From Marinicella meishanensis (lineage in GTDB: Bacteria > Pseudomonadota > Gammaproteobacteria > Xanthomonadales > Marinicellaceae): a stretch of DNA of 64,000 nucleotides. The number at the start of each line of letters is the position of its first letter. Within the stretch, counting starts at the first letter, position 1. The position numbers and the translations under genes are program-made. Of the stretch, positions 1 to 64,000 are shown piece by piece. A model generated the notes under the pieces. The model was not told the origin of the DNA. It saw only the letters and a list, made by a program, of their open reading frames with translations, and did no database searches. The stretch spans positions 62,001 to 126,000 of the forward strand of contig NZ_JAIOUV010000005.1 of assembly GCF_019931145.1 (NCBI RefSeq), read 5' to 3'.

Positions 1-450
1 CTGATCGGGGTGGCCCGTGGCATCGCTTTGATCATGGAAGACGGTCAAATCTTACACACCCTGGTGCATGCCATGTCCTTGCCCTTGTCGTATTTGGGGG
101 CTGAATTGGCCTCGGTGGGCATGTTCATCATGCAATCCGTTTTGAACCTGTTCATCCCATCTGGCAGTGGCCAAGCTTATGTCACCATGCCGTTGATGGC
201 CCCGGTCGGTGATTTGATCGGGGTGAACCGACAAATTGCGGTGTTGGCTTATCAGTTTGGTGATGGCTTTTCCAACATGATCATCCCCACCAATGCGGTG
301 TTGATGGGCATCATCGGCATGGCTGGCGTGCCATACAACGCTTGGTTCCGCTTTTGCTTGCCCTTGATCCTGAAATTGATGGCAGCGGCGGCCACGGTGT
401 TGGTATTGGCGGTGGTGTTTGACTATGGGGCTTCGGTGCAGCCGATTTGA
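1..450 (+). CDS. YfcC-type membrane permease, C-terminal fragment
   Basis: The frame is open from the first base, so only the last 149 residues are present and the start lies outside the window. The visible part is hydrophobic, with several membrane segments, and carries the NLFIPSGSGQA and FGDGFSNMIIPT motifs typical of the YfcC / anaerobic C4-dicarboxylate carrier superfamily of inner-membrane transporters. The substrate cannot be told from this part; dicarboxylates, amino acids or short peptides are all possible. It converges on metH; the 123 bases between them hold only a weak 5-bp stem near 542-561 followed by a short T run, a poor terminator candidate. Confidence 0.75.
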   Translation: MIGVARGIALIMEDGQILHTLVHAMSLPLSYLGAELASVGMFIMQSVLNLFIPSGSGQAYVTMPLMAPVGDLIGVNRQIAVLAYQFGDGFSNMIIPTNAVLMGIIGMAGVPYNAWFRFCLPLILKLMAAAATVLVLAVVFDYGASVQPI

Positions 451-573
451 GTTGAGCTTAACTCAAAGTGGCTGGGTACTTCTTCAGTCTCAGCATGACA
501 CTTGCCAAAGACTTTTTTAAGCTGACAGTTACATCTGTGATGCCGTTGGTACGCCGACGGCTCGCGGGCTTTT

Positions 574-3500
574 TCAATCGACCAAATTGGGGCGCAACGC
601 TTTCTCAGCCACTGACAATTCAACACCTTTGCGCGTGGCATAGTCAGCCAGTTGTTCTTGGTTGATTTTACCCACCACAAAGTACTTTGAATCGGGGTGG
701 GCATAGTAAAAGCCACTGACTGATGAAGCCGGATACATGGTCAGGCCAGAGGTCAGTTCGATGCCGGTGTGGCCGGTCACATCCAACAAGTCAAACAACA
801 GCTCTTTTTGGGTGTGATCCGGGCAGGCAGGATAACCTGGGGCTGGCCTGATGCCTTGGTATTGTTCTTTGATCAAGGCGGCATTGTCCAACTGTTCATT
901 CGGGGCATAAGCCCAGTATTGGGTTCTGACTTGTTGGTGTAAATACTCGGCATAGGCTTCGGCCAGGCGGTCGGCCAAGGCTTTGAGCATGATGCTGCTG
1001 TAATCATCGTGTTGTGCTTCGAAACGCTGGACGTGTGACTCAATGCCCAGTCCAGTGGTGACGGCAAAAGCCCCGATGTGGTCGTTCAAACCAGCATCCT
1101 TGGGTGCGATGAAATCGCTCAAGCACAGATTGGCTTTGGGTTTGTTGGCCTGTTGTCTGAGGTTCAACAGGCGGTGTTGTTGGCCCTGGTGTTCGATGAT
1201 CACATCATCACCTTCGGCGTGGGCTGGGAAAAACCCCAACACCGCTTTGCATTGCAGCCAGTCTTCGGCCACCAATTGTTGCAGCATGCGTTGGGCGTCT
1301 TCATACAACTCGCTTGCGGTTTGGCCCACCACCTCATCGGTCAAGATCGCTGGATAGCGCCCGTGCAGTTCCCAGGTTTGGAAGAAGGGCGTCCAATCGA
1401 TGTATTCAACCAAGGTGGCCAGTGGGGTGTCGTCAATCACCTTGACCCCAGTGAAGCTCGGTTGGGTTGGGGTGAACGTGGACCAATCCAAAGCCAAGGC
1501 ATTGCCGCGGGCCTGTTCCAGGCTGATCAAGGATTTTTGATCCGAGCGATTTTTTCGGCGTTCGCGGATCTCGTGGTAGTCCTGCTTGATTTGTTGGCAG
1601 TAAGCGAGCTGGTCTTTTTCTGACAGCAGTTGTTGCACCACACCCACCGCCCGAGACGCGTCTTTGACCCACACCGTGGCATGGTCGTACTCGGGTTCGA
1701 TTTTCAACGCGGTGTGGGTGCGTGAGGTGGTGGCGCCACCGATCAACAAGGGCAGGTTCATGCCTTTGTGTTTCATTTGTTCGGCCACGTAACACATTTC
1801 GTCCAGGGATGGGGTGATCAAACCCGACAAGCCGATGATGTCGGCTTGGTGGTCATTGGCCGCTTTTAGAATCTGTTCAGCTGGCACCATCACGCCCAAA
1901 TCAATGATCTCATAATTGTTACAGCCCAACACCACCCCCACGATGTTTTTGCCGATGTCATGCACATCCCCTTTGACCGTGGCCATGATGATTTTGCCTT
2001 TGGCTTGTTGGGCACCTTTCCGGGCTTCGATGTGTGGGGTGAGCCAGGCCACGGCTTGTTTCATGACCCGAGCTGACTTGACCACCTGAGGTAAGAACAT
2101 TTTGCCTTCGCCAAATAAGTCTCCCACCACATTCATGCCATCCATCAAAGGACCTTCAATCACCTCCAGTGGATCACCCAGCTCGTCCAAAGCAGCGGCT
2201 GCATCGGTTTCTATGTGATCAGTGATCCCATGGACCAATGCGTGGTTGATGCGCTGTTTGACCGGCAGTTCCCGCCAGGCCAGCTTTTGTTCATCATTTT
2301 GTGCACTGCCTTGCATGTCTTGAGCCAGCTCCAATAGCTCTTCGGTGGCATTGGGGTCGCGGTTGAACAACAAGTCTTCAATTTTGTTGCGGATGTGGTC
2401 AGGGATGTCGTCATACACGGTCAACTGGCCGGCATTGACGATGCCCATGTCCATGCCGGCACGGATGGCGTGGTACAAGAACACCGAATGGATTGCTTCT
2501 CGCAAGGGGTTGTTGCCGCGGAAGGAGAAGGAAATGTTGGACACGCCGCCAGAAACCATGGCATGTGGCAGGTTTTGTTTGATCCAGCGGGTCGCTTCAA
2601 TGAAGTCCTTGCCGTAGTTGTTGTGTTCTTCTATACCAGTGCCGATGGCAAAGATGTTGGGGTCAAAGATGATGTCTTCCGGTGGGAAGTTGACTTGTTG
2701 GGTCAAGACCTCATAGGACCGCTGGCAGATCTCAATTTTGCGAGCAAAACTGTCGGCCTGGCCGGTTTCGTCAAAGGCCATCACAATGACAGCTGCCCCA
2801 TATTTACGGGCCAATAGGGCCTGCTTGATGAAAGCGTCTTCACCTTCTTTGAGGCTGATCGAGTTGACGATGCCCTTGCCCTGGATGTGCTGCAAACCGG
2901 CTTCCAAGATGTCCCATTTGGAGGAGTCCAACATAATCGGCACCCGACCAATGCCAGGTTCTGAGCCGATCAGGTTCAAAAAAGTGATCATCATTTGTTG
3001 GGAGTCGATCAAGCCTTCGTCCATGTTGATGTCAATGATTTGGGCGCCATTGTCCACCTGTTGTTGGGCGATTTCCAAGGCCGTGACCAAATCGTTTTCT
3101 TTGATCAAGCGCTTGAATTTCAAGGAACCGGTGACATTGGTGCGCTCGCCGACATTGATGAAATTCATCTCAGGGGTGATGGTCAAGGGTTCCAGTCCGG
3201 ATAATCGACAGAATCGATCGAGCTGCGGCAGGCGCCTGGGTTGTTGTTGATCGACCAATTTTGCGAGGGCTTGGATGTGCTTCGGGGTGGTGCCACAACA
3301 ACCACCCATGATGTTGACCTGACCCTGTTCAACCATGTGTTGCATGATGCCAGCCATGTGGGCTGGGTCATGGTCGTACTCACCCAATTCATTGGGCAAG
3401 CCGGCATTGGGGTGAATGCTCACATAACATTCACAAATGTCGGATAACTCCTTGATATAAGGGATCAAATCATCCGCGCCCAAAGCACAATTTAAGCCAA

Positions 3501-4227
3501 TGGCCAGTGGTTTGACGTGTCTTATGGAGTGGTAAAAAGCCGCCAGGGTTTGGCCGGACAGGGTGCGGCCACTGGCATCCACAATGGTGCCTGAAATCAT
3601 CACTGGCACCTCACCGTGCTTTGCCAGCACCGTTTGCACAGCGAACAGGGCGGCCCGGGCATTGAGGGTGTCAAAAATGGTTTCCACCATCAACACATCG
3701 GCACCACCGGCCAACAAGCCTTCGGCGGCTTCGGTGTAGGCGGCGACCAATTCATCAAACGTGACGTTGCGGTACTCCGGGCGGTTGATGTCCGGTGAAA
3801 TCGACGCGGTGCGGTTGGTGGGGCCCAACACGCCAATGACCCAGCGGGGCTTGTCCGCACTGCTGTATTTTTGACAGGCTTGTTTGGCCAACACCGCCGA
3901 CTGGCGGTTGATTTCATAAGTCAATGACTCGGTGTGGTAATCGGCTTGGGCTATGCCGGTGGCGTTGAAAGTGTTGGTTTCCACCAAGTCACTGCCGGCT
4001 GCCAGGTTTTGTTCATGGATTTGTTGGATGATCTCCGGCTGGGTCAGGGACAAAATGTCGTTGTTGCCTTTGAGGTCATGCGGGTGGTCTTTGAGCAAGG
4101 TGCCGCGGTAATCATCTTCGGTCAAACGCAGCGTTTGAATCATGGTGCCCATGGCCGAGTCCAACAGCAATATGCGTTGTTGCAGGTGTTGTTCGAGCAT
4201 GGTGCGGGTGGCAGATGTGGTGGTCAT
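574..4227 (-). CDS. metH: Cobalamin-dependent methionine synthase MetH
   Basis: Transfers the methyl group of 5-methyltetrahydrofolate to homocysteine through cobalamin, in the cytoplasm. At 1217 residues it is full length for the family. Order: homocysteine domain (about 10-330) with zinc ligands Cys247, Cys310 and Cys311, the same numbers as in E. coli; pterin-binding domain (about 355-620); cap (about 650-740); B12 domain with DVHDIGKN supplying the cobalt ligand His756; AdoMet reactivation domain to the end. The ATG at 4227 is preferred over the longer frame because the family N-terminus begins there and its A is the last base of the upstream stop (TAATG), which implies translational coupling to the ArsR-methyltransferase gene. 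Confidence 0.97.
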
Positions 4228-5147
4228 TATTTTTGGGCGTCTACGGTGATGATTTTGAAATGGGGTTTGCGTTGTTCTTGTGAGCTGATGACGGCCTGGA
4301 CTTGGCCAAATCCTGCTTGGCGACACCACTGTTCCAGTTGTTGCGGTTCAAAGCCCAAATTCTTGTGGCCGTATTCACTCATGACGTCTTCATGCTGATG
4401 GGCTTCCAGGGTCGATATCAGCACGGAGCCACCAGGCCGACAGACGCGGTGGGCTTCTTGAATCACGGCTGCTGGTTTGGTGGAATAGGTCAACACGTGC
4501 AACAACAACACACAGTCATATTGGGCATCATCGAACGGCAACTGGTGGATGTCGCATTGGTTGAATTGCACGTTGTCGCGGTCTTTGAGTCGTGCTTTGG
4601 CCGCTTCGATGGCCTTGGCGTTGTTGTCCACACAGGTGTATGAGGCGGCGTTGTGGGCCAGCAGTTCAGCCAACACGCCATCACCTGAACCCAAATCAAG
4701 CACTGCACCCAAATTGACCAGTTTGGCCACCACTCGGGTGGTGGCTTCCCAGGTGCGCCCAGGTGAATAATGGCGTTCCATGTCGCCAGCCACGGCATCC
4801 ACCCATTGGTTTGAAGCCGCTTGTTGACTCATCACCAAAGCCATTTGTTGGTTGTCTTGTTGAATCAAGGCGTGGTCTTCATAATGTAGTTGGATCATGT
4901 CCAACAAACCGTTGTAGGTTTGATTGAAATGTTCAGTGTGCAGTCGGTAATAGGAGCTGACCCCTTGTTTGCGGACTTGGACCAAGCCTTGTTTCTTCAG
5001 GTGTGACAAATGGGTCGACACCCGGGGTTGGGCCAAGCGGGTGATTTCAGCCAATTCAGCCACGGTCAATTCTTGCTGCTGTAACAGCAGCACCAGGCGG
5101 ATGCGGGATTCATCGGACATGGTTTTGAACAAGTCATTCAAACTCAT
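4227..5147 (-). CDS. ArsR-family regulator fused to SAM-dependent methyltransferase (SahR-like)
   Basis: A 306-residue two-domain protein. Residues 1-75 form an ArsR/SmtB winged helix ([12 protein letters not shown], then the recognition helix around [17 protein letters not shown]). Residues about 120-306 form a class I methyltransferase with motif [12 protein letters not shown] at 149-159. No cysteine metal site is seen in the winged helix. The ATG at 5147 gives the standard ArsR N-terminus; the longer frame runs through the operator. It sits directly before metH with a one-base overlap, so a role in sensing S-adenosylhomocysteine or SAM to control the methionine cycle, as proposed for SahR, is the best inference. 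Whether the methyltransferase domain is catalytic or only a ligand sensor is unknown. Confidence 0.85.
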
Positions 5148-5150
5148 TAT

Positions 5151-5183
5151 ATCTTTATATCTTGATTGAGAGATATAAAGGAT
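5151..5183 (-). promoter_or_regulatory. Inverted-repeat operator upstream of the regulator-metH operon
   Basis: The plus strand shows CTTTATATCT (5153-5162), an 8-base spacer, then AGATATAAAG (5171-5180): a perfect 10-bp inverted repeat. It begins 4 bases upstream of the regulator ATG, so it covers the ribosome binding region and probably the promoter. A bound ArsR dimer here would explain autoregulation and metH control. The assignment to the adjacent ArsR protein is an inference from position and AT-rich symmetry. Confidence 0.7.
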
Positions 5184-5279
5184 TTTAGGGGATTCTTTAC
5201 AGATTACAAGCATTAATGTCGGGTATGACGATTGGTTATGAGAAAATGATCCAAACAACAACCAGAGAGACAACCCATC

Positions 5280-5900
5280 ATGCTCGATTTTTATACTTAT
5301 GCCACGGTCAATGGTCAGGCCGTGGCCATCGCTTTGGCAGCCACCAGATTACCCCACCAGCGGCATTGGGTGGATTTGCGTCACGGCGAACAGCGCCAAC
5401 CGGACTTTTTGGCCATCAACCCATCCGGTCGCATCCCGGTGATCGTTGATCAGGCCCATGAGCCGCCTTTGGTGGTGCACCAAACCGGTGCCATTTTGGC
5501 TTATTTGGCCCAAAAAGCCGGTCAGTTTGGTGGGCAAAATGAGCGAGAAGCGGCCCAAGTCCAAGCTTGGTTGTGGTTTCAATTGACCGATGTCTCGATC
5601 AACTTTTTCAACAATTTCTACCTCAAAAGTTTAACCCAGCCACCACAGCCCGCTGCGGCCAACGTGTTGAAACAGCGGGCCATGGGTTTTTATCAAGAAT
5701 TTGATGCCCAATTGCAAAAGCAGGTTTACTTGGTGGGTGAGCAAATGACCATCGCCGACATGGCAGCCTATCCGGTGGTGCACGCCATGGCCGATTTGTT
5801 GTTGGATGAAACCAAACCCCACTTAAGCCGTTGGTATGCCCAAATGCAGGCCAAAGAGGCGGTGCAAAGTGGCATGCAAGCCCAGGCTGCTGGTGCTTGA
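5280..5900 (+). CDS. Glutathione S-transferase family protein
   Basis: A 206-residue soluble protein with a thioredoxin-like N-terminal half (MLDFYTY start, then NPSGRIPVIVD with the cis-proline of the glutathione site, followed by VVHQTGAILAYLA) and an all-helical C-terminal half with the GST capping sequence MTIADMAAYPVV. It resembles bacterial Nu/theta-like GSTs with an N-terminal Tyr/Thr rather than a Cys nucleophile. The substrate cannot be predicted. It is divergent from the metH regulator and stands alone before the glutamate dehydrogenase. Confidence 0.88.
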   Translation: MLDFYTYATVNGQAVAIALAATRLPHQRHWVDLRHGEQRQPDFLAINPSGRIPVIVDQAHEPPLVVHQTGAILAYLAQKAGQFGGQNEREAAQVQAWLWFQLTDVSINFFNNFYLKSLTQPPQPAAANVLKQRAMGFYQEFDAQLQKQVYLVGEQMTIADMAAYPVVHAMADLLLDETKPHLSRWYAQMQAKEAVQSGMQAQAAGA

Positions 5901-6117
5901 ATGTGGCCTTGAAAGCCATTCGAAAAAAGTCATCATTAAGTTTATCAGCACTGTATTTCGCGCCATGAAACCGTTAAAATTCAGCAGGTAAGTCTGGGGT
6001 TGGCAAGAGGCCAAGAACTGGATTTGCACAACAAAGCGGGGACAAAATGACGCTCACAGGGCGGCATGCGTTGGTATCCGTTAATCATTATCAACGACAC
6101 ACAACACAGAGATTCTG

Positions 6118-9100
6118 ATGCAATCACTACTAACTGCAGAACACAAAAAGTTCATCAAGAACTTTTCTCACCGGGTCAATCAATCCGATTCCAAATACCA
6201 AGACAGCATCAAACAACTGGCCAAACAGTTGTTCACGCACATGTCATTTGATGAAATCAGCAGCCACCCTTATGACTATTGGGCTCAGACCTTGCATGAC
6301 ATGATTGACAGCATGTCGGCCCGAAAACTGAAGAACCCGATTATCCAAGTCAAACATTCTGCGGTGGATGCCAACATCAGCCAAATTTTGTTGATCAACG
6401 ACAACATCCCATTCCTGGTTGATTCAGCGACCATGGCTTGTGCCGAATTTGGCCTGGACATCAAGTTGTTGTCACACCCCATCATCCAAATCAAGGGTGA
6501 AGATAAGCAGCGGGTGTTGATCGAAAAACCCAAAAAAGGGGAAACCCAAGCCAAATCGCTGATCTACATTGAGTTGAAACGCATCGAGGACGACGCTGTG
6601 GTGAAACAGCTGCAACGGTATTTGGCGCGGGTGTTTGAACAAATCAGAACGGCGGTGGCTGATTGGCAGCCCATGTTGCAGCAAATGGAATTGGTCAAAG
6701 ACGCCCTGGGGCAGTTGGGTGATGACAAGGTGCGGGCCTCCCAGCAAGAATTCATTGATTGGTTGGTGGATGACAATTTCACCTTTTTGGGATACCGCAA
6801 GTACCAGCGCAGCCACAAAATGTTGGTGGCGATGCCAGAGACCGGCATGGGTCTGCTCAGTGAGCAGTTGGAGGCCGATGCCAATGACGCCAGCCAATTG
6901 TCCGTTGATGAATATCAGGTGGCCAAACAATCAGATTTGGTGGTGATCACCAAAGTCAATGTGATTTCCAAGATCCACCGCAAAGGCAATTTAGACTACG
7001 TGGGTTTTTTGGAAACCGACGCCAAAGGCCAGGTGGTTGCAGAACACCGTTTCATCGGGCTGTTCACCTCGGTGGCCACCAACACCAATTCCCTGAAAAT
7101 TCCGTACATCAACAGCAAAATCAAGGTGTTGATCAAACAGTTTGGTTTTGATGACAACTCCCATTCAGGCAAAATGCTGATGCACATCATCGACACCATG
7201 CCCCGCGATGAAGTGCTGCAATCCAACACCAAGGAATTGTTCCGAGCGGTTTACCAGGCCTTGGTGATTCAAGAGAAAATCACCACCCAAGTCACCGCCA
7301 GACAAGACAAATTCAATCGGTTTTGTTCCTTCATGGTGCACGTCCCCAGGGATCTGTTCAACACCTCCATCCGGCACAAAATCCAGGCCCTGCTGGCGGC
7401 TGCCGTCGGCGGGGTCGAAGTGGAGTATTCGGTGGCCATTGACGAGTCGCACTACGCCCGTTTGTATGTGGTGATCCGCGACATGAAAGCATTCAACCAG
7501 GACTTGTTGAAAACCATCAAAGCGGACATCATTGAAGTGGTGACCACCTGGGAAGACCGTTTGGCTCAGGCTTTGAAAGAGCGCTTGGGTAATGATGAAA
7601 GCGTGCGCCTGATGAATAAATTCAAAGGTGCTTTTCCGGTGGCTTACCGGGAAGACGTCAGCCCGTGGGTGGCGTCCTTTGATGTGGAAAATGCCGACAA
7701 ACTCGCTGTCGGTGGGGGCATCGAAATGAGTCTGTATGCGCCCCGCATCAAACGCCAAGGGGACTTCCGCTTCAAAATATTCCGCCACCAAAACACCATT
7801 CCCTTGAGTGAGGTGTTGCCTGATTTGGAAAACCTGGGCTTGCATGTGGTCAGTGAACGGCCATACGAATGGACCCTGGGCGATGACAGCAATGTATGGG
7901 TGCAGGATTTTGATTTGAACCTGGCATCCGGCAAAGGCTTGGAGCTGGAATTGGTCAAAACCCGTTTTCATGAAGCCTTTGACAAAGTGGTCACCGGTGA
8001 ACTGGAATCCGACGCTTTGAACAAACTGATCATTTTGGGTGGCTTGACCTGGCGTCAAATCAACTTCTTGCGCACCTTGGTCAAATACCTGTTGCAGACC
8101 GGTCTGCCATACAGCAAAGACTACATCGAAAAAGCGATGATCCAACACCCGCACATTTCACGCTGGTTGATTGAATTGTTTACCATCCGCTTTTCGCCCA
8201 AACTGGACCAGGTGGAGCCCAAAAAGGTGCGGGCCTATCTGGATGCCTTCAGTGAAAAGTTTGCCATCCAGTGCCATCATTTGAGTGTTGAACTGAATCA
8301 ATACCAGCAAGACTGCGTGGACAAATACATCCGCAGCCGCAAGTTCACCCGCGAAACCATGTCAGACAAAGTGATCAAAGTGATCATTGCCCTGTTAGAT
8401 TCGGTCAAGTCGCAGGACGAAGACCGCATCTTGCGCCACGTGGTGGACATCATTTGCGCCATGCTGCGGACGAACTTTTATCAAACCGATAAACAGGGTA
8501 AACCACCACTGGCCATCAGCATCAAGATCAACTCTTCGGCCTTGTCATTTTTACCCAAACCGGTGCCGTTCAGGGAAATCTTTGTGTGTTCACCCGATGT
8601 CGAAGCCATTCATTTGCGCATGGGTAAAGTGGCGCGCGGTGGCTTGCGCTGGTCGGACCGCTATGAAGACTTCCGCACCGAAGTGCTGGGTTTGATGAAG
8701 GCCCAAAATGTGAAGAACTCAATCATTGTGCCGGTCGGCTCCAAAGGGGGCTTTGTGGTGAAAAACTTGCCCAACGGTTCTCGTGATGAGGTGATGGCCG
8801 AAGTGGTGCGTTGTTATCGGATCTTCATTGGCAGTATGTTGGATATCACTGACAACATCAAAGGCAAACGCATCATCCCGCCGAAAGACGTGGTGCGGCA
8901 TGATGCAGATGATCCGTATTTGGTGGTGGCCGCCGACAAAGGCACGGCCACCTTTTCTGACATCGCCAATGGCATCTCCGAAGCGAGGGGTTTTTGGTTG
9001 GGTGACGCTTTCGCCTCGGGCGGTTCGGCTGGCTATGACCACAAAGGCATGGGCATCACCGCCAAAGGGGCCTGGGAGTCGGTCAAAAGGCACTTCAGGG

Positions 9101-11031
9101 AATTGGGCGTGGATTGCCAAGCCGAAGATTTCTCGGTGGTCGGCATCGGCGACATGATGGGCGATGTGTTCGGTAACGGCATGTTGTTGTCCAAACACAT
9201 ATGCCTAAAAGCCGCCTTCAACCACCTGCACATCTTCCTGGATCCCAATCCCGATTCAGCCAGCAGTTGGGTAGAGCGCAATCGCTTGTTCAATCTGCCG
9301 CGATCCAGTTGGGAAGACTACAACCAAAAATTGATTTCCAAAGGTGGTGGCATTTATTCGCGTTTTGACAAAGCCATCCCCATTTCCCCGGAAGTCAAAG
9401 CCTGGCTGAAAATCCGAGAAGATGAACTGGCCCCTCAAGAGTTGATTCACAAATTGTTGTTGTCCGAAGTGGACCTGATCTGGAACGGCGGCATCGGCAC
9501 CTATGTCAAAGCCTCAAGTGAAAGTCATGCCGATGCCGGTGACAGTGCCAACAATGCCTTAAGGGTTGACGGCAAACAACTGAAATGTAAGGTATTTGGT
9601 GAAGGTGGTAACTTGGGTGTGACACAAAAAGGCCGCATCGAATTCGCCAACAACGGCGGTAAAATCAACACCGACTTCATCGACAATTCAGCTGGGGTGG
9701 ACTGTTCCGACCACGAGGTGAACATCAAGATCCTGCTGAAATCGATGATGGAAGACGGCCATTATGACCTGCAGACCAGAAACAAGTTGCTGGCATCCAT
9801 GACCAACAACGTCAGCGAGTTGGTGTTGAAAAACAATTACATGCAAACCCAGACCTTGAGTTTCATGGCCCATTTGAGTTCACAACGGGTCGGCGCCAAA
9901 GCTCACCTGATTCAAGTGCTGGAAGAAAAGGGCCTGTTGGATCGTGAGATCGAGTTTTTGCCCAGTGATGCTGAATTGGAGCGACGTCGCAAGAACAACG
10001 AAGGCCTGAGTCGTCCGGAACTGTGTGTGTTGTTGTCCTATGCGAAATTGGATTTGTACGATCAAGTGATCAATTCCAAGTTGTTGGACGATCCTTGGTT
10101 GCGCCGCTTGATGGTCCACTATTTCCCCAAGAAACTGCAAAAAGTGGACGACAAGTACCTGGACAACCACCGCCTGAAACGGGAAATCATTGGCACCATC
10201 TTGACCAGCCAGGTGATCGATCGCATGGGCGCCACTTTTGTCATGCGCATGGAGGAAGACACCGGTGCCGATGTCACGGCCATTTGTCAGGCCTTTTACA
10301 TCGTGGTCGAATTGTTCAAGCTCAATGAATTGTGGCATGGCATCGAAGCCCATGATGGACAAGTCCAAGTGGCCGATCAAATTGAGGCTTTTGTTGCCAT
10401 ATGGAAGTTTTTGCGCCAAACCGTGCGTTGGGTGTTGAACAACTTGGGCCACCAATTGAACATCGAACAGCAGGTTGCTGCCCTGAACAAAGGGGTGCAG
10501 CAATTCAGCAAAGATTTTACCAAGTACATCAATGACCCAGACAAGCTGGCCTTGGAGCGCGGTGCCAAGGCTTTGGTCAGACAGGGTTTTGCTGATGTGT
10601 TGTCCAACCGCATTGCGGCTTTGCCTTATTTGAGTGGGGCACTGGATGTGGTGCGTGTGGCCAACGAACAAGAAGTCACGGTCAAACAAGCGGCCGACAT
10701 GTATTTCCCCTTGGCCAAAATGTTGAACCTGATTTGGTTGCAAAACATGATCGAGCAGTTGCATGTGCACAACCAGTGGCATGTGCATGCCCGCGGTGGT
10801 TTGCGCGATGATTTGAGTAACTACCATGCCCAATTGACCGCTTCTTTGTTGAATCGCTACGGCAAGCAAAACAGCGATCAGGCATTGCAATCCTGGAGCC
10901 AGGAGTTTGGCCAGAAAGTGCAAAACGTCAAACACATGATGGCTTCGATTCGATCTGAGAAGAATGTGGATTATCCCACCATCATGGTGGCAATCAATTC
11001 ATTGAGTCATTTGGTCACAGCGACCAAGTAA
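6118..11031 (+). CDS. gdhB: NAD-specific glutamate dehydrogenase, large (1600-residue) class
   Basis: At 1637 residues this belongs to the very large NAD-glutamate dehydrogenase class of Proteobacteria, which oxidatively deaminates glutamate to 2-oxoglutarate and ammonium in the cytoplasm, mainly for amino-acid catabolism. The long N-terminal part (about 1-720) carries ACT-like regulatory segments. The catalytic core starts near 835 with KVARGGLRWSDR and VPVGSKGGFV, continues through the nucleotide-binding region with GIGDMMGDVFGNGML near 1010 and VFGEGGNLGVTQKGRIE near 1157, and a helical tail closes it. It is monocistronic: 217 bases precede it and a strong stem follows. The ribosome binding site before 6118 is weak (AGAG). 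Long antisense frames inside it are codon-use shadows. Confidence 0.95.
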   Translation: MQSLLTAEHKKFIKNFSHRVNQSDSKYQDSIKQLAKQLFTHMSFDEISSHPYDYWAQTLHDMIDSMSARKLKNPIIQVKHSAVDANISQILLINDNIPFLVDSATMACAEFGLDIKLLSHPIIQIKGEDKQRVLIEKPKKGETQAKSLIYIELKRIEDDAVVKQLQRYLARVFEQIRTAVADWQPMLQQMELVKDALGQLGDDKVRASQQEFIDWLVDDNFTFLGYRKYQRSHKMLVAMPETGMGLLSEQLEADANDASQLSVDEYQVAKQSDLVVITKVNVISKIHRKGNLDYVGFLETDAKGQVVAEHRFIGLFTSVATNTNSLKIPYINSKIKVLIKQFGFDDNSHSGKMLMHIIDTMPRDEVLQSNTKELFRAVYQALVIQEKITTQVTARQDKFNRFCSFMVHVPRDLFNTSIRHKIQALLAAAVGGVEVEYSVAIDESHYARLYVVIRDMKAFNQDLLKTIKADIIEVVTTWEDRLAQALKERLGNDESVRLMNKFKGAFPVAYREDVSPWVASFDVENADKLAVGGGIEMSLYAPRIKRQGDFRFKIFRHQNTIPLSEVLPDLENLGLHVVSERPYEWTLGDDSNVWVQDFDLNLASGKGLELELVKTRFHEAFDKVVTGELESDALNKLIILGGLTWRQINFLRTLVKYLLQTGLPYSKDYIEKAMIQHPHISRWLIELFTIRFSPKLDQVEPKKVRAYLDAFSEKFAIQCHHLSVELNQYQQDCVDKYIRSRKFTRETMSDKVIKVIIALLDSVKSQDEDRILRHVVDIICAMLRTNFYQTDKQGKPPLAISIKINSSALSFLPKPVPFREIFVCSPDVEAIHLRMGKVARGGLRWSDRYEDFRTEVLGLMKAQNVKNSIIVPVGSKGGFVVKNLPNGSRDEVMAEVVRCYRIFIGSMLDITDNIKGKRIIPPKDVVRHDADDPYLVVAADKGTATFSDIANGISEARGFWLGDAFASGGSAGYDHKGMGITAKGAWESVKRHFRELGVDCQAEDFSVVGIGDMMGDVFGNGMLLSKHICLKAAFNHLHIFLDPNPDSASSWVERNRLFNLPRSSWEDYNQKLISKGGGIYSRFDKAIPISPEVKAWLKIREDELAPQELIHKLLLSEVDLIWNGGIGTYVKASSESHADAGDSANNALRVDGKQLKCKVFGEGGNLGVTQKGRIEFANNGGKINTDFIDNSAGVDCSDHEVNIKILLKSMMEDGHYDLQTRNKLLASMTNNVSELVLKNNYMQTQTLSFMAHLSSQRVGAKAHLIQVLEEKGLLDREIEFLPSDAELERRRKNNEGLSRPELCVLLSYAKLDLYDQVINSKLLDDPWLRRLMVHYFPKKLQKVDDKYLDNHRLKREIIGTILTSQVIDRMGATFVMRMEEDTGADVTAICQAFYIVVELFKLNELWHGIEAHDGQVQVADQIEAFVAIWKFLRQTVRWVLNNLGHQLNIEQQVAALNKGVQQFSKDFTKYINDPDKLALERGAKALVRQGFADVLSNRIAALPYLSGALDVVRVANEQEVTVKQAADMYFPLAKMLNLIWLQNMIEQLHVHNQWHVHARGGLRDDLSNYHAQLTASLLNRYGKQNSDQALQSWSQEFGQKVQNVKHMMASIRSEKNVDYPTIMVAINSLSHLVTATK

Positions 11032-11041
11032 CAGGCCAATA

Positions 11042-11070
11042 GGGCGGTGTGGACTTGTGCCACTCCGCCC
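11042..11070. terminator. GC-rich stem between convergent genes
   Basis: GGGCGGTGTGG (11042-11052) pairs with CCACTCCGCCC (11060-11070) with one T-T mismatch around a 7-base loop. It occupies the 46-base gap between the stop codons of the glutamate dehydrogenase and the convergent SDR gene. There is no T run on either side, so it is either a weak bidirectional terminator or a 3'-end stabilising hairpin. Confidence 0.55.
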
Positions 11071-11077
11071 ATGAATA

Positions 11078-11902
11078 TCAGCGCTTGCGGAACTTTTTGA
11101 TGCTGCCGCGCATCAAGAAACGAATCACCGCATCTGGCAAGTATTTGGACAGGCTGGCGATGGCCTTGTTGCGCCAGCCATTGACGTATACTGGGCGGTT
11201 GTGCGCCACCGCATCCAAACCTTGTGCCACCACATCATCGGCGGTCATCCACAACTTTTTGGACAACTGGCTGACCATGCCGCGGGTGCCATTGACGTCA
11301 TGAAATTCCGTGTAAGTGAACCCTGGGCACAAGGCGGTCACGTGCACCCCATGTTCTTTGGCCTCCAAATGCAAGGAGTGGCTGAACTTGATCAAGAATG
11401 ATTTCACCGCGCCATACAAGGTGTGTCCCGCCGTGGGTGGCGTCAAACCAGCCAAGGAAGACACATTGATGATGCGCCCATAACCGGCGGTTTTCATGCT
11501 GGGATAAAAGGCGCGACACAGTTCAACCACCGAGGTCAACATCACCTGCAGCATGGCTTGGTGGGTGGTCCAATCCACATGCTCAAAATCGCCAGGCACG
11601 CCATAGCCGGCATTGTTGACCAGATAATCGACAGACACCCCTTGGGTTTGGCAAAAGGCGACCAATTGTTCGGTGGCTGACGGTTCGGCCAGGTCCAGGC
11701 TGACCAAATGACAAGTCACGACAGGGTTGATGTCGTTGACCGCGGCTTGAACCTGTTGCAGTTTGTCTGCACGACGGGCCACCAACACCAAGGACCAGCC
11801 CTGGGCGGCCAGTTGACGGGCAAAGCCGGCGCCAATACCGGCCGAAGCACCGGTGATCAGAGCCCACTTGGGTGAAGACGAATTGGGGGTTGTTTGAGCC
11901 AT
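11078..11902 (-). CDS. SDR-family NAD(P)-dependent oxidoreductase
   Basis: A 274-residue classical short-chain dehydrogenase. It has the cofactor motif TGASAGIGAGFA near 18-29, the structural NNAG motif, the catalytic Ser in INVSSLAG, and the YxxxK pair in LYGAVKSFL. A basic tail rich in Arg/Lys (MRGSIKKFRKR) ends the protein. It resembles the DltE/YciK-like and mycobacterial-type SDRs that act on hydrophobic alcohols or ketones, but the substrate is not evident. It lies just downstream of the cytochrome terminator, with no clear promoter in the 43-base gap, so read-through transcription is possible. Confidence 0.87.
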   Translation of the reverse strand: MAQTTPNSSSPKWALITGASAGIGAGFARQLAAQGWSLVLVARRADKLQQVQAAVNDINPVVTCHLVSLDLAEPSATEQLVAFCQTQGVSVDYLVNNAGYGVPGDFEHVDWTTHQAMLQVMLTSVVELCRAFYPSMKTAGYGRIINVSSLAGLTPPTAGHTLYGAVKSFLIKFSHSLHLEAKEHGVHVTALCPGFTYTEFHDVNGTRGMVSQLSKKLWMTADDVVAQGLDAVAHNRPVYVNGWRNKAIASLSKYLPDAVIRFLMRGSIKKFRKR

Positions 11903-11914
11903 GTGGTTGGGGGC

Positions 11915-11942
11915 AAAAAAAAGGCCATTTGCATGGCCTTTG
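11915..11942 (-). terminator. Rho-independent terminator of the cytochrome pair
   Basis: On the minus strand AAAGGCCATGCAAATGGCCTTT forms a stem around a short loop and is followed by an eight-base T run. It begins 4 bases past the stop codon of the downstream cytochrome gene. Confidence 0.9.
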
Positions 11943-11945
11943 GGG

Positions 11946-12272
11946 TTATTTGATGGTCAGGTCGGTGAGCCGGTTTTCCTTGAGGGTGGAATAGTACTTG
12001 GCCAAATTGGCGATGTCTTCATCGGTCAAGGTGGCTGCGAATCCAGCCATGATGGCATTTTTGCGGTTGCCTGAACGGTAATCTTTCAGGGCTTGTTCCA
12101 TGTAATCGGCATATTGACCGGCCAGTTTGGGGTAAGTGTCATCAATGCCAACACCGTCCATGCCATGACAAGTGGCGCACACTTGTTGGGCTTTTTCTTT
12201 GCCTTTTTCGGCATCACCCGCTTGGGCCCAGAATGGGGCGGTCAACAGACTCAAAATGATCAATTTTTTCAT
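11946..12272 (-). CDS. Small periplasmic class I cytochrome c
   Basis: A 108-residue protein with a signal peptide (MKKLIILSLLTAPFWAQA) and one haem site, CATCHG (Cys32, Cys35, His36). The probable axial Met is Met75 in NAIMAGFA, followed by the [13 protein letters not shown] helix common to c4/c5/c553-type cytochromes. It should carry single electrons in the periplasm, to a terminal oxidase or another reductase that is not encoded nearby. It starts 11 bases after the next cytochrome gene, so the two are co-transcribed, and it ends at a clear terminator. It is a paralogue of both neighbouring cytochromes. Confidence 0.9.
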   Translation of the reverse strand: MKKLIILSLLTAPFWAQAGDAEKGKEKAQQVCATCHGMDGVGIDDTYPKLAGQYADYMEQALKDYRSGNRKNAIMAGFAATLTDEDIANLAKYYSTLKENRLTDLTIK

Positions 12273-12283
12273 GTCAATTTCCT

Positions 12284-12592
12284 TTATTCTTTGATGGACG
12301 CAAAATAGGCGGCGATGTCGGCAATGTCCTGATCGGTCAAATTACCGGCTTGGGCTTGCATCGTGGCATGGTTTCTCTCACCTGACCGGTAGGCTTTCAA
12401 TGCCGCGGCAATGTAAGCTTCGTTTTGTCCACCCAAGCGGGGCACGTGGTAGCTGGGGAAGGTGTTTTGATAAAACGGAATGCCGTGACAACCGGTACAG
12501 GTGTAGGCAATTTTCTTGCCGTTTTCCACATCACCTGCGGCCATGGTTTGGAACGACAAAAGCATCAGCATTGAAATCAAAGTCTTTTTCAT
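12284..12592 (-). CDS. Small periplasmic class I cytochrome c
   Basis: A 102-residue secreted monohaem cytochrome with signal peptide MKKTLISMLMLLSFQTMAA, haem motif CTGCHG (Cys32, Cys35, His36) and likely axial Met78 in HATMQAQA. The segment after the haem (IPFYQNTFPSYHVPRLGG) is longer and more aromatic than in its two paralogues, so the haem edge and partner surface probably differ. First gene of the two-cytochrome operon; the 157-base upstream gap holds the terminator of the third cytochrome gene. Confidence 0.9.
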   Translation of the reverse strand: MKKTLISMLMLLSFQTMAAGDVENGKKIAYTCTGCHGIPFYQNTFPSYHVPRLGGQNEAYIAAALKAYRSGERNHATMQAQAGNLTDQDIADIAAYFASIKE

Positions 12593-12704
12593 CTTAACCC
12601 AAATTTAATAAAAGGCCCATTATAGTCAGATCGCTTGGCCAGCTCAATGAAAAAGCGGGGTCAGGCCCAAATTTTGTGCCTGTGGAGGATGAATTGGGTC
12701 AATA

Positions 12705-12729
12705 AAAAAGGCCGCATTGAGCGGCCTTT
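12705..12729 (-). terminator. Rho-independent terminator
   Basis: On the minus strand AAAGGCCGC, a 5-base loop and GCGGCCTTT are followed by a T run. It lies about 21 bases past the stop of the upstream cytochrome gene and isolates it from the two-cytochrome operon. Confidence 0.9.
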
Positions 12730-12749
12730 GTGGCGATCGTTTGTCAGGA

Positions 12750-13061
12750 TCACTTCAAACTGGCGTAGTAGGCTGCCAGGTTGGCGATGTCTTCATCGGT
12801 CAAGGCCGCCACCATGGGTGCCATGCTGGGGTCTTTGCGCTCGCCATTTTTGAAGGCTTTGATTTGCTTCACCAAGTAGCCTTCTTTTTGGCCAGCCAAG
12901 TTGGGCCACAAATCATTGGGGCTGATGCCATCGGCACCGTGACAAGCCGCACAAACGACTGACTTGGCTTTTCCGGCTTCTGGGTCTCCGGCTTGCGCCG
13001 CTGGTATGAAGGTCAACATGAAGATTGCAGACAAAATGGTCAATGGGATGGTTTTTTTCAT
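12750..13061 (-). CDS. Small periplasmic class I cytochrome c
   Basis: A 103-residue secreted monohaem cytochrome: signal peptide ending AAQA, haem motif CAACHG (Cys37, Cys40, His41), likely axial Met at 80 or 83 in [17 protein letters not shown]. The ATG at 13061 is chosen over a TTG 15 bases upstream because GAGGA stands at the right distance before it and it begins directly with a signal peptide. It is a separate transcription unit ended by its own terminator. It shares the LAGQ...Y and [15 protein letters not shown] pattern with the two genes downstream, so the cluster probably arose by tandem duplication. Confidence 0.9.
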
Positions 13062-13174
13062 GGCGTTTCCTCGCAATTAGTCATGGCGCGCAGTTTACCA
13101 TTGCTGAGCAGAAAAGTCCTGTTATGAAGGCATATTCCGCTGCTGATTTAACAAAAATTGACCTGGGTCAAGTC

Positions 13175-14170
13175 TCACAAGACCCGCACTTCTTCTTCCA
13201 GCTCAATGCCATATTTGACTTTCACTGCGCGCTTGGCCATTTTGGTCATGCGCAACAAATCTTGCCCAGAAGCCTTGCCGTGATTGACCAAAATCAGGGC
13301 GTGTTTGTCATAGAAACCGGCATCGCCTTCGCGGTGACCTTTGAAGCCACATTGTTCCAACAACCAGGCGGCACTGGTTTTTTGTTCATGGCTGTGGCGG
13401 GTGGTGAACAGAGGCAGGTCTTTGTGGCGGCGCTGTATGCGCTTGATGGTGGCCTCATCGACCACTGGATTTTTGAAAAAACTGCCGGCATTGGGCAATT
13501 CCGCTGGGTCTGGTAACTTGCTGCGACGGATGTCACAAACCGCCTGGGCCACTTGTTTGTAGGTGGGGGTGCGGTCTGGGTTGGGAAATTTTTCCTGCAA
13601 CGGCGCATAACTCAAATTGACTGGGCGATTGGGTCGCAAATCCAGGCCAATGCGGCTGATGATCCATGGTTGGTCGTGGTACTTAAAAATGCTGTGACGA
13701 TAAGAGAACATGCACTCTTCATTGCTCAAGCGGTGGTAATCACCGGTGTGCCAATTGTACACTTCGACGAACACCAGGCTGTCCTGCAACTCGACCCCGT
13801 AGGCACCGATGTTTTGAAACGGTGCGGCCCCGACCAAGCCCGGAATCAAAGCCAAATTTTCAATCCCTCCGAGGTTGCGATCCACTGCCCAAGTGACCAA
13901 ATCGTGCCAAGGCGTACCGGCCCAGGCCACCACCAGATTGTCCACCACAGTGATGTATTTGCGCGGTTTGATGTGTACCACCAGGCGGTTGACATCTTCG
14001 GTGAGCAACAAGTTGCTGCCGCTGCCCAAGACCAGCATTTCGGTGATTTTGGTGTCGGTGGGCAGGGCTTCAAGGTCACTGAGGGATTCGATTTCTGCGA
14101 ATCGTTCGCAACGGCAATCGACGGCCAATGTGTTGTGGTTTTTGAGGTTATGGTCGTGTTTTATTTTCAC
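13175..14170 (-). CDS. murB: UDP-N-acetylenolpyruvoylglucosamine reductase MurB
   Basis: Reduces UDP-GlcNAc-enolpyruvate to UDP-MurNAc with NADPH and FAD, in peptidoglycan precursor synthesis. The 331 residues match the Escherichia-type (type I) enzyme: N-terminal FAD domain with LGSGSNLLLTED and PGLVGAAPFQNIGAYG, substrate domain with the YRHSIFK motif, and the catalytic Ser in PNAGSFFKNP. A Glu near the C-terminus (ELEEEVRVL) fits the last catalytic residue. The start overlaps the end of pyrD by 23 bases, so the two genes form an operon. Confidence 0.96.
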   Translation of the reverse strand: MKIKHDHNLKNHNTLAVDCRCERFAEIESLSDLEALPTDTKITEMLVLGSGSNLLLTEDVNRLVVHIKPRKYITVVDNLVVAWAGTPWHDLVTWAVDRNLGGIENLALIPGLVGAAPFQNIGAYGVELQDSLVFVEVYNWHTGDYHRLSNEECMFSYRHSIFKYHDQPWIISRIGLDLRPNRPVNLSYAPLQEKFPNPDRTPTYKQVAQAVCDIRRSKLPDPAELPNAGSFFKNPVVDEATIKRIQRRHKDLPLFTTRHSHEQKTSAAWLLEQCGFKGHREGDAGFYDKHALILVNHGKASGQDLLRMTKMAKRAVKVKYGIELEEEVRVL

Positions 14171-15176
14171 TGGTCAATTGCTGATTTATTTGTTTAATCA
14201 AGTGATTTCCTTTGAGCACGAAGCCGGTGTATACCTGAATCAGATCAGCGCCCAATTCGAACTTTTGGCGCGCATCTTCCTTATCTATGATACCACCAAC
14301 TGCAAAAATTGGGAAATTTTTGCCCGCGCACTGCCGCACCCATTTGAGGGTTTGATTGGATTTTTCCAACAAGGGTTTACCACTGAGACCACCGGCTTGT
14401 TGGATCAGTTCCGCATCACTGTGTAAGGTGTTGGGGCGGTCTATGGTGGTGTTGGTACAAATGATGCCGTCAAAGCCAATGTCTTTGATTTGTTGCACCA
14501 TGAATTGCAATTGTTCGTGATTTTGATCCGGTGAAATTTTCACCACCACCGGGGTGTACTTTTGATCGATTTCGGCGCAGGCCAATTGTTTGGCTTTGAT
14601 GCCACTGAGCAGGTCCACAAATGCCTGATCGTTTTGCAATTCGCGCAAATCCGGGGTGTTGGGCGAGGAGATGTTGACCGTGATGTAGTCACACAGGGTG
14701 TGGGCTTTGGCAAAACAATGCACATAGTCATCCACCGCGCGTTCATTGGGGGTGGTTTTGTTTTTACCGATGTTGATCCCCAACACACCTTGGTAGCCGC
14801 TGTGCTTGACTCGTTGGACCAAATGATCGATGCCTTTGTTGTTGAAGCCCATGCGGTTGATGATGGCCTCATCAGCCGCCAAGCGAAACAAGCGGGGTTT
14901 GTCATTCCCGGCTTGGGGTTTGGGGGTGATGGTGCCAATCTCCAAAAAACCAAACCCTTGTTTGCTTAAGCCATGCAAAGCGTCGCCGTTTTTGTCAAAG
15001 CCGGCTGCCAGGCCCACAGGGTTGGGAAAGCGGATGCCCATCAGCTCAACGGGGTGTTGAATTTGTTTGGCTCGGGTGAAGGCCGACAAGGGACCGCCCA
15101 GGGCTTTGATGGCCAAATCGTGGGCCATTTCGGCGGGCAGGGCTTGCAGGGTTTTGCGGGCAAAAAACTCAATCAT
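14148..15176 (-). CDS. pyrD: Dihydroorotate dehydrogenase (quinone), class 2
   Basis: Oxidises dihydroorotate to orotate with membrane quinone as acceptor, the fourth step of pyrimidine synthesis. 342 residues. The N-terminal amphipathic helical extension (MIEFFARKTLQALPAEMAHDL) that holds class 2 enzymes at the inner membrane is present, followed by the FMN barrel with NPVGLAAGFDKNGDAL, the catalytic Ser region NISSPNTPDLR, and the C-terminal phosphate-binding IFAVGGIIDKEDA. The ATG at 15176 is chosen over a TTG 12 bases upstream. First gene of the pyrD-murB operon. Confidence 0.96.
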   Translation of the reverse strand: MIEFFARKTLQALPAEMAHDLAIKALGGPLSAFTRAKQIQHPVELMGIRFPNPVGLAAGFDKNGDALHGLSKQGFGFLEIGTITPKPQAGNDKPRLFRLAADEAIINRMGFNNKGIDHLVQRVKHSGYQGVLGINIGKNKTTPNERAVDDYVHCFAKAHTLCDYITVNISSPNTPDLRELQNDQAFVDLLSGIKAKQLACAEIDQKYTPVVVKISPDQNHEQLQFMVQQIKDIGFDGIICTNTTIDRPNTLHSDAELIQQAGGLSGKPLLEKSNQTLKWVRQCAGKNFPIFAVGGIIDKEDARQKFELGADLIQVYTGFVLKGNHLIKQINQQLTSENKTRP

Positions 15177-15279
15177 GGGGCGAACCAAAGGCGCAGAAGA
15201 TGGGGATGAATTTTAGCGCATTGCTCGAGACAAGTTAACCCCCATGGCAACCCCCAAGGTCAGTCACCCTGGGGATGGT

Positions 15280-16107
15280 TTATCCCACAAACGCCCGTTC
15301 AATCACGTAGTCGCCGGGATAGCCAATGCGTGGCGATATGTTGAATCTCAATTCATCCAACAGTTCACTGCAGTCTTTGAGCATGGCTGGGCTGCCACAC
15401 AACATGGCCCGATCGGTGTGGGGGTTCAATGGTGGTAAGCCCAGGTCTTGGGCCAGTTGACCCGAACGGATGATGTCAGGGATGCGGCCCGAGTGGATCG
15501 AAGGCTCACGGGTCACGGTGGGGTAAAAGTGCAATTGTTGCTGCACCATCTCACCCAAGTATTCGTGTTGCGGCAGTTCCTTTTCGATGAAATGCTTGTA
15601 GGCCAAATCGCTGTTTTGTCGCACCCCATGGATTAGGATCACCCGCTTAAATTTTTCATAGACCTCGGGGTCTTGGATCAATGACATGAACGGGGCCAAG
15701 CCGGTGCCGGTGGCCAGCAGATACAAGTTGTCGGAGGCTGTGACATCGTGCAACAACAAAGTGCCGGTGGGCTTTTTGCTGATCCACACGCCATCGCCGG
15801 GTTGCAGTTTTTGCAGGTGCTGGGTCAATTTGCCGTCATCCAGCTTGATGGAAAAGAATTCCAAGTGTTCGGCATAATTCGGACTGGCGATGGAGTAGGC
15901 CCGCATCACCGGTTTGCCGTCAATCACCAAACCCACCATCACAAACTGCCCGTTTTCAAAGCGCAGGCCATCGTTGCGGGTGGTTTTGAAGGAGAACAGT
16001 TTGTCGTTCCAATGGTGCACTTCGGTGACGGTTTCCAGGTAGGCATTTTTCACCGGGACATCGGCATGCTGTGGGGCAAGGGCGTTTTGTTGCTGGGTCA
16101 AATTCAT
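15280..16107 (-). CDS. fpr: Ferredoxin--NADP reductase
   Basis: A 275-residue FAD enzyme of the bacterial FPR type that exchanges electrons between NADPH and ferredoxin or flavodoxin, often in oxidative-stress defence or Fe-S biogenesis. The FAD motif RAYSIAS, the NADP-binding LLATGTGLAPFMSL, the MLCGSPAMLKD segment and the C-terminal GYPGDYVIERAFVG are all present. The ATG at 16107 is chosen because upstream codons look non-coding; the extension before residue 20 is a little longer than in E. coli Fpr. Monocistronic. Confidence 0.93.
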   Translation of the reverse strand: MNLTQQQNALAPQHADVPVKNAYLETVTEVHHWNDKLFSFKTTRNDGLRFENGQFVMVGLVIDGKPVMRAYSIASPNYAEHLEFFSIKLDDGKLTQHLQKLQPGDGVWISKKPTGTLLLHDVTASDNLYLLATGTGLAPFMSLIQDPEVYEKFKRVILIHGVRQNSDLAYKHFIEKELPQHEYLGEMVQQQLHFYPTVTREPSIHSGRIPDIIRSGQLAQDLGLPPLNPHTDRAMLCGSPAMLKDCSELLDELRFNISPRIGYPGDYVIERAFVG

Positions 16108-16397
16108 GGTTTTTTTCGTTGTTAAAGCATCCTGAAAGGGTTTGTGGGTGTGGGTTGTTGCTTGCTGGTACAGGATGCGTATTTGCTGTCGCATTGTACT
16201 GATTTTGTGGGTTTTTTGAACCCCTGTGAAGGCAAAATTTGACCAAAATCAAACGACATGTCATGGGGCTGTTGCATAACAAGCTTTTGCTTGTCATCAC
16301 CATCAGGTCGGTTCAGGTCTGCACTGAATTTAGCAACCAATTTTCCAGTTCCGTAATCCTTGTATCTGATGATTGGTTGGCCAAGTTCACTGCTGTT

Positions 16398-16423
16398 GAT
16401 TCCTGCCTGCGCAGGAATGACGT
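16398..16423. repeat. REP-like palindrome A
   Basis: TTCCTGC (16400-16406) and GCAGGAA (16411-16417) flank a CTGC loop and are followed by TGACG. This is the widespread 'GGAATGACG' type of intergenic palindrome found in many proteobacteria. Confidence 0.65.
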
Positions 16424-16468
16424 CAGTGAAGGAAGGTCTTCTAACAAAACCTTGAGTAATAAAAAAAC

Positions 16469-16496
16469 CGTCATTCCCGACCCCGATCGGGAATCC
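16469..16496. repeat. REP-like palindrome B
   Basis: CGTC precedes ATTCCCGA (16473-16480), a 6-base loop and TCGGGAAT (16487-16494), a perfect 8-bp stem. It lies about 50 bases after palindrome A in the opposite orientation of the shared GTCATTCC end, the head-to-head arrangement seen in REP pairs. Confidence 0.7.
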
Positions 16497-16605
16497 TTAG
16501 GGTACTGGAGCTTGGAATGGCACACACTTCATTGGACATTTTACATTTTTGGATGACTTAGGTATTCAGAGTTTTACTGAAGCCAAAGTAAATCAGTAAA
16601 AAATG

Positions 16606-16635
16606 GATCCCCGGGTCAAGCCCGAGGATGACGGG
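16606..16635. repeat. REP-like palindrome C
   Basis: TCCCCGGG and CCCGAGGA form a stem with one mismatch around TCAAG, flanked by GGA and TGACGG. It matches the common 'CATCCTCGGGCTTGACCC' palindrome class of other proteobacteria. Confidence 0.65.
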
Positions 16636-16716
16636 TTGAAAGTCATGAACAGCTTTTGGAGATTGCCGCAGTGGTGCCTGGTTTGTAATGATGTGAGTTT
16701 ATTTTAAATTTCAAAC

Positions 16717-16742
16717 CAAAAAAGGGCCCCAAAGGACCCTTT
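16717..16742 (-). terminator. Rho-independent terminator of the etfB-etfA-ALDH operon
   Basis: On the minus strand AAAGGGTCC, a 5-base loop and GGGCCCTTT (one G-T pair) are followed by a T run. It begins 24 bases after the aldehyde dehydrogenase stop codon. Confidence 0.85.
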
Positions 16743-16766
16743 CGTATGAAACTCAACTGAGTCCGA

Positions 16767-18284
16767 TCAAATGTCGAATTTGATGCCTTGGGCCAGCGGC
16801 AGTTCAGTGGAGTAGTTGATGGTGTTGGTTTGGCGACGCATGTAGGCTTTCCAGGCGTCAGAACCGGCCTCACGGCCACCACCGGTTTCTTTTTCACCGC
16901 CGAAGGCGCCACCAATCTCGGCACCGGAGGTGCCGATGTTGACATTGGCGATGCCGCAGTCAGAGCCGGCCGGCGACAGGAACTGTTCGGCTTGGCGCAG
17001 GTCGTTGGTGAAGATCGCTGATGACAGGCCATGGGCCACGTCATTTTGCGCTTCAATCACGGCATCCAGGTCATTGAATGTCATGACATACAGGATCGGG
17101 GCGAAGGTTTCGGTTTTGACCACGTCCCAATCGGCTTCGGCTTTGATCACACAGGGTTCAACAAAGTGTCCGGGGCCATCCACGCGATTGCCGCCGGTCA
17201 ACACCTCGCCGCCAGCTGCACGCGCTTTTTCGACTGCATCCAGGTACATTTGCACCGAGGCTTCATCAATCAATGGACCCATCAAAGTGGAGGTGTCCAA
17301 GGGGTTACCAATCGGTACCTGCTTATAGGCGTTGACCACTTTGTCGGTCAGTTCTGCGGCGATGTCTTCATGCACGAACAAGCGACGGGTGGTGGTACAA
17401 CGTTGGCCGGCGGTGCCCACGGCACCAAACACGATGGCTGGCACGGCCAGTTTCAGATCGGCTGACTTGTCGACGATCAGGGCATTGTTACCGCCCAATT
17501 CCAACAAGGAACGACCCATGCGTTTGGCCACTTGCACGCCGACTTGCTTGCCCACGTGGGTGGAGCCGGTGAAAGACACCAAGTTAACGCGGGTGTCGTC
17601 GACGAATTTTTTGGCCAATTCATTGCTGTCGTCATTGAACAACAAGAAAATCGGGGGGAAGCCGGCATCCTTCAGGGCTTCGTTACAAATGTTTTGCACC
17701 GCAATCGAACACAGTGGCACTTTCTGGCTGGGTTTCCACACCGAGACGTTGCCACATATGGCGGCAATGAATGCATTCCATGACCACACGGCCACAGGGA
17801 AGTTGAATGCCGAAATGATGCCGACCACACCCAGTGGGTGCCATTGGTCGTACATGCGGTGACCCGGACGCTCAGAGTGCATGGTGTTGCCATACATCAT
17901 GCGCGCTTGACCCACGGCAAAATCGGCCATGTCGATCATTTCTTGCACTTCGCCATCGCCTTCGGATTTGATCTTGCCCATCTCGGCAGCGACCAAAGAA
18001 CCCAAAGCATCTTTGTGTTTGCGCAAGGCTTCACCGACCAAACGCACGGCTTCACCGCGTTGAGGACCGGGGACTTTGCGCCATTCTTTGAACACCGTTT
18101 GGGCTTTGCTGATGACGTTCTCGTAATCGGCGTCGGTGGCCGACACCACTTTGCCTAACAACTCACCAGTGGCGGGGTTGTGTGACTCAATCATGCCAGC
18201 CGAGTCATCGGTAGACCATTCATTGTGACCCGTACAAGTGCCGTAATTGACGTCTTTAAGGCCCAGTTCTTTCAAGAAATCCAT
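16767..18284 (-). CDS. amaB: ALDH7-family aldehyde dehydrogenase (likely piperideine-6-carboxylate / aminoadipate semialdehyde dehydrogenase)
   Basis: A 505-residue NAD-dependent dehydrogenase of the antiquitin family. Seen are the Asn in [14 protein letters not shown], the general-base Glu in [12 protein letters not shown], the catalytic Cys in [10 protein letters not shown] and the ALDH7 ending [27 protein letters not shown], part of which positions an aminoadipate-like carboxylate. The family oxidises 2-aminoadipate 6-semialdehyde, in equilibrium with piperideine-6-carboxylate, to aminoadipate in lysine/pipecolate breakdown. It lies 10 bases after etfA, so it shares the ETF transcript; a link to a lysine route that feeds electrons into ETF is an inference. 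Confidence 0.88.
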
Positions 18285-18294
18285 TGTTTATACC

Positions 18295-19227
18295 TCAGAG
18301 TTTTTCCATCATTTCAGGAATGATTTTGAATAAGTCGCCCACCAAGCCGACGTCAGCCACTTCAAAAATGGGGGCATCGCCGTCTTTATTGATGGCCACG
18401 ATGGTACCAGCATCTTTGATACCGGTCAGGTGTTGGATGGCGCCTGAAATGCCAAAACACATGTACAGATCAGGGGCAATGATTTTACCGGTTTGGCCCA
18501 CTTGCATGTCGTTGGGCACATAGCCGGCATCAACCGCCGCTCGTGAGGCACCGGTGGCGGCGCCAATCTTATCGGCCAGTTGGTAAACGATTTCGAAGTT
18601 CTCTTCGCTGCCCACGCCACGACCACCGGAGATCACTTTGTCGGCGGTTTGCAGGTCAGGGCGATCCGAATCACCGGTTGATAACCGCACAAATGAGGTG
18701 TGCTCAGCGGCGGTGCTCAAGGCGCTCTCTTCAATCTGAGCGCTGCCACCACTGGTTTTGTCGGCGCTGTATGACGCGGTGCGAACCGTGGCCACGATTT
18801 GTGGTGCGGTGGTTTTCACTGTGATGATGGCATTGCCGGCATAAATCGGCCGTTTGAAGGTGTTGGCATCGATGATTTCCATGATGTCACTGACTTGGTT
18901 CACACCCAACAAAGCCGCCACGCGGGGCATCACGTCTTTACCGAAGGTGGTGGAAGGGCCCCAAACGTGGGTGTATCCTTTGCCTTTGTCAGCCAGGGTG
19001 GGGGCGATCGAGGCCGCCAATTGATCGTGGTTGTCGCCACAGGTCACACAAAACACCTGATTGACCCCTTCATGACCCGCAATTTGTCCCGCCAATGAGG
19101 CATCGCCGGTGAACAACATCACGTCAATGGCCTCAGGGTTTAATTGTTTGGCCGCCGCCAGCACTTTGGCGGTTGATTGGTTGATGGCGTCGCCGTTGTG
19201 TTCGGCCAAAATCAATACTTTACTCAT
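18295..19227 (-). CDS. etfA: Electron transfer flavoprotein alpha subunit
   Basis: Binds FAD and passes electrons from acyl-CoA and other flavin dehydrogenases to ETF-quinone oxidoreductase. 310 residues; domain I begins [14 protein letters not shown], and the C-terminal FAD domain contains [13 protein letters not shown], the [12 protein letters not shown] segment, [17 protein letters not shown] and the ending [21 protein letters not shown]. Its ATG overlaps the etfB stop by four bases (ATGA), giving coupled 1:1 synthesis of the heterodimer. Confidence 0.97.
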
Positions 19228-19979
19228 GATACCAACCCCTTGTCTTTTAAAATGTCAATCAACTCATCCACGGTTTCCACCATGATGCCTTTCTGTCTGG
19301 GTTGCGGCGCTTCGTGCTGCAGCACCTCAATGGCTTCGCCGGTGGCATTGGGCAACAAATCAGCCATGGCTTGCACATCCAATGGCTTGCGCTTGGCTTT
19401 CATGATGTCTGGTAATTTCACAAAGCGTGGCTCATTCAAGCGCAAATCGGTGGAGACCACGGCGGGCAAGGCCACTTGAATGGTTTCCAAACCGGCATCC
19501 ACTTCGCGGGTTACATTGATCTGGTTGTCACCGACAAACTCAATTTTGGACGCGAAGGTGGCTTGTGGTCGGTTCCACAGGGTGGCCAACATTTGTGGTG
19601 TTTGGTTGTTGTCATCATCAATCGCTTGTTTGCCGGTGATGACCAATCCAGGCTGTTCGGCTTCAATCACTTTCAACAATACTTGGGCGGCTTGCAAAGG
19701 TTGGACGGCTTGATCGGCTTCGACCAAGATCGCACGATCAGCACCCATGGCCATGGCGGTTCTGAGTTGTTGTTGCGAATCGTTGCTGCCGATGGTGACC
19801 ACCACCACTTCGTCGGCTTGACCTTGTTCTTTGATCCGCAAGGCTTCTTCGATGGCAATTTCGTCAAATGGATTGATGCTCATTTTGACCCCGTCTGTGG
19901 CCACGCCAGAGCCATCAGGTTTGACCTGAACACGCACGTTGTAATCGACCACGCGCTTGATAGCTACCAGTATTTTCAT
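19224..19979 (-). CDS. etfB: Electron transfer flavoprotein beta subunit
   Basis: Partner of EtfA; binds AMP and holds the recognition loop that docks to dehydrogenases. 251 residues starting MKILVAIKRVVDYNVRV. The AMP region includes AMAMGADRAILVE and the recognition loop falls around LNEPRFVKLPDIMKAKRKPLD. First gene of the etfB-etfA-ALDH operon. Confidence 0.97.
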   Translation of the reverse strand: MKILVAIKRVVDYNVRVQVKPDGSGVATDGVKMSINPFDEIAIEEALRIKEQGQADEVVVVTIGSNDSQQQLRTAMAMGADRAILVEADQAVQPLQAAQVLLKVIEAEQPGLVITGKQAIDDDNNQTPQMLATLWNRPQATFASKIEFVGDNQINVTREVDAGLETIQVALPAVVSTDLRLNEPRFVKLPDIMKAKRKPLDVQAMADLLPNATGEAIEVLQHEAPQPRQKGIMVETVDELIDILKDKGLVS

Positions 19980-20012
19980 GTGAGTTATTTTGGTCTGTTT
20001 AAAAGGCGTGGG

Positions 20013-20021
20013 ATTATAGCA
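20013..20021 (-). promoter_or_regulatory. Extended -10 promoter of etfB
   Basis: The minus strand reads TGCTATAAT, a perfect extended -10 element 34 bases upstream of the etfB start; the -35 region (GTGATA-like) is weak, as usual for extended -10 promoters. Confidence 0.6.
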
Positions 20022-20098
20022 CTTCAGGCCTTGAATATCACCATTGCCAGCCCATTAGTTTTGTTGTTTAATGGGCGTTTTATTTTTCTTGGACCCGC

Positions 20099-20725
20099 AT
20101 GCTGATTTCCGACAGCCATCGATTTGTGTTCGTGCACATCAGAAAAGCCGCCGGAACCAGTTTGCGCCAAATTCTGGCACCCCATGCCTTGCCCAAAAAA
20201 CGGCATTGGTGGTACAAATTACTCAGCCGCAATGGCTGGCCGGTGCATTACCACAACTACGCCTTTCGCAAGCATGCGGTATTGGCCGAGGCTGAGGCGA
20301 GCATGCCGGCCGATTTGTTCCAGACTTATTTCAAATTTGCCATCGTGCGCAATCCCTGGGAACGTTTGGTGTCAGAATTTGAATACATCAAGACCAAACC
20401 CAAGCATTCACGCCACAAGAAACTCAGCAACATGACCTTTGCGGAATACATTGAATACCAAAGCCGCCGGCCAGCGGCCCATCAGGTCAAGGCCCTGCAA
20501 TTGAAAAATGGCCAGCTGGGTTGTGATTTTGTCGGCAAGCTGGAGACTTTGCCGCAATCCCTGTCGGTGGTTGCTGCCAAAACGGGGCTTGATTTTTCGG
20601 CCTTGCCCCATGTCAATCAAGTGCAGCGGCGGGATTACCGCAGTTATTATCAAGACGACATGGCCGCGCGGGTGGGGGAATTGTGGCAGGCCGATGTTGA
20701 GGCTTTCCAATACACCTTTGAATGA
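20099..20725 (+). CDS. Sulfotransferase family 2-like protein
   Basis: A 208-residue protein with the PAPS-binding 5' loop FVHIRKAAGTSLRQIL near 10-25 and the 3'-phosphate segment FAIVRNPWERLVSEFEY near 80-95, the two hallmarks of carbohydrate and glycan sulfotransferases (HNK-1/chondroitin type). It has no signal peptide or membrane anchor, so it would act in the cytoplasm on a nucleotide-sugar-derived glycan, lipid or capsular precursor. It stands before the dTDP-rhamnose operon; the downstream cysQ could remove the adenosine 3',5'-bisphosphate that sulfation releases. The acceptor is unknown. Confidence 0.82.
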   Translation: MLISDSHRFVFVHIRKAAGTSLRQILAPHALPKKRHWWYKLLSRNGWPVHYHNYAFRKHAVLAEAEASMPADLFQTYFKFAIVRNPWERLVSEFEYIKTKPKHSRHKKLSNMTFAEYIEYQSRRPAAHQVKALQLKNGQLGCDFVGKLETLPQSLSVVAAKTGLDFSALPHVNQVQRRDYRSYYQDDMAARVGELWQADVEAFQYTFE

Positions 20726-20758
20726 ATCACTGCGGGACCTGTCCTTAACCTGAGCATC

Positions 20759-20767
20759 TGCTATAAT
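20759..20767 (+). promoter_or_regulatory. Extended -10 promoter of the rfb operon
   Basis: TGCTATAAT matches the extended -10 consensus and lies 27 bases before the rfbB start, in the 69-base gap after the sulfotransferase gene. The rfb operon therefore has its own promoter, although read-through from the sulfotransferase gene remains possible. Confidence 0.65.
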
Positions 20768-20794
20768 AGCGCCCTTTTTAGCGACTGGATAAGC

Positions 20795-21868
20795 ATGACA
20801 GATCAATGGTTGGTCACAGGTGGCGCTGGCTTCATTGGCGGCAACTTTGTGTTGCGTCAAATCCTGAAAAACAACAGAAAAATCATCAACTTGGACAAGT
20901 TGACTTATGCCGGTAATTTGGACACCCTGGCGGCGGTCAAAGACCACCCCCACCATCAATTTGTGCAGGCCGACATCAACCAAGCCGATGTGGTCCATGA
21001 TTTGCTGGTCAAACACCGGCCCAATGCCATCGTGCATTTTGCTGCGGAGTCCCATGTGGATCGCTCGATTGATGGTCCCCAAGTGTTCATTGAGACCAAT
21101 GTCATGGGCACCTTCAACATGCTGCAACAAGCCTGGCGCTACTTCCAGACTTTGAACCCCGAGGAACAAGCCAATTTCCGCTTCCTGCATGTGTCCACCG
21201 ATGAAGTGTACGGCTCGCTGGGTGAGACCGGTGCGTTCAAGGAAACCACGCCCTATGCGCCAAATTCACCATACTCCGCTTCCAAAGCCGGTTCCGATCA
21301 TTTGGCCCGGGCCTATCACCACACCTATGGATTGCCGGTGTTGACCACCAATTGCTCCAACAACTACGGGCCTTATCAGTTTCCGGAAAAATTGATTCCA
21401 CTGATGATCGAAAAAGCCTTGAATGGTGAACCCTTACCGGTTTACGGAGACGGCAAAAATGTCCGCGATTGGTTGTTTGTGGAAGACCATTGCCGGGCCA
21501 TCGAAACGGTGATTGCGCGTGGCCGTCCAGGCGAAGTCTACAACATCGGTGGCAACGAAGAACGAGAGAACATAGAAATTGTGCACACCATCTGTGACAT
21601 ATTGGATGACATCAGACCGGTTGAACAATCCCGCCGCGGGTTGATCACCTATGTCAAAGACCGCCCAGGCCATGATCGCCGATATGCCATTGATGCGTCC
21701 AAATTGGCCAATGAGTTGTCTTGGGTACCCCAAGAAACCTTTGCCTCGGGCATCCGCCAGACCATCCAATGGTATTTGGACCACAAGGCTTGGACCGATC
21801 GGGTGAAAGATGGCAGCTATCAGGGCCAGCGCTTGGGCTCAGAAATCGCCGCAGGAGGCACGTCATGA
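20795..21868 (+). CDS. rfbB: dTDP-glucose 4,6-dehydratase
   Basis: Converts dTDP-glucose to dTDP-4-keto-6-deoxyglucose, the second step of dTDP-L-rhamnose synthesis. 357 residues with the NAD motif GGAGFIG (9-15), STDEVYG (134-140) carrying the catalytic Asp-Glu, and Tyr160-x3-Lys164 in SPYSASKAG. First gene of the rhamnose set; its stop overlaps the rfbA start by four bases. Confidence 0.97.
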
Positions 21869-22743
21869 GCAGAAAAGGCATCATCTTGGCTGGCGGATCG
21901 GGCACCCGCTTGTATCCCTTGACCCATTCGATCAGCAAGCAGCTGTTACCGGTTTATGACAAACCGATGATTTATTACCCATTGAGCACCTTGATGCAGG
22001 CCGGGATCAAGGATGTGTTGATCATCAACACCCCGCACGAACAAACCTTGTTCCAACAATTGCTGGGTGATGGTTCGCAATGGGGCATGAACTTGCAGTA
22101 TGCGGTGCAACCCGACCCAGGTGGCTTGGCCCAAGCCTATTTGATCGGTGATGCATTCGTGGGCGGGGATCCGTCGTGCTTGATTTTGGGCGACAACATC
22201 TTCCACGGGGCGGGTATGCGGGCCCTGATGAAAAGTGCCCATGAACGCGAACAGGGTGCCACGGTGTTTGGATACCGGGTGCATGATCCTGAACGGTATG
22301 GCGTGGCCGCTTTCAATGCAGACGGCAAGGTGATCGATTTGGAAGAAAAACCGGCCCAACCCAAGTCCAATTATGCGGTGACTGGTTTATATTTTTATGA
22401 TGGCCAAGCCACCGACATCGCCAAATCGTTGCAACCCTCGGCCCGGGGCGAATTGGAAATCACCGACCTGAATAAAGTCTACTTGTCACAGCAAGCCCTG
22501 AATGTGGAGTTGATGGGGCGGGGGTATGCCTGGTTGGACACCGGCACCCATGATTCATTGGCCGAAGCCACCAATTTCATTTCCACCATCGAAAAACGCC
22601 AAGGCATCAAAATTGCTTGTCCCGAGGAAATTGCTTTCCAGCAGCGTTGGATCGATGAAGAGCAGGTGTTGCGGCTGGCCGAACCGATCAAGAAAAACGG
22701 CTACGGTCAGTACCTGTTGACCCTGATCAAAGGCCACCAATGA
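21865..22743 (+). CDS. rfbA: Glucose-1-phosphate thymidylyltransferase
   Basis: Makes dTDP-glucose from glucose-1-phosphate and dTTP. 292 residues starting [20 protein letters not shown], then [17 protein letters not shown] and [10 protein letters not shown], all typical of RmlA. The ATG at 21865 is fixed by an AGGAGG ribosome binding site at 21853-21858 and by the ATGA overlap with rfbB; a longer frame only reads back into rfbB. Confidence 0.97.
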
Positions 22744-23297
22744 AAGTCAAGGCCTCCCACTTGTCTGGTGTGCTGACCATCGAACCCCAGGTGTTTGGTG
22801 ATCACCGGGGCTATTTCATGGAGTCCTGGCAAGCCCAGCGGTACCGTGCGGCGGGCATCCAGGAAGACTTTGTGCAAAGCAATGTGTCCAGCTCCCAACG
22901 CGGCGTACTCAGGGGCTTGCATTTTCAAAACCCCCATGCCCAAGGCAAGTTGGTGCATGTGTTGTCAGGTGAGGTGTTTGATGTGGCGGTTGACATCCGG
23001 GTGGGTTCACCCACATTCGGCCAGCATGAATCAATCATCCTCAGTGCGGAGAACCACAAGCAGTTTTATGTGCCACCGGGGTTTGCCCACGGCTTTTGCG
23101 TGTTGTCCGAGCAGGCCACGTTTTGTTATATGTGCACCGATTATTATGCGGCCGACGCCGAGGCTTCGGTGTTGTGGAATGATCCGGCGCTGGGCATTGA
23201 CTGGCCGATCATTTCACCTCAATTATCAGATAAAGACAGCAAGGCATTGAAATTAAAAGATTTTGATGAAGAAACGCTGCCTCGTTTCCTGCCATGA
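22740..23297 (+). CDS. rfbC: dTDP-4-dehydrorhamnose 3,5-epimerase
   Basis: Double epimerisation at C3 and C5 of the 4-keto sugar. 185-residue cupin with [12 protein letters not shown], the catalytic His61 in RGLHFQNP, and the Tyr-bearing [14 protein letters not shown] overlap with rfbA upstream and with rfbD downstream. Confidence 0.97.
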
Positions 23298-24184
23298 AAG
23301 TATTGCTGACTGGGGCCGAAGGCCAGGTGGGTTTTGAATTGTGGCGCACCTTGCAATTCAACCGAGAAGTGATTCCCACCACCTCCGATGGCCGCGAAGT
23401 CAATGGCATGACCACCATCAAGCTGGATTTGCGCGACCCGGATGATCTGGCCCGCAAAATCACCAACATCAAACCGGACGTGATTTGCAATGCGGCTGCC
23501 TACACCCAGGTGGATCAAGCCGAGTCCGAAGTGGACTTGGCGCGCGAAATCAACACCACAGCAGTGCAGCACTTGGCTGAGTTGGCCGCTGAGGTGAAAG
23601 CCTTGCTGGTGCATTATTCCACCGACTATGTGTTTTCCGGAGAGCATAAATTCCCCTGGAAAGAGAATGACACCACCAACCCCAAGTCGGTCTATGGGCA
23701 TTCAAAATTGGACGGTGAACAAGCCATCATCGACAGTGGTTGCGAACACATGATATTTCGCACCGCCTGGGTGTTTTCCACCCGCCGGCAAAATTTTTTA
23801 AAAACCATGCTGCGGTTGGCTGCGTCAAACGACCAATTGAAAATCGTCAATGACCAGCAAGGCTCGCCCACTTGGGCCGCCACCATCGCCTTGGCCACCA
23901 TGTTGGCCCTGAACATCCCAGAAACCGGTTTGTATCATTTGACATCCAATGGCTCGACCACTTGGTTTGGCTTCGCCCAACGGATATTTTCCCAAGCGCA
24001 ACGCATTGGATTGCTTGAGAACCAGCCAGAATTGATCCCAATTTCCACCAAAGACTTTCCCACCGATGCCGAAAGGCCGAAGTATTCGGTGCTCAATTGC
24101 CAAAAATTTGAGGGCACGTTTAATGTTAAACTACCGCATTGGCAAACGACTTTACAACTTTGTATGCAAAGGATGAAACCATGA
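23294..24184 (+). CDS. rfbD: dTDP-4-dehydrorhamnose reductase
   Basis: Final NAD(P)H reduction to dTDP-L-rhamnose. 296 residues with GAEGQVGFEL at the N-terminus, STDYVFSG, and the YxxxK pair in VYGHSKLDGE. The last ATGA overlap leads into manC, so rhamnose and mannose nucleotide synthesis are translated from one message. Confidence 0.96.
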   Translation: MKVLLTGAEGQVGFELWRTLQFNREVIPTTSDGREVNGMTTIKLDLRDPDDLARKITNIKPDVICNAAAYTQVDQAESEVDLAREINTTAVQHLAELAAEVKALLVHYSTDYVFSGEHKFPWKENDTTNPKSVYGHSKLDGEQAIIDSGCEHMIFRTAWVFSTRRQNFLKTMLRLAASNDQLKIVNDQQGSPTWAATIALATMLALNIPETGLYHLTSNGSTTWFGFAQRIFSQAQRIGLLENQPELIPISTKDFPTDAERPKYSVLNCQKFEGTFNVKLPHWQTTLQLCMQRMKP

Positions 24185-25626
24185 AAATTATTCCCGTCAT
24201 CTTATCCGGCGGCGCTGGCACCCGCTTGTGGCCAGTATCCAGAAAAGCTTACCCGAAACCCTTCATGCAGCTGGCCGATGGCAAAACCCTGGCTGAATTG
24301 ACTTTTGACCGAGCCATGGGCATTGCCACCGAAGGCGAAGTGGTCACCGTCACCTCACGCGATTATTACTTTCTGTGCAAAGACATTTACAAAAAGAACC
24401 CACAGTGTGATCTGGACAAGCAAACTTTCTTGTTGGAGCCCACCGGCCGCAACACGGCCCCGGCCATTGCCCTGGCGGCCTTGAACATCCAACAACAACA
24501 TGGCGATGAGGCCATCATGGTGGTGATGCCTTCGGATCACTTGATCAAAGACCACCAAACATTCAATGCCACCGTGCAACAAGCCGCGACTTTGGCTGCC
24601 GACGGTCATTTGACCACCTTTGGCATCTTTCCCACGGCCCCAGAAACTGGCTATGGTTACATCAAAGCCGGCACCAAGCTGAATGAACAAGCAGCGGTGA
24701 TCGAACAATTCGTCGAAAAACCCAGTTTGGAGGTGGCCAAATCCTATTTGGCTTCCGGTGATTACAGTTGGAACTCAGGCATGTTTGCCTTCCAAGTGGG
24801 TGCTTTGTTGACGGCCATGCAAGACACCGCTGCCGATGTGTTGAGCGCGTCGCAAGCTTGTTATGCCGCCACTGACACCAGTGGTACCCAGATTGAATTT
24901 GATCTGGACCAATTCATGACCTTGCCAGACATTTCCATCGACTATGCCGTGATGGAACGGGCCAGCAAACGGGCGGTGGTCGATTCACGCTTTGATTGGA
25001 ATGACATCGGCTCATGGAATGCCATGGCCAGCTTGTCTGACAGCGATGAAGCCGGCAATCGGGTGGAAGGCAAAGCCATCACGGTGGACTCACAAAACTG
25101 CTACATCCGGGCCGGTGATCGCCTGGTGGCGACCGTTGGGGTCAGTGATTTGATGGTGGTGGACACCACCGACGCCGTGCTGATCGCCCACAAAGACAAA
25201 TCCCAAGGTGTGAAAGACGTGGTGCAATTCCTCAAAGCCAAAGACCACGAAGCCGCGGTCTACCACAAGACGGTCCATCGACCTTGGGGCAGCTACACCA
25301 TTTTGGAAGACGAAGACGATTGTAAAGTCAAACGCCTGGTGGTCAAACCCGGCCAGGTCTTGTCCTTACAATTGCACCACAAACGCAGTGAACACTGGAC
25401 GGTGGTTTCAGGCACCGCCAAAGTGCGGGTGGGTGATGAGGAGTTCATGCTGGAAGCCAACCATTCTGTGTACATTCCGGTGGAAACCTTGCATCGGCTG
25501 GAAAACCCCACGGACGAAGACATTGCCTTGATTGAAGTGCAGTGTGGCAGTTATTTTGGGGAAGATGACATCGAGCGTTTTGAAGACATATACGGGCGGA
25601 TCGATGACAAGCAAGCCACTTCCTGA
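24181..25626 (+). CDS. manC: Mannose-1-phosphate guanylyltransferase / mannose-6-phosphate isomerase
   Basis: Bifunctional type II enzyme of 481 residues making GDP-mannose for surface glycans. The N-terminal nucleotidyltransferase begins MKIIPVILSGGAGTRLWPVS and includes FVEKP and the GDIGSW-like NDIGSWNAM; the C-terminal cupin (about 370-470) contains RPWGSYTIL and LQLHHKRSEHW with isomerase metal ligands. The ATG at 24181 is fixed by the ATGA overlap with rfbD. No manB/phosphomannomutase is in the window. Confidence 0.96.
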   Translation: MKIIPVILSGGAGTRLWPVSRKAYPKPFMQLADGKTLAELTFDRAMGIATEGEVVTVTSRDYYFLCKDIYKKNPQCDLDKQTFLLEPTGRNTAPAIALAALNIQQQHGDEAIMVVMPSDHLIKDHQTFNATVQQAATLAADGHLTTFGIFPTAPETGYGYIKAGTKLNEQAAVIEQFVEKPSLEVAKSYLASGDYSWNSGMFAFQVGALLTAMQDTAADVLSASQACYAATDTSGTQIEFDLDQFMTLPDISIDYAVMERASKRAVVDSRFDWNDIGSWNAMASLSDSDEAGNRVEGKAITVDSQNCYIRAGDRLVATVGVSDLMVVDTTDAVLIAHKDKSQGVKDVVQFLKAKDHEAAVYHKTVHRPWGSYTILEDEDDCKVKRLVVKPGQVLSLQLHHKRSEHWTVVSGTAKVRVGDEEFMLEANHSVYIPVETLHRLENPTDEDIALIEVQCGSYFGEDDIERFEDIYGRIDDKQATS

Positions 25627-26401
25627 CCACGCTTTTTTACAACAAGCGCTGGCCACCGCACGGGCTGCGGCTGAAGCGGCTGAAAGCGTTATTCGCAGCC
25701 ATTATTTGGACCAAGCCCTGGGCACCGAGGTCAAGGCAGATCAAACCCCGGTCACGGTGGCCGACAAAGCCGCTGAACAAGTGATCCGTGACACCATCAC
25801 TGGACAATTCCCTGAACATGGCATCTATGGTGAGGAGTTCGGACGTTCTGATCAAGCAGACAGCGATTTTTTGTGGTTGATTGATCCCATCGATGGCACC
25901 AAGAGTTTTGTCCGGGGGTACCCATTTTTTTCGACTCAAATCGCCTTGATGTACCAACAGCAATTGGTGGTTGGGGTGTCCAATGCGCCGGTGTTCAATG
26001 AAATGGCTTGGGCCACCTTGGGTGGTGGCGCTTTCCTCAATGGTCAAGCCATCCTAGTCGACCCCGATGCCGCGGCTCACAGTCGTTGTGTGTCCACTGG
26101 CAACATCCAATCCTTGATCCAAGATAATTGGCAAAGATTTGGGGCATTGCTCACAAAATTCAGTAAAATACGTGGCTACGGAGATTTTTATCATTACCAC
26201 TTGTTGGCTTCAGGTAAAATTGATCTGGTGGTCGAGTCAGATGTGAATATATTGGACATCGCTGCATTGACTTTAATTGTGCAAGAAGCCGGTGGCATCA
26301 TGACCGACATACAAGGGAAGCCAATCAACCTGCAAACCCGCAGTGTGATGGCCGGTACACAAGCAACCCATGCGTTAGGAATACATACCTTAAATGAATG
26401 A
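25604..26401 (+). CDS. Inositol-monophosphatase-family phosphatase, HisN-like
   Basis: A 265-residue Mg-dependent phosphatase with the metal triad segments GEEFG (Glu), DPIDGTKSFVRG (two Asp) and the C-terminal LDIAALTLIVQEAGG. The KSFVRGYPFFST version of the loop and the VVESDVNILDIAA ending are closer to HisN-type histidinol phosphatases than to SuhB or CysQ, yet no his genes are near, so a sugar-phosphate substrate in the surrounding nucleotide-sugar operon is equally possible. The ATG at 25604 overlaps manC by 23 bases; its stop overlaps cysQ by 8. Confidence 0.85.
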   Translation: MTSKPLPDHAFLQQALATARAAAEAAESVIRSHYLDQALGTEVKADQTPVTVADKAAEQVIRDTITGQFPEHGIYGEEFGRSDQADSDFLWLIDPIDGTKSFVRGYPFFSTQIALMYQQQLVVGVSNAPVFNEMAWATLGGGAFLNGQAILVDPDAAAHSRCVSTGNIQSLIQDNWQRFGALLTKFSKIRGYGDFYHYHLLASGKIDLVVESDVNILDIAALTLIVQEAGGIMTDIQGKPINLQTRSVMAGTQATHALGIHTLNE

Positions 26402-27176
26402 GCTATTGAAAGGCATTGAGGAACTGGCTGTGCAAGCCGGTGAAGCCATCCTCACGGTTTACCACTCCGATGATTTTGGGGTCGACCACAAAGCCGATGA
26501 TTCACCCTTAACCAAAGCCGATTTGGCTGCACACCGGGTCATTGTTGATGGATTGCAGGCTTTAACCCCCGATATTCCTGTGTTGTCAGAAGAGTCAGCT
26601 GACATCCCCTTTGAGGAACGCCAAAGTTGGCACAAATATTGGCTGGTTGATCCGCTGGATGGCACCAAAGAATTCATCAAGCGCAACGGTGAGTTCACCG
26701 TCAACATCGCGCTGATTGAAAACGGTAAGTCAATCTTGTCGGTGGTTCATGTGCCGGTATCCAACGTCAGTTATTCTGCCGCCGTTGGGGTGGGTGTGTT
26801 CAAACGCGAAACCGGCAAAAAAAGCTCCATTGGGGTCATGAAAAACAGCCGTTTCAAGCCCACTGTGGTGGGCAGTCGCTCACACATGAGTGAAGACGTG
26901 CAAGCTTACTTGACACGTTTGGGTCAGCATGAGTTGGTGTCGATGGGCAGTTCCTTGAAATTCTGTCTGGTGGCCGAAGGCAAAGCCGACCTGTACCCCA
27001 GGTTGGGCCTGACTTCTGAATGGGACACCGCAGCGGCCCAATGCATTGTGGAACAAGCCGGTGGCCAAGTGGTGACATTGGATGGCAAACCTTTGCTGTA
27101 CAACACCAAAGATTCGTTGTTGAATCCATTTTTCATGGTTTATGGCGACCCGAGCCGCGATTGGGTGAACATCTGA
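26394..27176 (+). CDS. cysQ: 3'(2'),5'-bisphosphate nucleotidase CysQ
   Basis: Hydrolyses adenosine 3',5'-bisphosphate, the by-product of PAPS-using enzymes, to AMP and phosphate. 260 residues with SEESADIP, the metal motif DPLDGTKEFIKRNGEF, VVGSRSHMS and the closing TSEWDTAAAQCIVEQAGG, all CysQ-like. It ends the rfb-manC operon; the family is common next to sulfation and polysaccharide genes, which fits the sulfotransferase 6 kb upstream. Confidence 0.94.
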   Translation: MNELLKGIEELAVQAGEAILTVYHSDDFGVDHKADDSPLTKADLAAHRVIVDGLQALTPDIPVLSEESADIPFEERQSWHKYWLVDPLDGTKEFIKRNGEFTVNIALIENGKSILSVVHVPVSNVSYSAAVGVGVFKRETGKKSSIGVMKNSRFKPTVVGSRSHMSEDVQAYLTRLGQHELVSMGSSLKFCLVAEGKADLYPRLGLTSEWDTAAAQCIVEQAGGQVVTLDGKPLLYNTKDSLLNPFFMVYGDPSRDWVNI

Positions 27177-27200
27177 TCAGCGGTTGAATTTTCTCAGTGA

Positions 27201-27225
27201 AAAAGGACCTGGTGGGTCCTTTTTT
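27201..27225. terminator. Bidirectional rho-independent terminator
   Basis: AAAAAGGACC, a 4-base loop and GGGTCCTTTTTT form a stem with A and T runs on both sides. It ends the rfb-cysQ operon and overlaps the last codons of hslR, so it can serve both strands. Confidence 0.9.
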
Positions 27226-27604
27226 ATGGGGGCAACTGGTCCTTGAGGGATTTGATGTCGCGTCGTTGCTTCTTGCTGGGTCGTTTGTCGGGCCGTGGGG
27301 TGCTGTGGTATTCCATTTTTCGCAACAAGGCCTGAGACTCCCGCTGTTGTCTGCTGGCTGGGGTTTCTTGGTACAGGGTTTGGGCGATGGTTGCTGAGCC
27401 CCGACGGTCTGACAGTCCCGTCACTTCCACTTCCCACACCACATCATTTTTACGGATGCGCAACAAATCGCCAATCTGGACTGTTCTGGATGGTTTGCAC
27501 TTTTGCCCGTCCAGCTTGATTTTACCTTGTTCAACTTGTTTCTTGGCCAGTGAGCGGGTTTTGAAAAAGCGGGCAGCCCACAGCCATTTATCGATTCTGA
27601 TCAT
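27224..27604 (-). CDS. hslR: Hsp15-like S4-domain RNA-binding heat-shock protein
   Basis: A 126-residue basic protein. Residues 1-60 are an S4 RNA-binding domain (RIDKWLWAARFFKTRSLAKKQVEQGKIKLDG) and the rest is a Lys/Arg-rich tail (RPDKRPSKKQRRDIKSLKDQ). Hsp15 binds stalled 50S subunits carrying nascent chains and helps recycle them. Length and ending match the family. Its stop lies inside the shared terminator. Confidence 0.93.
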   Translation of the reverse strand: MIRIDKWLWAARFFKTRSLAKKQVEQGKIKLDGQKCKPSRTVQIGDLLRIRKNDVVWEVEVTGLSDRRGSATIAQTLYQETPASRQQRESQALLRKMEYHSTPRPDKRPSKKQRRDIKSLKDQLPP

Positions 27605-27625
27605 GACTTTATTTTAAGTAAAAAA

Positions 27626-27649
27626 AGACCCCGGGCCAAGCCGGGGTCT
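27626..27649 (-). terminator. Rho-independent terminator
   Basis: On the minus strand AGACCCCGG, a short loop and CCGGGGTCT are followed by a T run. It lies 25 bases past the stop of the large secreted protein gene. Confidence 0.9.
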
Positions 27650-27673
27650 GGTTCAATCAAAGGTCAAACGGAA

Positions 27674-30496
27674 TCAGGGTGATTGCACACACTGGAAGCC
27701 GTTGAACCAAATGACGTCAGGATCGCCCACTGGAGGCGCGGGATCACAAACAGGACCACTGATCACAGGGATCAAACAAATCTCGTTCATGTTACCGGTA
27801 TCGAAGCCGGCGTTGTCACTGACATTGATGGTCCAGTTACCGGACAACTCAACGCCATTGAAACCAGCCAATGCTTGTTCTGGTGACACCACACCGCCAA
27901 TGGCTGGTGGGGTGGCCGCACATTCGGATTCAACCGGCGTGCCACTGGCGTCATCAAAGATGGCATCGACGTCGTCATTACCACAGCCAAAGCCAGTGCC
28001 GGTGAAGCCTGGACGATCCATCAAGATCACAGAAGGACCACCGTCTTTGGTCAAAGTGAAGATCAAGTCACCCACCCAAGTGTGGCTCACGTCCATATCA
28101 ACCGTCATGGTGTCGATGGTACCAGAATCACCCACACTGAATCCAAAGTCATCACCTGGAGGGTTGTTGTCAGTGATCGCTTGGTTGATCACGAAACACA
28201 ACTCAGTTGAGGTGGTGAAGGAGAAGGTGGGAGAGGTGGCGCCGGTACCACAGATGTTGTCGGTGGTGACGCGCCAGTAGTATTGGGTGTCAGACATCAG
28301 TCCCACAGTGGCGGTGAACGAATTGGTGCCGACGGTGGCCGATTCAATGATGTTGCTGAAACCGGGATCATCTGAAATTTCAATGGTGTAAGACGAAGCC
28401 CCGGCCACGGCACCCCAGCTGTAGGCCACAGCTGAACCCGATACGCCGGTGGCGGCATCAGGTGGTGAGGTCAATGCAGCAGCACCTGGAACGGCATCAA
28501 CCACAGAAATGTTGATGTCCAAAGTGCGGTCATCAGCCGGTGCAGATTCGCCCAAAATGGTGGCCACGTAATCACCACCAGCAACGGTATCGGCGATGGT
28601 GAAGTCGGCGTCAAATGAACCGCCAACAGCCACTGGATTGGCACTGAACACACCATTGATGCCAGCAGGCAGGGCTGGTGAGAAGCTCAAGTCCACGTTG
28701 CCAGTGAAACCACTGACTGCACCGATGTTCACGGTGGAAGTTTCCATCGCAGGACCTGTGGCGTTACAGACTTCCAGGTTGTTGTCTGATGATGACAGGG
28801 TGAAACCAGGATCGCCACAAGCATCAAATTTCATGGTGCTCACACGGGTCGACCAGTTGGCTCCAGTTTGGTATTCACCGGTGAAGACAAAGGTACAGCC
28901 ATCTACCGGATCCACTGACATGGAAGCATAGTCTCCCCAGCGACCACTGGTGTTGGCGCCTGAGCCAATGACCAAGTCGGTTTCGGTTTGTGACATCACA
29001 CCCAAGGTATCACCTGCCATGCGACCGGTGTATTTCAGACTGGCTGAAATGGGGGTGCTGCCATCGGTGTCGGTGATGCTGTGCGCCATGGCGATGTTAC
29101 CCGATGAGTCCATCGAGATGCCGGCAACCAAACGGTTTTCAGTGGCATCGGTGGTGTCGGCATAGGTGCCTTCCTGGTGCAAGTCCCAAGTACCACCCAA
29201 ACCACCCACACGGCGCAATTCAAACCAGCGCAAGCCAGCTTGTACTGGTGAACAGCCGTTGGTGATGTTGGTGGGCAACACGCCAACCAAGGCCTCGTGA
29301 CTGCCAAAGTTGATGTACTGCAAGCGATTCAAAATCACTTCACGGATCGCGTCCAGACGTGCACCACTGCCCGGTTGTGGGACGGTGGCAAAAGTGGTGA
29401 AATCCAAGAAGCAGGAGTTGAAGTCTGAGAAATCCACACTCACGGTGTTGATCGCTGAGTTGGCTGGGGTGTCCCAGTCAACGGTGAATTCAATGATTTC
29501 AAGGATGTCAACGCCTGGGCGGTTGGTGTAGTTGCTGTGTGCTTCTTCATCCACGTGACGCATGATGATGCCTGGGGCACCGGCTGGCGGAGCATTGGTG
29601 CCCGGCCACATGTCCCAATCGGCTGGGGCTGCGGCTTGGAAGCCGTAACCGGCCAAGCTGACCAAGGAGAATTTTTGCATGGGTCTGGCGGCAGCTCCCA
29701 ACAACATGTTTTCGCGGTCGAAGGCATAGATTGGACGGGTGGAGTTATTGGCACCACCGTAGTAAGCGTCTGACCAAATACCAAAGTGTGGATAATCCGG
29801 GAATTGGGTGTCACTGAATCCATAATGGAACCAGCCACCACCGACAGGATCATCGGTTTGTGAAATGTAGAAACACATGAAGTTACCGCTGTTGCTGAAC
29901 TCCTGCATGAACCAACGCTCGGCGTCCTCATCGTACAGAATGATGGGATCACCCAGACCACTGGCACATTGTCCAGAGCCCAATGATTCCATGGCGATCG
30001 GCCCAGCCACAGTGGCGCCGGTGTTCTTGTCAAGAATCTCAAACAAGGCACCACCGCCACCGTTGATCGATTGGATGATGTAGTTCTTACCAATGTCTGA
30101 CACCGGATCGGGTGGGTTGACCCCACTGAACCCTTGGCCATCCTGATTCAAAATCGGGGTGGTGAACACCCGATTTGATGACGTTGGGAAGTTGGTTTGA
30201 CGCTCGGCCAGGACATCGGCTTCGATGTCGACCATGGCCGGTGATTTTTCATCATCAGGGGTGAAGTGTCGACGTGGCACTTCTTTGATGGGATCACCGG
30301 GTTGCCAAGCTCTGGCCACCGGCATTTTGCGCAAATCTATGTTGACCACGTGTGGGGTTACTGGACCGCCCACTTGTTCAACGAACATACTTGGTGTGAC
30401 GCTTTCGCTGGGTTTCTGATCATCAGCAGCAGACACCAAGGTGGCCGCCAAAGATGTCGTCAACAGCGAAGTCACTAAGATGACTTTTCTTTTCAT
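27674..30496 (-). CDS. Large secreted multidomain protein (propeller-like, Ig/FN3-like, P-domain)
   Basis: A 940-residue exported protein with signal peptide MKRKVILVTSLLTTSLAATLVSA. Residues about 100-540 look like a repeat-rich, sialidase-like propeller; about 564-670 resemble an Ig-like module, about 672-762 a fibronectin III-like module (PGLMSDTQYYWRVTTDN), and about 765-915 a proprotein-convertase P-domain (HTWVGDLIFTLTKDG, LSGNWTINVSDNAG). It ends with a proline-rich linker and the tail DVIWFNGFQCVQ. I see no protease active site, so this is probably a surface or secreted binding protein. The ATG at 30496 follows GAGAGGAAA and begins the signal peptide. It follows the DUF4097-like gene by 67 bases. 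Confidence 0.8.
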   Translation of the reverse strand: MKRKVILVTSLLTTSLAATLVSAADDQKPSESVTPSMFVEQVGGPVTPHVVNIDLRKMPVARAWQPGDPIKEVPRRHFTPDDEKSPAMVDIEADVLAERQTNFPTSSNRVFTTPILNQDGQGFSGVNPPDPVSDIGKNYIIQSINGGGGALFEILDKNTGATVAGPIAMESLGSGQCASGLGDPIILYDEDAERWFMQEFSNSGNFMCFYISQTDDPVGGGWFHYGFSDTQFPDYPHFGIWSDAYYGGANNSTRPIYAFDRENMLLGAAARPMQKFSLVSLAGYGFQAAAPADWDMWPGTNAPPAGAPGIIMRHVDEEAHSNYTNRPGVDILEIIEFTVDWDTPANSAINTVSVDFSDFNSCFLDFTTFATVPQPGSGARLDAIREVILNRLQYINFGSHEALVGVLPTNITNGCSPVQAGLRWFELRRVGGLGGTWDLHQEGTYADTTDATENRLVAGISMDSSGNIAMAHSITDTDGSTPISASLKYTGRMAGDTLGVMSQTETDLVIGSGANTSGRWGDYASMSVDPVDGCTFVFTGEYQTGANWSTRVSTMKFDACGDPGFTLSSSDNNLEVCNATGPAMETSTVNIGAVSGFTGNVDLSFSPALPAGINGVFSANPVAVGGSFDADFTIADTVAGGDYVATILGESAPADDRTLDINISVVDAVPGAAALTSPPDAATGVSGSAVAYSWGAVAGASSYTIEISDDPGFSNIIESATVGTNSFTATVGLMSDTQYYWRVTTDNICGTGATSPTFSFTTSTELCFVINQAITDNNPPGDDFGFSVGDSGTIDTMTVDMDVSHTWVGDLIFTLTKDGGPSVILMDRPGFTGTGFGCGNDDVDAIFDDASGTPVESECAATPPAIGGVVSPEQALAGFNGVELSGNWTINVSDNAGFDTGNMNEICLIPVISGPVCDPAPPVGDPDVIWFNGFQCVQSP

Positions 30497-30563
30497 CGTA
30501 TTTCCTCTCACTCTTTCAAAATTCAGCCCGCAGGCTGGGGTTAAACTAACAAATCTATTATTT

Positions 30564-31343
30564 TTATTGTGGGTACACACGAAGGGCGATTTGCCCCCGT
30601 TTACTGGTGGCTTCAATTGGGTTTCCACCACCATTGGCTTTTACGGTCACGTGTTTGTTGGGTTCTTGGCTCATGTCTCTTTTCATTTGGGTGGAAAAAT
30701 CCGAAATGATGTCACCTGAAGTGGCCATGGTCACGTCATTTTTCGAATGGTCACCAATCCACAGATCGATCAAGCCAGAAACCGTTTTAAAAGTTTGTTT
30801 TTCGGTCGACTCAATGTCGATCAGGTTGGCAATGATTTCACCACTGACGGTACTGGCTTGCACGGTGTTTTTGTTGTCGCGCAAGAACACCTGGCCAGAC
30901 TGTGTGCTCAGGACCACCGGGTCACGCATCTTCCTGGCTTCTGCCAGGCCATGTTCGGTGGTGGCATACACCGTGCGCCCTTGAGGCACGAACACCGTGA
31001 AATCAATCCGGGCTTTGTCATTTTGTTTCAGGTCAATCAGTTCACCAGTGGCTTTGTTGATGCGTTCAACACCCAAGAAATAAGTGTCGCCCTCAACCCG
31101 TTCTGCAACTTGGACATGCCCAACAGATTCAATGTGCTGGACCATGGCAATCAGTTCAAATTCATCAGCGTAGCCACCAAATCGCAAGCGGATGTCACCA
31201 ATGGGGTTGTCGATCCGCACCACTTTGGCGGTGGTGGTTTTTTTCCAGGTGTATTTTTCTATTTGATTGACTTCTGCCAGAGAAGTGGTGGTGAGCAGGG
31301 TAAATAATAAGGTCAACAAGCACTGAAATTGGGGTGATTTCAT
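30564..31343 (-). CDS. Exported DUF4097-like beta-repeat protein
   Basis: A 259-residue protein with a signal peptide (MKSPQFQCLLTLLFTLLTTTSLA). The body is made of short alternating beta strands with the pattern VxSGxI/VxTxSG (STQSGQVFLRD, ASTVSGEIIANL, KTVSGLIDLWIGD, MATSGDIISDF), as in DUF4097/adhesin-like beta-helical repeat proteins. No enzymatic motif is seen; function unknown. It precedes the large secreted protein gene and probably shares its transcript. Confidence 0.75.
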   Translation of the reverse strand: MKSPQFQCLLTLLFTLLTTTSLAEVNQIEKYTWKKTTTAKVVRIDNPIGDIRLRFGGYADEFELIAMVQHIESVGHVQVAERVEGDTYFLGVERINKATGELIDLKQNDKARIDFTVFVPQGRTVYATTEHGLAEARKMRDPVVLSTQSGQVFLRDNKNTVQASTVSGEIIANLIDIESTEKQTFKTVSGLIDLWIGDHSKNDVTMATSGDIISDFSTQMKRDMSQEPNKHVTVKANGGGNPIEATSKRGQIALRVYPQ

Positions 31344-31380
31344 GAATTATTAGGGTGTTTGGTGTCATTCAAAGACGGCC

Positions 31381-31409
31381 AGTGTAGTACAAAAGACTAT
31401 TGGGTTCAA
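31381..31409 (-). promoter_or_regulatory. Promoter of the DUF4097/secreted-protein operon
   Basis: The minus strand has TTGAAC (31404-31409), a 17-base spacer and TACACT (31381-31386), a good sigma-70 match, 38 bases before the start codon at 31343. Confidence 0.6.
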
Positions 31410-31478
31410 TCAATCAAACCCTTTTTTATGAATAATACTTTAGATTTTTTTAATCTAGCGCTAAGTGATTGATTTTAG

Positions 31479-31512
31479 GTGATTCTCTCAAACGATCGTT
31501 TCAATAAATCAC
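31479..31512. promoter_or_regulatory. 34-bp symmetric palindrome with AAACGATCGTTT core
   Basis: A perfect 12-bp palindrome AAACGATCGTTT (31490-31501) is flanked at exactly 5 bases on each side by GTGATT (31479-31484) and AATCAC (31507-31512), which are reverse complements. The right arm includes the stop codon of the exporter gene. The core with its neighbours, CAAAC-GATC-GTTTC, fits the (G/C)AAAC-N4-GTTT(G/C) pattern I know for PsrA-type TetR regulators. It lies about 146 bases upstream of the DUF4097-like gene. The regulator is not identified. Confidence 0.55.
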
Positions 31513-32777
31513 AGCTCTTTCTTGGGTGGAACCAGCAAGTTTCCAACCAACAGCCCCACCGAAATGGCCACCGCGATCAACACCGCATTGAAAGCCGCTT
31601 GTACCCCGGTCATGGTGTCATTGGTGTACATGGCGGACAATGAATTGAAGCCGATGCTGCCAGGCACCAGTAAGATGATGCCTGGGATGTGCATCACCGA
31701 GGCTGGGTTGGAGCTGAGTCTGGAATAGATGTTGCCGGCCACTGAAATCAGCATCACCGCCACCAGTGATTTGAAGGGTTGCTCAATCCATAGCCCAATC
31801 AAACTGGATCCGGAATAAGCCAAGCCGATGGATAAAAAGATCCAAAACGTATCGGCCATGCGTGACTTGAACAACACCGAAAAACACAAAGCCGTGATCA
31901 CCAGGGCCAAGTAGGTGAACCATTCTGGTACGCCTGGCAATTGATTGACTTGGGTCTCGCCGTATATCGTCTGCGCTATCAAGTAGCCCAGTGCCAAGCC
32001 AAAAGAAAGCAAGAACAATGTGGTCACCGCACCGGCCATGCGGCTGCTGCCTGAAACCAAATGGCCGGTTGACAATTCCCGCATGGCCACTGTGATGCCC
32101 AGGCCAGGGACCAAGATGATCAAGCCGGCCAAAGAGACCAAAAAATGGTCTGTGGTTTGCCAGTAATGGCTGATGGAAACGGCCAAAAAGCCGACCACCA
32201 TGGCGGCCATGGGGGCCAACAGTTGTGACAGGTATTTATAAGGTGCACTGTAAATGGTGATGATGCCGGTGACCAAGCCCAGCAAGCCAGCCACCGCCAC
32301 ATCATGCCAACTGCCAGAGAACAAAGTGGTGAAACCGCTGCCAACCAAACCAAAGCACAGAGCGAACAACCAATTGGGGTATTCAGCGGGTTTGCTGGTG
32401 ATGTCTTTGATGGCATGTAAGGCCACATCCAGATCCAACTCGTCATTTTCCAGTTGATTGATGACCGAATTGATGGTGTGCATGGTGTTGAGGTTGATGT
32501 CGTTGGGATTGGTCTTGATCATGTAGGAGCGCTGGTTGTACTCATCCTCTCCAATGCTGGCCAAAACCGCTGTGGGCATGGCAAAGAAACTGGCCTCCAA
32601 TTCGAATTTATCGGCGATCACCTGCATGTAGGATTCCAAGCGATGGGCTGGCGCCCCCGCTTCCGAAATGGCGCGACAAATTTTCAGCAGGATGTTGGCT
32701 TGTTTGCGTCGGGTTTCGCGGTCACGTTTGCGGATGACGGTTTTCAGCGACTCGGGTTTTTCTGCGGCCATGGACAT
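31509..32777 (-). CDS. ThrE-like threonine/serine exporter family membrane protein
   Basis: A 422-residue protein that fuses the two halves seen as YjjP and YjjB in E. coli. The soluble N-terminal part (about 1-130) has the ISEAGAPAHRLES and FFAMPTAVLAS motifs; about ten membrane segments follow, with LIILVPGLGITVAMRELS and the repeat-related HIPGIILLVPGSIGFNSLSAM near the end. Relatives export threonine/serine or, for YjjPB, succinate, so the substrate is open. The ATG at 32777 overlaps the end of msrQ by 56 bases and lacks a clear ribosome binding site; a start a few codons later is possible. Confidence 0.85.
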   Translation of the reverse strand: MSMAAEKPESLKTVIRKRDRETRRKQANILLKICRAISEAGAPAHRLESYMQVIADKFELEASFFAMPTAVLASIGEDEYNQRSYMIKTNPNDINLNTMHTINSVINQLENDELDLDVALHAIKDITSKPAEYPNWLFALCFGLVGSGFTTLFSGSWHDVAVAGLLGLVTGIITIYSAPYKYLSQLLAPMAAMVVGFLAVSISHYWQTTDHFLVSLAGLIILVPGLGITVAMRELSTGHLVSGSSRMAGAVTTLFLLSFGLALGYLIAQTIYGETQVNQLPGVPEWFTYLALVITALCFSVLFKSRMADTFWIFLSIGLAYSGSSLIGLWIEQPFKSLVAVMLISVAGNIYSRLSSNPASVMHIPGIILLVPGSIGFNSLSAMYTNDTMTGVQAAFNAVLIAVAISVGLLVGNLLVPPKKEL

Positions 32778-33342
32778 AATGGATGATTCTGATCAACAGC
32801 AATGTTAACCCGATTCCGGTGTAGATCAAAGGTTCTGTGAGGTCTGATTTTACCAGCCAAAGAAAATGCAGGCAGCCCAAGCCAATAACCAGATAGATGG
32901 TTTGGTGCAATCGTTTCCAGGCTTTACCGAGTTTGCGGATCATGCGCTTATTCGAGGTGATGGCCATCGGCAGCATCAACAACCAGGCGAGCATGCCCAC
33001 AGTGATGTAAGGCCGCTCAATCACGTCCTCCAGGAAATGGCCCCAGTCCAAGCCCAGATCCAACCACACATAAATCACCATATGCAATGAGGCGTAAAAG
33101 AAGGTGAACAGGCCCAGCATGCGCCTGATTCGAATAAACAGTGCGGAACCCGTGAGGATTTTCAGTGGTGTCATGGCCAATGTCACCAACAAGATGCGCA
33201 AGGTCCAAATGCCGGTGCGGTGCAACAGTTCTTCAATTGGATCGGCGGTTAAATTGTGTTGAAAACCGTCGTACACCATCCACCCCAATGGCAACATACA
33301 GGCGGTGAATACCGCCACTTTCAGACTGGTGATGTGTTTCAT
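32722..33342 (-). CDS. msrQ: Haem-binding membrane subunit MsrQ of the periplasmic methionine sulfoxide reductase
   Basis: A 206-residue six-helix membrane protein of the ferric-reductase-like family that feeds quinol electrons to MsrP. It shows HRTGIWTLRILLVTLAMTPL, RRMLGLFTFFYASLHMVIY and LGKAWKRLHQTIYLV with haem-ligand histidines. The ATG at 33342 gives the family N-terminus; it is two bases after the msrP stop. Confidence 0.94.
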   Translation of the reverse strand: MKHITSLKVAVFTACMLPLGWMVYDGFQHNLTADPIEELLHRTGIWTLRILLVTLAMTPLKILTGSALFIRIRRMLGLFTFFYASLHMVIYVWLDLGLDWGHFLEDVIERPYITVGMLAWLLMLPMAITSNKRMIRKLGKAWKRLHQTIYLVIGLGCLHFLWLVKSDLTEPLIYTGIGLTLLLIRIIHYVHGRRKTRVAENRHPQT

Positions 33343-33344
33343 GT

Positions 33345-34280
33345 TCAATAGTATCGGCTCAAATCCATGCCCTTGTACAAGTCGGCGACATAATCGCCAT
33401 AGCCATTGAACATTTGCGTTTTGATGCGGCTGTTGAACAAAGAAAAACCGCCGGTGATGCGGCGCTCGGTGGCCTGTGACCAACGGGGGTGATCCACCTG
33501 CGGATTGACGTTGGCATAAAAGCCATATTCTTGTGGTGCGATGGCTTGCCATGAATTGACGGGTTGTTGGTCGAGAAATTTGATTTTGACGATTGATTTG
33601 ATGCCTTTGAAACCGTACTTCCAGGGCACAATCAGGCGCAGTGGGGCGCCATTTTGGTTGGGCAGTTTTTTGCCATACATGCCCACAGTCATTAAGGTCA
33701 GTTCATTCATGGCTTCATCCAGGCGCAAACCTTCGCGGTAAGGCCAGGGAATTGAACGGCCGCGTTGACCGGGCATCTGTTTGGGGTCATACAGGGTTTC
33801 GAAGTAAATGTATTTGGCGGCACTGAGTGGCTGACAAAATTTCACCAAGTCGGCCAGTTTAAACCCCAACCAGGGAATCACCATGGACCAAGCCTCGACA
33901 CAACGCATGCGGTAGATGCGTTCTTCCAGTTGAAATTGCTTGACCAGTTGTTCGATGTCGAATTGCCCTTTGTTTTCGCACAAGCCTTCAATGGTCACGG
34001 TCCACGGAGCGGTTTTCAGTGACCCGGCATTTTCTGCTGGATCTGATTTGGACAAACCAAATTCATAAAAATTATTGTACGTGGTGGCGTCTTTTTCTGA
34101 GGTCAGCTCATCGATCACAAAAGCATCATTGGTTTGGTGCTTGGGTAAGGTCAATGACCAGGCCGATGGACTCATCAAGGCAGCGGTGCCCATCACCCCG
34201 GCCTGAATCAATTGGCGGCGGTTGAGGTAAGTGGCTTCATCGGTGACCTGGTGGTCCACATGGGTGTTTTTGAATTTCAT
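33345..34280 (-). CDS. msrP: Molybdopterin-dependent methionine sulfoxide reductase MsrP
   Basis: Repairs methionine sulfoxide in envelope proteins. 311 residues. A Tat signal is visible (NRRQLIQAG with the twin Arg at 21-22, then a moderately hydrophobic stretch ending near SAWS). The molybdenum ligand is Cys127 in [14 protein letters not shown], and [22 protein letters not shown] and [20 protein letters not shown] are family signatures. The ATG at 34280 is chosen because it places the twin Arg at the usual distance. Confidence 0.96.
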
Positions 34281-34307
34281 CACGTAAGGCTTGGTATTTT
34301 TCGCAAA

Positions 34308-34313
34308 TATAAT
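34308..34313 (+). promoter_or_regulatory. -10 element of serC (divergent msrP/serC region)
   Basis: A perfect TATAAT stands 40 bases before the serC ATG with TAAGGC 17 bases upstream as a weak -35. The same AT-rich core can serve the msrP operon on the other strand (TATATT). The whole divergent region is only 73 bases. Confidence 0.5.
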
Positions 34314-34353
34314 ACAATTCAAGACACGCCAATGTGAAAATCCTTACAAATAA

Positions 34354-35433
34354 ATGACCACATATAACTTTTCTGCCGGCCCGGCCGTGTTGCCCCTGTC
34401 CGTCAAACAACAAATTGAGGCCGACCTGTACGATTGGCGGGGCACCGGTTGTTCGGTGATGGAAGTGTCCCACCGCAGTCAAGAATTCATCGACATGGCC
34501 ACCGACAATGAGCACTTGCTCAGAGAATTGTTAAACATTTCCGATGAGTATGCCGTCATGTTGATCCCTGGGGGCGCCCGCATGCAATATGCCATGCTGC
34601 CAATCAACTGTTCCACCAGCAATGGTCATGCCATCTATGCCATCAATGGACATTGGGGTAAGTTGGCGATGCAGGAAGCCGGGCGCTTCACCCAAGTGAC
34701 CACCACCGCGCCAGTCAGTCAGGAGGCTTATACCCACATCCCGGCATTCGACGCCACTGCGGTGAATCCCCAAGCCGATTATTTTCATTACACCAGCAAC
34801 GAAACCTTGGAAGGGGTGCAGTGGCACCAAGTGCCTGACAGCCAAGGCGTGCCGCTGTGTTGTGACATGACTTCAGATTTACTGACCCGTGAATTTGCGT
34901 TGGATCCGTTTGCCATGATTTATGCCAGTGCCCAAAAAAACATGGGCATCGCCGGCATCACCCTGGTGATCATGCGCCATGAAATGATTGGACGGTCTGA
35001 TAATTTGATCCCTGTGATGACCGATTATGCGACTTATGCCCGCACGCATTCTTTTTACAACACCCCGCCAACTTTTCCTTGGTATGTGATGCGTTTGGTG
35101 CTGCAGTGGGTTAAACAACAGGGCGGGGTGGCGGCCATGCAGGCCTTGAATCACCAAAAATCTGCACTGCTGTATGAATTCATAGACAGCAGTGGTTTTT
35201 ATCTGAATAAAGTGGATCCGAGCTGTCGCTCAGAAGTCAATGTGCCTTTTTGGTTGCATGATGAAGCGTTGAACCAACGGTTTTTGGAAGCCAGTTCTGC
35301 CGCTGGCCTGAAAGCGTTGAAAGGGCACAAGGCGGTAGGTGGCATGCGGGCCAGTATTTACAACGCCATGCCAATGGCAGGCCTCGAAGCCCTGGTGTCA
35401 TTCATGCAAGAATTTGAGCGTACCCATGGCTGA
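34354..35433 (+). CDS. serC: Phosphoserine aminotransferase
   Basis: PLP enzyme converting 3-phosphohydroxypyruvate to phosphoserine (also used in pyridoxal phosphate synthesis). 359 residues: begins YNFSAGPAVLPLSV, has MEVSHRSQEF, the PLP lysine Lys195 in YASAQKNMGIAG, and ends GGMRASIYNAMPMAGLEALVSFM. There is little ribosome binding signal before 34354. Overlaps cvfB by 8 bases. It supplies serine for the cysteine genes 4 kb downstream. Confidence 0.97.
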   Translation: MTTYNFSAGPAVLPLSVKQQIEADLYDWRGTGCSVMEVSHRSQEFIDMATDNEHLLRELLNISDEYAVMLIPGGARMQYAMLPINCSTSNGHAIYAINGHWGKLAMQEAGRFTQVTTTAPVSQEAYTHIPAFDATAVNPQADYFHYTSNETLEGVQWHQVPDSQGVPLCCDMTSDLLTREFALDPFAMIYASAQKNMGIAGITLVIMRHEMIGRSDNLIPVMTDYATYARTHSFYNTPPTFPWYVMRLVLQWVKQQGGVAAMQALNHQKSALLYEFIDSSGFYLNKVDPSCRSEVNVPFWLHDEALNQRFLEASSAAGLKALKGHKAVGGMRASIYNAMPMAGLEALVSFMQEFERTHG

Positions 35434-36265
35434 TTTAGGACAAATGAACCGCCTCACAGTGCTGCGGGTGCTGGACATTGGGGCCATACTGGACGGCAAC
35501 AAATTGGGTGACATTTTGTTACCAGCCAGGCAAATGCCTGATACTTTGCGTGAAGGCAGCGAGCTGGACGTGTTTGTGTACTTGGATTCTGAGGACCAAC
35601 CCATCGCCACCACCGCCCAACCCAAGGTGATGGTGGGGCAATGTGCCTATCTGAAAGTGGTGGATGTCAATCCAGTGGGAGCGTTCATGGATTGGGGGCT
35701 GCCCAAGGACCTGCTGTTGCCTTATGCTGAACAGGCCAAAAAATTACAACCCGGTATGCACAAAGTGGTTTACGTGTATGTTGATCGGGCATCCTCCAGG
35801 ATCACCGCCTCGGCCCGACTGGACAAACACTTGCATGAAGAGAACCGCCATTTCGTCCCGGGTCAAGCGGTGGATGTGCTGTTCTGTGGTCACAGTGATT
35901 TGGGCTACAAAGGTGTGATCAATAACACCCACCTGGGTTTATTGCATCACAGCGATGTGATGCAGCCGGTCAGAATTGGTCAGCGAACCACTGCCTACAT
36001 CAAATCCATCCATCCCAGCGGGAAAATCAACCTGGCCCTTCACTTGCCCAATAAAAAACAATTGGGCGAATTGGCAGAACAGATTCTGGCTGACTTAGAG
36101 GCCAATGGGGGTGAATCACTGCTGACCGATCGCAGCAGTCCCGAGGACATCAAACGAAAATGGCAGGTCAGTAAGGGCAGTTACAAAAAAGCCTTGGGTG
36201 CCCTGTACAAAAACCGAAAAATCATCATTTTGCCAGACCGAATTCAATTGAATGACAGCGACTGA
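35426..36265 (+). CDS. cvfB: CvfB-like S1-domain RNA-binding protein
   Basis: A 279-residue cytoplasmic protein with consecutive S1-like OB folds (for example LKVVDVNPVGAFMDWGLPKDLLLP near 70-95) and a C-terminal winged-helix segment (SSPEDIKRKWQVSKGSYKKALGALYKNRKI), the arrangement of the CvfB/YitL family. It is thought to bind RNA; its process is not established. The ATG at 35426 lies inside the end of serC (ATGGCTGA), so translation is coupled. Confidence 0.9.
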   Translation: MADLGQMNRLTVLRVLDIGAILDGNKLGDILLPARQMPDTLREGSELDVFVYLDSEDQPIATTAQPKVMVGQCAYLKVVDVNPVGAFMDWGLPKDLLLPYAEQAKKLQPGMHKVVYVYVDRASSRITASARLDKHLHEENRHFVPGQAVDVLFCGHSDLGYKGVINNTHLGLLHHSDVMQPVRIGQRTTAYIKSIHPSGKINLALHLPNKKQLGELAEQILADLEANGGESLLTDRSSPEDIKRKWQVSKGSYKKALGALYKNRKIIILPDRIQLNDSD

Positions 36266-36313
36266 ACCGGTGTCGCAAAATTTGCATTGGTTAACAAAAC
36301 TGTGAATCTCTTG

Positions 36314-36322
36314 TGCTAATAT
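36314..36322 (+). promoter_or_regulatory. Extended -10 promoter of the GGDEF sensor gene
   Basis: TGCTAATAT, an extended -10 element, lies 69 bases before the ATG at 36391; TTAACA 20 bases upstream of it is too far for a normal -35. Transcription would start near 36329. Confidence 0.55.
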
Positions 36323-36334
36323 GCTCACGTGTGT

Positions 36335-36356
36335 ATGGTTGATGGTGATCAACCAT
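36335..36356 (+). promoter_or_regulatory. Perfect 9-bp hairpin in the leader of the GGDEF sensor gene
   Basis: ATGGTTGAT (36335-36343), GGTG loop, ATCAACCAT (36348-36356). It begins a few bases after the predicted transcription start and ends 34 bases before the start codon. It has no T run, so it is not a terminator; an operator or an mRNA 5' stabiliser are the alternatives. Confidence 0.6.
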
Positions 36357-36390
36357 TTGTAGTCAGTCAGTGTGTAGCGAGTAGTCCGCC

Positions 36391-39300
36391 ATGAAGGTGT
36401 TTGTGACCACCAATCAAAAATCAGCAGCGACGGTATGCGTGTGGTTGCCAATGATCGCTTTGTTGAGTTTGTTGGGCTTGCTTGTGGGTCCGGTCCATGC
36501 CATCAATGATGAACAATGGCAAGTCGAACACATCCAAATCGAAGATGGCTTACCCGATTCGACCATTTACTCTGTGGTCCAAGACCAGTCCGGATTCATC
36601 TGGCTGGGCACCACCAGTGGTTTGGCCCGTTATGATGGTTACGCTTTCAAGTCCCTGAAACACGACGGGGCAGATCCCAACACGATTTCAAACAACAATG
36701 CCGGCAACATCTTTGTCGACTCCAAAAACCGCCTGTGGGTGGGCACCTTTGGCGGTGGGGCCAATTTGATGGACCTCGAGACCGGTGAACTCAGGCGCTT
36801 TCCTTATTCCAGCAGCCAATTCCAAACCATGGTCTCGGAAAATGTGCAAACCTTTCATGAAGACCCCTTGGGTCAAGTGTGGATCGGAACAGCCACCGGC
36901 TTGTATCGTTTTGATGAACAAAACATCAAATTCTACGCTTCTGGTTTGACGGCCTCCGGTGATGAGCCATATCGGGTATGGGACATCGTGGGCGATGAGC
37001 AACGACTTTGGTTGGGCACTTCAGATGGCTTGTATGAGGTCAACCCCATCAACGGGGGGTTCAAGCACCATCAATTGCCATTGAACTTACAAATCGACAT
37101 CACTTCCAATCAGTTTCGCACCTTGCATTTAAAAGGTGATGCCTTGTGGATCGGTTCTTCCAGTGGCCTGTATCGATTTGACCTGAGAACGGCAGAGTTC
37201 AGCTTCCATGAAGCGACAGGCAACAACCTCAAAATCAATGACTTGTATGAAACCGATCAAGGTGATTTGTTGGTGGCCAGCATGGAAGGCTTGTATTTAT
37301 TTGATTTGGCCAACGATCAATTCATGCAGCGCGAGGCGGGGCAGTTGTGGCAAGCCATGGGTCACGTGGATGTGCGCAACATCAACGTCGATCACTCAGG
37401 CATCATGTGGCTGGCCACGCGTGACAACGGTTTGTTTAAAATTGATTTGGCCGGAGGTTTGTTCAAGCACCACCCGAATTACCTGGCTGACGAATGGCTC
37501 ACTGAAAAAGCCAAACAAGTGTGGTCAATTGAATACGATGCCGATGGCCTGATCTATTTCGGCACCTCTGAGACGGTGTTCAGAAGACACCTGGATGGGA
37601 CCTATGACCGCATCACCACAGCAGAAGGGGACCCAATCGATGGTTTCATCAGAGACATTGAGACGACAGCGGCAGAAGGCTTGTGGATTGCTGGCAGCAC
37701 GGGTTTGTATTTTCTCAATCGTGACAGCTCGGTGGCTGCAGCCGTCACCACCCCCTTTGACTTGGTAGGCATCGATCCAGCCGATATCTTTTCCATTGAG
37801 ATCGATGATGATGGCGAAATGTGGCTGGCCTTGTATAACTTGGGCATATTGCGGTGGAACCGGGCGGCCAACACCGCCGAGTTGATGCAGTCATATGCGG
37901 CCGGCTCTTTGATTGATGTGAACATCACCCACATCAAGAAAGACCGTTTGAATAACCTGTGGATCAGCAGCAATTTGGTGGGTTTGTTTCGGTTTGATAA
38001 AGCGGTCAATCAGCTGACCTTATACCGTCACGATTACAACGACAAAACCAGCATCGCTTCCAATCGCATCAAAGATGTGGTTGAAGACAGCAGTGGCCGG
38101 CTATGGATCGCCACGCCCATGGGGTTGAGCCAGTATCACCATGATCGCAATGAATTCACCAACTACGCCAAAACCGAAGGTTTGATCAACAATCGGATCA
38201 ATTTCATCATCGAAGATTCACAACAAACCCTCTGGCTGGGTAACAAGTTTGGCTTGACCAAATTCAATCCTGAACGCCAAGAATTCAAGAATTACTTGTT
38301 GAACACTGCGATACGACACGATGGCATGATCACCCGCTCAACCACCATTGATGACCGTGACGTCATTTGGTTGGGCAGCGCCAATGGTTATTACACCTTC
38401 AATCCCGATGACAACCAAGACAACAGTGAGTTTGTGCCGCCCCTTATTTTGACCGAGGTCAGGGTGGACAACCGGCCTTGGCGTCCAGGTAAATTGTTGT
38501 TTGAAGAATCGGCCTTTACCCTGAACCCTGAAAATCAGGTGATCAGCTTTGACATCGCGGTTTTGGACTACAAAGCGCCCGAACAAATTCAGTACTTGTA
38601 TCGTTTGGAGGGCTTGCACGACAATTGGTTGGATGTCAGCAACACCCGTCGCATTGATTTGAAAGACTTGACCCCCGGCGCTTATCAGCTGGACATCATG
38701 GCGCACAACAACGACGGTCGTTGGGAGGAACAAAGTTTGCGCTTCCAAATCAAAGTGTTGCCGGTGTGGTGGGAGCGCACCTGGGTCAGGGCGCTGGCGG
38801 TGATCCTGTTTTTGCTGCTGGCCATCTTGTTGCACAACTACCGCACGTTCAAAATCAAACGCCAAAACTTGATGTTGGAACAAGAGGTGAGTAACCGAAC
38901 TTTGGAGTTACAAAACCTCAATGAACAACTTGAGATGGCGGCCAATTCAGATTACCTCACGGGTTTGCCCAACCGCATGGCCTTCATCAATGCCTATGAA
39001 GAATTACTGAAACAGCGGGATGCCAACCCGTTTGGGGGTTGCATCGTGATGGGTGACGTCGATCATTTCAAATCGATCAATGACCGCTTTGGGCACAATG
39101 CCGGTGATGAGGTGTTGGTTCAAGTCAGCCAATTGGTGCAACAATCGTTGCGGGAAGAAGACTTGATTGCGCGGTGGGGTGGTGAAGAATTTATTTTTTA
39201 CTTTGCCGACAAAGACGCCACCGCCACCGCCAATTTGATTGAACGCATCCGCGACACCGTCGAAAACAGTGTGCTTGATTACCAAGGGGAGGGCATCCAA

Positions 39301-39426
39301 GTGACCATGACTTTCGGCATCAGCCAACGGCAAGCAGGCATGAGTCTGATTGACTGCATCAATGCCGCGGATGAGGCCATGTACGCCGGTAAGCGCTCAG
39401 GTCGCAACCAAGTGGTGGTGGCTTAA
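36391..39426 (+). CDS. Periplasmic-propeller / Y_Y_Y sensor with cytoplasmic GGDEF diguanylate cyclase
   Basis: A 1011-residue membrane sensor predicted to make cyclic di-GMP. After an N-terminal signal/anchor (about 17-37) come two-component-regulator-propeller repeats to about 690 (recurring GLPDSTIYSVVQD, GFIWLGTTSGLARYDG, LWIGTATGLYRFD units), a Y_Y_Y domain (about 700-795), a membrane helix (about 800-818), a short coiled coil and a GGDEF domain (about 850-1011). The active-site loop is RWGGEEF near 930 and the inhibitory RxxD site (REED) is present five residues before it, so it should be active and product-inhibited. In relatives the same sensor half drives histidine kinases. Confidence 0.93.
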   Translation: MKVFVTTNQKSAATVCVWLPMIALLSLLGLLVGPVHAINDEQWQVEHIQIEDGLPDSTIYSVVQDQSGFIWLGTTSGLARYDGYAFKSLKHDGADPNTISNNNAGNIFVDSKNRLWVGTFGGGANLMDLETGELRRFPYSSSQFQTMVSENVQTFHEDPLGQVWIGTATGLYRFDEQNIKFYASGLTASGDEPYRVWDIVGDEQRLWLGTSDGLYEVNPINGGFKHHQLPLNLQIDITSNQFRTLHLKGDALWIGSSSGLYRFDLRTAEFSFHEATGNNLKINDLYETDQGDLLVASMEGLYLFDLANDQFMQREAGQLWQAMGHVDVRNINVDHSGIMWLATRDNGLFKIDLAGGLFKHHPNYLADEWLTEKAKQVWSIEYDADGLIYFGTSETVFRRHLDGTYDRITTAEGDPIDGFIRDIETTAAEGLWIAGSTGLYFLNRDSSVAAAVTTPFDLVGIDPADIFSIEIDDDGEMWLALYNLGILRWNRAANTAELMQSYAAGSLIDVNITHIKKDRLNNLWISSNLVGLFRFDKAVNQLTLYRHDYNDKTSIASNRIKDVVEDSSGRLWIATPMGLSQYHHDRNEFTNYAKTEGLINNRINFIIEDSQQTLWLGNKFGLTKFNPERQEFKNYLLNTAIRHDGMITRSTTIDDRDVIWLGSANGYYTFNPDDNQDNSEFVPPLILTEVRVDNRPWRPGKLLFEESAFTLNPENQVISFDIAVLDYKAPEQIQYLYRLEGLHDNWLDVSNTRRIDLKDLTPGAYQLDIMAHNNDGRWEEQSLRFQIKVLPVWWERTWVRALAVILFLLLAILLHNYRTFKIKRQNLMLEQEVSNRTLELQNLNEQLEMAANSDYLTGLPNRMAFINAYEELLKQRDANPFGGCIVMGDVDHFKSINDRFGHNAGDEVLVQVSQLVQQSLREEDLIARWGGEEFIFYFADKDATATANLIERIRDTVENSVLDYQGEGIQVTMTFGISQRQAGMSLIDCINAADEAMYAGKRSGRNQVVVA

Positions 39427-39456
39427 CGGTTCGGGTTGCTTGGGTTGAAATCCAAA

Positions 39457-39490
39457 TGGACTCTCAACCGCAACAGCGGTCAAGAGTCCA
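39457..39490. terminator. Long two-part hairpin between convergent genes
   Basis: TGGACTCT (39457-39464) pairs with AGAGTCCA (39483-39490), and inside it ACCGC (39467-39471) pairs with GCGGT (39476-39480) around AACA. It lies in the 74-base gap between the GGDEF gene and cysK and probably terminates both strands, though T runs are poor. Confidence 0.65.
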
Positions 39491-39500
39491 ATCATTTCGA

Positions 39501-40439
39501 TCAGACGGCATCCGAGCCGTCGGCAAAATCTTCAAACAAATAGGTGCTCAAGTAGCGTTCGCCGGTGTCTGGCAACATGGCCAAGATGACCGAGCCGGCT
39601 GGGGCTTTGGCTGCTGTGGCCAAGGCTGCTGCAAAGGTGGCGCCGGCTGAAATGCCACACAAAATACCTTCTTTGGAAGCCAATGACAAGGCCGCCGATT
39701 TGGCCTGATGTTCATCAATTGGAATCAAGTCATCATAGATGCTTCGGTTCATCACATCGGCGACAAAATCTGGCGTCCAGCCTTGTAATTTGTGCGGTGA
39801 CCATTCTTTGCCCGCCAATAATTGGGCTTCCACCGGCTCGGTGGCCACAATGGTGATGTCTGGTCTGGCCAGTTTCAACATTTCTCCGGCCCCGGTGATG
39901 GTGCCGCCTGTGCCATAACCGCTGACATAGTAATCCAGTCGTTGGCCAGCAAAATCGCGCAAAATCTCCGGCCCGGTGGTTGACCGGTGGTAGGCGGGGT
40001 TGGCTTCATTTTCAAATTGACGGGCCAAAAACCACCCGCGTTCATGCGCCAATTCCTCGGCCTTGGCGACCATGCCAGAACCCCTGGCTTCGGCTGGGGT
40101 CAGCACCACTTTGGCACCCAATGCGCGCATCAATTTGCGCCGTTCAATAGAAAAGGTTTCACTCATCACCGCCACAAACGGATAGCCTTTGGCGGCACAG
40201 ACCATGGCCAGGGCAATGCCGGTGTTGCCGGAAGTGGCTTCCACCACGGTTTGGCCTGGTGACAATTCGCCTTTGGCTTCGGCGTCGGCGATGATGGCGT
40301 GGGCCAAACGGTCTTTGACTGAGGCCAAGGGATTGAAATATTCAGCTTTCACATACATGGTCACATGTTCAGGGGCGATGTGGTTGATGCGGATGATGGG
40401 GGTGTTGCCGATGGTTTCTAATATGTTGTTATAAATCAT
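39501..40439 (-). CDS. cysK: Cysteine synthase A (O-acetylserine sulfhydrylase)
   Basis: PLP enzyme making cysteine from O-acetylserine and sulfide. 312 residues with the PLP lysine Lys42 in NPLASVKDRLA, EATSGNTGIAL and the GYGTGGTITGAGE phosphate loop, and CGISAGATFAAAL toward the end. Follows cysG by 10 bases in one operon, a sensible pairing: siroheme for sulfite reductase, then sulfide fixation. Confidence 0.95.
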   Translation of the reverse strand: MIYNNILETIGNTPIIRINHIAPEHVTMYVKAEYFNPLASVKDRLAHAIIADAEAKGELSPGQTVVEATSGNTGIALAMVCAAKGYPFVAVMSETFSIERRKLMRALGAKVVLTPAEARGSGMVAKAEELAHERGWFLARQFENEANPAYHRSTTGPEILRDFAGQRLDYYVSGYGTGGTITGAGEMLKLARPDITIVATEPVEAQLLAGKEWSPHKLQGWTPDFVADVMNRSIYDDLIPIDEHQAKSAALSLASKEGILCGISAGATFAAALATAAKAPAGSVILAMLPDTGERYLSTYLFEDFADGSDAV

Positions 40440-40449
40440 GGGATACTCA

Positions 40450-41886
40450 TTAAGCAGTTTTCAATAATTCAGCCTGGTTTGGGTGGGCCACATGGGGGGC
40501 AAACCAATCCAGTTGTTGCGCATATGCGGCCACCTCGCCAATGACAATCAGGGCCGGTGACTTGATGGCATGGTCTCTTATCATAGCAGTTAATTGGTGT
40601 AATTGTCCGGTGACGGTGCGTTGTTCTGGTCGGGTGCCATTTTCAATGACGGCAAGGGGCACGGCGGGGTCTTTGCCATGGCTGATCAATTGGCGAACCA
40701 GCTCATCGGCCTTGATCAAGCCCATGTACACGGCCAAGGTCTGTTGATTTTTGGCATAGAACTGCCAGTCAATGGCATCTTTGGAGTCGCTGCAATGGGC
40801 GGTGATGAAGGCCAAACCCTGGGCGTGATCGCGGTGCGTCAATGGAATTCCTGCATAGGCTGCACAGCCCACAGCCGCGGTGATGCCTGGCACGATTTCA
40901 AAGTCGATTTGTTCGGCTTTGAGGGCTTGTATTTCTTCACCGCCGCGACCGAACACAAACGGGTCACCGCCTTTTAAACGGCACACGTGCTTGCCCAAAC
41001 GGGCCTGTTTGATCAACAGTTGATTGATCGTTTGCTGTTTGGTTAAGTGCTTGCCTGCCTGTTTGCCCACATCTATCAACTCAGCATCTTGTCGAATCAT
41101 GGCCATGATGTCGGTTGCAATCAAATGGTCATGCAGCACCACATCGGCGCTTTGCAGCACTTTGATGGCTTTGATCGTGAGCAAATCTGGATCACCGGGC
41201 CCAGCGCCAACCAAGCTGACCCGACCTTCGGTTTGGTTAACCGCTTCGATGTGTTGCTCAATTTGTGCTGAATTGGGGGTACGGTATTGGCCGCGCAACA
41301 GGCGCAAGCTGCCATGCGACCAATCAAAGAAGCGGTCCCAAAACCGACGTCGGTTGTTAAAACTTGGCACCCGTTGCTTGATGGTTGGTCGCCACTGGTT
41401 GGCTTGTTCAGCGATTTGTCCCAAATTCTTGGGCAACAAGTATTCGATTTTCTGTTTGATCATGCGGGCCAACACCGGGGCGGTGCCGGCGGTGCTGATG
41501 GCCACCTTGACCGGTCCACGATTGACCACGGCTGGGGTGATGAAATCACAACGGGGTGGTTCATCTACGGTGTTGATCAACCAACCACGCGTGGCGGTGT
41601 ATTGATGGATTTGGGCGTTGAGCTGGGGGTCATCGGTGGCTGCAATCACCAACTTGGGTCGCGGCAGTTGTTGCAGCACCTGTAGGTCCTGCAGGTCATG
41701 TGTGATCAATTTGATCGGTTGGTGTTGAGCCGCCTGCTTGATGTCGGCATGGAAGGAGGCCGCCACACAATGCACCTCGGCGCCGGCTTGACACAATGAT
41801 TTGATTTTTCGCCATGCCACGGCACCACCACCGATGACCCAAACAGGCTGTTGTTCAATGTTGAGATTGATTGGCAAATACTTCAT
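40450..41886 (-). CDS. cysG: Siroheme synthase CysG (multifunctional)
   Basis: Converts uroporphyrinogen III to siroheme, the cofactor of sulfite and nitrite reductases. 478 residues in two modules: an N-terminal dehydrogenase/ferrochelatase (about 1-210; VWVIGGGAVAWRKIKSL, TDDPQLNAQIH) and a C-terminal SAM-dependent uroporphyrinogen methyltransferase (about 215-478; LVGAGPGDPDLLTIKA, LKGGDPFVFGRGGEE, GITAAVGCAAYAGIPLTHRD). It is divergent from cysB across a 175-base regulatory region. A possible promoter is TTGGAT (41936-41941), 16 bases, TATATT (41914-41919) on the minus strand. Confidence 0.96.
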   Translation of the reverse strand: MKYLPINLNIEQQPVWVIGGGAVAWRKIKSLCQAGAEVHCVAASFHADIKQAAQHQPIKLITHDLQDLQVLQQLPRPKLVIAATDDPQLNAQIHQYTATRGWLINTVDEPPRCDFITPAVVNRGPVKVAISTAGTAPVLARMIKQKIEYLLPKNLGQIAEQANQWRPTIKQRVPSFNNRRRFWDRFFDWSHGSLRLLRGQYRTPNSAQIEQHIEAVNQTEGRVSLVGAGPGDPDLLTIKAIKVLQSADVVLHDHLIATDIMAMIRQDAELIDVGKQAGKHLTKQQTINQLLIKQARLGKHVCRLKGGDPFVFGRGGEEIQALKAEQIDFEIVPGITAAVGCAAYAGIPLTHRDHAQGLAFITAHCSDSKDAIDWQFYAKNQQTLAVYMGLIKADELVRQLISHGKDPAVPLAVIENGTRPEQRTVTGQLHQLTAMIRDHAIKSPALIVIGEVAAYAQQLDWFAPHVAHPNQAELLKTA

Positions 41887-41963
41887 GGCTCATATTCTCG
41901 ATACAATGGGCTCAATATAACCATCTGGCCGGCTGATCCAAAATAGTTTAAAAGCATGGGTAT

Positions 41964-41978
41964 ATAACAAATAGTTAT
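41964..41978. promoter_or_regulatory. LysR-type inverted repeat between cysG and cysB
   Basis: ATAAC (41964-41968), five bases, GTTAT (41974-41978): a perfect inverted repeat with T-N11-A spacing, the usual shape of a LysR-family site. It sits directly beside the met boxes in the cysG-cysB gap and is a candidate for CysB itself. Confidence 0.5.
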
Positions 41979-41979
41979 C

Positions 41980-41995
41980 AGACGTTTAGACGTCT
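41980..41995. promoter_or_regulatory. Tandem met boxes (MetJ operator)
   Basis: AGACGTTT followed directly by AGACGTCT. The second is identical to the 8-bp met box consensus and the first differs at one base; two adjacent boxes are the minimal MetJ operator, bound by two dimers side by side. MetJ is encoded 5.5 kb away. The boxes end three bases before the -35 hexamer of the predicted cysB promoter. Confidence 0.85.
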
Positions 41996-41998
41996 ATA

Positions 41999-42027
41999 TT
42001 GTTTATTTGTGATCAGGCTGTTATGAT
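41999..42027 (+). promoter_or_regulatory. Predicted cysB promoter
   Basis: TTGTTT (41999-42004), 17-base spacer, TATGAT (42022-42027), 35 bases upstream of the cysB ATG. Confidence 0.65.
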
Positions 42028-42061
42028 CCGGTCTCATAGACCACAGCAACACCAAAGTGTC

Positions 42062-43039
42062 ATGAAATTGCAACAACTCAGATTTTTTGTCGCCGTTTGT
42101 CATTCCGGCTTGAATGTGACTGCAGCGGCCAAACAACTGTTCACTTCACAACCTGGGGTATCCAGACAGGTGCGCCTGTTGGAAGATGAATTGGGTTTCA
42201 GTCTGTTTGTCAGACAGGGTAAAGCCCTGGTGGCTCTGACCCACGCCGGAAAAGAAGTGTTGCGGCGGTCCGAACGCATCCTCAAAGAGGTGGAAAACAT
42301 CAAAGCCTTCAGTCATGAACTGACCAATGACCGCAATGGGCAATTGAACATCGCCACCACCCACACCCAAGCCCGATACGTGTTGCCATCGGTGCTGAAA
42401 CAATTGCATGAGGTGTATCCGTCGATCAAAGTCAATTTATTGCAAGGCACATCGCAACAGAACCTGAAATCTTTGCGCGAGGGTGAAGTGGACTTCGTGA
42501 TCAGCTCCGGCGGCACCGAAGAGGCCACCGACTTGGTGAAACTGGATTTGTATAAGTGGCAGCGCAAAATCGTGGTGCCCAAAGGCCATGTCTTGGCCCA
42601 ACAAGACAGCATCACCCTGGCCGAATTGTCTGGGCATCCATTGATCGTCTATGTGGGCAATGACCAACAAAACTCCAGCCTGGTTCAGGCTTTCCAAGCA
42701 GCGGGTTTGGACTACCAAATTGTGTTCACAGCCCGTGATTCTGATGTCATCAAAACCTATGTCAGATCTGGTCTGGGGGTGGGCATCATTGCATCCATGG
42801 CGGTCGACAAACAGCACGACTCAGACCTGCATGCCCTGGACACGGTGGGCATTTTGCCGTTGAGCGCCACCTGGTTGGCGTTCAACCCCAGTTTGTTTTT
42901 GCGTGGCTTCATGCATGAATTCATTCAATTGTTTGCCCCCCATGTGAAGCGGGAGCAGGTGCAGTCTGCCATTGACAACAAGCTGTTGTTGATTGATCCC
43001 CAAAAGCAAACAGAGCCGATTGATTCTGCTTGGCAGTAG
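42062..43039 (+). CDS. cysB: LysR-family cysteine regulon activator CysB
   Basis: A 325-residue LysR regulator (E. coli CysB has 324). The helix-turn-helix starts MKLQQLRFFVAV and contains NVTAAAKQLFTSQPGVSRQVRLLEDELG; the effector domain includes TTHTQARYVLP and GEVDFVISSGG as in CysB, which binds N-acetylserine/O-acetylserine and senses sulfur state. The ATG at 42062 gives the exact family N-terminus. It is divergent from cysG-cysK, its likely targets, and preceded by tandem met boxes. Confidence 0.94.
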   Translation: MKLQQLRFFVAVCHSGLNVTAAAKQLFTSQPGVSRQVRLLEDELGFSLFVRQGKALVALTHAGKEVLRRSERILKEVENIKAFSHELTNDRNGQLNIATTHTQARYVLPSVLKQLHEVYPSIKVNLLQGTSQQNLKSLREGEVDFVISSGGTEEATDLVKLDLYKWQRKIVVPKGHVLAQQDSITLAELSGHPLIVYVGNDQQNSSLVQAFQAAGLDYQIVFTARDSDVIKTYVRSGLGVGIIASMAVDKQHDSDLHALDTVGILPLSATWLAFNPSLFLRGFMHEFIQLFAPHVKREQVQSAIDNKLLLIDPQKQTEPIDSAWQ

Positions 43040-43156
43040 CCAATTGATTTGCGGTCCTTTTCAGGTTGGTGGTTTTATTTCAATGCCGAAGCCGATTTGA
43101 TTGAATTGCATCAATGACCCCAATGAGCTTGTCATATTCTTGAATTCGGTCACTGA

Positions 43157-43174
43157 TTCAAACGTTCGTTTAAA
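43157..43174. promoter_or_regulatory. AAACG-TT-CGTTT inverted repeat upstream of the lipase
   Basis: TTCAAACG, TT, CGTTTAAA-like arms match at 7 of 8 positions. It ends 6 bases before the -35 hexamer of the lipase promoter. It shares the AAACG-NN-CGTTT core with the palindrome at 31490-31501 and resembles PsrA-type fatty-acid-responsive operators; that reading is an inference. Confidence 0.5.
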
Positions 43175-43180
43175 ATTGTA

Positions 43181-43209
43181 TTGACAACGCAAGTGTACTC
43201 TGTTAAAAA
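43181..43209 (+). promoter_or_regulatory. Predicted promoter of the lipase operon
   Basis: A perfect TTGACA (43181-43186), 17-base spacer and TAAAAA (43204-43209), 50 bases before the lipase ATG, which has an AGAGAGGG ribosome binding site. Confidence 0.65.
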
Positions 43210-43258
43210 AATGTGAACAGGCCGTCAGAGCCTGACACACAACAAAAGAGAGGGTATT

Positions 43259-44200
43259 ATGAACAGTCATCGAGTATCGACGACCGTCATGTTGGTTTTG
43301 CTACTGATCAGTGGATCATCCGCAGCCTCATGGTGGAACAACAACTACACCAAAACCAAGCATCCCATTGTTCTGGTCCATGGTTTGTTTGGTTTTGACC
43401 AAGCCTTTGGCATTTACAACTATTTTTATCGCATCCCTGGGGCCTTGGCTGATGACGGTGCCACCGTCTATGTGGCCGACGTCTCAGCGGCCAACTCCAG
43501 TGAACTGCGCGGTGAACAGTTGTTAGCTCAACTGGAGCTGTTACAAGCCTTGTATGGTCATCAAAAATTCAATTTAATCGGCCATTCTCATGGGGCACCC
43601 ACGGTGCGCTATGTGGCGTCGGTGCGTCCTGAGTTGGTGGCCTCAGTCACTTCCGTGGGCGGCCCCAACACCGGCAGTCCGGTGGCCGATGCGGTGCAAA
43701 CCGTGGCACCACCTGGGTCCTTCATCGAAACGGTGCTGGCTGCCACGGCCACGGCATTGGCGGAATTGATCGAGTGGGCTTCTGGCAATGACAGTGCCCC
43801 ACAAGACGTGTTGGCGGCTTTGGGGGCTTTGACCAGCACCGGCGCGGCTCAATTCAATCAAAATTTCCCTGAAGGCATGCCCAACTCACCCTGCGGTGAA
43901 GGGGCTTATGCGGTCAATGGGGTGAAATACTACTCTTTCAGTGGCACCCGCACGGTCACCAATGCGCTCGATCCGATCGATGCACTGTTGGGGCTGACGG
44001 GGCTACTGTTTTATGGCGAAGCCAATGACGGTTTGGTGGGACGATGTTCTTCACATCTGGGTCGTGTGCTGCGAGACAACTACAAATGGAATCACGGAGA
44101 TCAAGTGAATCAGGCTTTTGGGATCAGGGGCTTATTCACTTCGAGTCCAGTGGCGGTCTACCGGGCACACGCAAACAGATTAAAAAATGAGGGTTTATGA
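43259..44200 (+). CDS. lipA: Secreted triacylglycerol lipase (Pseudomonas family I type)
   Basis: A 313-residue alpha/beta hydrolase with signal peptide MNSHRVSTTVMLVLLLISGSSAA. The oxyanion motif is VLVHGLFGFD, the nucleophile Ser110 lies in IGHSHGAPTVRYVA, and the catalytic Asp and His fall in YGEANDGLVGRCSSHLG and NHGDQVNQAFG. Two cysteines (SPCGEG and GRCSSH) match the conserved disulfide. Such lipases fold in the periplasm with a dedicated foldase, then leave through the type II system; the foldase gene follows after three bases. Confidence 0.95.
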   Translation: MNSHRVSTTVMLVLLLISGSSAASWWNNNYTKTKHPIVLVHGLFGFDQAFGIYNYFYRIPGALADDGATVYVADVSAANSSELRGEQLLAQLELLQALYGHQKFNLIGHSHGAPTVRYVASVRPELVASVTSVGGPNTGSPVADAVQTVAPPGSFIETVLAATATALAELIEWASGNDSAPQDVLAALGALTSTGAAQFNQNFPEGMPNSPCGEGAYAVNGVKYYSFSGTRTVTNALDPIDALLGLTGLLFYGEANDGLVGRCSSHLGRVLRDNYKWNHGDQVNQAFGIRGLFTSSPVAVYRAHANRLKNEGL

Positions 44201-44203
44201 ACC

Positions 44204-45160
44204 GTGAAATTTAAATACACCGCCTTAACGATCACCATCATCATCACCATCATCGCGTCCGTGAGCTGGTGGCAAATGGGGGTTGCTGCCAAAACGGTTC
44301 GGGTTCTCGAGCAGCCACTGTTGCGTGACACCCAGTTACCGGTCACACATTTCAGTCGGTCCCCCAGCACTGTCACAATGGCTGAGCAAGCCGATGCTTC
44401 CATGGCACAAGCGGTTGCCGTCACTTCACTGGCCGGCACCTCACCCGATGGGGCGGTCAATATTGATGCGCACGGTAATGTGTTGATAGATCAAGACTTG
44501 CACCGTTTGTTCGACTACTGTTTGACCGCGGTGGGAGAGCTGTCACCTGAGCAAATCAGACACCAACTGTTGACCACTGCCAGTGATTTCTTGTCACTGA
44601 GTCAGTTGGAACAGCTGCGTGATCATTTTGATAACTACCTGGAATATTTGCAGGCGGCCGATCATATGGCGCTGTCCAGCTTACCCAGCGATGATTTGGC
44701 CACGCAACTGGAGGCCATCAAAAAGTTGCGTCGGGATTACCTGGGTTCAGCCATGGCTGACGCTTTCTTTGCCGAAGAAGAAGCTTATGCCGGTTATGCC
44801 ATGTCTGGTCAGTTATCAGAAGTGGAGGCCTCTGATGCGGTGAAACTGAAATGGCTGCAAGCCGAAGAGCAGGCCACTGCCTTTCATGACGTGTTGTTGG
44901 AAAATCAATTGTTCAATGAGGTGGCTTTGGCAGCCAGTGACCGCTTGACCGTTCGGGCGGAAACTTATGGCACCGAAGTGGCCTTGAAATTGGCTGCCTT
45001 GGATGCCCAACAACAATTGTGGCAAGCCGAAGTGGACCAATACCTGACCACCCGCCTTGAACTGGCGCATGATGCGGTGTTGTTGGCCGCCTATGAGGAA
45101 GCCATCGAGCCGCGAAAACTGCGGCGTTTGCAGGCCCATTACCGAGCCGAGTTTAACTAA
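44204..45160 (+). CDS. lifO: Lipase-specific foldase (lipase chaperone)
   Basis: A 318-residue inner-membrane-anchored periplasmic steric chaperone. A single N-terminal membrane helix (about 8-23) is followed by a variable linker, the SLAGTSPDG segment (75-83) and the foldase signature RLFDYCLTA (101-109, the R-x-x-FDY-x-L-[ST]-A motif), then long helices that wrap the lipase. The start is GTG, which may lower its yield below that of the lipase. It ends at a strong terminator. Confidence 0.94.
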   Translation: MKFKYTALTITIIITIIASVSWWQMGVAAKTVRVLEQPLLRDTQLPVTHFSRSPSTVTMAEQADASMAQAVAVTSLAGTSPDGAVNIDAHGNVLIDQDLHRLFDYCLTAVGELSPEQIRHQLLTTASDFLSLSQLEQLRDHFDNYLEYLQAADHMALSSLPSDDLATQLEAIKKLRRDYLGSAMADAFFAEEEAYAGYAMSGQLSEVEASDAVKLKWLQAEEQATAFHDVLLENQLFNEVALAASDRLTVRAETYGTEVALKLAALDAQQQLWQAEVDQYLTTRLELAHDAVLLAAYEEAIEPRKLRRLQAHYRAEFN

Positions 45161-45176
45161 GACCTGTTACATGAAC

Positions 45177-45212
45177 CACCCGGTCGTTTCTGACAGCCGG
45201 GTGTTTTTTTTT
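45177..45212 (+). terminator. Rho-independent terminator of the lipase operon
   Basis: CACCCGG (45177-45183), a 13-base loop, CCGGGTG (45197-45203) and nine T residues, 16 bases after the foldase stop. Confidence 0.92.
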
Positions 45213-45232
45213 GCTCATCACATTTTCACCCC

Positions 45233-46381
45233 ATGTGCGACAAAATCAGGGTTTTGCACGACGCCGCCATTTTGAATTTGAGCCCAGCACACCAACAATC
45301 TGCGAACCAAACCCACTGGACCCTGTTGGCCATCCGTCATGCCATGGTGGCCGATGCCCATGCCATGCCGGTGCATTGGTATTACCGCAAAGCAGACATT
45401 GAGCGGGCTTTCCCGGATGGCTTGGATGGCCTGTATGCGGCACCCGCGCAGCACCCCAGTGCCATCATGTCTTTACACTCCAAGCAACACGGCGGACGAC
45501 ACCGCTTGGGCGCGCAACAAGCCGACGTGGTGGGGGCGGTGATCTTACATGACAAGGCTGAATTTTGGGATCGGCCAGGGGTGCATTACCACCAAGGCCT
45601 GCAAGCCGGTGACAACACCCTCAATGCCCACACCGTGTTGTGGTTATTACAAGCCATGGTTGACAGGGGTGGCAGTTACCAGGAGTCGGCTTTTTTGCAG
45701 CATTACGTGAATAAAATGACGGCCCAGCCACCACAGCACCCAGACACCTATGCCGAATCTTACCACCGGGGATTTTTTGCCAATTGGGCCAGCGGCCAAA
45801 GTGCAGCGGCATGTGCCGCCGTCACGCACGACACGCCTTCGGTGGGCGGTTTGGTCAGAATCGGGCCATTGGCGCTGCTGTTGTTGCATCAAGGCATGGC
45901 TGTGGCCGATGTCAAAACGGTGGTGGCGCGACACCTGGACTTAACCCACCCCGATGCGGCTTTGAAAAAGGTCTGTTTCCAGTATGTGGATCTGATCAGC
46001 GGTTTACTGGCTGCCGCTGACCCAGCCGCCGCTGAACGGTTGTTGCAACAACATTTACTGACCGCAGCGGGGCGCCATTTCAAACGCAAACCCGTGGCAC
46101 AATGGTCTGATGCAGCAGTGCTTGGTGGCTTGTATTCAACCGCTTGTTACATCCGTGATGCCTGGCCCAGTGTGTTGTATCTGGCCAATAAATACCATCA
46201 CGACCTGCGCCAAGCCTTACAAGTCAATGCCCAATTGGGGGGCGACAACGTCCACCGAGGTGCGGTGTTGGCTTTGCTCATCACTTTGATCAACCCCCAG
46301 CCACTGGATGACTGGTATGCGCAGTTGACCCTGGCCGCTGAATTGGATGCCTGTTTGGCGGCATTGGGGCTGTTGTCATGA
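45233..46381 (+). CDS. Divergent ADP-ribosylglycohydrolase-family protein
   Basis: A 382-residue, all-helical, apparently cytoplasmic protein. The N-terminal MVADAHAMPVHWYY corresponds to the family's GDALG-type metal segment, GLVRIGPLALLL to the central helix, and GGDNVHRGAVLALL (about 345-358) to the GGDTDT-x-GA metal motif. In the last, the second Asp and the Thr are replaced by His and Asn-Val, so the two-magnesium site is altered. The substrate may be something other than protein ADP-ribose, or it may be a binding protein. Its stop overlaps the next gene by four bases. Confidence 0.78.
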   Translation: MCDKIRVLHDAAILNLSPAHQQSANQTHWTLLAIRHAMVADAHAMPVHWYYRKADIERAFPDGLDGLYAAPAQHPSAIMSLHSKQHGGRHRLGAQQADVVGAVILHDKAEFWDRPGVHYHQGLQAGDNTLNAHTVLWLLQAMVDRGGSYQESAFLQHYVNKMTAQPPQHPDTYAESYHRGFFANWASGQSAAACAAVTHDTPSVGGLVRIGPLALLLLHQGMAVADVKTVVARHLDLTHPDAALKKVCFQYVDLISGLLAAADPAAAERLLQQHLLTAAGRHFKRKPVAQWSDAAVLGGLYSTACYIRDAWPSVLYLANKYHHDLRQALQVNAQLGGDNVHRGAVLALLITLINPQPLDDWYAQLTLAAELDACLAALGLLS

Positions 46382-47451
46382 TGAAACGGTTGCAATGGCT
46401 GCTCACCCTGGTTGTGATGTTGACGATGCTGGCTTTGGTCAGTGGTTGTTGGCGCTCAGCCCAATATCAAAAACCTGCGGTGGCCGCTCCGCACCATGGT
46501 CCAGATCGCTTCATCAGCCAGTCGCAAAAAAGCGACTCGCCGTTTTGGGATTACCTCAAAATGCGTTGGCGGGAAGGGCGCATCGAGTCGGCCTCAGCCA
46601 ACGACATACAAGCGGTCATGGTGGCGGTTGATCAGGCATTGATCCAAGCCGAGACGCCAGAGCCGAGGGTCACTTGGTTGGGACATGCTGCGGTGTTGGT
46701 GCAATACCAAGGCGTCAGTTTTTTGACCGATCCGCATTTGAGCGACCATGCCTCTCCTTTGCCATTTGGCGGCCCCAGCCGGGTGGTGCCACCGGCGTTG
46801 ACGGTCGAGCAATTGCCTGAGGTTGATTTCGTGGTGATCTCACACAACCACTACGACCACCTGGATCACGAAACCGTGGTCGCTTTGGGCAATCGGGTGC
46901 ATTGGTATGTGCCGTTGGGCATTCAACAATGGTTGTTGAAGAGGGGCATTGATTCTGACAACATCACCGAGTTGGATTGGTGGCAGAGCGAGTCATTTGG
47001 GCCTGGTATTGAGGTGGTGGCCACCCCTTCACAACATTGGTCCAAACGCACCCCGTTTGACACCAACAAAACCCTGTGGGCCAGCTGGCACATCAACATC
47101 CATGGCTTCAAGACCTGGTTTGCTGGAGACACCGGCTACCACGCCCAACGCTTTCAACAAATCGGCCAACAATTGGGCCCCCATGACCTGGCTTTGATCC
47201 CGATTGGTGCTTATGGCCCTCGGTATTTCATGTTGCCTCAACATGTTGATCCGGCACAAGCCGTACAAACCCATTTGGACGTCAAATCCAAACACAGTGT
47301 GGGCATCCATTGGGGGACATTTGAATTAACCCATGAGCCATTCTTGGCGCCCAGAAAATTACTGGAGGAATCAGCCAAAGAGCTGTCTCATGGGGTGTTT
47401 GAAACTTTGCAAGTGGGCCAAACGCGGTTGTTGACACTGCAAGTGGAATAG
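46378..47451 (+). CDS. MBL-fold lipoprotein, NAPE-PLD/UlaG-like metallohydrolase
   Basis: A 357-residue metallo-beta-lactamase-fold enzyme. The lipobox LVSGC puts Cys24 as the lipidated residue, so it is membrane-anchored on the periplasmic side. WLGHAAVLVQ leads into the metal motif HNHYDH (156-161), and further ligands lie in PSQHWSKR, FAGDTGYH and GIHWGTFELTHEP. This set matches N-acylphosphatidylethanolamine phospholipase D relatives, so a phospholipid headgroup is a plausible substrate. ATG-ATG start; ATGA overlap with the upstream gene shows co-translation. Confidence 0.87.
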   Translation: MMKRLQWLLTLVVMLTMLALVSGCWRSAQYQKPAVAAPHHGPDRFISQSQKSDSPFWDYLKMRWREGRIESASANDIQAVMVAVDQALIQAETPEPRVTWLGHAAVLVQYQGVSFLTDPHLSDHASPLPFGGPSRVVPPALTVEQLPEVDFVVISHNHYDHLDHETVVALGNRVHWYVPLGIQQWLLKRGIDSDNITELDWWQSESFGPGIEVVATPSQHWSKRTPFDTNKTLWASWHINIHGFKTWFAGDTGYHAQRFQQIGQQLGPHDLALIPIGAYGPRYFMLPQHVDPAQAVQTHLDVKSKHSVGIHWGTFELTHEPFLAPRKLLEESAKELSHGVFETLQVGQTRLLTLQVE

Positions 47452-47469
47452 GCCGGGGCCGCCCTGAGG

Positions 47470-47742
47470 CTATTGGCCGCGTAATTTTCGGTCGTATTCG
47501 GTGTTGCTTTTGCTGAGGTCTTCGTCGGTGGGCAGGGGTTGGCCAGTGTAGGCATGCAGGAAGGCTTCACACAACAATTCGCTGTTGGTGGCATGTTTCA
47601 GATTGGCCACCTGTCGGCGGGTGCGTTCATCGGTCAGAATTTTCAACACATCAAACGGGATGGAGACCGTGATCTTCTTGACCCGCTCACTCTTTTTGCC
47701 ATGTGGCACATAAGGATTGATGTATTTGCCGTTCCAAGCCAT
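47470..47742 (-). CDS. metJ: Methionine repressor MetJ (short form)
   Basis: Ribbon-helix-helix repressor that binds met boxes with S-adenosylmethionine as corepressor. 90 residues. The ribbon KKITVSI (22-28) and the helices [31 protein letters not shown] are almost identical to E. coli MetJ, so operator recognition should be the same. The C-terminus after [10 protein letters not shown] is replaced by a short unrelated basic tail, about 15 residues shorter than E. coli MetJ (105). It converges on the MBL gene with 18 bases between stops. Confidence 0.96.
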
Positions 47743-47744
47743 AT

Positions 47745-47760
47745 AAACGTCCAGATTGAT
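47745..47760 (-). promoter_or_regulatory. Possible met box at the metJ start
   Basis: AAACGTCC on the plus strand matches six of eight met box positions and is followed by AGATTGAT (4 of 8). It begins two bases upstream of the metJ ATG, downstream of the predicted promoter. Weak autoregulation is possible. Confidence 0.35.
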
Positions 47761-47769
47761 AAAACCATC

Positions 47770-47797
47770 ATTTTATCATGAAGCCGAGTGAATTCAA
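47770..47797 (-). promoter_or_regulatory. Predicted metJ promoter
   Basis: The minus strand has TTGAAT (47792-47797), 16 bases and TAAAAT (47770-47775). The -10 is inside a 7-bp inverted repeat (GATAAAA 47758-47764, TTTTATC 47771-47777). Confidence 0.5.
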
Positions 47798-47800
47798 CGT

Positions 47801-48076
47801 TCACTTTTTCTTGTAGGACAGGAAGAATCCTTCCAAGTCACCATTTTCGGTGTAGGGGTTGATGCCGACCAATTCATAGCCAGCGGCACCGAATTCGGCA
47901 TGGATTTTGGTCATCTTTTTGGCCGCCAGGTTTTTTCTGGTCAGCTTGTTCACATCCATGAACACCGTCATGGCCGGTAAGTTGTTGGCTTGGGCGTATT
48001 CGGCATCGGATTTGGCGGTGGCCCAGCTTTGCCACAGCATCAGGCTGGTGAAGATCATGGCTTGGTACAGTTTCAT
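47801..48076 (-). CDS. Small exported protein of unknown function
   Basis: A 91-residue protein. The ATG at 48076 follows a GGAG site and starts a signal peptide (MKLYQAMIFTSLMLWQSWATA). The mature part is a compact mixed domain (TVFMDVNKLTRKNLAAKKMTKIHAEFGAAGYELVGINPYTENGDLEGFFLSY) that I do not recognise; the AGYELVGINPYTENGD stretch looks like a strand-turn-strand. It is divergent from trpS and lies just upstream of metJ on the same strand. Confidence 0.7.
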   Translation of the reverse strand: MKLYQAMIFTSLMLWQSWATAKSDAEYAQANNLPAMTVFMDVNKLTRKNLAAKKMTKIHAEFGAAGYELVGINPYTENGDLEGFFLSYKKK

Positions 48077-48167
48077 GCGTTGCTCCGGTTTTGATTTGTC
48101 GTTCAGGGCATTGTATTTACTGACAGGGGTCCAATACAATAGTGCATTTTGAACAATTGGACAGTCA

Positions 48168-49172
48168 ATGAACACGGTTTTAACAGGAATCACCACCACC
48201 GGCACCCCGCATTTGGGTAATTACGTGGGTGCCATCAAACCCGCCATCAAACGCAGTCAAGACGAGGCGGTTAACAGTTATTTCTTTTTGGCCGATCACC
48301 ACGCCCTGATCAAATGCTGGGAACCTGAGCGGGTGGCACAATCCACCAAGGAAATTGCTGCCACGTGGTTGGCTTTGGGCCTGGATACCGACCAGACATT
48401 CTTCTACCGCCAATCAGACATTCCAGAGATCACCGAGTTGACCTGGCTGTTGACTTGCATGACCGCCAAAGGCTTGATGAACCGGTCGCATGCCTACAAA
48501 GCGCAGGTGGCCGAAAACACCGAAAAAGGGGAAGAAGATCCGGACAAAGGCATCACCATGGGCCTGTTCAGTTATCCGGTGTTGATGGCCGCTGACATCC
48601 TGATGTTCAATGCCACTGAAGTGCCGGTGGGCAAAGACCAAACCCAGCACCTGGAAATGGCGCGTGACATCGGTGCCCGTTTCAATCACCATTTTGGTGA
48701 GCACTTCGTGATGCCCAAAACCGTGGTGGATGACAACGTAGCGGTGTTGCCTGGTTTGGATGGTCGAAAAATGAGTAAGTCTTACAACAACACCATCCCT
48801 TTGTGGTTGCCAGAGAAACAACTGCGAAAACACATCATGAAGATCAAAACCAACTCCTTGGAGCCCGGTGAACCGAAAGATCCCCATGATTCTTTTGTGT
48901 TTGATATCTACAAAGCCTTTGCATCTGAACAACAAGTGAATGAAATGAAGGCCGAATTTGCCAACGGCATCGCATGGGGTGCGGCCAAGCAAGTGCTTTT
49001 TGAGATGATCAACACAGAATTGCAAGAGGCCCGGGAAAAATACCAAGAATTGATCAACAACCCCGCTATAATTGAACAGGAGTTAAAAAAGGGTGCGGCC
49101 AAAGCCCGAGCCTATGCCACGCCATTTTTGGTGCGATTGAAGGAGGCAGTGGGGATCCGGCCAATCAAATAA
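48168..49172 (+). CDS. trpS: Tryptophanyl-tRNA synthetase
   Basis: Class I aminoacyl-tRNA synthetase, 334 residues. The HIGH-like motif is TPHLGNYVG near 12-20 and the KMSKS motif is [10 protein letters not shown] near 200. [17 protein letters not shown] is also diagnostic. The divergent gap of 91 bases to the small exported gene has TTGTAT and TACAAT 18 bases apart as a possible promoter. Confidence 0.96.
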
Positions 49173-49197
49173 TTGCAGTATCGAAAAGAGGTGAAGT

Positions 49198-50178
49198 ATG
49201 GTCGATTTTAAATTTGGACAAGTGATGTCCACCTTGTGGAAAACCAAAGAGTTTGTGCTGTTTCGGTTTTTGATCTACATGGGAATCACCTTGGCCTACA
49301 TCATCGGCACGGGGACCGGTGGCGGCATCGGCTATTTGATCGGCAGTGTCGGTGATGGCAAAGAAGGCGGTTTGTTTTATGGCATGGTCGGCGGCTTCAC
49401 CTTGGTCAGCGGCATTCTGTACTACGTGCGGGAATATTTGCTGTATTTGGTTAAAGCCGGACACATCGCGGTGATCGTCAAACATTTGGACGGTGAACCC
49501 ATGCCTGATGGCCAAGGCCAAATCAAATATGCCCAACAAGTGGTGAAATCGCGCTTCAAAGAATCATCGGTGTTGTTTGGCGTCGACCAATTGATTAAAG
49601 GGGTGCTGAAAACGTTCAATCGCATCTTTTCCGGGGTCATGTCGTTCCTGCCGGTGCTGCCCCAAGGCTTGGTAAATTTCATCAATGCCGTGATCAACAT
49701 GTCTTTGACTTATGTGGATGAAGTGATCTTGGCATACTACATCAGGAACAATTCTGAAAATCCCTGGGAAGACTCACGCAAAGCCTTGGTGCTGTATGCG
49801 CAGAATTACAAAACTTTTCTGAAAAACGCCTTGTTCTTGACCATCATCACATGGGTCTTGTCTTTGCTGGTGCTGGTTATGGTGTTTGCCCCATTGGCGG
49901 GCCTGCTCGGCTTGATTGGTTATGACGGCAATGTGTGGGTGTTGGTGTTGGCCATCGTCACCGCTTGGGGCATCAAAGCCGCGTTGATCGATCCGATTGC
50001 CATGACCGCGTTGATGCAGGTGTTTTTCAAAGTCACCGAAGGGCAGGAACCGAATCCAGAATGGGAGGCCAAGTTGGAACGGGGTTCGAAGAAATTCGTG
50101 GCCCTCAAAGACAAAGCCCTGGGTTGGGCCAAATCGAAAATGGGTGGTGGTCGCACGCCAGATGCCAACGCCGAATAA
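49198..50178 (+). CDS. Polytopic membrane protein of unknown function
   Basis: A 326-residue integral membrane protein with about five or six hydrophobic segments: a glycine-rich pair near 22-80 (IGTGTGGGIGYLIGSVGDG between them), a middle helix near 150, and two strong helices near 215-270. A charged cytoplasmic tail (EAKLERGSKKFVALKDKALGWAKSKMGGG) ends it. I know this type only as a widely conserved hypothetical membrane protein. It starts 25 bases after trpS with an AGAGG site, so it may share the trpS transcript. Confidence 0.75.
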   Translation: MVDFKFGQVMSTLWKTKEFVLFRFLIYMGITLAYIIGTGTGGGIGYLIGSVGDGKEGGLFYGMVGGFTLVSGILYYVREYLLYLVKAGHIAVIVKHLDGEPMPDGQGQIKYAQQVVKSRFKESSVLFGVDQLIKGVLKTFNRIFSGVMSFLPVLPQGLVNFINAVINMSLTYVDEVILAYYIRNNSENPWEDSRKALVLYAQNYKTFLKNALFLTIITWVLSLLVLVMVFAPLAGLLGLIGYDGNVWVLVLAIVTAWGIKAALIDPIAMTALMQVFFKVTEGQEPNPEWEAKLERGSKKFVALKDKALGWAKSKMGGGRTPDANAE

Positions 50179-50227
50179 ACCCTGCCATGCCAAACCCCAC
50201 ACGGGCCTTCATGGGCGGCGTTGACTG

Positions 50228-50566
50228 GTGCAAGATTTCACCCACCGAGTCATCACCCTGATTGGCCAAATCCCGGCAGGCCAGGTGGCCACCTACGGAC
50301 AAATCGCGACCATGGCTGGTAACCACCGGGCTGCCAGGCAGGTGTCCCGGGTGTTGCACAGCTGCAGCCAAAAGTATCAACTGCCCTGGCATCGGGTGAT
50401 CGGTGCCGGTGGTCGCATCACCATTCCCAAAGACCTGCCCAGCCACCAAAGACAACTGAAAAAGCTGCAATCAGAAGGCATACAAATGGGTCTCGGTGAT
50501 ACAATAGATCTGTCAATTTACCAATGGCCAGGAACCACCCCAGACCCACATGATCAAAACGTCTGA
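50228..50566 (+). CDS. atl: Alkyltransferase-like (ATL) DNA-damage recognition protein
   Basis: A 112-residue relative of O6-alkylguanine methyltransferase. It keeps the DNA-binding domain (IPAGQVATYGQIATMAG, RQVSRVLHSC) but the active-site motif PCHRV is PWHRV, with Trp replacing the acceptor Cys, the hallmark of ATL proteins. These flip and bind alkylated guanine and hand it to nucleotide excision repair. The start is GTG with an in-frame stop just upstream. It overlaps pepP by 17 bases. Confidence 0.92.
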   Translation: MQDFTHRVITLIGQIPAGQVATYGQIATMAGNHRAARQVSRVLHSCSQKYQLPWHRVIGAGGRITIPKDLPSHQRQLKKLQSEGIQMGLGDTIDLSIYQWPGTTPDPHDQNV

Positions 50567-51854
50567 ATACATCAAACGTCGCCAACAACTGATGAAAATT
50601 GCCGGCGCCAACTCCATCACCTTGTTGGGCAGTCGGCCTGAATACTTGCGCAATGGCGATGTGCACTATGGCTACCGTCAGGACAGTGATTTTTATTACT
50701 TGTCTGGTTTCAATGAGCCCGACGCGGTGTTGGTCTTGCTGCCTGGTAACCGCACAGAAAAGCAGGTGTTGTTTTGCCGTGAAGCCGATCCCAAAAAAAT
50801 CATGTGGGACGGCCCCATGGTGGGCACCCAAGGCGCGGTTGATCACTATGGCTTTGATGCGGCTTATGACATCAAAGAAATTGATCGGCGGATGCCTTTG
50901 CTGTTGGAAGGCTGTGAAAAGGTCTGCTTCAAGATTGGCGACAACAACGATTTTCATCAACGCATCGCCTTGTGGATCAAAGCCATCGAAACCCGCCAAG
51001 GGCAAAAATCCAAAGCCCCCGAGGAGTTCATGTCAATCAGCCACGTCATCCATGACATGCGTTTGTACAAATCACCGGCTGAAATCAAATGCCTGAAAAA
51101 ATCCGCCGACATCGCGGCCGCTGCTCACATCCGCATGATGCAAAGCTGCCAGGCTGGCCAATATGAGTATGACTTGCAGGCAGAATACAGCAAACACCTG
51201 ATCAGCCACCGATCACACAGCAGTTACCCACCCATCATTGGCAGTGGTGAAAACGGCAACATCTTGCACTATATCAACAACGATCAACAGTTGCATGACG
51301 GTGATTTGGTGTTGATTGATGCCGGTGCCGAATATGATTATTACGCTTCAGACATCACCCGCACATTTCCGGTCAATGGTTGTTTCAATGCCCGCCAAAA
51401 GGACTTGTATGAAGTGGTGTTGCAGGCCCAAACCGACGCCATTGATGCGGTCCAAGTCGGCAGTCATTGGAATGACTTTCATGACGCAGCGGTGAAAACC
51501 ATCAGCCAGGGTTTGCTTGACTTGAACATCATCAAAGGCAGTTTGGCCCAGGTGTTGGAAGAAAAAACCTATTCTCACTACTACATGCACATGACCGGCC
51601 ATTGGTTGGGTTTGGATGTGCATGACTGCGGCGATTATCGGGTGGATGACTTGTGGGTGGAATTGGAAGACAACATGGTGTTGACGGTTGAACCCGGCAT
51701 CTACATCAGTGAGCATTCCAAGGCACCGAAAAAATGGCGGGGTATGGGCATCCGCATTGAGGACGATGTGCAGGTGACCAAAAAAGGTCCGGTGGTGCTG
51801 AGTAAAAATGCGCCCAAGCAAATCGCCGACATCGAACACATTATGAGAGGATAA
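50550..51854 (+). CDS. pepP: Xaa-Pro aminopeptidase PepP
   Basis: Di-manganese peptidase that removes N-terminal residues before proline. 434 residues: N-terminal AMP_N domain (YRQDSDFYYLSGFNEPDAVLVL) and C-terminal pita-bread domain with metal ligands Asp257, Asp268, His351, Glu381 and Glu404, each within three residues of the E. coli positions. Cytoplasmic. It is followed after two bases by an exported amidohydrolase. Confidence 0.96.
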   Translation: MIKTSEYIKRRQQLMKIAGANSITLLGSRPEYLRNGDVHYGYRQDSDFYYLSGFNEPDAVLVLLPGNRTEKQVLFCREADPKKIMWDGPMVGTQGAVDHYGFDAAYDIKEIDRRMPLLLEGCEKVCFKIGDNNDFHQRIALWIKAIETRQGQKSKAPEEFMSISHVIHDMRLYKSPAEIKCLKKSADIAAAAHIRMMQSCQAGQYEYDLQAEYSKHLISHRSHSSYPPIIGSGENGNILHYINNDQQLHDGDLVLIDAGAEYDYYASDITRTFPVNGCFNARQKDLYEVVLQAQTDAIDAVQVGSHWNDFHDAAVKTISQGLLDLNIIKGSLAQVLEEKTYSHYYMHMTGHWLGLDVHDCGDYRVDDLWVELEDNMVLTVEPGIYISEHSKAPKKWRGMGIRIEDDVQVTKKGPVVLSKNAPKQIADIEHIMRG

Positions 51855-51856
51855 CC

Positions 51857-53122
51857 ATGAGAATATTATTGACCTTGTTGCTTTTTTCATCCGCACTGCA
51901 AGCCACCACCATCCATTGTGGCCACCTGTTTGATGCCGCGGCCGGTCGCATGCTCAAGGATCAAGTGGTGACCATTGAGGGCAATCGGTTCAGCCAAATC
52001 AGCAGCCACAACGGTGAAGCCGTGGACCATGATTTCAGTGGGTACTATTGTTTGCCCGGATTGATGGACATGCACACCCACATCACCCACGAACACAGTG
52101 CCTCGCGTTATTTGGAAAAATATGAATTGAATGAAGCGGATGTGGCCTTCAATGCCGCCATGTTCGCCGCCCGCACCTTGGATGCCGGTTTCACCACGAT
52201 CCGGGATTTGGGTGATTCGTTCAACGTTTCGGTGGCCCTGAAAAAGGCCATTGCTGCAGGCAAAACCAGGGGGCCGAGAATTTTCACCACAGCCAAATCA
52301 TTGGCCACCACCGGTGGCCATGCCGATCCGAGTAATGGTTATCGAGATGGTTTGTTTCCACACTCCACGCCGACCCACGGGGTCATCAATGGACCGGCAG
52401 ATGCCATGCGTGCGGTCAGGCAGCGCTATCAGGACGGGGCCGATTTGATCAAGATCACTGCCACCGGTGGGGTGTTGAGTCAAGCGGCCAGTGGTGACAA
52501 TGCCCAATTCAATGACGAGGAATTGACGGCCTTGATGGCCACGGCGAAAGATTATGGCTTCAAGGTGGCAGCCCATGCCCATGGCAAAGCCGGTATGAAG
52601 CGGGCCATTGAAGCCGGCGTGGTCAGCATTGAACATGGTACCTACTTGGATGATGAAATCATTCGTTTGATGAAACAACACGGCACATTCCTGGTGCCCA
52701 CCTTGATTGCCGGCGATTGGGTCACTGAAAAATCCCAGGTCAAAGGTTTCTTTCCCGATGTGGTGGCCAAAAAAGCCGCGACCATTGGTCCGGTGATTGC
52801 CGGATCGTTCAATCGGGCTTTCAAAGCCGGGGTAAAAGTCGCCCTGGGCACCGACAGCGGGGTGTCAGAACATGGTCGCAACGGTGAAGAATTTGGCTTG
52901 CTGGTGCGCCATGGCATGACCCCGGCGCAAGCCATTCAAGCCGGCACCATCCATGCCGCTGAATTGTTGGGCCAAGCCGACCAACTGGGCCAAATCAAGC
53001 CGAATTTTTTGGCCGATCTGGTGGTGGTCACTGACAACCCATTGGTTGATATTGAGACCATGACCACAGTTGCGGTGGTGATCAAAGATGGTAAAATAGA
53101 AAAGAACACCCTCACGAACTGA
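51857..53122 (+). CDS. Exported metal-dependent amidohydrolase
   Basis: A 421-residue TIM-barrel amidohydrolase with a signal peptide (MRILLTLLLFSSALQA). It has the metal motif PGLMDMHTHI, the lysine region LIKITATGGVLS, AAHAHGKAGM, SIEHGTYLD and the final Asp in ALGTDSGVSEHG, a set close to secreted Xaa-Pro dipeptidase-type / imidazolonepropionase-like enzymes. Following pepP in one operon it may cleave proline peptides or cyclic peptides, which is an inference. Confidence 0.9.
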   Translation: MRILLTLLLFSSALQATTIHCGHLFDAAAGRMLKDQVVTIEGNRFSQISSHNGEAVDHDFSGYYCLPGLMDMHTHITHEHSASRYLEKYELNEADVAFNAAMFAARTLDAGFTTIRDLGDSFNVSVALKKAIAAGKTRGPRIFTTAKSLATTGGHADPSNGYRDGLFPHSTPTHGVINGPADAMRAVRQRYQDGADLIKITATGGVLSQAASGDNAQFNDEELTALMATAKDYGFKVAAHAHGKAGMKRAIEAGVVSIEHGTYLDDEIIRLMKQHGTFLVPTLIAGDWVTEKSQVKGFFPDVVAKKAATIGPVIAGSFNRAFKAGVKVALGTDSGVSEHGRNGEEFGLLVRHGMTPAQAIQAGTIHAAELLGQADQLGQIKPNFLADLVVVTDNPLVDIETMTTVAVVIKDGKIEKNTLTN

Positions 53123-53131
53123 GTACTTGCC

Positions 53132-54460
53132 ATGAAACCTCTGGTCCCGATAACCTTCATGCTGTTGCTTTTGGCATGGCCCATTCAAGCATGCCAAACA
53201 CCCGCCAGGGCCAAAATCATGGGCAAGAAATACCCAGACATTGATTTTGCCAAAATGATGCACCAGGCGCACAATCAGCCATACACCGGCTATGCCTTCA
53301 AAGCGGCCCATGATTGCAGCAACGGCATGGCCGACATTTTTGCTTGCCACAACATCGATTTGAAAGGGCATTTGGACCTCAAAACCCTGGGCGGCGGACA
53401 AGGCTCAGATTCATGGGGTTGGAAACACGAAGCCAGCGGCCGTTATTTTGCCTTGGTGGGGCGCTCCAATGGCACCTCATTCGTGGAAATCACCGACCCT
53501 GATGAGCCGGTGTTTTTGGGCAATTTACCCAGCGAGTTTTCAGCAAGCACCTGGCGCGACATCAAAACCCGTGGCCAATACGCTTTCATCGTGGCCGACA
53601 ACATCGGCGATCATGGCATGCAAGTTTTTGATTTGACCCGGCTGTTGTCGGTGCCCAACAAGCCCGCCACCTTTACGGCCGATCATGTGTACCGAGGCGG
53701 GGGCTTTCGGGATGCCCACAACATCGCCATCAATGATGCCTCAGGTTTTGCTTACTTGGTTGGTGGCAACACCTGTGATGGTGGCTTGCACATGGTCAAC
53801 ATCAACAACCCATTGTCGCCACAGTTCGCGGGTTGTTTTGAACAAGATGGCTACACCCATGATGTGCAATGCCTGAATTACCAAGGACCGGATGTGGATT
53901 ACCAAGGTCGAGAATTGTGTTTTGCCAGCAACGAAGACACCGTGACCGTGGTCGATGTGACCAACAAAAACAGTCCCACCCAGTTGGCCAGAACCGGTTA
54001 CAGCGGATCGCAGTATACCCATCAAGGGTGGTTGACCCCTGATCAAAGATATTTTGTCATTGATGATGAGCTGGATGAGAGCTTCAATGGTCACAACACC
54101 CGCACCATGGTGATGGATTACCTCAACATTGATCAACCGGTGTACCGGGGATTTCATGAAGCCCACGGTGCTTCCATAGACCACAATCAATACATCGTTG
54201 ATTCACACACTTATCAGGCCAATTACTCGCGCGGTTTGCGGATTCTGGAATTGGGTAACTTGAAACAGGCTGAAATGAAGGAAGTGGCTTTTTTTGATAC
54301 CTATCCTGAAGGGGACGGCACCGGATTTCCCGGGGCTTGGAACGTGTACCCCTTTTTTGACAATGGCATTGTCATCGTGTCCGACATCAACCGGGGGGTG
54401 TTCATTTTGCAACCCAATTTGCCGCCTGTGGATCTGATTTTTATTGATGGCTTAGACTGA
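53132..54460 (+). CDS. Choice-of-anchor B family exported protein
   Basis: A 442-residue secreted protein with signal peptide MKPLVPITFMLLLLAWPIQA. The body is a LVIVD-like beta-propeller (RSNGTSFVEITDPDEPVFLG, YAFIVADNIGDHGMQVFDL, DTVTVVDVTNKNSPTQL), the layout of the choice-of-anchor B family, whose C-terminal anchor varies by organism. Here the end is a short proline-containing linker and the tail DLIFIDGLD, which resembles the end of the large secreted protein at 27674-30496. Last gene of the atl-pepP operon. Confidence 0.85.
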   Translation: MKPLVPITFMLLLLAWPIQACQTPARAKIMGKKYPDIDFAKMMHQAHNQPYTGYAFKAAHDCSNGMADIFACHNIDLKGHLDLKTLGGGQGSDSWGWKHEASGRYFALVGRSNGTSFVEITDPDEPVFLGNLPSEFSASTWRDIKTRGQYAFIVADNIGDHGMQVFDLTRLLSVPNKPATFTADHVYRGGGFRDAHNIAINDASGFAYLVGGNTCDGGLHMVNINNPLSPQFAGCFEQDGYTHDVQCLNYQGPDVDYQGRELCFASNEDTVTVVDVTNKNSPTQLARTGYSGSQYTHQGWLTPDQRYFVIDDELDESFNGHNTRTMVMDYLNIDQPVYRGFHEAHGASIDHNQYIVDSHTYQANYSRGLRILELGNLKQAEMKEVAFFDTYPEGDGTGFPGAWNVYPFFDNGIVIVSDINRGVFILQPNLPPVDLIFIDGLD

Positions 54461-54489
54461 ATTGATCAACCCGGTGGCATCGGCGGCAT

Positions 54490-55938
54490 TCACGTGCCAC
54501 AAAATGTCTGATAATTCAAATCATCATCGGCATCGAATGCTTGATACAGGGCGGTTTCTGCTTGCACTTCATACGGCTTCCTGAGCACTTTTAACATGGC
54601 CATGACAGCATCGGCCTGTCGGCTCTGCTCGGTTTCTTCCAAGGTTTGTTCCACCAGTTGGTTTCGCGGAATCACCACGGGGTTGTGCCGCCCCATGGTT
54701 TGTTGCGCGGACTCCGGTGAAATGCCGTGTTGTGCCAACTGAGCTTGCCAGGTGTTAACCCAATCAGTCAATTGATCATGGATTTGTGTTTGGCTTTGAT
54801 CGGCGGACAACAGCTGACCCAATTGGACAAAAGTGTGGGTGTAATCCAATTGCCGGTCTTGCATCACATCCAATAAGGCATTGACGACTTGCGGTTCTAC
54901 TGTCGTGGCATCGGTAAAACCCAGCTTGCCCGCCATCATGCGGTGAAAAGCCGCTTGGTATTGATCACGATAACCTTCGATCAAGGGCATGACATCGGCC
55001 ACCGCTTGATCGGTGTCGTCATTGATCAGTGGCAACAAACATTCGGCCAATCGGGCCAAATTCCATTGCATGATGGCCGGTTGATTGCCATAAGCATAGC
55101 GGCCTTGGTGATCAATGGAACTGAACACAGCGCCCGGATCATAGGCACCCATCATGGCACAGGGCCCGTAATCAATGGTGTGACCTGAGACCAGGATGTT
55201 GTCCGTGTTCATGACCCCATGGATGAAGCCAACACGCATCCACTCAACCACCAAATTAATCTGTAAATCAATCACATGGGAAAGAAAGTCAAGGTATTTT
55301 GTGGGCTTGTCACCCAGATTTTCTGGGCCGTGCAATGCGATCGCCAAATCGGCCAAGGTTTGCACCGCTTGGTGTTGGCCACGGGCAGCGAAATGTTCGA
55401 AGGTGCCGATGCGCAGATGGCTGTTGGCGATGCGGGTGACCACCGCACCGGGTCCTGGCGTTTGGCGCATCACGGTGTCACCGGTGCTCACCACCGCCAG
55501 GGTGCGGGTGGTGGGCACACCCAAAGCATGCATCGCTTCTGACATCAAAAATTCCCTGACCGCCGGTTTCAAGGCACACAGGCCATCGCCATTTCTGGAG
55601 TAGGGGGTGCGACCTGAGCCTTTCAAATGCACATCGAACTGTTCTCCTTGAGAGGATGTCAGCTCACCCAACAAGTGGGCCCGGCCATCACCCAGGTGTG
55701 GATTGAATTGGCCAAATTGGTGACCTGAGTAGGCCATGGCCACCGGTTGTGAACCGGGCAGCAGCTTTTGCCCACTGAAAACCAGCGCCTGTTGCTGGGG
55801 GTCAAAGTCAATGCCCAGTGTATCGGCCAAGGCTTCGTTCCACAGCAACACGCTGGGTCGGCTGCATCGGCCTGGCTGGGTCGGGGAGCTGAATTCAGGA
55901 CCCAATTGTGCGTAGTTGGTTTGCAATGCTGCGGTCAT
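54490..55938 (-). CDS. selO: Protein adenylyltransferase SelO (YdiU)
   Basis: A pseudokinase-fold enzyme that transfers AMP to Ser/Thr/Tyr of proteins. 482 residues with QPVAMAYSGHQFGQFNPHLGDGRA, HLKGSGRTPYSRNGDG and the active-site HGVMNTDNILVSGHTIDYGP. The C-terminus is QTFCGT with an ordinary Cys codon, so it is not a selenoprotein. The ATG at 55938 is five bases from the stop of the efflux permease gene, so it belongs to the tetR-adaptor-RND operon, an unusual place for it. Confidence 0.94.
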   Translation of the reverse strand: MTAALQTNYAQLGPEFSSPTQPGRCSRPSVLLWNEALADTLGIDFDPQQQALVFSGQKLLPGSQPVAMAYSGHQFGQFNPHLGDGRAHLLGELTSSQGEQFDVHLKGSGRTPYSRNGDGLCALKPAVREFLMSEAMHALGVPTTRTLAVVSTGDTVMRQTPGPGAVVTRIANSHLRIGTFEHFAARGQHQAVQTLADLAIALHGPENLGDKPTKYLDFLSHVIDLQINLVVEWMRVGFIHGVMNTDNILVSGHTIDYGPCAMMGAYDPGAVFSSIDHQGRYAYGNQPAIMQWNLARLAECLLPLINDDTDQAVADVMPLIEGYRDQYQAAFHRMMAGKLGFTDATTVEPQVVNALLDVMQDRQLDYTHTFVQLGQLLSADQSQTQIHDQLTDWVNTWQAQLAQHGISPESAQQTMGRHNPVVIPRNQLVEQTLEETEQSRQADAVMAMLKVLRKPYEVQAETALYQAFDADDDLNYQTFCGT

Positions 55939-55943
55939 CTCAG

Positions 55944-58943
55944 TCACGCTTTGATCAGTTTTTGGTACACCGAAGGCACCACCAACAGTGACAAGGCGGT
56001 CGAGGCCAGCAGGCCGGAAATGATGGACCAAGCCAAAGGCGGCCACAATGTGGATTTGGTCATCACCAAGGGCAACAAACCGGCGATGGTGGTCAGCGTG
56101 GTCAATATGATAGGCCGCGTGCGGCGCGCCACCGCTTGTTCTATGGCGGTGGACATGGACATGCCACTGTCTTGATTCTTCTTGATCAAATCCAACAGCA
56201 CAATGGCGTTGTTGACCACGATTCCGACCAGCGCCAATACCCCCAGGGTGGCGGTGAAGCCAAATGGGGTGCTGGTCAACAACAAACCAAAAGGCACCCC
56301 GGCAAAGGCCAATGGCACCGTGATCAATATGATCAACACTTTTTTAAAGGAGTTGAATTCAATCAACAAGAACACCAACAACATGATGATGCCAATGGGT
56401 AAGGCTTTGCCCAGCGATTGGTTGGCCTTGCCAGACTCTTGTACCGAACCGGCCACATAATACCTGACTCCTCGTGGGAATTCGACTTCAGCCAGACGCG
56501 GTAAAAACACATTCAGCACATCATCATAGGTGTAACCGTCGACCGTTTCAGAATACACCGAAGCGGTGCGTTGCAGATTGATGTGGTTGATGGAGGCGGG
56601 CAGCCATTCAATGCTTTGTTCGGTCAAGGCATTCAAAGACAGCTGGTATTCACCGTTGTTGATGGAAATGTCATCCAGATCCTGGACATTGAAGTTGACG
56701 TTTTCTGGTGATTGCATGACGATGTTAACCGGGTCTACGCCACCGCGGAATTGACCGATGATCTGTCCTGAGGTGCGCAGGGCCAAGCCACTGGCCAGTT
56801 CATCACGGGTCACGTCATTGCGGTTCAACAAGGCGTCTTTGGGTGTCAGTGTTAACTTGGCCATGCCCAAGCCAATGGTGTTGCGCAGGGTGCGTGTGCC
56901 CGGTGTTTCACTGAGCAGGTCTTGAATCTTGCGCACCGATTCGGTCAATTCACGGCGGTCCTCGGCAATCACCCGAATTTCAATTGGCGCATCGGCCGGT
57001 GGCCCTTGCCCCAAACGTCTGGCGACGATTTCGGCTTGAGGGTATTGGGGTGAAATTTCTTCGGCCATCCAATCAATGATAGGGCCTGCGTTTTCCACAT
57101 CATCCAGGATGCCAATGATGCGGGCAATGTGTGGCGCCCGGGGTTTTTCCACCAAGTTGTAATAAAACACCGGGCCAGAATTACCGACAAAAGTGGCGGT
57201 CTTTTGCACATGTTCGCGGTTGGCCAATTGCTGGGCAATGGTTTGGGTCACTTGGGTGTTCTGGATGATGTGTGAGTTTTCTGGAAATTTGATGTCCACG
57301 ATCAATTGGTTGCGATCGGTGTCCGGGAAAAAGTCCCTTTGCACAAAGCCAAACAGGAATCCAGAAACCACCAGAAAACCCAGTGCCCCAACAATGATGG
57401 TGTTGGTTTTGCTGACCGCCACTTGACCCAGTTTTTGTCCCAATGCTTGTAACTTTGAGTGTTGATTTTCTTGGTGTGGTCGCAAAAAAATGTGGCTGAA
57501 TGCCGGGGTTACCATGATGGCATATATATAACTGACCGAAATCGATAAAATGATCATGGTGGGTATGGCACGGGTGAAATCAGCCGAGTTGCCTTGTGAC
57601 AACAGCATCGGCATGAACGCCGCAATTGTGGTGCCTGTGGCCGAGCCCAATGACATGGCCAAGTTCTTCACTGAGGTCACCGAAGCGTCAGATCCGCGCA
57701 TGCCTTCATCCATGTGGTACTGGATGTTTTCCACCATCACAATGGCGTTGTCCACCAGCATACCCAAACCAATCACCATGCCGGCAATGGCCATTTGATG
57801 CAGCACCCCACCACCCATGTTAAAAATGGCCAAGGAAGAGAAGGTCACCAAGGGAATCACAGTGGCCACCACCAACCCGGGTCGCAGGCCCAGGAAAAAG
57901 GCCAGGATCAGGGTCACAAACAGCATGCCGGTCAGCAACGAGCCGCCGAGCTCTTGAATGCGGTCCAACACACGGTCGGGTTGGAAGAAAACTTCTTCGA
58001 TGGTGACTTCAGGGTACAAATCACGCACATCATCCATATAAGCACGCAGTTCATCACCGAAGTCCACCACATTCAATTGGTTGATGGGCACATACAAACT
58101 CAAAGCAATGGCCCGTTCACCGTGGTGCCAAAAGCCCGAATTGGACACGGTTTCGGCTTCCCATTTGATGTCCGCAATGGCCGACAGCGGCAATTGTTCG
58201 CCATTGGTCAATTTAATCGGCGTGTTTTTGATTTCTTCCAATGATTTGAATTCGGTGTGGGCATCGATGTTGACCCGATTATTGCCCACATGCAGGGCAT
58301 TGATCGGCTGGGCTTTGGTGCGTTCATTGATTTGTCTGGCGACCGATTCGTGGTTGATGATGGCGCTGTTGTTGAACGATTCTTTGAGGGTGATGGTGAT
58401 TTGTTCTTCTGGCATGCCATACAAAGACACTTTGCCAATGCCGGGCAAATTGAACATGCGGTTCTTGATCGATTTGGCCGCTTCACGCAGTTGCATGATG
58501 TCGTTGATGCCAGACAAACTGTAAACCGCCACGGCGGTGTCCAGCAAGCGGTCCTCCACTGAGGGCTCCAGTACCCCGTCGGGAAATTTCACCTGGGCTT
58601 TGTCCACCGCCCGCCGCACCCGGTCCCAGACCAAGTCGGTGTCAGTGATGTGGTCCAACATTTTCACAATGACTTGCGCAAAGCCAGAACGCACGGTGGC
58701 CCTGATTTCATCGATTTCTTCAATCTGAGCCAGCTCTTCTTCCAGAGGTTTGAGCACCTGCTTTTCGATTTTTTTGACATCAGCACCTGGGTACTGCACC
58801 AACACAAATCCTTGGCGATAGGGGAAGAACGGGTCTTCCTGGCGGTTCATGCTGGTCCAGGAAAACGTCCCAAACAATGCCAACAAAATGGAGGTGGTTA
58901 AAATCAGTCGTTTCTGGCCGACCAACACCCTGACCACACTCAT
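55944..58943 (-). CDS. RND-family efflux pump inner-membrane permease
   Basis: A 999-residue proton-driven transporter of the AcrB/hydrophobe-amphiphile type with twelve predicted membrane helices in two halves. The N-terminus RLILTTSILLALFGTFSW is TM1; TM4 carries the proton-relay LVDNAIVMVENI (one Asp, then Asn where AcrB has a second Asp), and the second half repeats it as VVNNAIVLLDLI. It is about 50 residues shorter than AcrB. It works with the adaptor upstream; no outer-membrane channel gene is present. ATGA overlap with the adaptor. Confidence 0.95.
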   Translation of the reverse strand: MSVVRVLVGQKRLILTTSILLALFGTFSWTSMNRQEDPFFPYRQGFVLVQYPGADVKKIEKQVLKPLEEELAQIEEIDEIRATVRSGFAQVIVKMLDHITDTDLVWDRVRRAVDKAQVKFPDGVLEPSVEDRLLDTAVAVYSLSGINDIMQLREAAKSIKNRMFNLPGIGKVSLYGMPEEQITITLKESFNNSAIINHESVARQINERTKAQPINALHVGNNRVNIDAHTEFKSLEEIKNTPIKLTNGEQLPLSAIADIKWEAETVSNSGFWHHGERAIALSLYVPINQLNVVDFGDELRAYMDDVRDLYPEVTIEEVFFQPDRVLDRIQELGGSLLTGMLFVTLILAFFLGLRPGLVVATVIPLVTFSSLAIFNMGGGVLHQMAIAGMVIGLGMLVDNAIVMVENIQYHMDEGMRGSDASVTSVKNLAMSLGSATGTTIAAFMPMLLSQGNSADFTRAIPTMIILSISVSYIYAIMVTPAFSHIFLRPHQENQHSKLQALGQKLGQVAVSKTNTIIVGALGFLVVSGFLFGFVQRDFFPDTDRNQLIVDIKFPENSHIIQNTQVTQTIAQQLANREHVQKTATFVGNSGPVFYYNLVEKPRAPHIARIIGILDDVENAGPIIDWMAEEISPQYPQAEIVARRLGQGPPADAPIEIRVIAEDRRELTESVRKIQDLLSETPGTRTLRNTIGLGMAKLTLTPKDALLNRNDVTRDELASGLALRTSGQIIGQFRGGVDPVNIVMQSPENVNFNVQDLDDISINNGEYQLSLNALTEQSIEWLPASINHINLQRTASVYSETVDGYTYDDVLNVFLPRLAEVEFPRGVRYYVAGSVQESGKANQSLGKALPIGIIMLLVFLLIEFNSFKKVLIILITVPLAFAGVPFGLLLTSTPFGFTATLGVLALVGIVVNNAIVLLDLIKKNQDSGMSMSTAIEQAVARRTRPIILTTLTTIAGLLPLVMTKSTLWPPLAWSIISGLLASTALSLLVVPSVYQKLIKA

Positions 58944-59995
58944 GATTGGTTCAGCTTTTGGTTGGGTGAGAGGTTCACCTGACCGGCAGTCACCACTTCG
59001 ATGGCACCTTGGTGCGGCATTTCCACTATCACATCATTGTCCTCGATGTCGATCAACTTGATGGCGGTCTGTATGACTTGGTTGTTGTCAATCAGGAACA
59101 CAAAGGGTTCATTGATGCCGTCATCGATCACACTTTCCATGGGCAGGCGATAATACTGGCCCATGTCTTCTTTGATCTCAGCGGTGATTTTTTCGCCGGA
59201 TTTGATGTCGTGTTCAATCGGCACATCCAGCATCACTTTGAACAACTGGGATTTGGGGTTGGCCGATAAGCTGATTTCTTTGACCGTGGCGGTCATTTCA
59301 TGCTGCAGATAATTCACTTTCAAAGATTGTCCCAACACCATGTTTTTATGGATGTATGCGGGCAGGAAAATGGGGGCTTCCAGCGAGGTGACACCGCCGA
59401 CCAACAGCACCACTTCACCCGGGGCGATGACTTCGCCGGCTTCTTTGTAAATTTCAGCCACGTTGCCGGCAAAAGGGGCCTTGAGCAGCGTTTCATCGTA
59501 CAGTGATTGTGCCTGTTCCAGTTGGGCTTCCAAACTTTTGCGGGTGGCCAGCAAGTTGTCCTGTTGATTGGTCAGTCGATCCAGTTCATTTTGACTGATG
59601 GCATTGGTTTTTTTGAGGTTTTCCACCCGCTTCACTTCGGCACTGTTTTGTTCCAAAGTGGCATCAATGGCGTCGATTTGACTTTTGAATTGTTGTATCT
59701 GTGGCGCCAATGAGGGATTGCTCACCTTGAACAGTTCCTGTCCAGGTTCCACTTGATCACCGATTTTGATGTACTGTTCAGCAATGATGCCACTGACTTG
59801 AAACGACAGGCTGGCTTGATCAGTGGGCACCACAAAGGCCGCCACTTGGTGTGTTTTGAATTGTTGGGTGGGTGAAAAGGTGGCAGAACTGTAGCCAATT
59901 TTTTCATCGTGTATTGGCGGTTGTTGTTCCTGTTGGCAGCCCGTCAGAAACAACACCAACAGGGTCAATAGTGGGGTGGGTGATATGGCTTTCAT
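58940..59995 (-). CDS. RND efflux periplasmic adaptor lipoprotein
   Basis: A 351-residue membrane fusion protein. The lipobox FLTGC (Cys20) anchors it. A split barrel-sandwich hybrid (VSFQVSGIIAEQYIKIGDQVEPGQELFKV and ALLKAPFAGNVAEIYKEAGEVIAPGE-like halves) surrounds a coiled-coil hairpin (about 85-165), then beta-barrel domains follow. Bridges the permease to an outer-membrane channel encoded elsewhere. It overlaps tetR and the permease by four bases each. Confidence 0.94.
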   Translation of the reverse strand: MKAISPTPLLTLLVLFLTGCQQEQQPPIHDEKIGYSSATFSPTQQFKTHQVAAFVVPTDQASLSFQVSGIIAEQYIKIGDQVEPGQELFKVSNPSLAPQIQQFKSQIDAIDATLEQNSAEVKRVENLKKTNAISQNELDRLTNQQDNLLATRKSLEAQLEQAQSLYDETLLKAPFAGNVAEIYKEAGEVIAPGEVVLLVGGVTSLEAPIFLPAYIHKNMVLGQSLKVNYLQHEMTATVKEISLSANPKSQLFKVMLDVPIEHDIKSGEKITAEIKEDMGQYYRLPMESVIDDGINEPFVFLIDNNQVIQTAIKLIDIEDNDVIVEMPHQGAIEVVTAGQVNLSPNQKLNQS

Positions 59996-60570
59996 GGTTT
60001 GATACCTTCGATGGTGTTGTTGATGAAATCATGGATGAACGCATCTGGATTTTCGTATATGGCTGGATCCCAATGTTCGAAATGACACTGGGCGACAAAA
60101 TATTGGTTGATGACGGTGATGAAATTCATCACCAGCACCACAGGATTAAATCCCTGACGCATCAGACCGTCGGCTTGGGCCTGTTTAATCAATTCACTGC
60201 CTCTGGCGATCAGTGGCTGGTCCATTTGTCCGCAAGTTTCGTCATTTTCCAAATGGGCATAGGCAAAAAATCGTGGGATCATCGGGTTGTTTTTGACAAA
60301 TTCAAAGTAATAGAGCATGGATTTACGGATCAACTCAATGGGGTCTTTTTCCACTTCAAACAGGTTCATTTGATTGTCGGCGTATTGTTGAAAAAAACGT
60401 TCTTTGACGGTTTCCCACAATTGTTCTTTGTTTTCAAAATGATGGAAGATCAAACTTTTGGTGACGCCAGCTTGCTTGGCAATCATGGACAAAGACACAT
60501 GGGCAAAGCCATGACTGGCGAACAGCACCAACGCTTCTTGCAGTATTTTTTCTTTTTTCGATACACTCAT
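59992..60570 (-). CDS. TetR-family repressor of the efflux operon
   Basis: A 192-residue TetR regulator with the N-terminal helix-turn-helix KEKILQEALVLFASHGFAHVSLSMIAKQAGVTKSLIFHHFENKEQLW and a helical ligand domain. First gene of the adaptor-permease-selO operon. The ATG at 60570 is preferred over one nine bases upstream because the predicted -10 (60578-60583) overlaps the upstream ATG; transcription would then start at or next to the A of the chosen codon, giving a leaderless message. Confidence 0.88.
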   Translation of the reverse strand: MSVSKKEKILQEALVLFASHGFAHVSLSMIAKQAGVTKSLIFHHFENKEQLWETVKERFFQQYADNQMNLFEVEKDPIELIRKSMLYYFEFVKNNPMIPRFFAYAHLENDETCGQMDQPLIARGSELIKQAQADGLMRQGFNPVVLVMNFITVINQYFVAQCHFEHWDPAIYENPDAFIHDFINNTIEGIKP

Positions 60571-60577
60571 GGGGCCC

Positions 60578-60607
60578 ATTATAACGATTGACTGACCGAT
60601 CGGTCAA
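60578..60607 (-). promoter_or_regulatory. tetR promoter with perfect TetR operator
   Basis: On the minus strand TTGACC (60602-60607), 18 bases, TATAAT (60578-60583). A perfect 14-bp palindrome TGACCGATCGGTCA (60593-60606) covers the -35 and spacer, so the repressor would block its own operon. The palindrome is a typical TetR site. Confidence 0.8.
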
Positions 60608-60795
60608 CATTAATTGTAAAAAACAAGTGATTGCAGTTTCATGGCCAATGATGTTTTTCGATACATAAATAATGACCTCTAGCACAATCATTCAGATAAG
60701 CCATGGTCTACAGTCTGATGGGTTTTCACGACAATTGAATGTCATCCACCTTAGACTGATGCATTCTGAATTAGCCAACCAATTGGGAGACACAC

Positions 60796-63700
60796 ATGCC
60801 AGCCAAATCAGGGGTGAGCCGCAGCGGCCACACATCCATCTATTTGTACATATTAATCGCATTCTTAACCATGGCAGGGACCAACTTCGCTTGGGCCCAA
60901 GCCGATGACCCTGGCACCCGCCTGCTGCGCTTTGCTGACATCCATGAGGATCATGTGGTGTTTGTTTATGCCGGTGACATTTATTTGGTGGACATCAACC
61001 AAGGCCAGGCAACCCGCTTGACCGCGCACAAAGGTTTTGAAGCGTTTCCCAAGTTTTCTCGTGATGGCCAAAAAATAGCCTACACCGCAGAATACACCGG
61101 TACCCGGCAAGTTTATGTGATGAACGTGGATGGCAGTGACATCCAGCAATTGACTTGGTACAACGACGTCGGGCCGATGCCACCTCGAGGCGGCTTTGAT
61201 TACCGCATCCTGGATTGGTCAGCAGACAGCCAAAATGTGTTGGTGCGCGCCAATCGATTGCCATGGGGCATCCGCATGGGTCAACCTTATTGGGTGCCGG
61301 TAGCTGGTGGCATGGAGCAGCCATTGGCGGTGCCCGAATCCGGTGGTGGCATGTTGTCACCGGATGGCACAAAATACATTTATACGCCGATTGATCGTGA
61401 GTTTCGGACTTGGAAGCGCTATCGTGGCGGTCGGGCCCAAGATGTGTGGATTTATGATCTGGAGAACAACAGCAGTGAACAACTCACCACCCATGATGCC
61501 ACCGACCACCAGCCGGTGTGGGTGGGTGATGACATCTACTTCCTCAGTGATCGCGATTATCACTTGAATTTATACCGCTACGTGGCTGGCGGGGAGCCGG
61601 TGAAAGTCACTGAACACAATGAATTTGATTCGCTGTGGGCCTCTGCCGGTCCCACCGCCGTGGTGTATGAGAACGGGGGTTATTTGTGGCGCTATGATCC
61701 GCAAAGCAACCAGTCCAAACAGTTGCGCATCCAGGTGCCAGCCCATGGCGAGCCACAATTGGCCAAAACCAAATCGGTCAAAGACCATGTCGAGTCCATG
61801 AGCCTGTCACCCGATGCCAAACGGGTGGCGGTGGCAGCCCGCGGTGAATTGTTCTCGGTGCCAGCCAAACAAGGCGAGATCAAAAACATCAGCCAAACCC
61901 CATCAGCCCGTGAAATCAATGTCGCCTGGTCGCCAGATGGCCAGCACATTGCCTACCTCAGTGATGCGTCCGGTGAGTATGAACTGTACACCCAGCATAT
62001 GCGCAGTGGCCAAGTAGAACGCATCACAAGCGATGGATCGACTTGGCGCTTTCCACCGGTGTGGTCGCCTGACAGCAGCAAACTGGCTTATGGTGACACC
62101 AACCAAAATTTATGGGTGGTGGATGTGAACAGCAAAAAAACCAAGAAATTGGATCATTCCAACCGCAACACCATCCAAGACTACACCTGGTCACCCGACA
62201 GCCAATGGTTGGTGTATTCCAAAACCGCCAACAGCGGCTTTGGCTCATTGTTCGCCTACAGCTTTAAGTCAGGTGATGTCAGTCGCTTAACCAGTGATGC
62301 ATTCAATGATTTCTCACCGGTGTTTGATCCCCAAGGCCGCTACCTGTTCTTCTTGTCCAATCGCGACTATAACTTGTCATTCAGCAGCTATGAGTTCAAT
62401 TATTTGTATCACCAAGCCACACGGGTTTATGCCGCCTCTTTGAATGATCAGGTGCCGGCTTTGTTTCCCTTTGTTGATGATGGCATCAGCGATTCAGCCA
62501 AGGATGACAAAAAAGCCGATAAAACAAATGCAGATGAGGGGGTTGTGGTTGATCTGAAAGTGGCCGGATTTGATGATCGGGTCAGGGCCTTGCCGGGTGA
62601 TGCCAGCAACTACTTCAATTTGCAAAGCAATGGAGAGGCGGTGTTTGTGGTAGAGAACAACAACGGCAACAACATCAAAATCATCGATCTGAGTGAAGAA
62701 GACAAACCCAAAACTGTGATTGCTGGGGTTGGTAATTACCAATTGTCGACCGATGGTAAGAGCCTGTTGATTCAAAAAGGGGACCAATACCACATCATCA
62801 AGGCGGCGGCCGACCAAAACACCAAAGACACGCAATTGGATTTGACCCACCTGACCATGAAGATTGATTCGCAGGTGGAATGGCGCCAAATGTACACCGA
62901 TGCCTGGCGCATCCTGCGCGATTGGTTCTATGACCCCGGCATGCACGGCATGGACTGGCAAGCCATCCATGACCGCTATTTGCCAATGGCCCAAGCCGCC
63001 ACCCACCGCACCGACCTGGATTATGTATTCGGTGAGATCGCCGGCGAGATGAACGCGGGCCATATTTATGTCAACAGCGGCGATCAGCCGCAAGTCAAAC
63101 GCCAAGAGAATGGCTTGCTGGGCGCTGAATTTGACAAACACCGCAGTGGCTACTTTGAAATTACCCACATTTTTGCTGGTGAAAATTGGACCCCCAACCG
63201 CCGTTCTCCATTGACCGAAACCGGGGTCAAAGCCGCAGTTGGCGATTATGTGTTGGCCATCAACGGCCAGAGCACCCAAGACGTGGCCAACATCTATCAA
63301 CTGTTGGAACACCAAGTGAACCGCACCGTAACCCTGACCTTAAATAATCAGCCCAAAACCGCCGGTTCATGGCAAGCCCATGTCAAACCCATCAGTTCCG
63401 AGAGTCAGTTGCGCTATTTGCAGTGGGTCAATGAACGTCGGGCCATGGTCGATGAATTGTCTGATGGCCGCATTGGTTATGTCCACTTGCCCAACACCGC
63501 CATCGACGGCAACCGCGAACTGTTCAAGCAGCTGTTGCCGCAAATTGGTAAAGACGCCTTGATCATTGATGACCGTTACAACGGCGGTGGTTTCATTCCG
63601 GACCGCATGATTGAAGTGCTGTCACGCACCACCTTGAACTATTGGAAACGCCGTGGTTTGGACCTGGACAGCAATGCCACGCCGTTGATCGCCCACGACG

Positions 63701-64000
63701 GTCCCAAAGTGATGTTGACCAATGGTCAATCCAGCTCAGGTGGCGATGCACTGCCGTATTACTTCCGCAAAGCCGGCTTGGGTAAAATCATTGGCACCCG
63801 CACCTGGGGTGGTTTGATTGGCATCAGTGGTAACCCAGGCTTGGCCGATGGTGGATCCATTTTGGCCTCAACTTTCCGCTTCATGGACACCGAAGGCAAC
63901 TGGGCGGTTGAGAATGAAGGCGTCAGCCCGGACATCGAATTGATCGACCGGCCTGAATTGGTGGCGGCGGGACAAGACCCGTCATTGGAGCGGGCGGTTG
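60796..64000 (+). CDS. Tricorn-like S41 protease, partial at the window edge
   Basis: The frame runs off the right edge after 1068 codons. A signal anchor or signal peptide (YLYILIAFLTMAGTNFAWAQA, about 18-38) follows a short basic start with a GGGAG site at 60785-60789. Then come two WD40/Tol-B-like propellers (about 40-590; repeated SPDGxxIAY, WSPDSxKLAY units), a Tricorn core domain (about 680-760), a PDZ domain (about 780-860) and the S41 peptidase with the nucleophile in QSSSGGDALPYYF near 980 and GTRTWGGLIG. The Ser-His of archaeal Tricorn is Gly-His here (GEMNAGHIYV). A periplasmic peptide-degrading protease is likely. Confidence 0.9.
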   Translation, partial: MPAKSGVSRSGHTSIYLYILIAFLTMAGTNFAWAQADDPGTRLLRFADIHEDHVVFVYAGDIYLVDINQGQATRLTAHKGFEAFPKFSRDGQKIAYTAEYTGTRQVYVMNVDGSDIQQLTWYNDVGPMPPRGGFDYRILDWSADSQNVLVRANRLPWGIRMGQPYWVPVAGGMEQPLAVPESGGGMLSPDGTKYIYTPIDREFRTWKRYRGGRAQDVWIYDLENNSSEQLTTHDATDHQPVWVGDDIYFLSDRDYHLNLYRYVAGGEPVKVTEHNEFDSLWASAGPTAVVYENGGYLWRYDPQSNQSKQLRIQVPAHGEPQLAKTKSVKDHVESMSLSPDAKRVAVAARGELFSVPAKQGEIKNISQTPSAREINVAWSPDGQHIAYLSDASGEYELYTQHMRSGQVERITSDGSTWRFPPVWSPDSSKLAYGDTNQNLWVVDVNSKKTKKLDHSNRNTIQDYTWSPDSQWLVYSKTANSGFGSLFAYSFKSGDVSRLTSDAFNDFSPVFDPQGRYLFFLSNRDYNLSFSSYEFNYLYHQATRVYAASLNDQVPALFPFVDDGISDSAKDDKKADKTNADEGVVVDLKVAGFDDRVRALPGDASNYFNLQSNGEAVFVVENNNGNNIKIIDLSEEDKPKTVIAGVGNYQLSTDGKSLLIQKGDQYHIIKAAADQNTKDTQLDLTHLTMKIDSQVEWRQMYTDAWRILRDWFYDPGMHGMDWQAIHDRYLPMAQAATHRTDLDYVFGEIAGEMNAGHIYVNSGDQPQVKRQENGLLGAEFDKHRSGYFEITHIFAGENWTPNRRSPLTETGVKAAVGDYVLAINGQSTQDVANIYQLLEHQVNRTVTLTLNNQPKTAGSWQAHVKPISSESQLRYLQWVNERRAMVDELSDGRIGYVHLPNTAIDGNRELFKQLLPQIGKDALIIDDRYNGGGFIPDRMIEVLSRTTLNYWKRRGLDLDSNATPLIAHDGPKVMLTNGQSSSGGDALPYYFRKAGLGKIIGTRTWGGLIGISGNPGLADGGSILASTFRFMDTEGNWAVENEGVSPDIELIDRPELVAAGQDPSLERAV

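Follow-up and report, generated by a model that had tools for sequence, protein, structure and literature searches.

The cysB locus and its met boxes

In the window (the whole 64-kb stretch of Marinicella DNA that was analysed), a gene for a cysB-type LysR regulator lies divergently from cysG and cysK, and the gap between cysB and cysG contains a LysR-type dyad, two met boxes and a candidate cysB promoter (Table 1). The divergent cysG-cysK pair named in the first-pass annotation was upheld by profile scores. For the regulator itself, the best NCBIfam family is CysB (368.8 bits, below the equivalog cut-off of 436), the best match among solved structures is CysB 1al3 (E 1.6e-84), and the THTQARY motif is kept in 14 of 15 aligned rows, allowing conservative changes inside the motif.

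Table 1. Features of the cysB region and of metJ, numbered from the first letter of the window
Feature	Position	Strand	Basis
cysK	39501..40439	-	TIGR01139 394 bits, cut-off 350.95
cysG, divergent gene	40450..41886	-	NCBIfam CysG 583 bits, cut-off 400
LysR-type dyad ATAAC-N5-GTTAT, probable CysB (auto)regulatory site	41964..41978	.	sequence; CysB binding presumed
met box 1, AGACGTTT	41980..41987	+	read from sequence; pattern scan; kept in 12/12 same-genus cysB genes
met box 2, AGACGTCT, perfect consensus	41988..41995	+	read from sequence; pattern scan; genus conservation
-35-like TTGTTT of cysB	41999..42004	+	sequence; position conserved
-10-like TATGAT of cysB	42022..42027	+	sequence; position conserved
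cysB-type LysR regulator, 325 aa	42062..43039	+	NCBIfam best match CysB; best PDB match CysB 1al3
metJ, 90 aa	47470..47742	-	NF003622 160 bits (cut-off 110); PF01340 154 bits (cut-off 25)
weak box pair over metJ start, possible autoregulation	47737..47752	-	11/16

The two boxes, AGACGTTT and AGACGTCT, are adjacent 8-bp units that together match two consensus boxes at 15 of 16 positions. This observation, already made in the first-pass annotation, is confirmed: within the window the pair is the only match at up to 3 mismatches (shuffle mean 0.04 expected), and in the 3.99 Mb genome it is the top match, with 0 mismatches to AGACGTNTAGACGTCT, followed by a pair before metX with 1 mismatch. At up to 3 mismatches, the met-box pattern was not enriched across the 3.99 Mb genome, where 7 forward matches stand against 23 for the reversed-pattern control. 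Therefore, the weight of the identification lies with the top matches and with their conservation.

The boxes end three bases before TTGTTT, which is separated from TATGAT by a spacer of 17, and the dyad lies on their other side; the annotated placement, three bases upstream of a -35 and beside a LysR-type repeat, was thus recovered in both respects. The description of the cysB promoter as 'good' held in part. Its position is conserved, as a promoter scorer puts the -10 of 11 out of 12 same-genus genomes at +42 to +44 relative to the start of the boxes (in G003 it chose another place), but it matches the consensus at only 8 of 12 positions and a stricter promoter scan of the window found none, so that the word 'good' has to rest on conservation. 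An exact dyad is present in 10 of the 13 family genomes compared, and the window's own genome has it at only two places, the second without an evident cys gene in the list of open reading frames. A CysB regulon could not be drawn from the dyad motif, given only these 2 exact places.

The metJ gene is the only PF01340 match in the genome and lies 5.5 kb from the boxes. Its product carries the ribbon KKITVS, identical to that of E. coli, in agreement with the earlier claim of a nearby MetJ with an unchanged DNA-binding ribbon, and residues K23 and T25 are invariant in nine aligned rows from three families. At 90 aa, the protein is shorter than a full-length MetJ (~104 aa), and its similarity to E. 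coli MetJ stops at about residue 81. In several genomes only a few kb separate the gene from cysB. The weak box pair over the metJ start scores 11-12 of 16 at all 12 metJ loci of the genus, with a shuffle frequency of 0-0.04, and part of this match is the gene start itself. Elsewhere in the window, 36391-39426 encodes a protein of 1011 aa whose end looks, on visual inspection, like a GGDEF-type domain (GGEEF).

Conservation of the boxes and their co-occurrence with MetJ

Among 18 same-genus genomes, cysB was found in 12 and MetJ in 12: both in 11, cysB only in G007, MetJ only in G006, and neither in five. All 12 cysB genes keep the upstream boxes. The first-pass annotation had proposed phylogenetic footprinting and named boxes missing from metJ-bearing close relatives as a refuting outcome; the comparison gave the opposite result. 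G007, which has cysB and boxes without a MetJ match, is a fragmented genome of 340 contigs that is 91% complete. When 13 rows of the family were anchored on the boxes, the boxes had a pairwise identity of 0.86 and the dyad one of 0.82, against 0.44 further upstream. In the same-genus genome G017, cysB is 93% identical to that of the window.

A CysH-type protein (PF01507) is present in all 12 genus genomes with cysB; of the six without it (G001, G002, G006, G008, G010 and G011), five have no CysH-type match and G010 has a weak one (E 1.2e-11). Because CysH tracks cysB in this way, cysB goes with sulfate assimilation in the genus. Five of these six genomes also have no MetJ. In 10 genus loci metX adjoins a box pair; one of these, with strong met boxes, is in G010 (locus L052), though no MetJ was found in that genome. 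At cysH, the best box-pair scores in 11 family loci range from 10 to 14, where 13 and 14 correspond by coordinates to the boxes before cysB in G003 and G482; the remaining scores are at most 12 over 2.3-3.5 kb, and these 11 loci hold no direct MetJ site of note at cysH.

Across the order to which the window belongs, 145 of 398 genomes and 30 of 98 genera gave a MetJ match; among 369 genomes drawn from the class MetJ was found in five, two of which are in this order. We scored the DNA upstream of cysB in 82 order genomes that have both MetJ and cysB, a subset of the MetJ holders hand-picked to span genera, and in control genomes called MetJ-less by their absence from the MetJ profile matches. 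A box pair of at least 11/16 lies within 400 bp of cysB in 80 of the 82, and 71 of them reach at least 12/16, against 0 of 39 genomes without a MetJ match at 11/16. The 40th row without a MetJ match is G007, with a score of 15. In shuffles of the same upstream stretches, 11 was reached in 8.3% and 12 in 1.2%. The two MetJ-bearing genomes below the threshold, G674 and G602 (both f12), have a best pair of only 10/16.

Two rows were dropped from this count: G740, where the gene stands at a contig end with no upstream DNA, and the second CysB-like gene of G655 (locus L224), which lies ~5 kb from the first and is boxless (10/16). In 13 of 78 genomes no CysB match reached the cut; in many genomes the scoring covered only 29 candidates, and for one genus concerned, g310, other members were matched, so that absence of the gene is not implied. 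The MetJ coordinates of G576 and G406 coincide, and the two probably represent a single MAG.

The three MetJ genomes from other parts of the class have no box pair upstream of cysB, with scores of 8, 9 and 9. Of 80 named cysB loci, only those of Marinicella sediminis (14) and of a SZUA-51 MAG (13), whose genome also carries MetJ, score above 11; the other 78, among them Vibrio and Pseudoalteromonas, were scored for boxes alone. In E. coli K-12 the best pair upstream of cysB is an 11/16 candidate at -276 inside topA, which we took as a chance match.

How often the association arose independently was approached with a quick CysB tree of 59 rows, on which MetJ and the box need 6 changes each and never disagree. 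Supported branches provide 3 pairs, all in the same direction, a number that cannot reach significance (p 0.25), and some of the long branches are uncertain; the independent evolutionary events are few. A Fisher value of 2.6e-28 for the association ignores kinship and is not used as evidence. The regulatory link from methionine to cysteine that had been suggested for this locus is supported by the comparison of genomes, and it would be wider than was suggested.

Operator position and the proposed action of MetJ on cysB

The placement of the boxes relative to the promoter varies with lineage. Our simple promoter scorer assigned a box-associated promoter to 44 of 81 genomes (f1 with G576, f12 and f11), and every such promoter faces cysB. 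For f1 and G576, 13 of 14 genomes have the -10 at +42 to +44 from the box start, with the boxes just upstream of the -35. In f12 it is at box start +5 in 27 of 61, i.e., the boxes lie over the -10, and these 27 promoters are composed of TTGAC, a spacer of 17 or 18, and TATAGA or TACAGA inside the box pair; for the remaining f12 genomes the scorer gave no promoter near the box (28/61) or one elsewhere (6/61). In f11 the -10 is at box start -6 in 4 of 6, and the boxes follow it directly. Because the operator occupies different positions in these three lineages, repeated recruitment or selected rewiring is easier to envisage than one inherited site. That MetJ generally controls cysB in those lineages of the order that carry it, and that this control was fixed more than once, seems to us about as likely as not. 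By guesswork, we take f12 to resemble Rhodanobacteraceae and f2 Xanthomonadaceae. Cysteine-rich leader peptides before cysB, suggested by eye in f12 and f2, were inconsistent across one genome per f12 genus and were set aside. A putative MetJ is mentioned in a passage on strain R12, which we take to be the Rhodanobacter of that paper (PMC12146267).

With two adjacent 8-bp boxes near AGACGTCT, a location beside a promoter, three bases from its conserved -35, and presence with MetJ (80/82) as well as absence without it (0/39, G007 being the exception), 41980-41995 is probably a MetJ operator of the cysB promoter, through which SAM-bound MetJ would repress cysB. MetJ binding, repression and an effect on the sulfate genes are what we infer from these features. 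When S-adenosylmethionine is plentiful, SAM-bound MetJ dimers would occupy both boxes and sit directly against the -35, between it and the LysR-type site. Transcription of cysB would be lowered, either because RNA polymerase is excluded or because its contact with a neighbouring CysB is disturbed; both are possible because the Marinicella boxes have the -35 directly on one side and the dyad on the other. Repression from such a position, upstream of the -35, is less self-evident than from an operator covering the -10. Less CysB would in turn mean less sulfate assimilation, and the cell would halt the supply of cysteine for methionine when methionine suffices. As no notable met box was found at cysH in the 11 loci, the reach of MetJ to sulfate reduction would pass through CysB.

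One could suppose instead that the boxes are a MetJ operator serving mainly the divergent cysG-cysK genes, which we regard as unlikely. The boxes do lie in the cysB-cysG gap here and in most relatives checked, and in most f12 genomes they are 104-230 bp from the cysB start. However, the conserved core promoters beside them face cysB, and a box persists where the divergent gene is cysK-like rather than cysG (two same-genus and four f12 genomes). In f11, moreover, 5 of 6 genomes have the boxes only 28-57 bp from the start of cysB, and the single f11 locus that we inspected showed neither cysG nor cysK.

It is similarly doubtful that MetJ binds here with a small or even positive effect on cysB, for example by displacing a self-repressing CysB. 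In E. coli, CysB represses its own gene, and in f1 the boxes are flanked by the dyad and the -35, with the core promoter itself unobstructed. Against this, the f12 boxes overlap the -10 and the f11 boxes follow it, positions that are expected to repress. Least probable is that the match arose by chance or that the palindrome serves another purpose, such as another repressor's site or a hairpin: the pattern lacks genome-wide enrichment at 3 mismatches and a hairpin of 6 pairs, followed by T-rich DNA, can be drawn from the boxes, but they are conserved, co-occur with MetJ, share their sequence with a site before metX, and lie upstream of the -35 and hence outside the predicted cysB transcript, in a region (39000-48500) where an Rfam search up to E 1 gave no match.

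Relation to known MetJ regulons and significance

Repression of cysB by MetJ would join a known repressor and a known operator to a different target. The classical MetJ regulon shares the repressor family, the tandem 8-bp boxes and a metX target (in Pasteurellales), but the passages describing it concern other orders, whereas here the order is that of the window and the target is cysB (PMC3228920, PMC4239095). In its passage on distribution, one survey confines MetJ homologs to five orders, the Enterobacteriales, Pasteurellales, Vibrionales, Aeromonadales and Alteromonadales, and states that cysteine metabolism genes appear never to have metboxes in the orders surveyed (PMC3228920). The 145 MetJ-bearing genomes among 398 of the window's order contrast with the former statement. 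A second survey places MetJ in the same groups, and its section considered here names csd in Vibrionales and mccAB without naming cysB (PMC4239095). Our literature search recognised no description of a MetJ-cysB link, and the full target tables of these surveys may still list cysB; a direct wire between methionine and cysteine control therefore appears undescribed.

Two known systems come close to the arrangement proposed here. In the control of metR, the MetJ target is likewise a gene for a LysR-type activator that serves a neighbouring sulfur pathway, and feed-forward loops are described in the second survey (PMC4239095); the difference is that MetR governs methionine genes, and CysB sulfate assimilation and cysteine. 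McbR of Corynebacterium resembles MetJ as proposed here in that one repressor responsive to SAM metabolism reaches both methionine and cysteine genes, as outlined in the same source (PMC4239095). However, McbR is a TetR-type, SAH-responsive and unrelated protein.

The genome comparisons support a new target, putatively cysB, that is kept across several families of the order, and they extend MetJ to an order that the distribution passages of the two surveys did not count among its holders (PMC3228920, PMC4239095). If the reading of the boxes as a MetJ operator on cysB is true, it ties sulfate assimilation directly to the level of SAM, and methionine is predicted to lower the whole CysB regulon. 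Methionine is made from the sulfur of cysteine, yet in the classical orders MetJ is reported to spare the cysteine genes (PMC3228920). Should MetJ control of cysB prove to be the rule in the order, a master regulator of cysteine placed under the methionine repressor would be a circuit of general use beyond the five classical orders.
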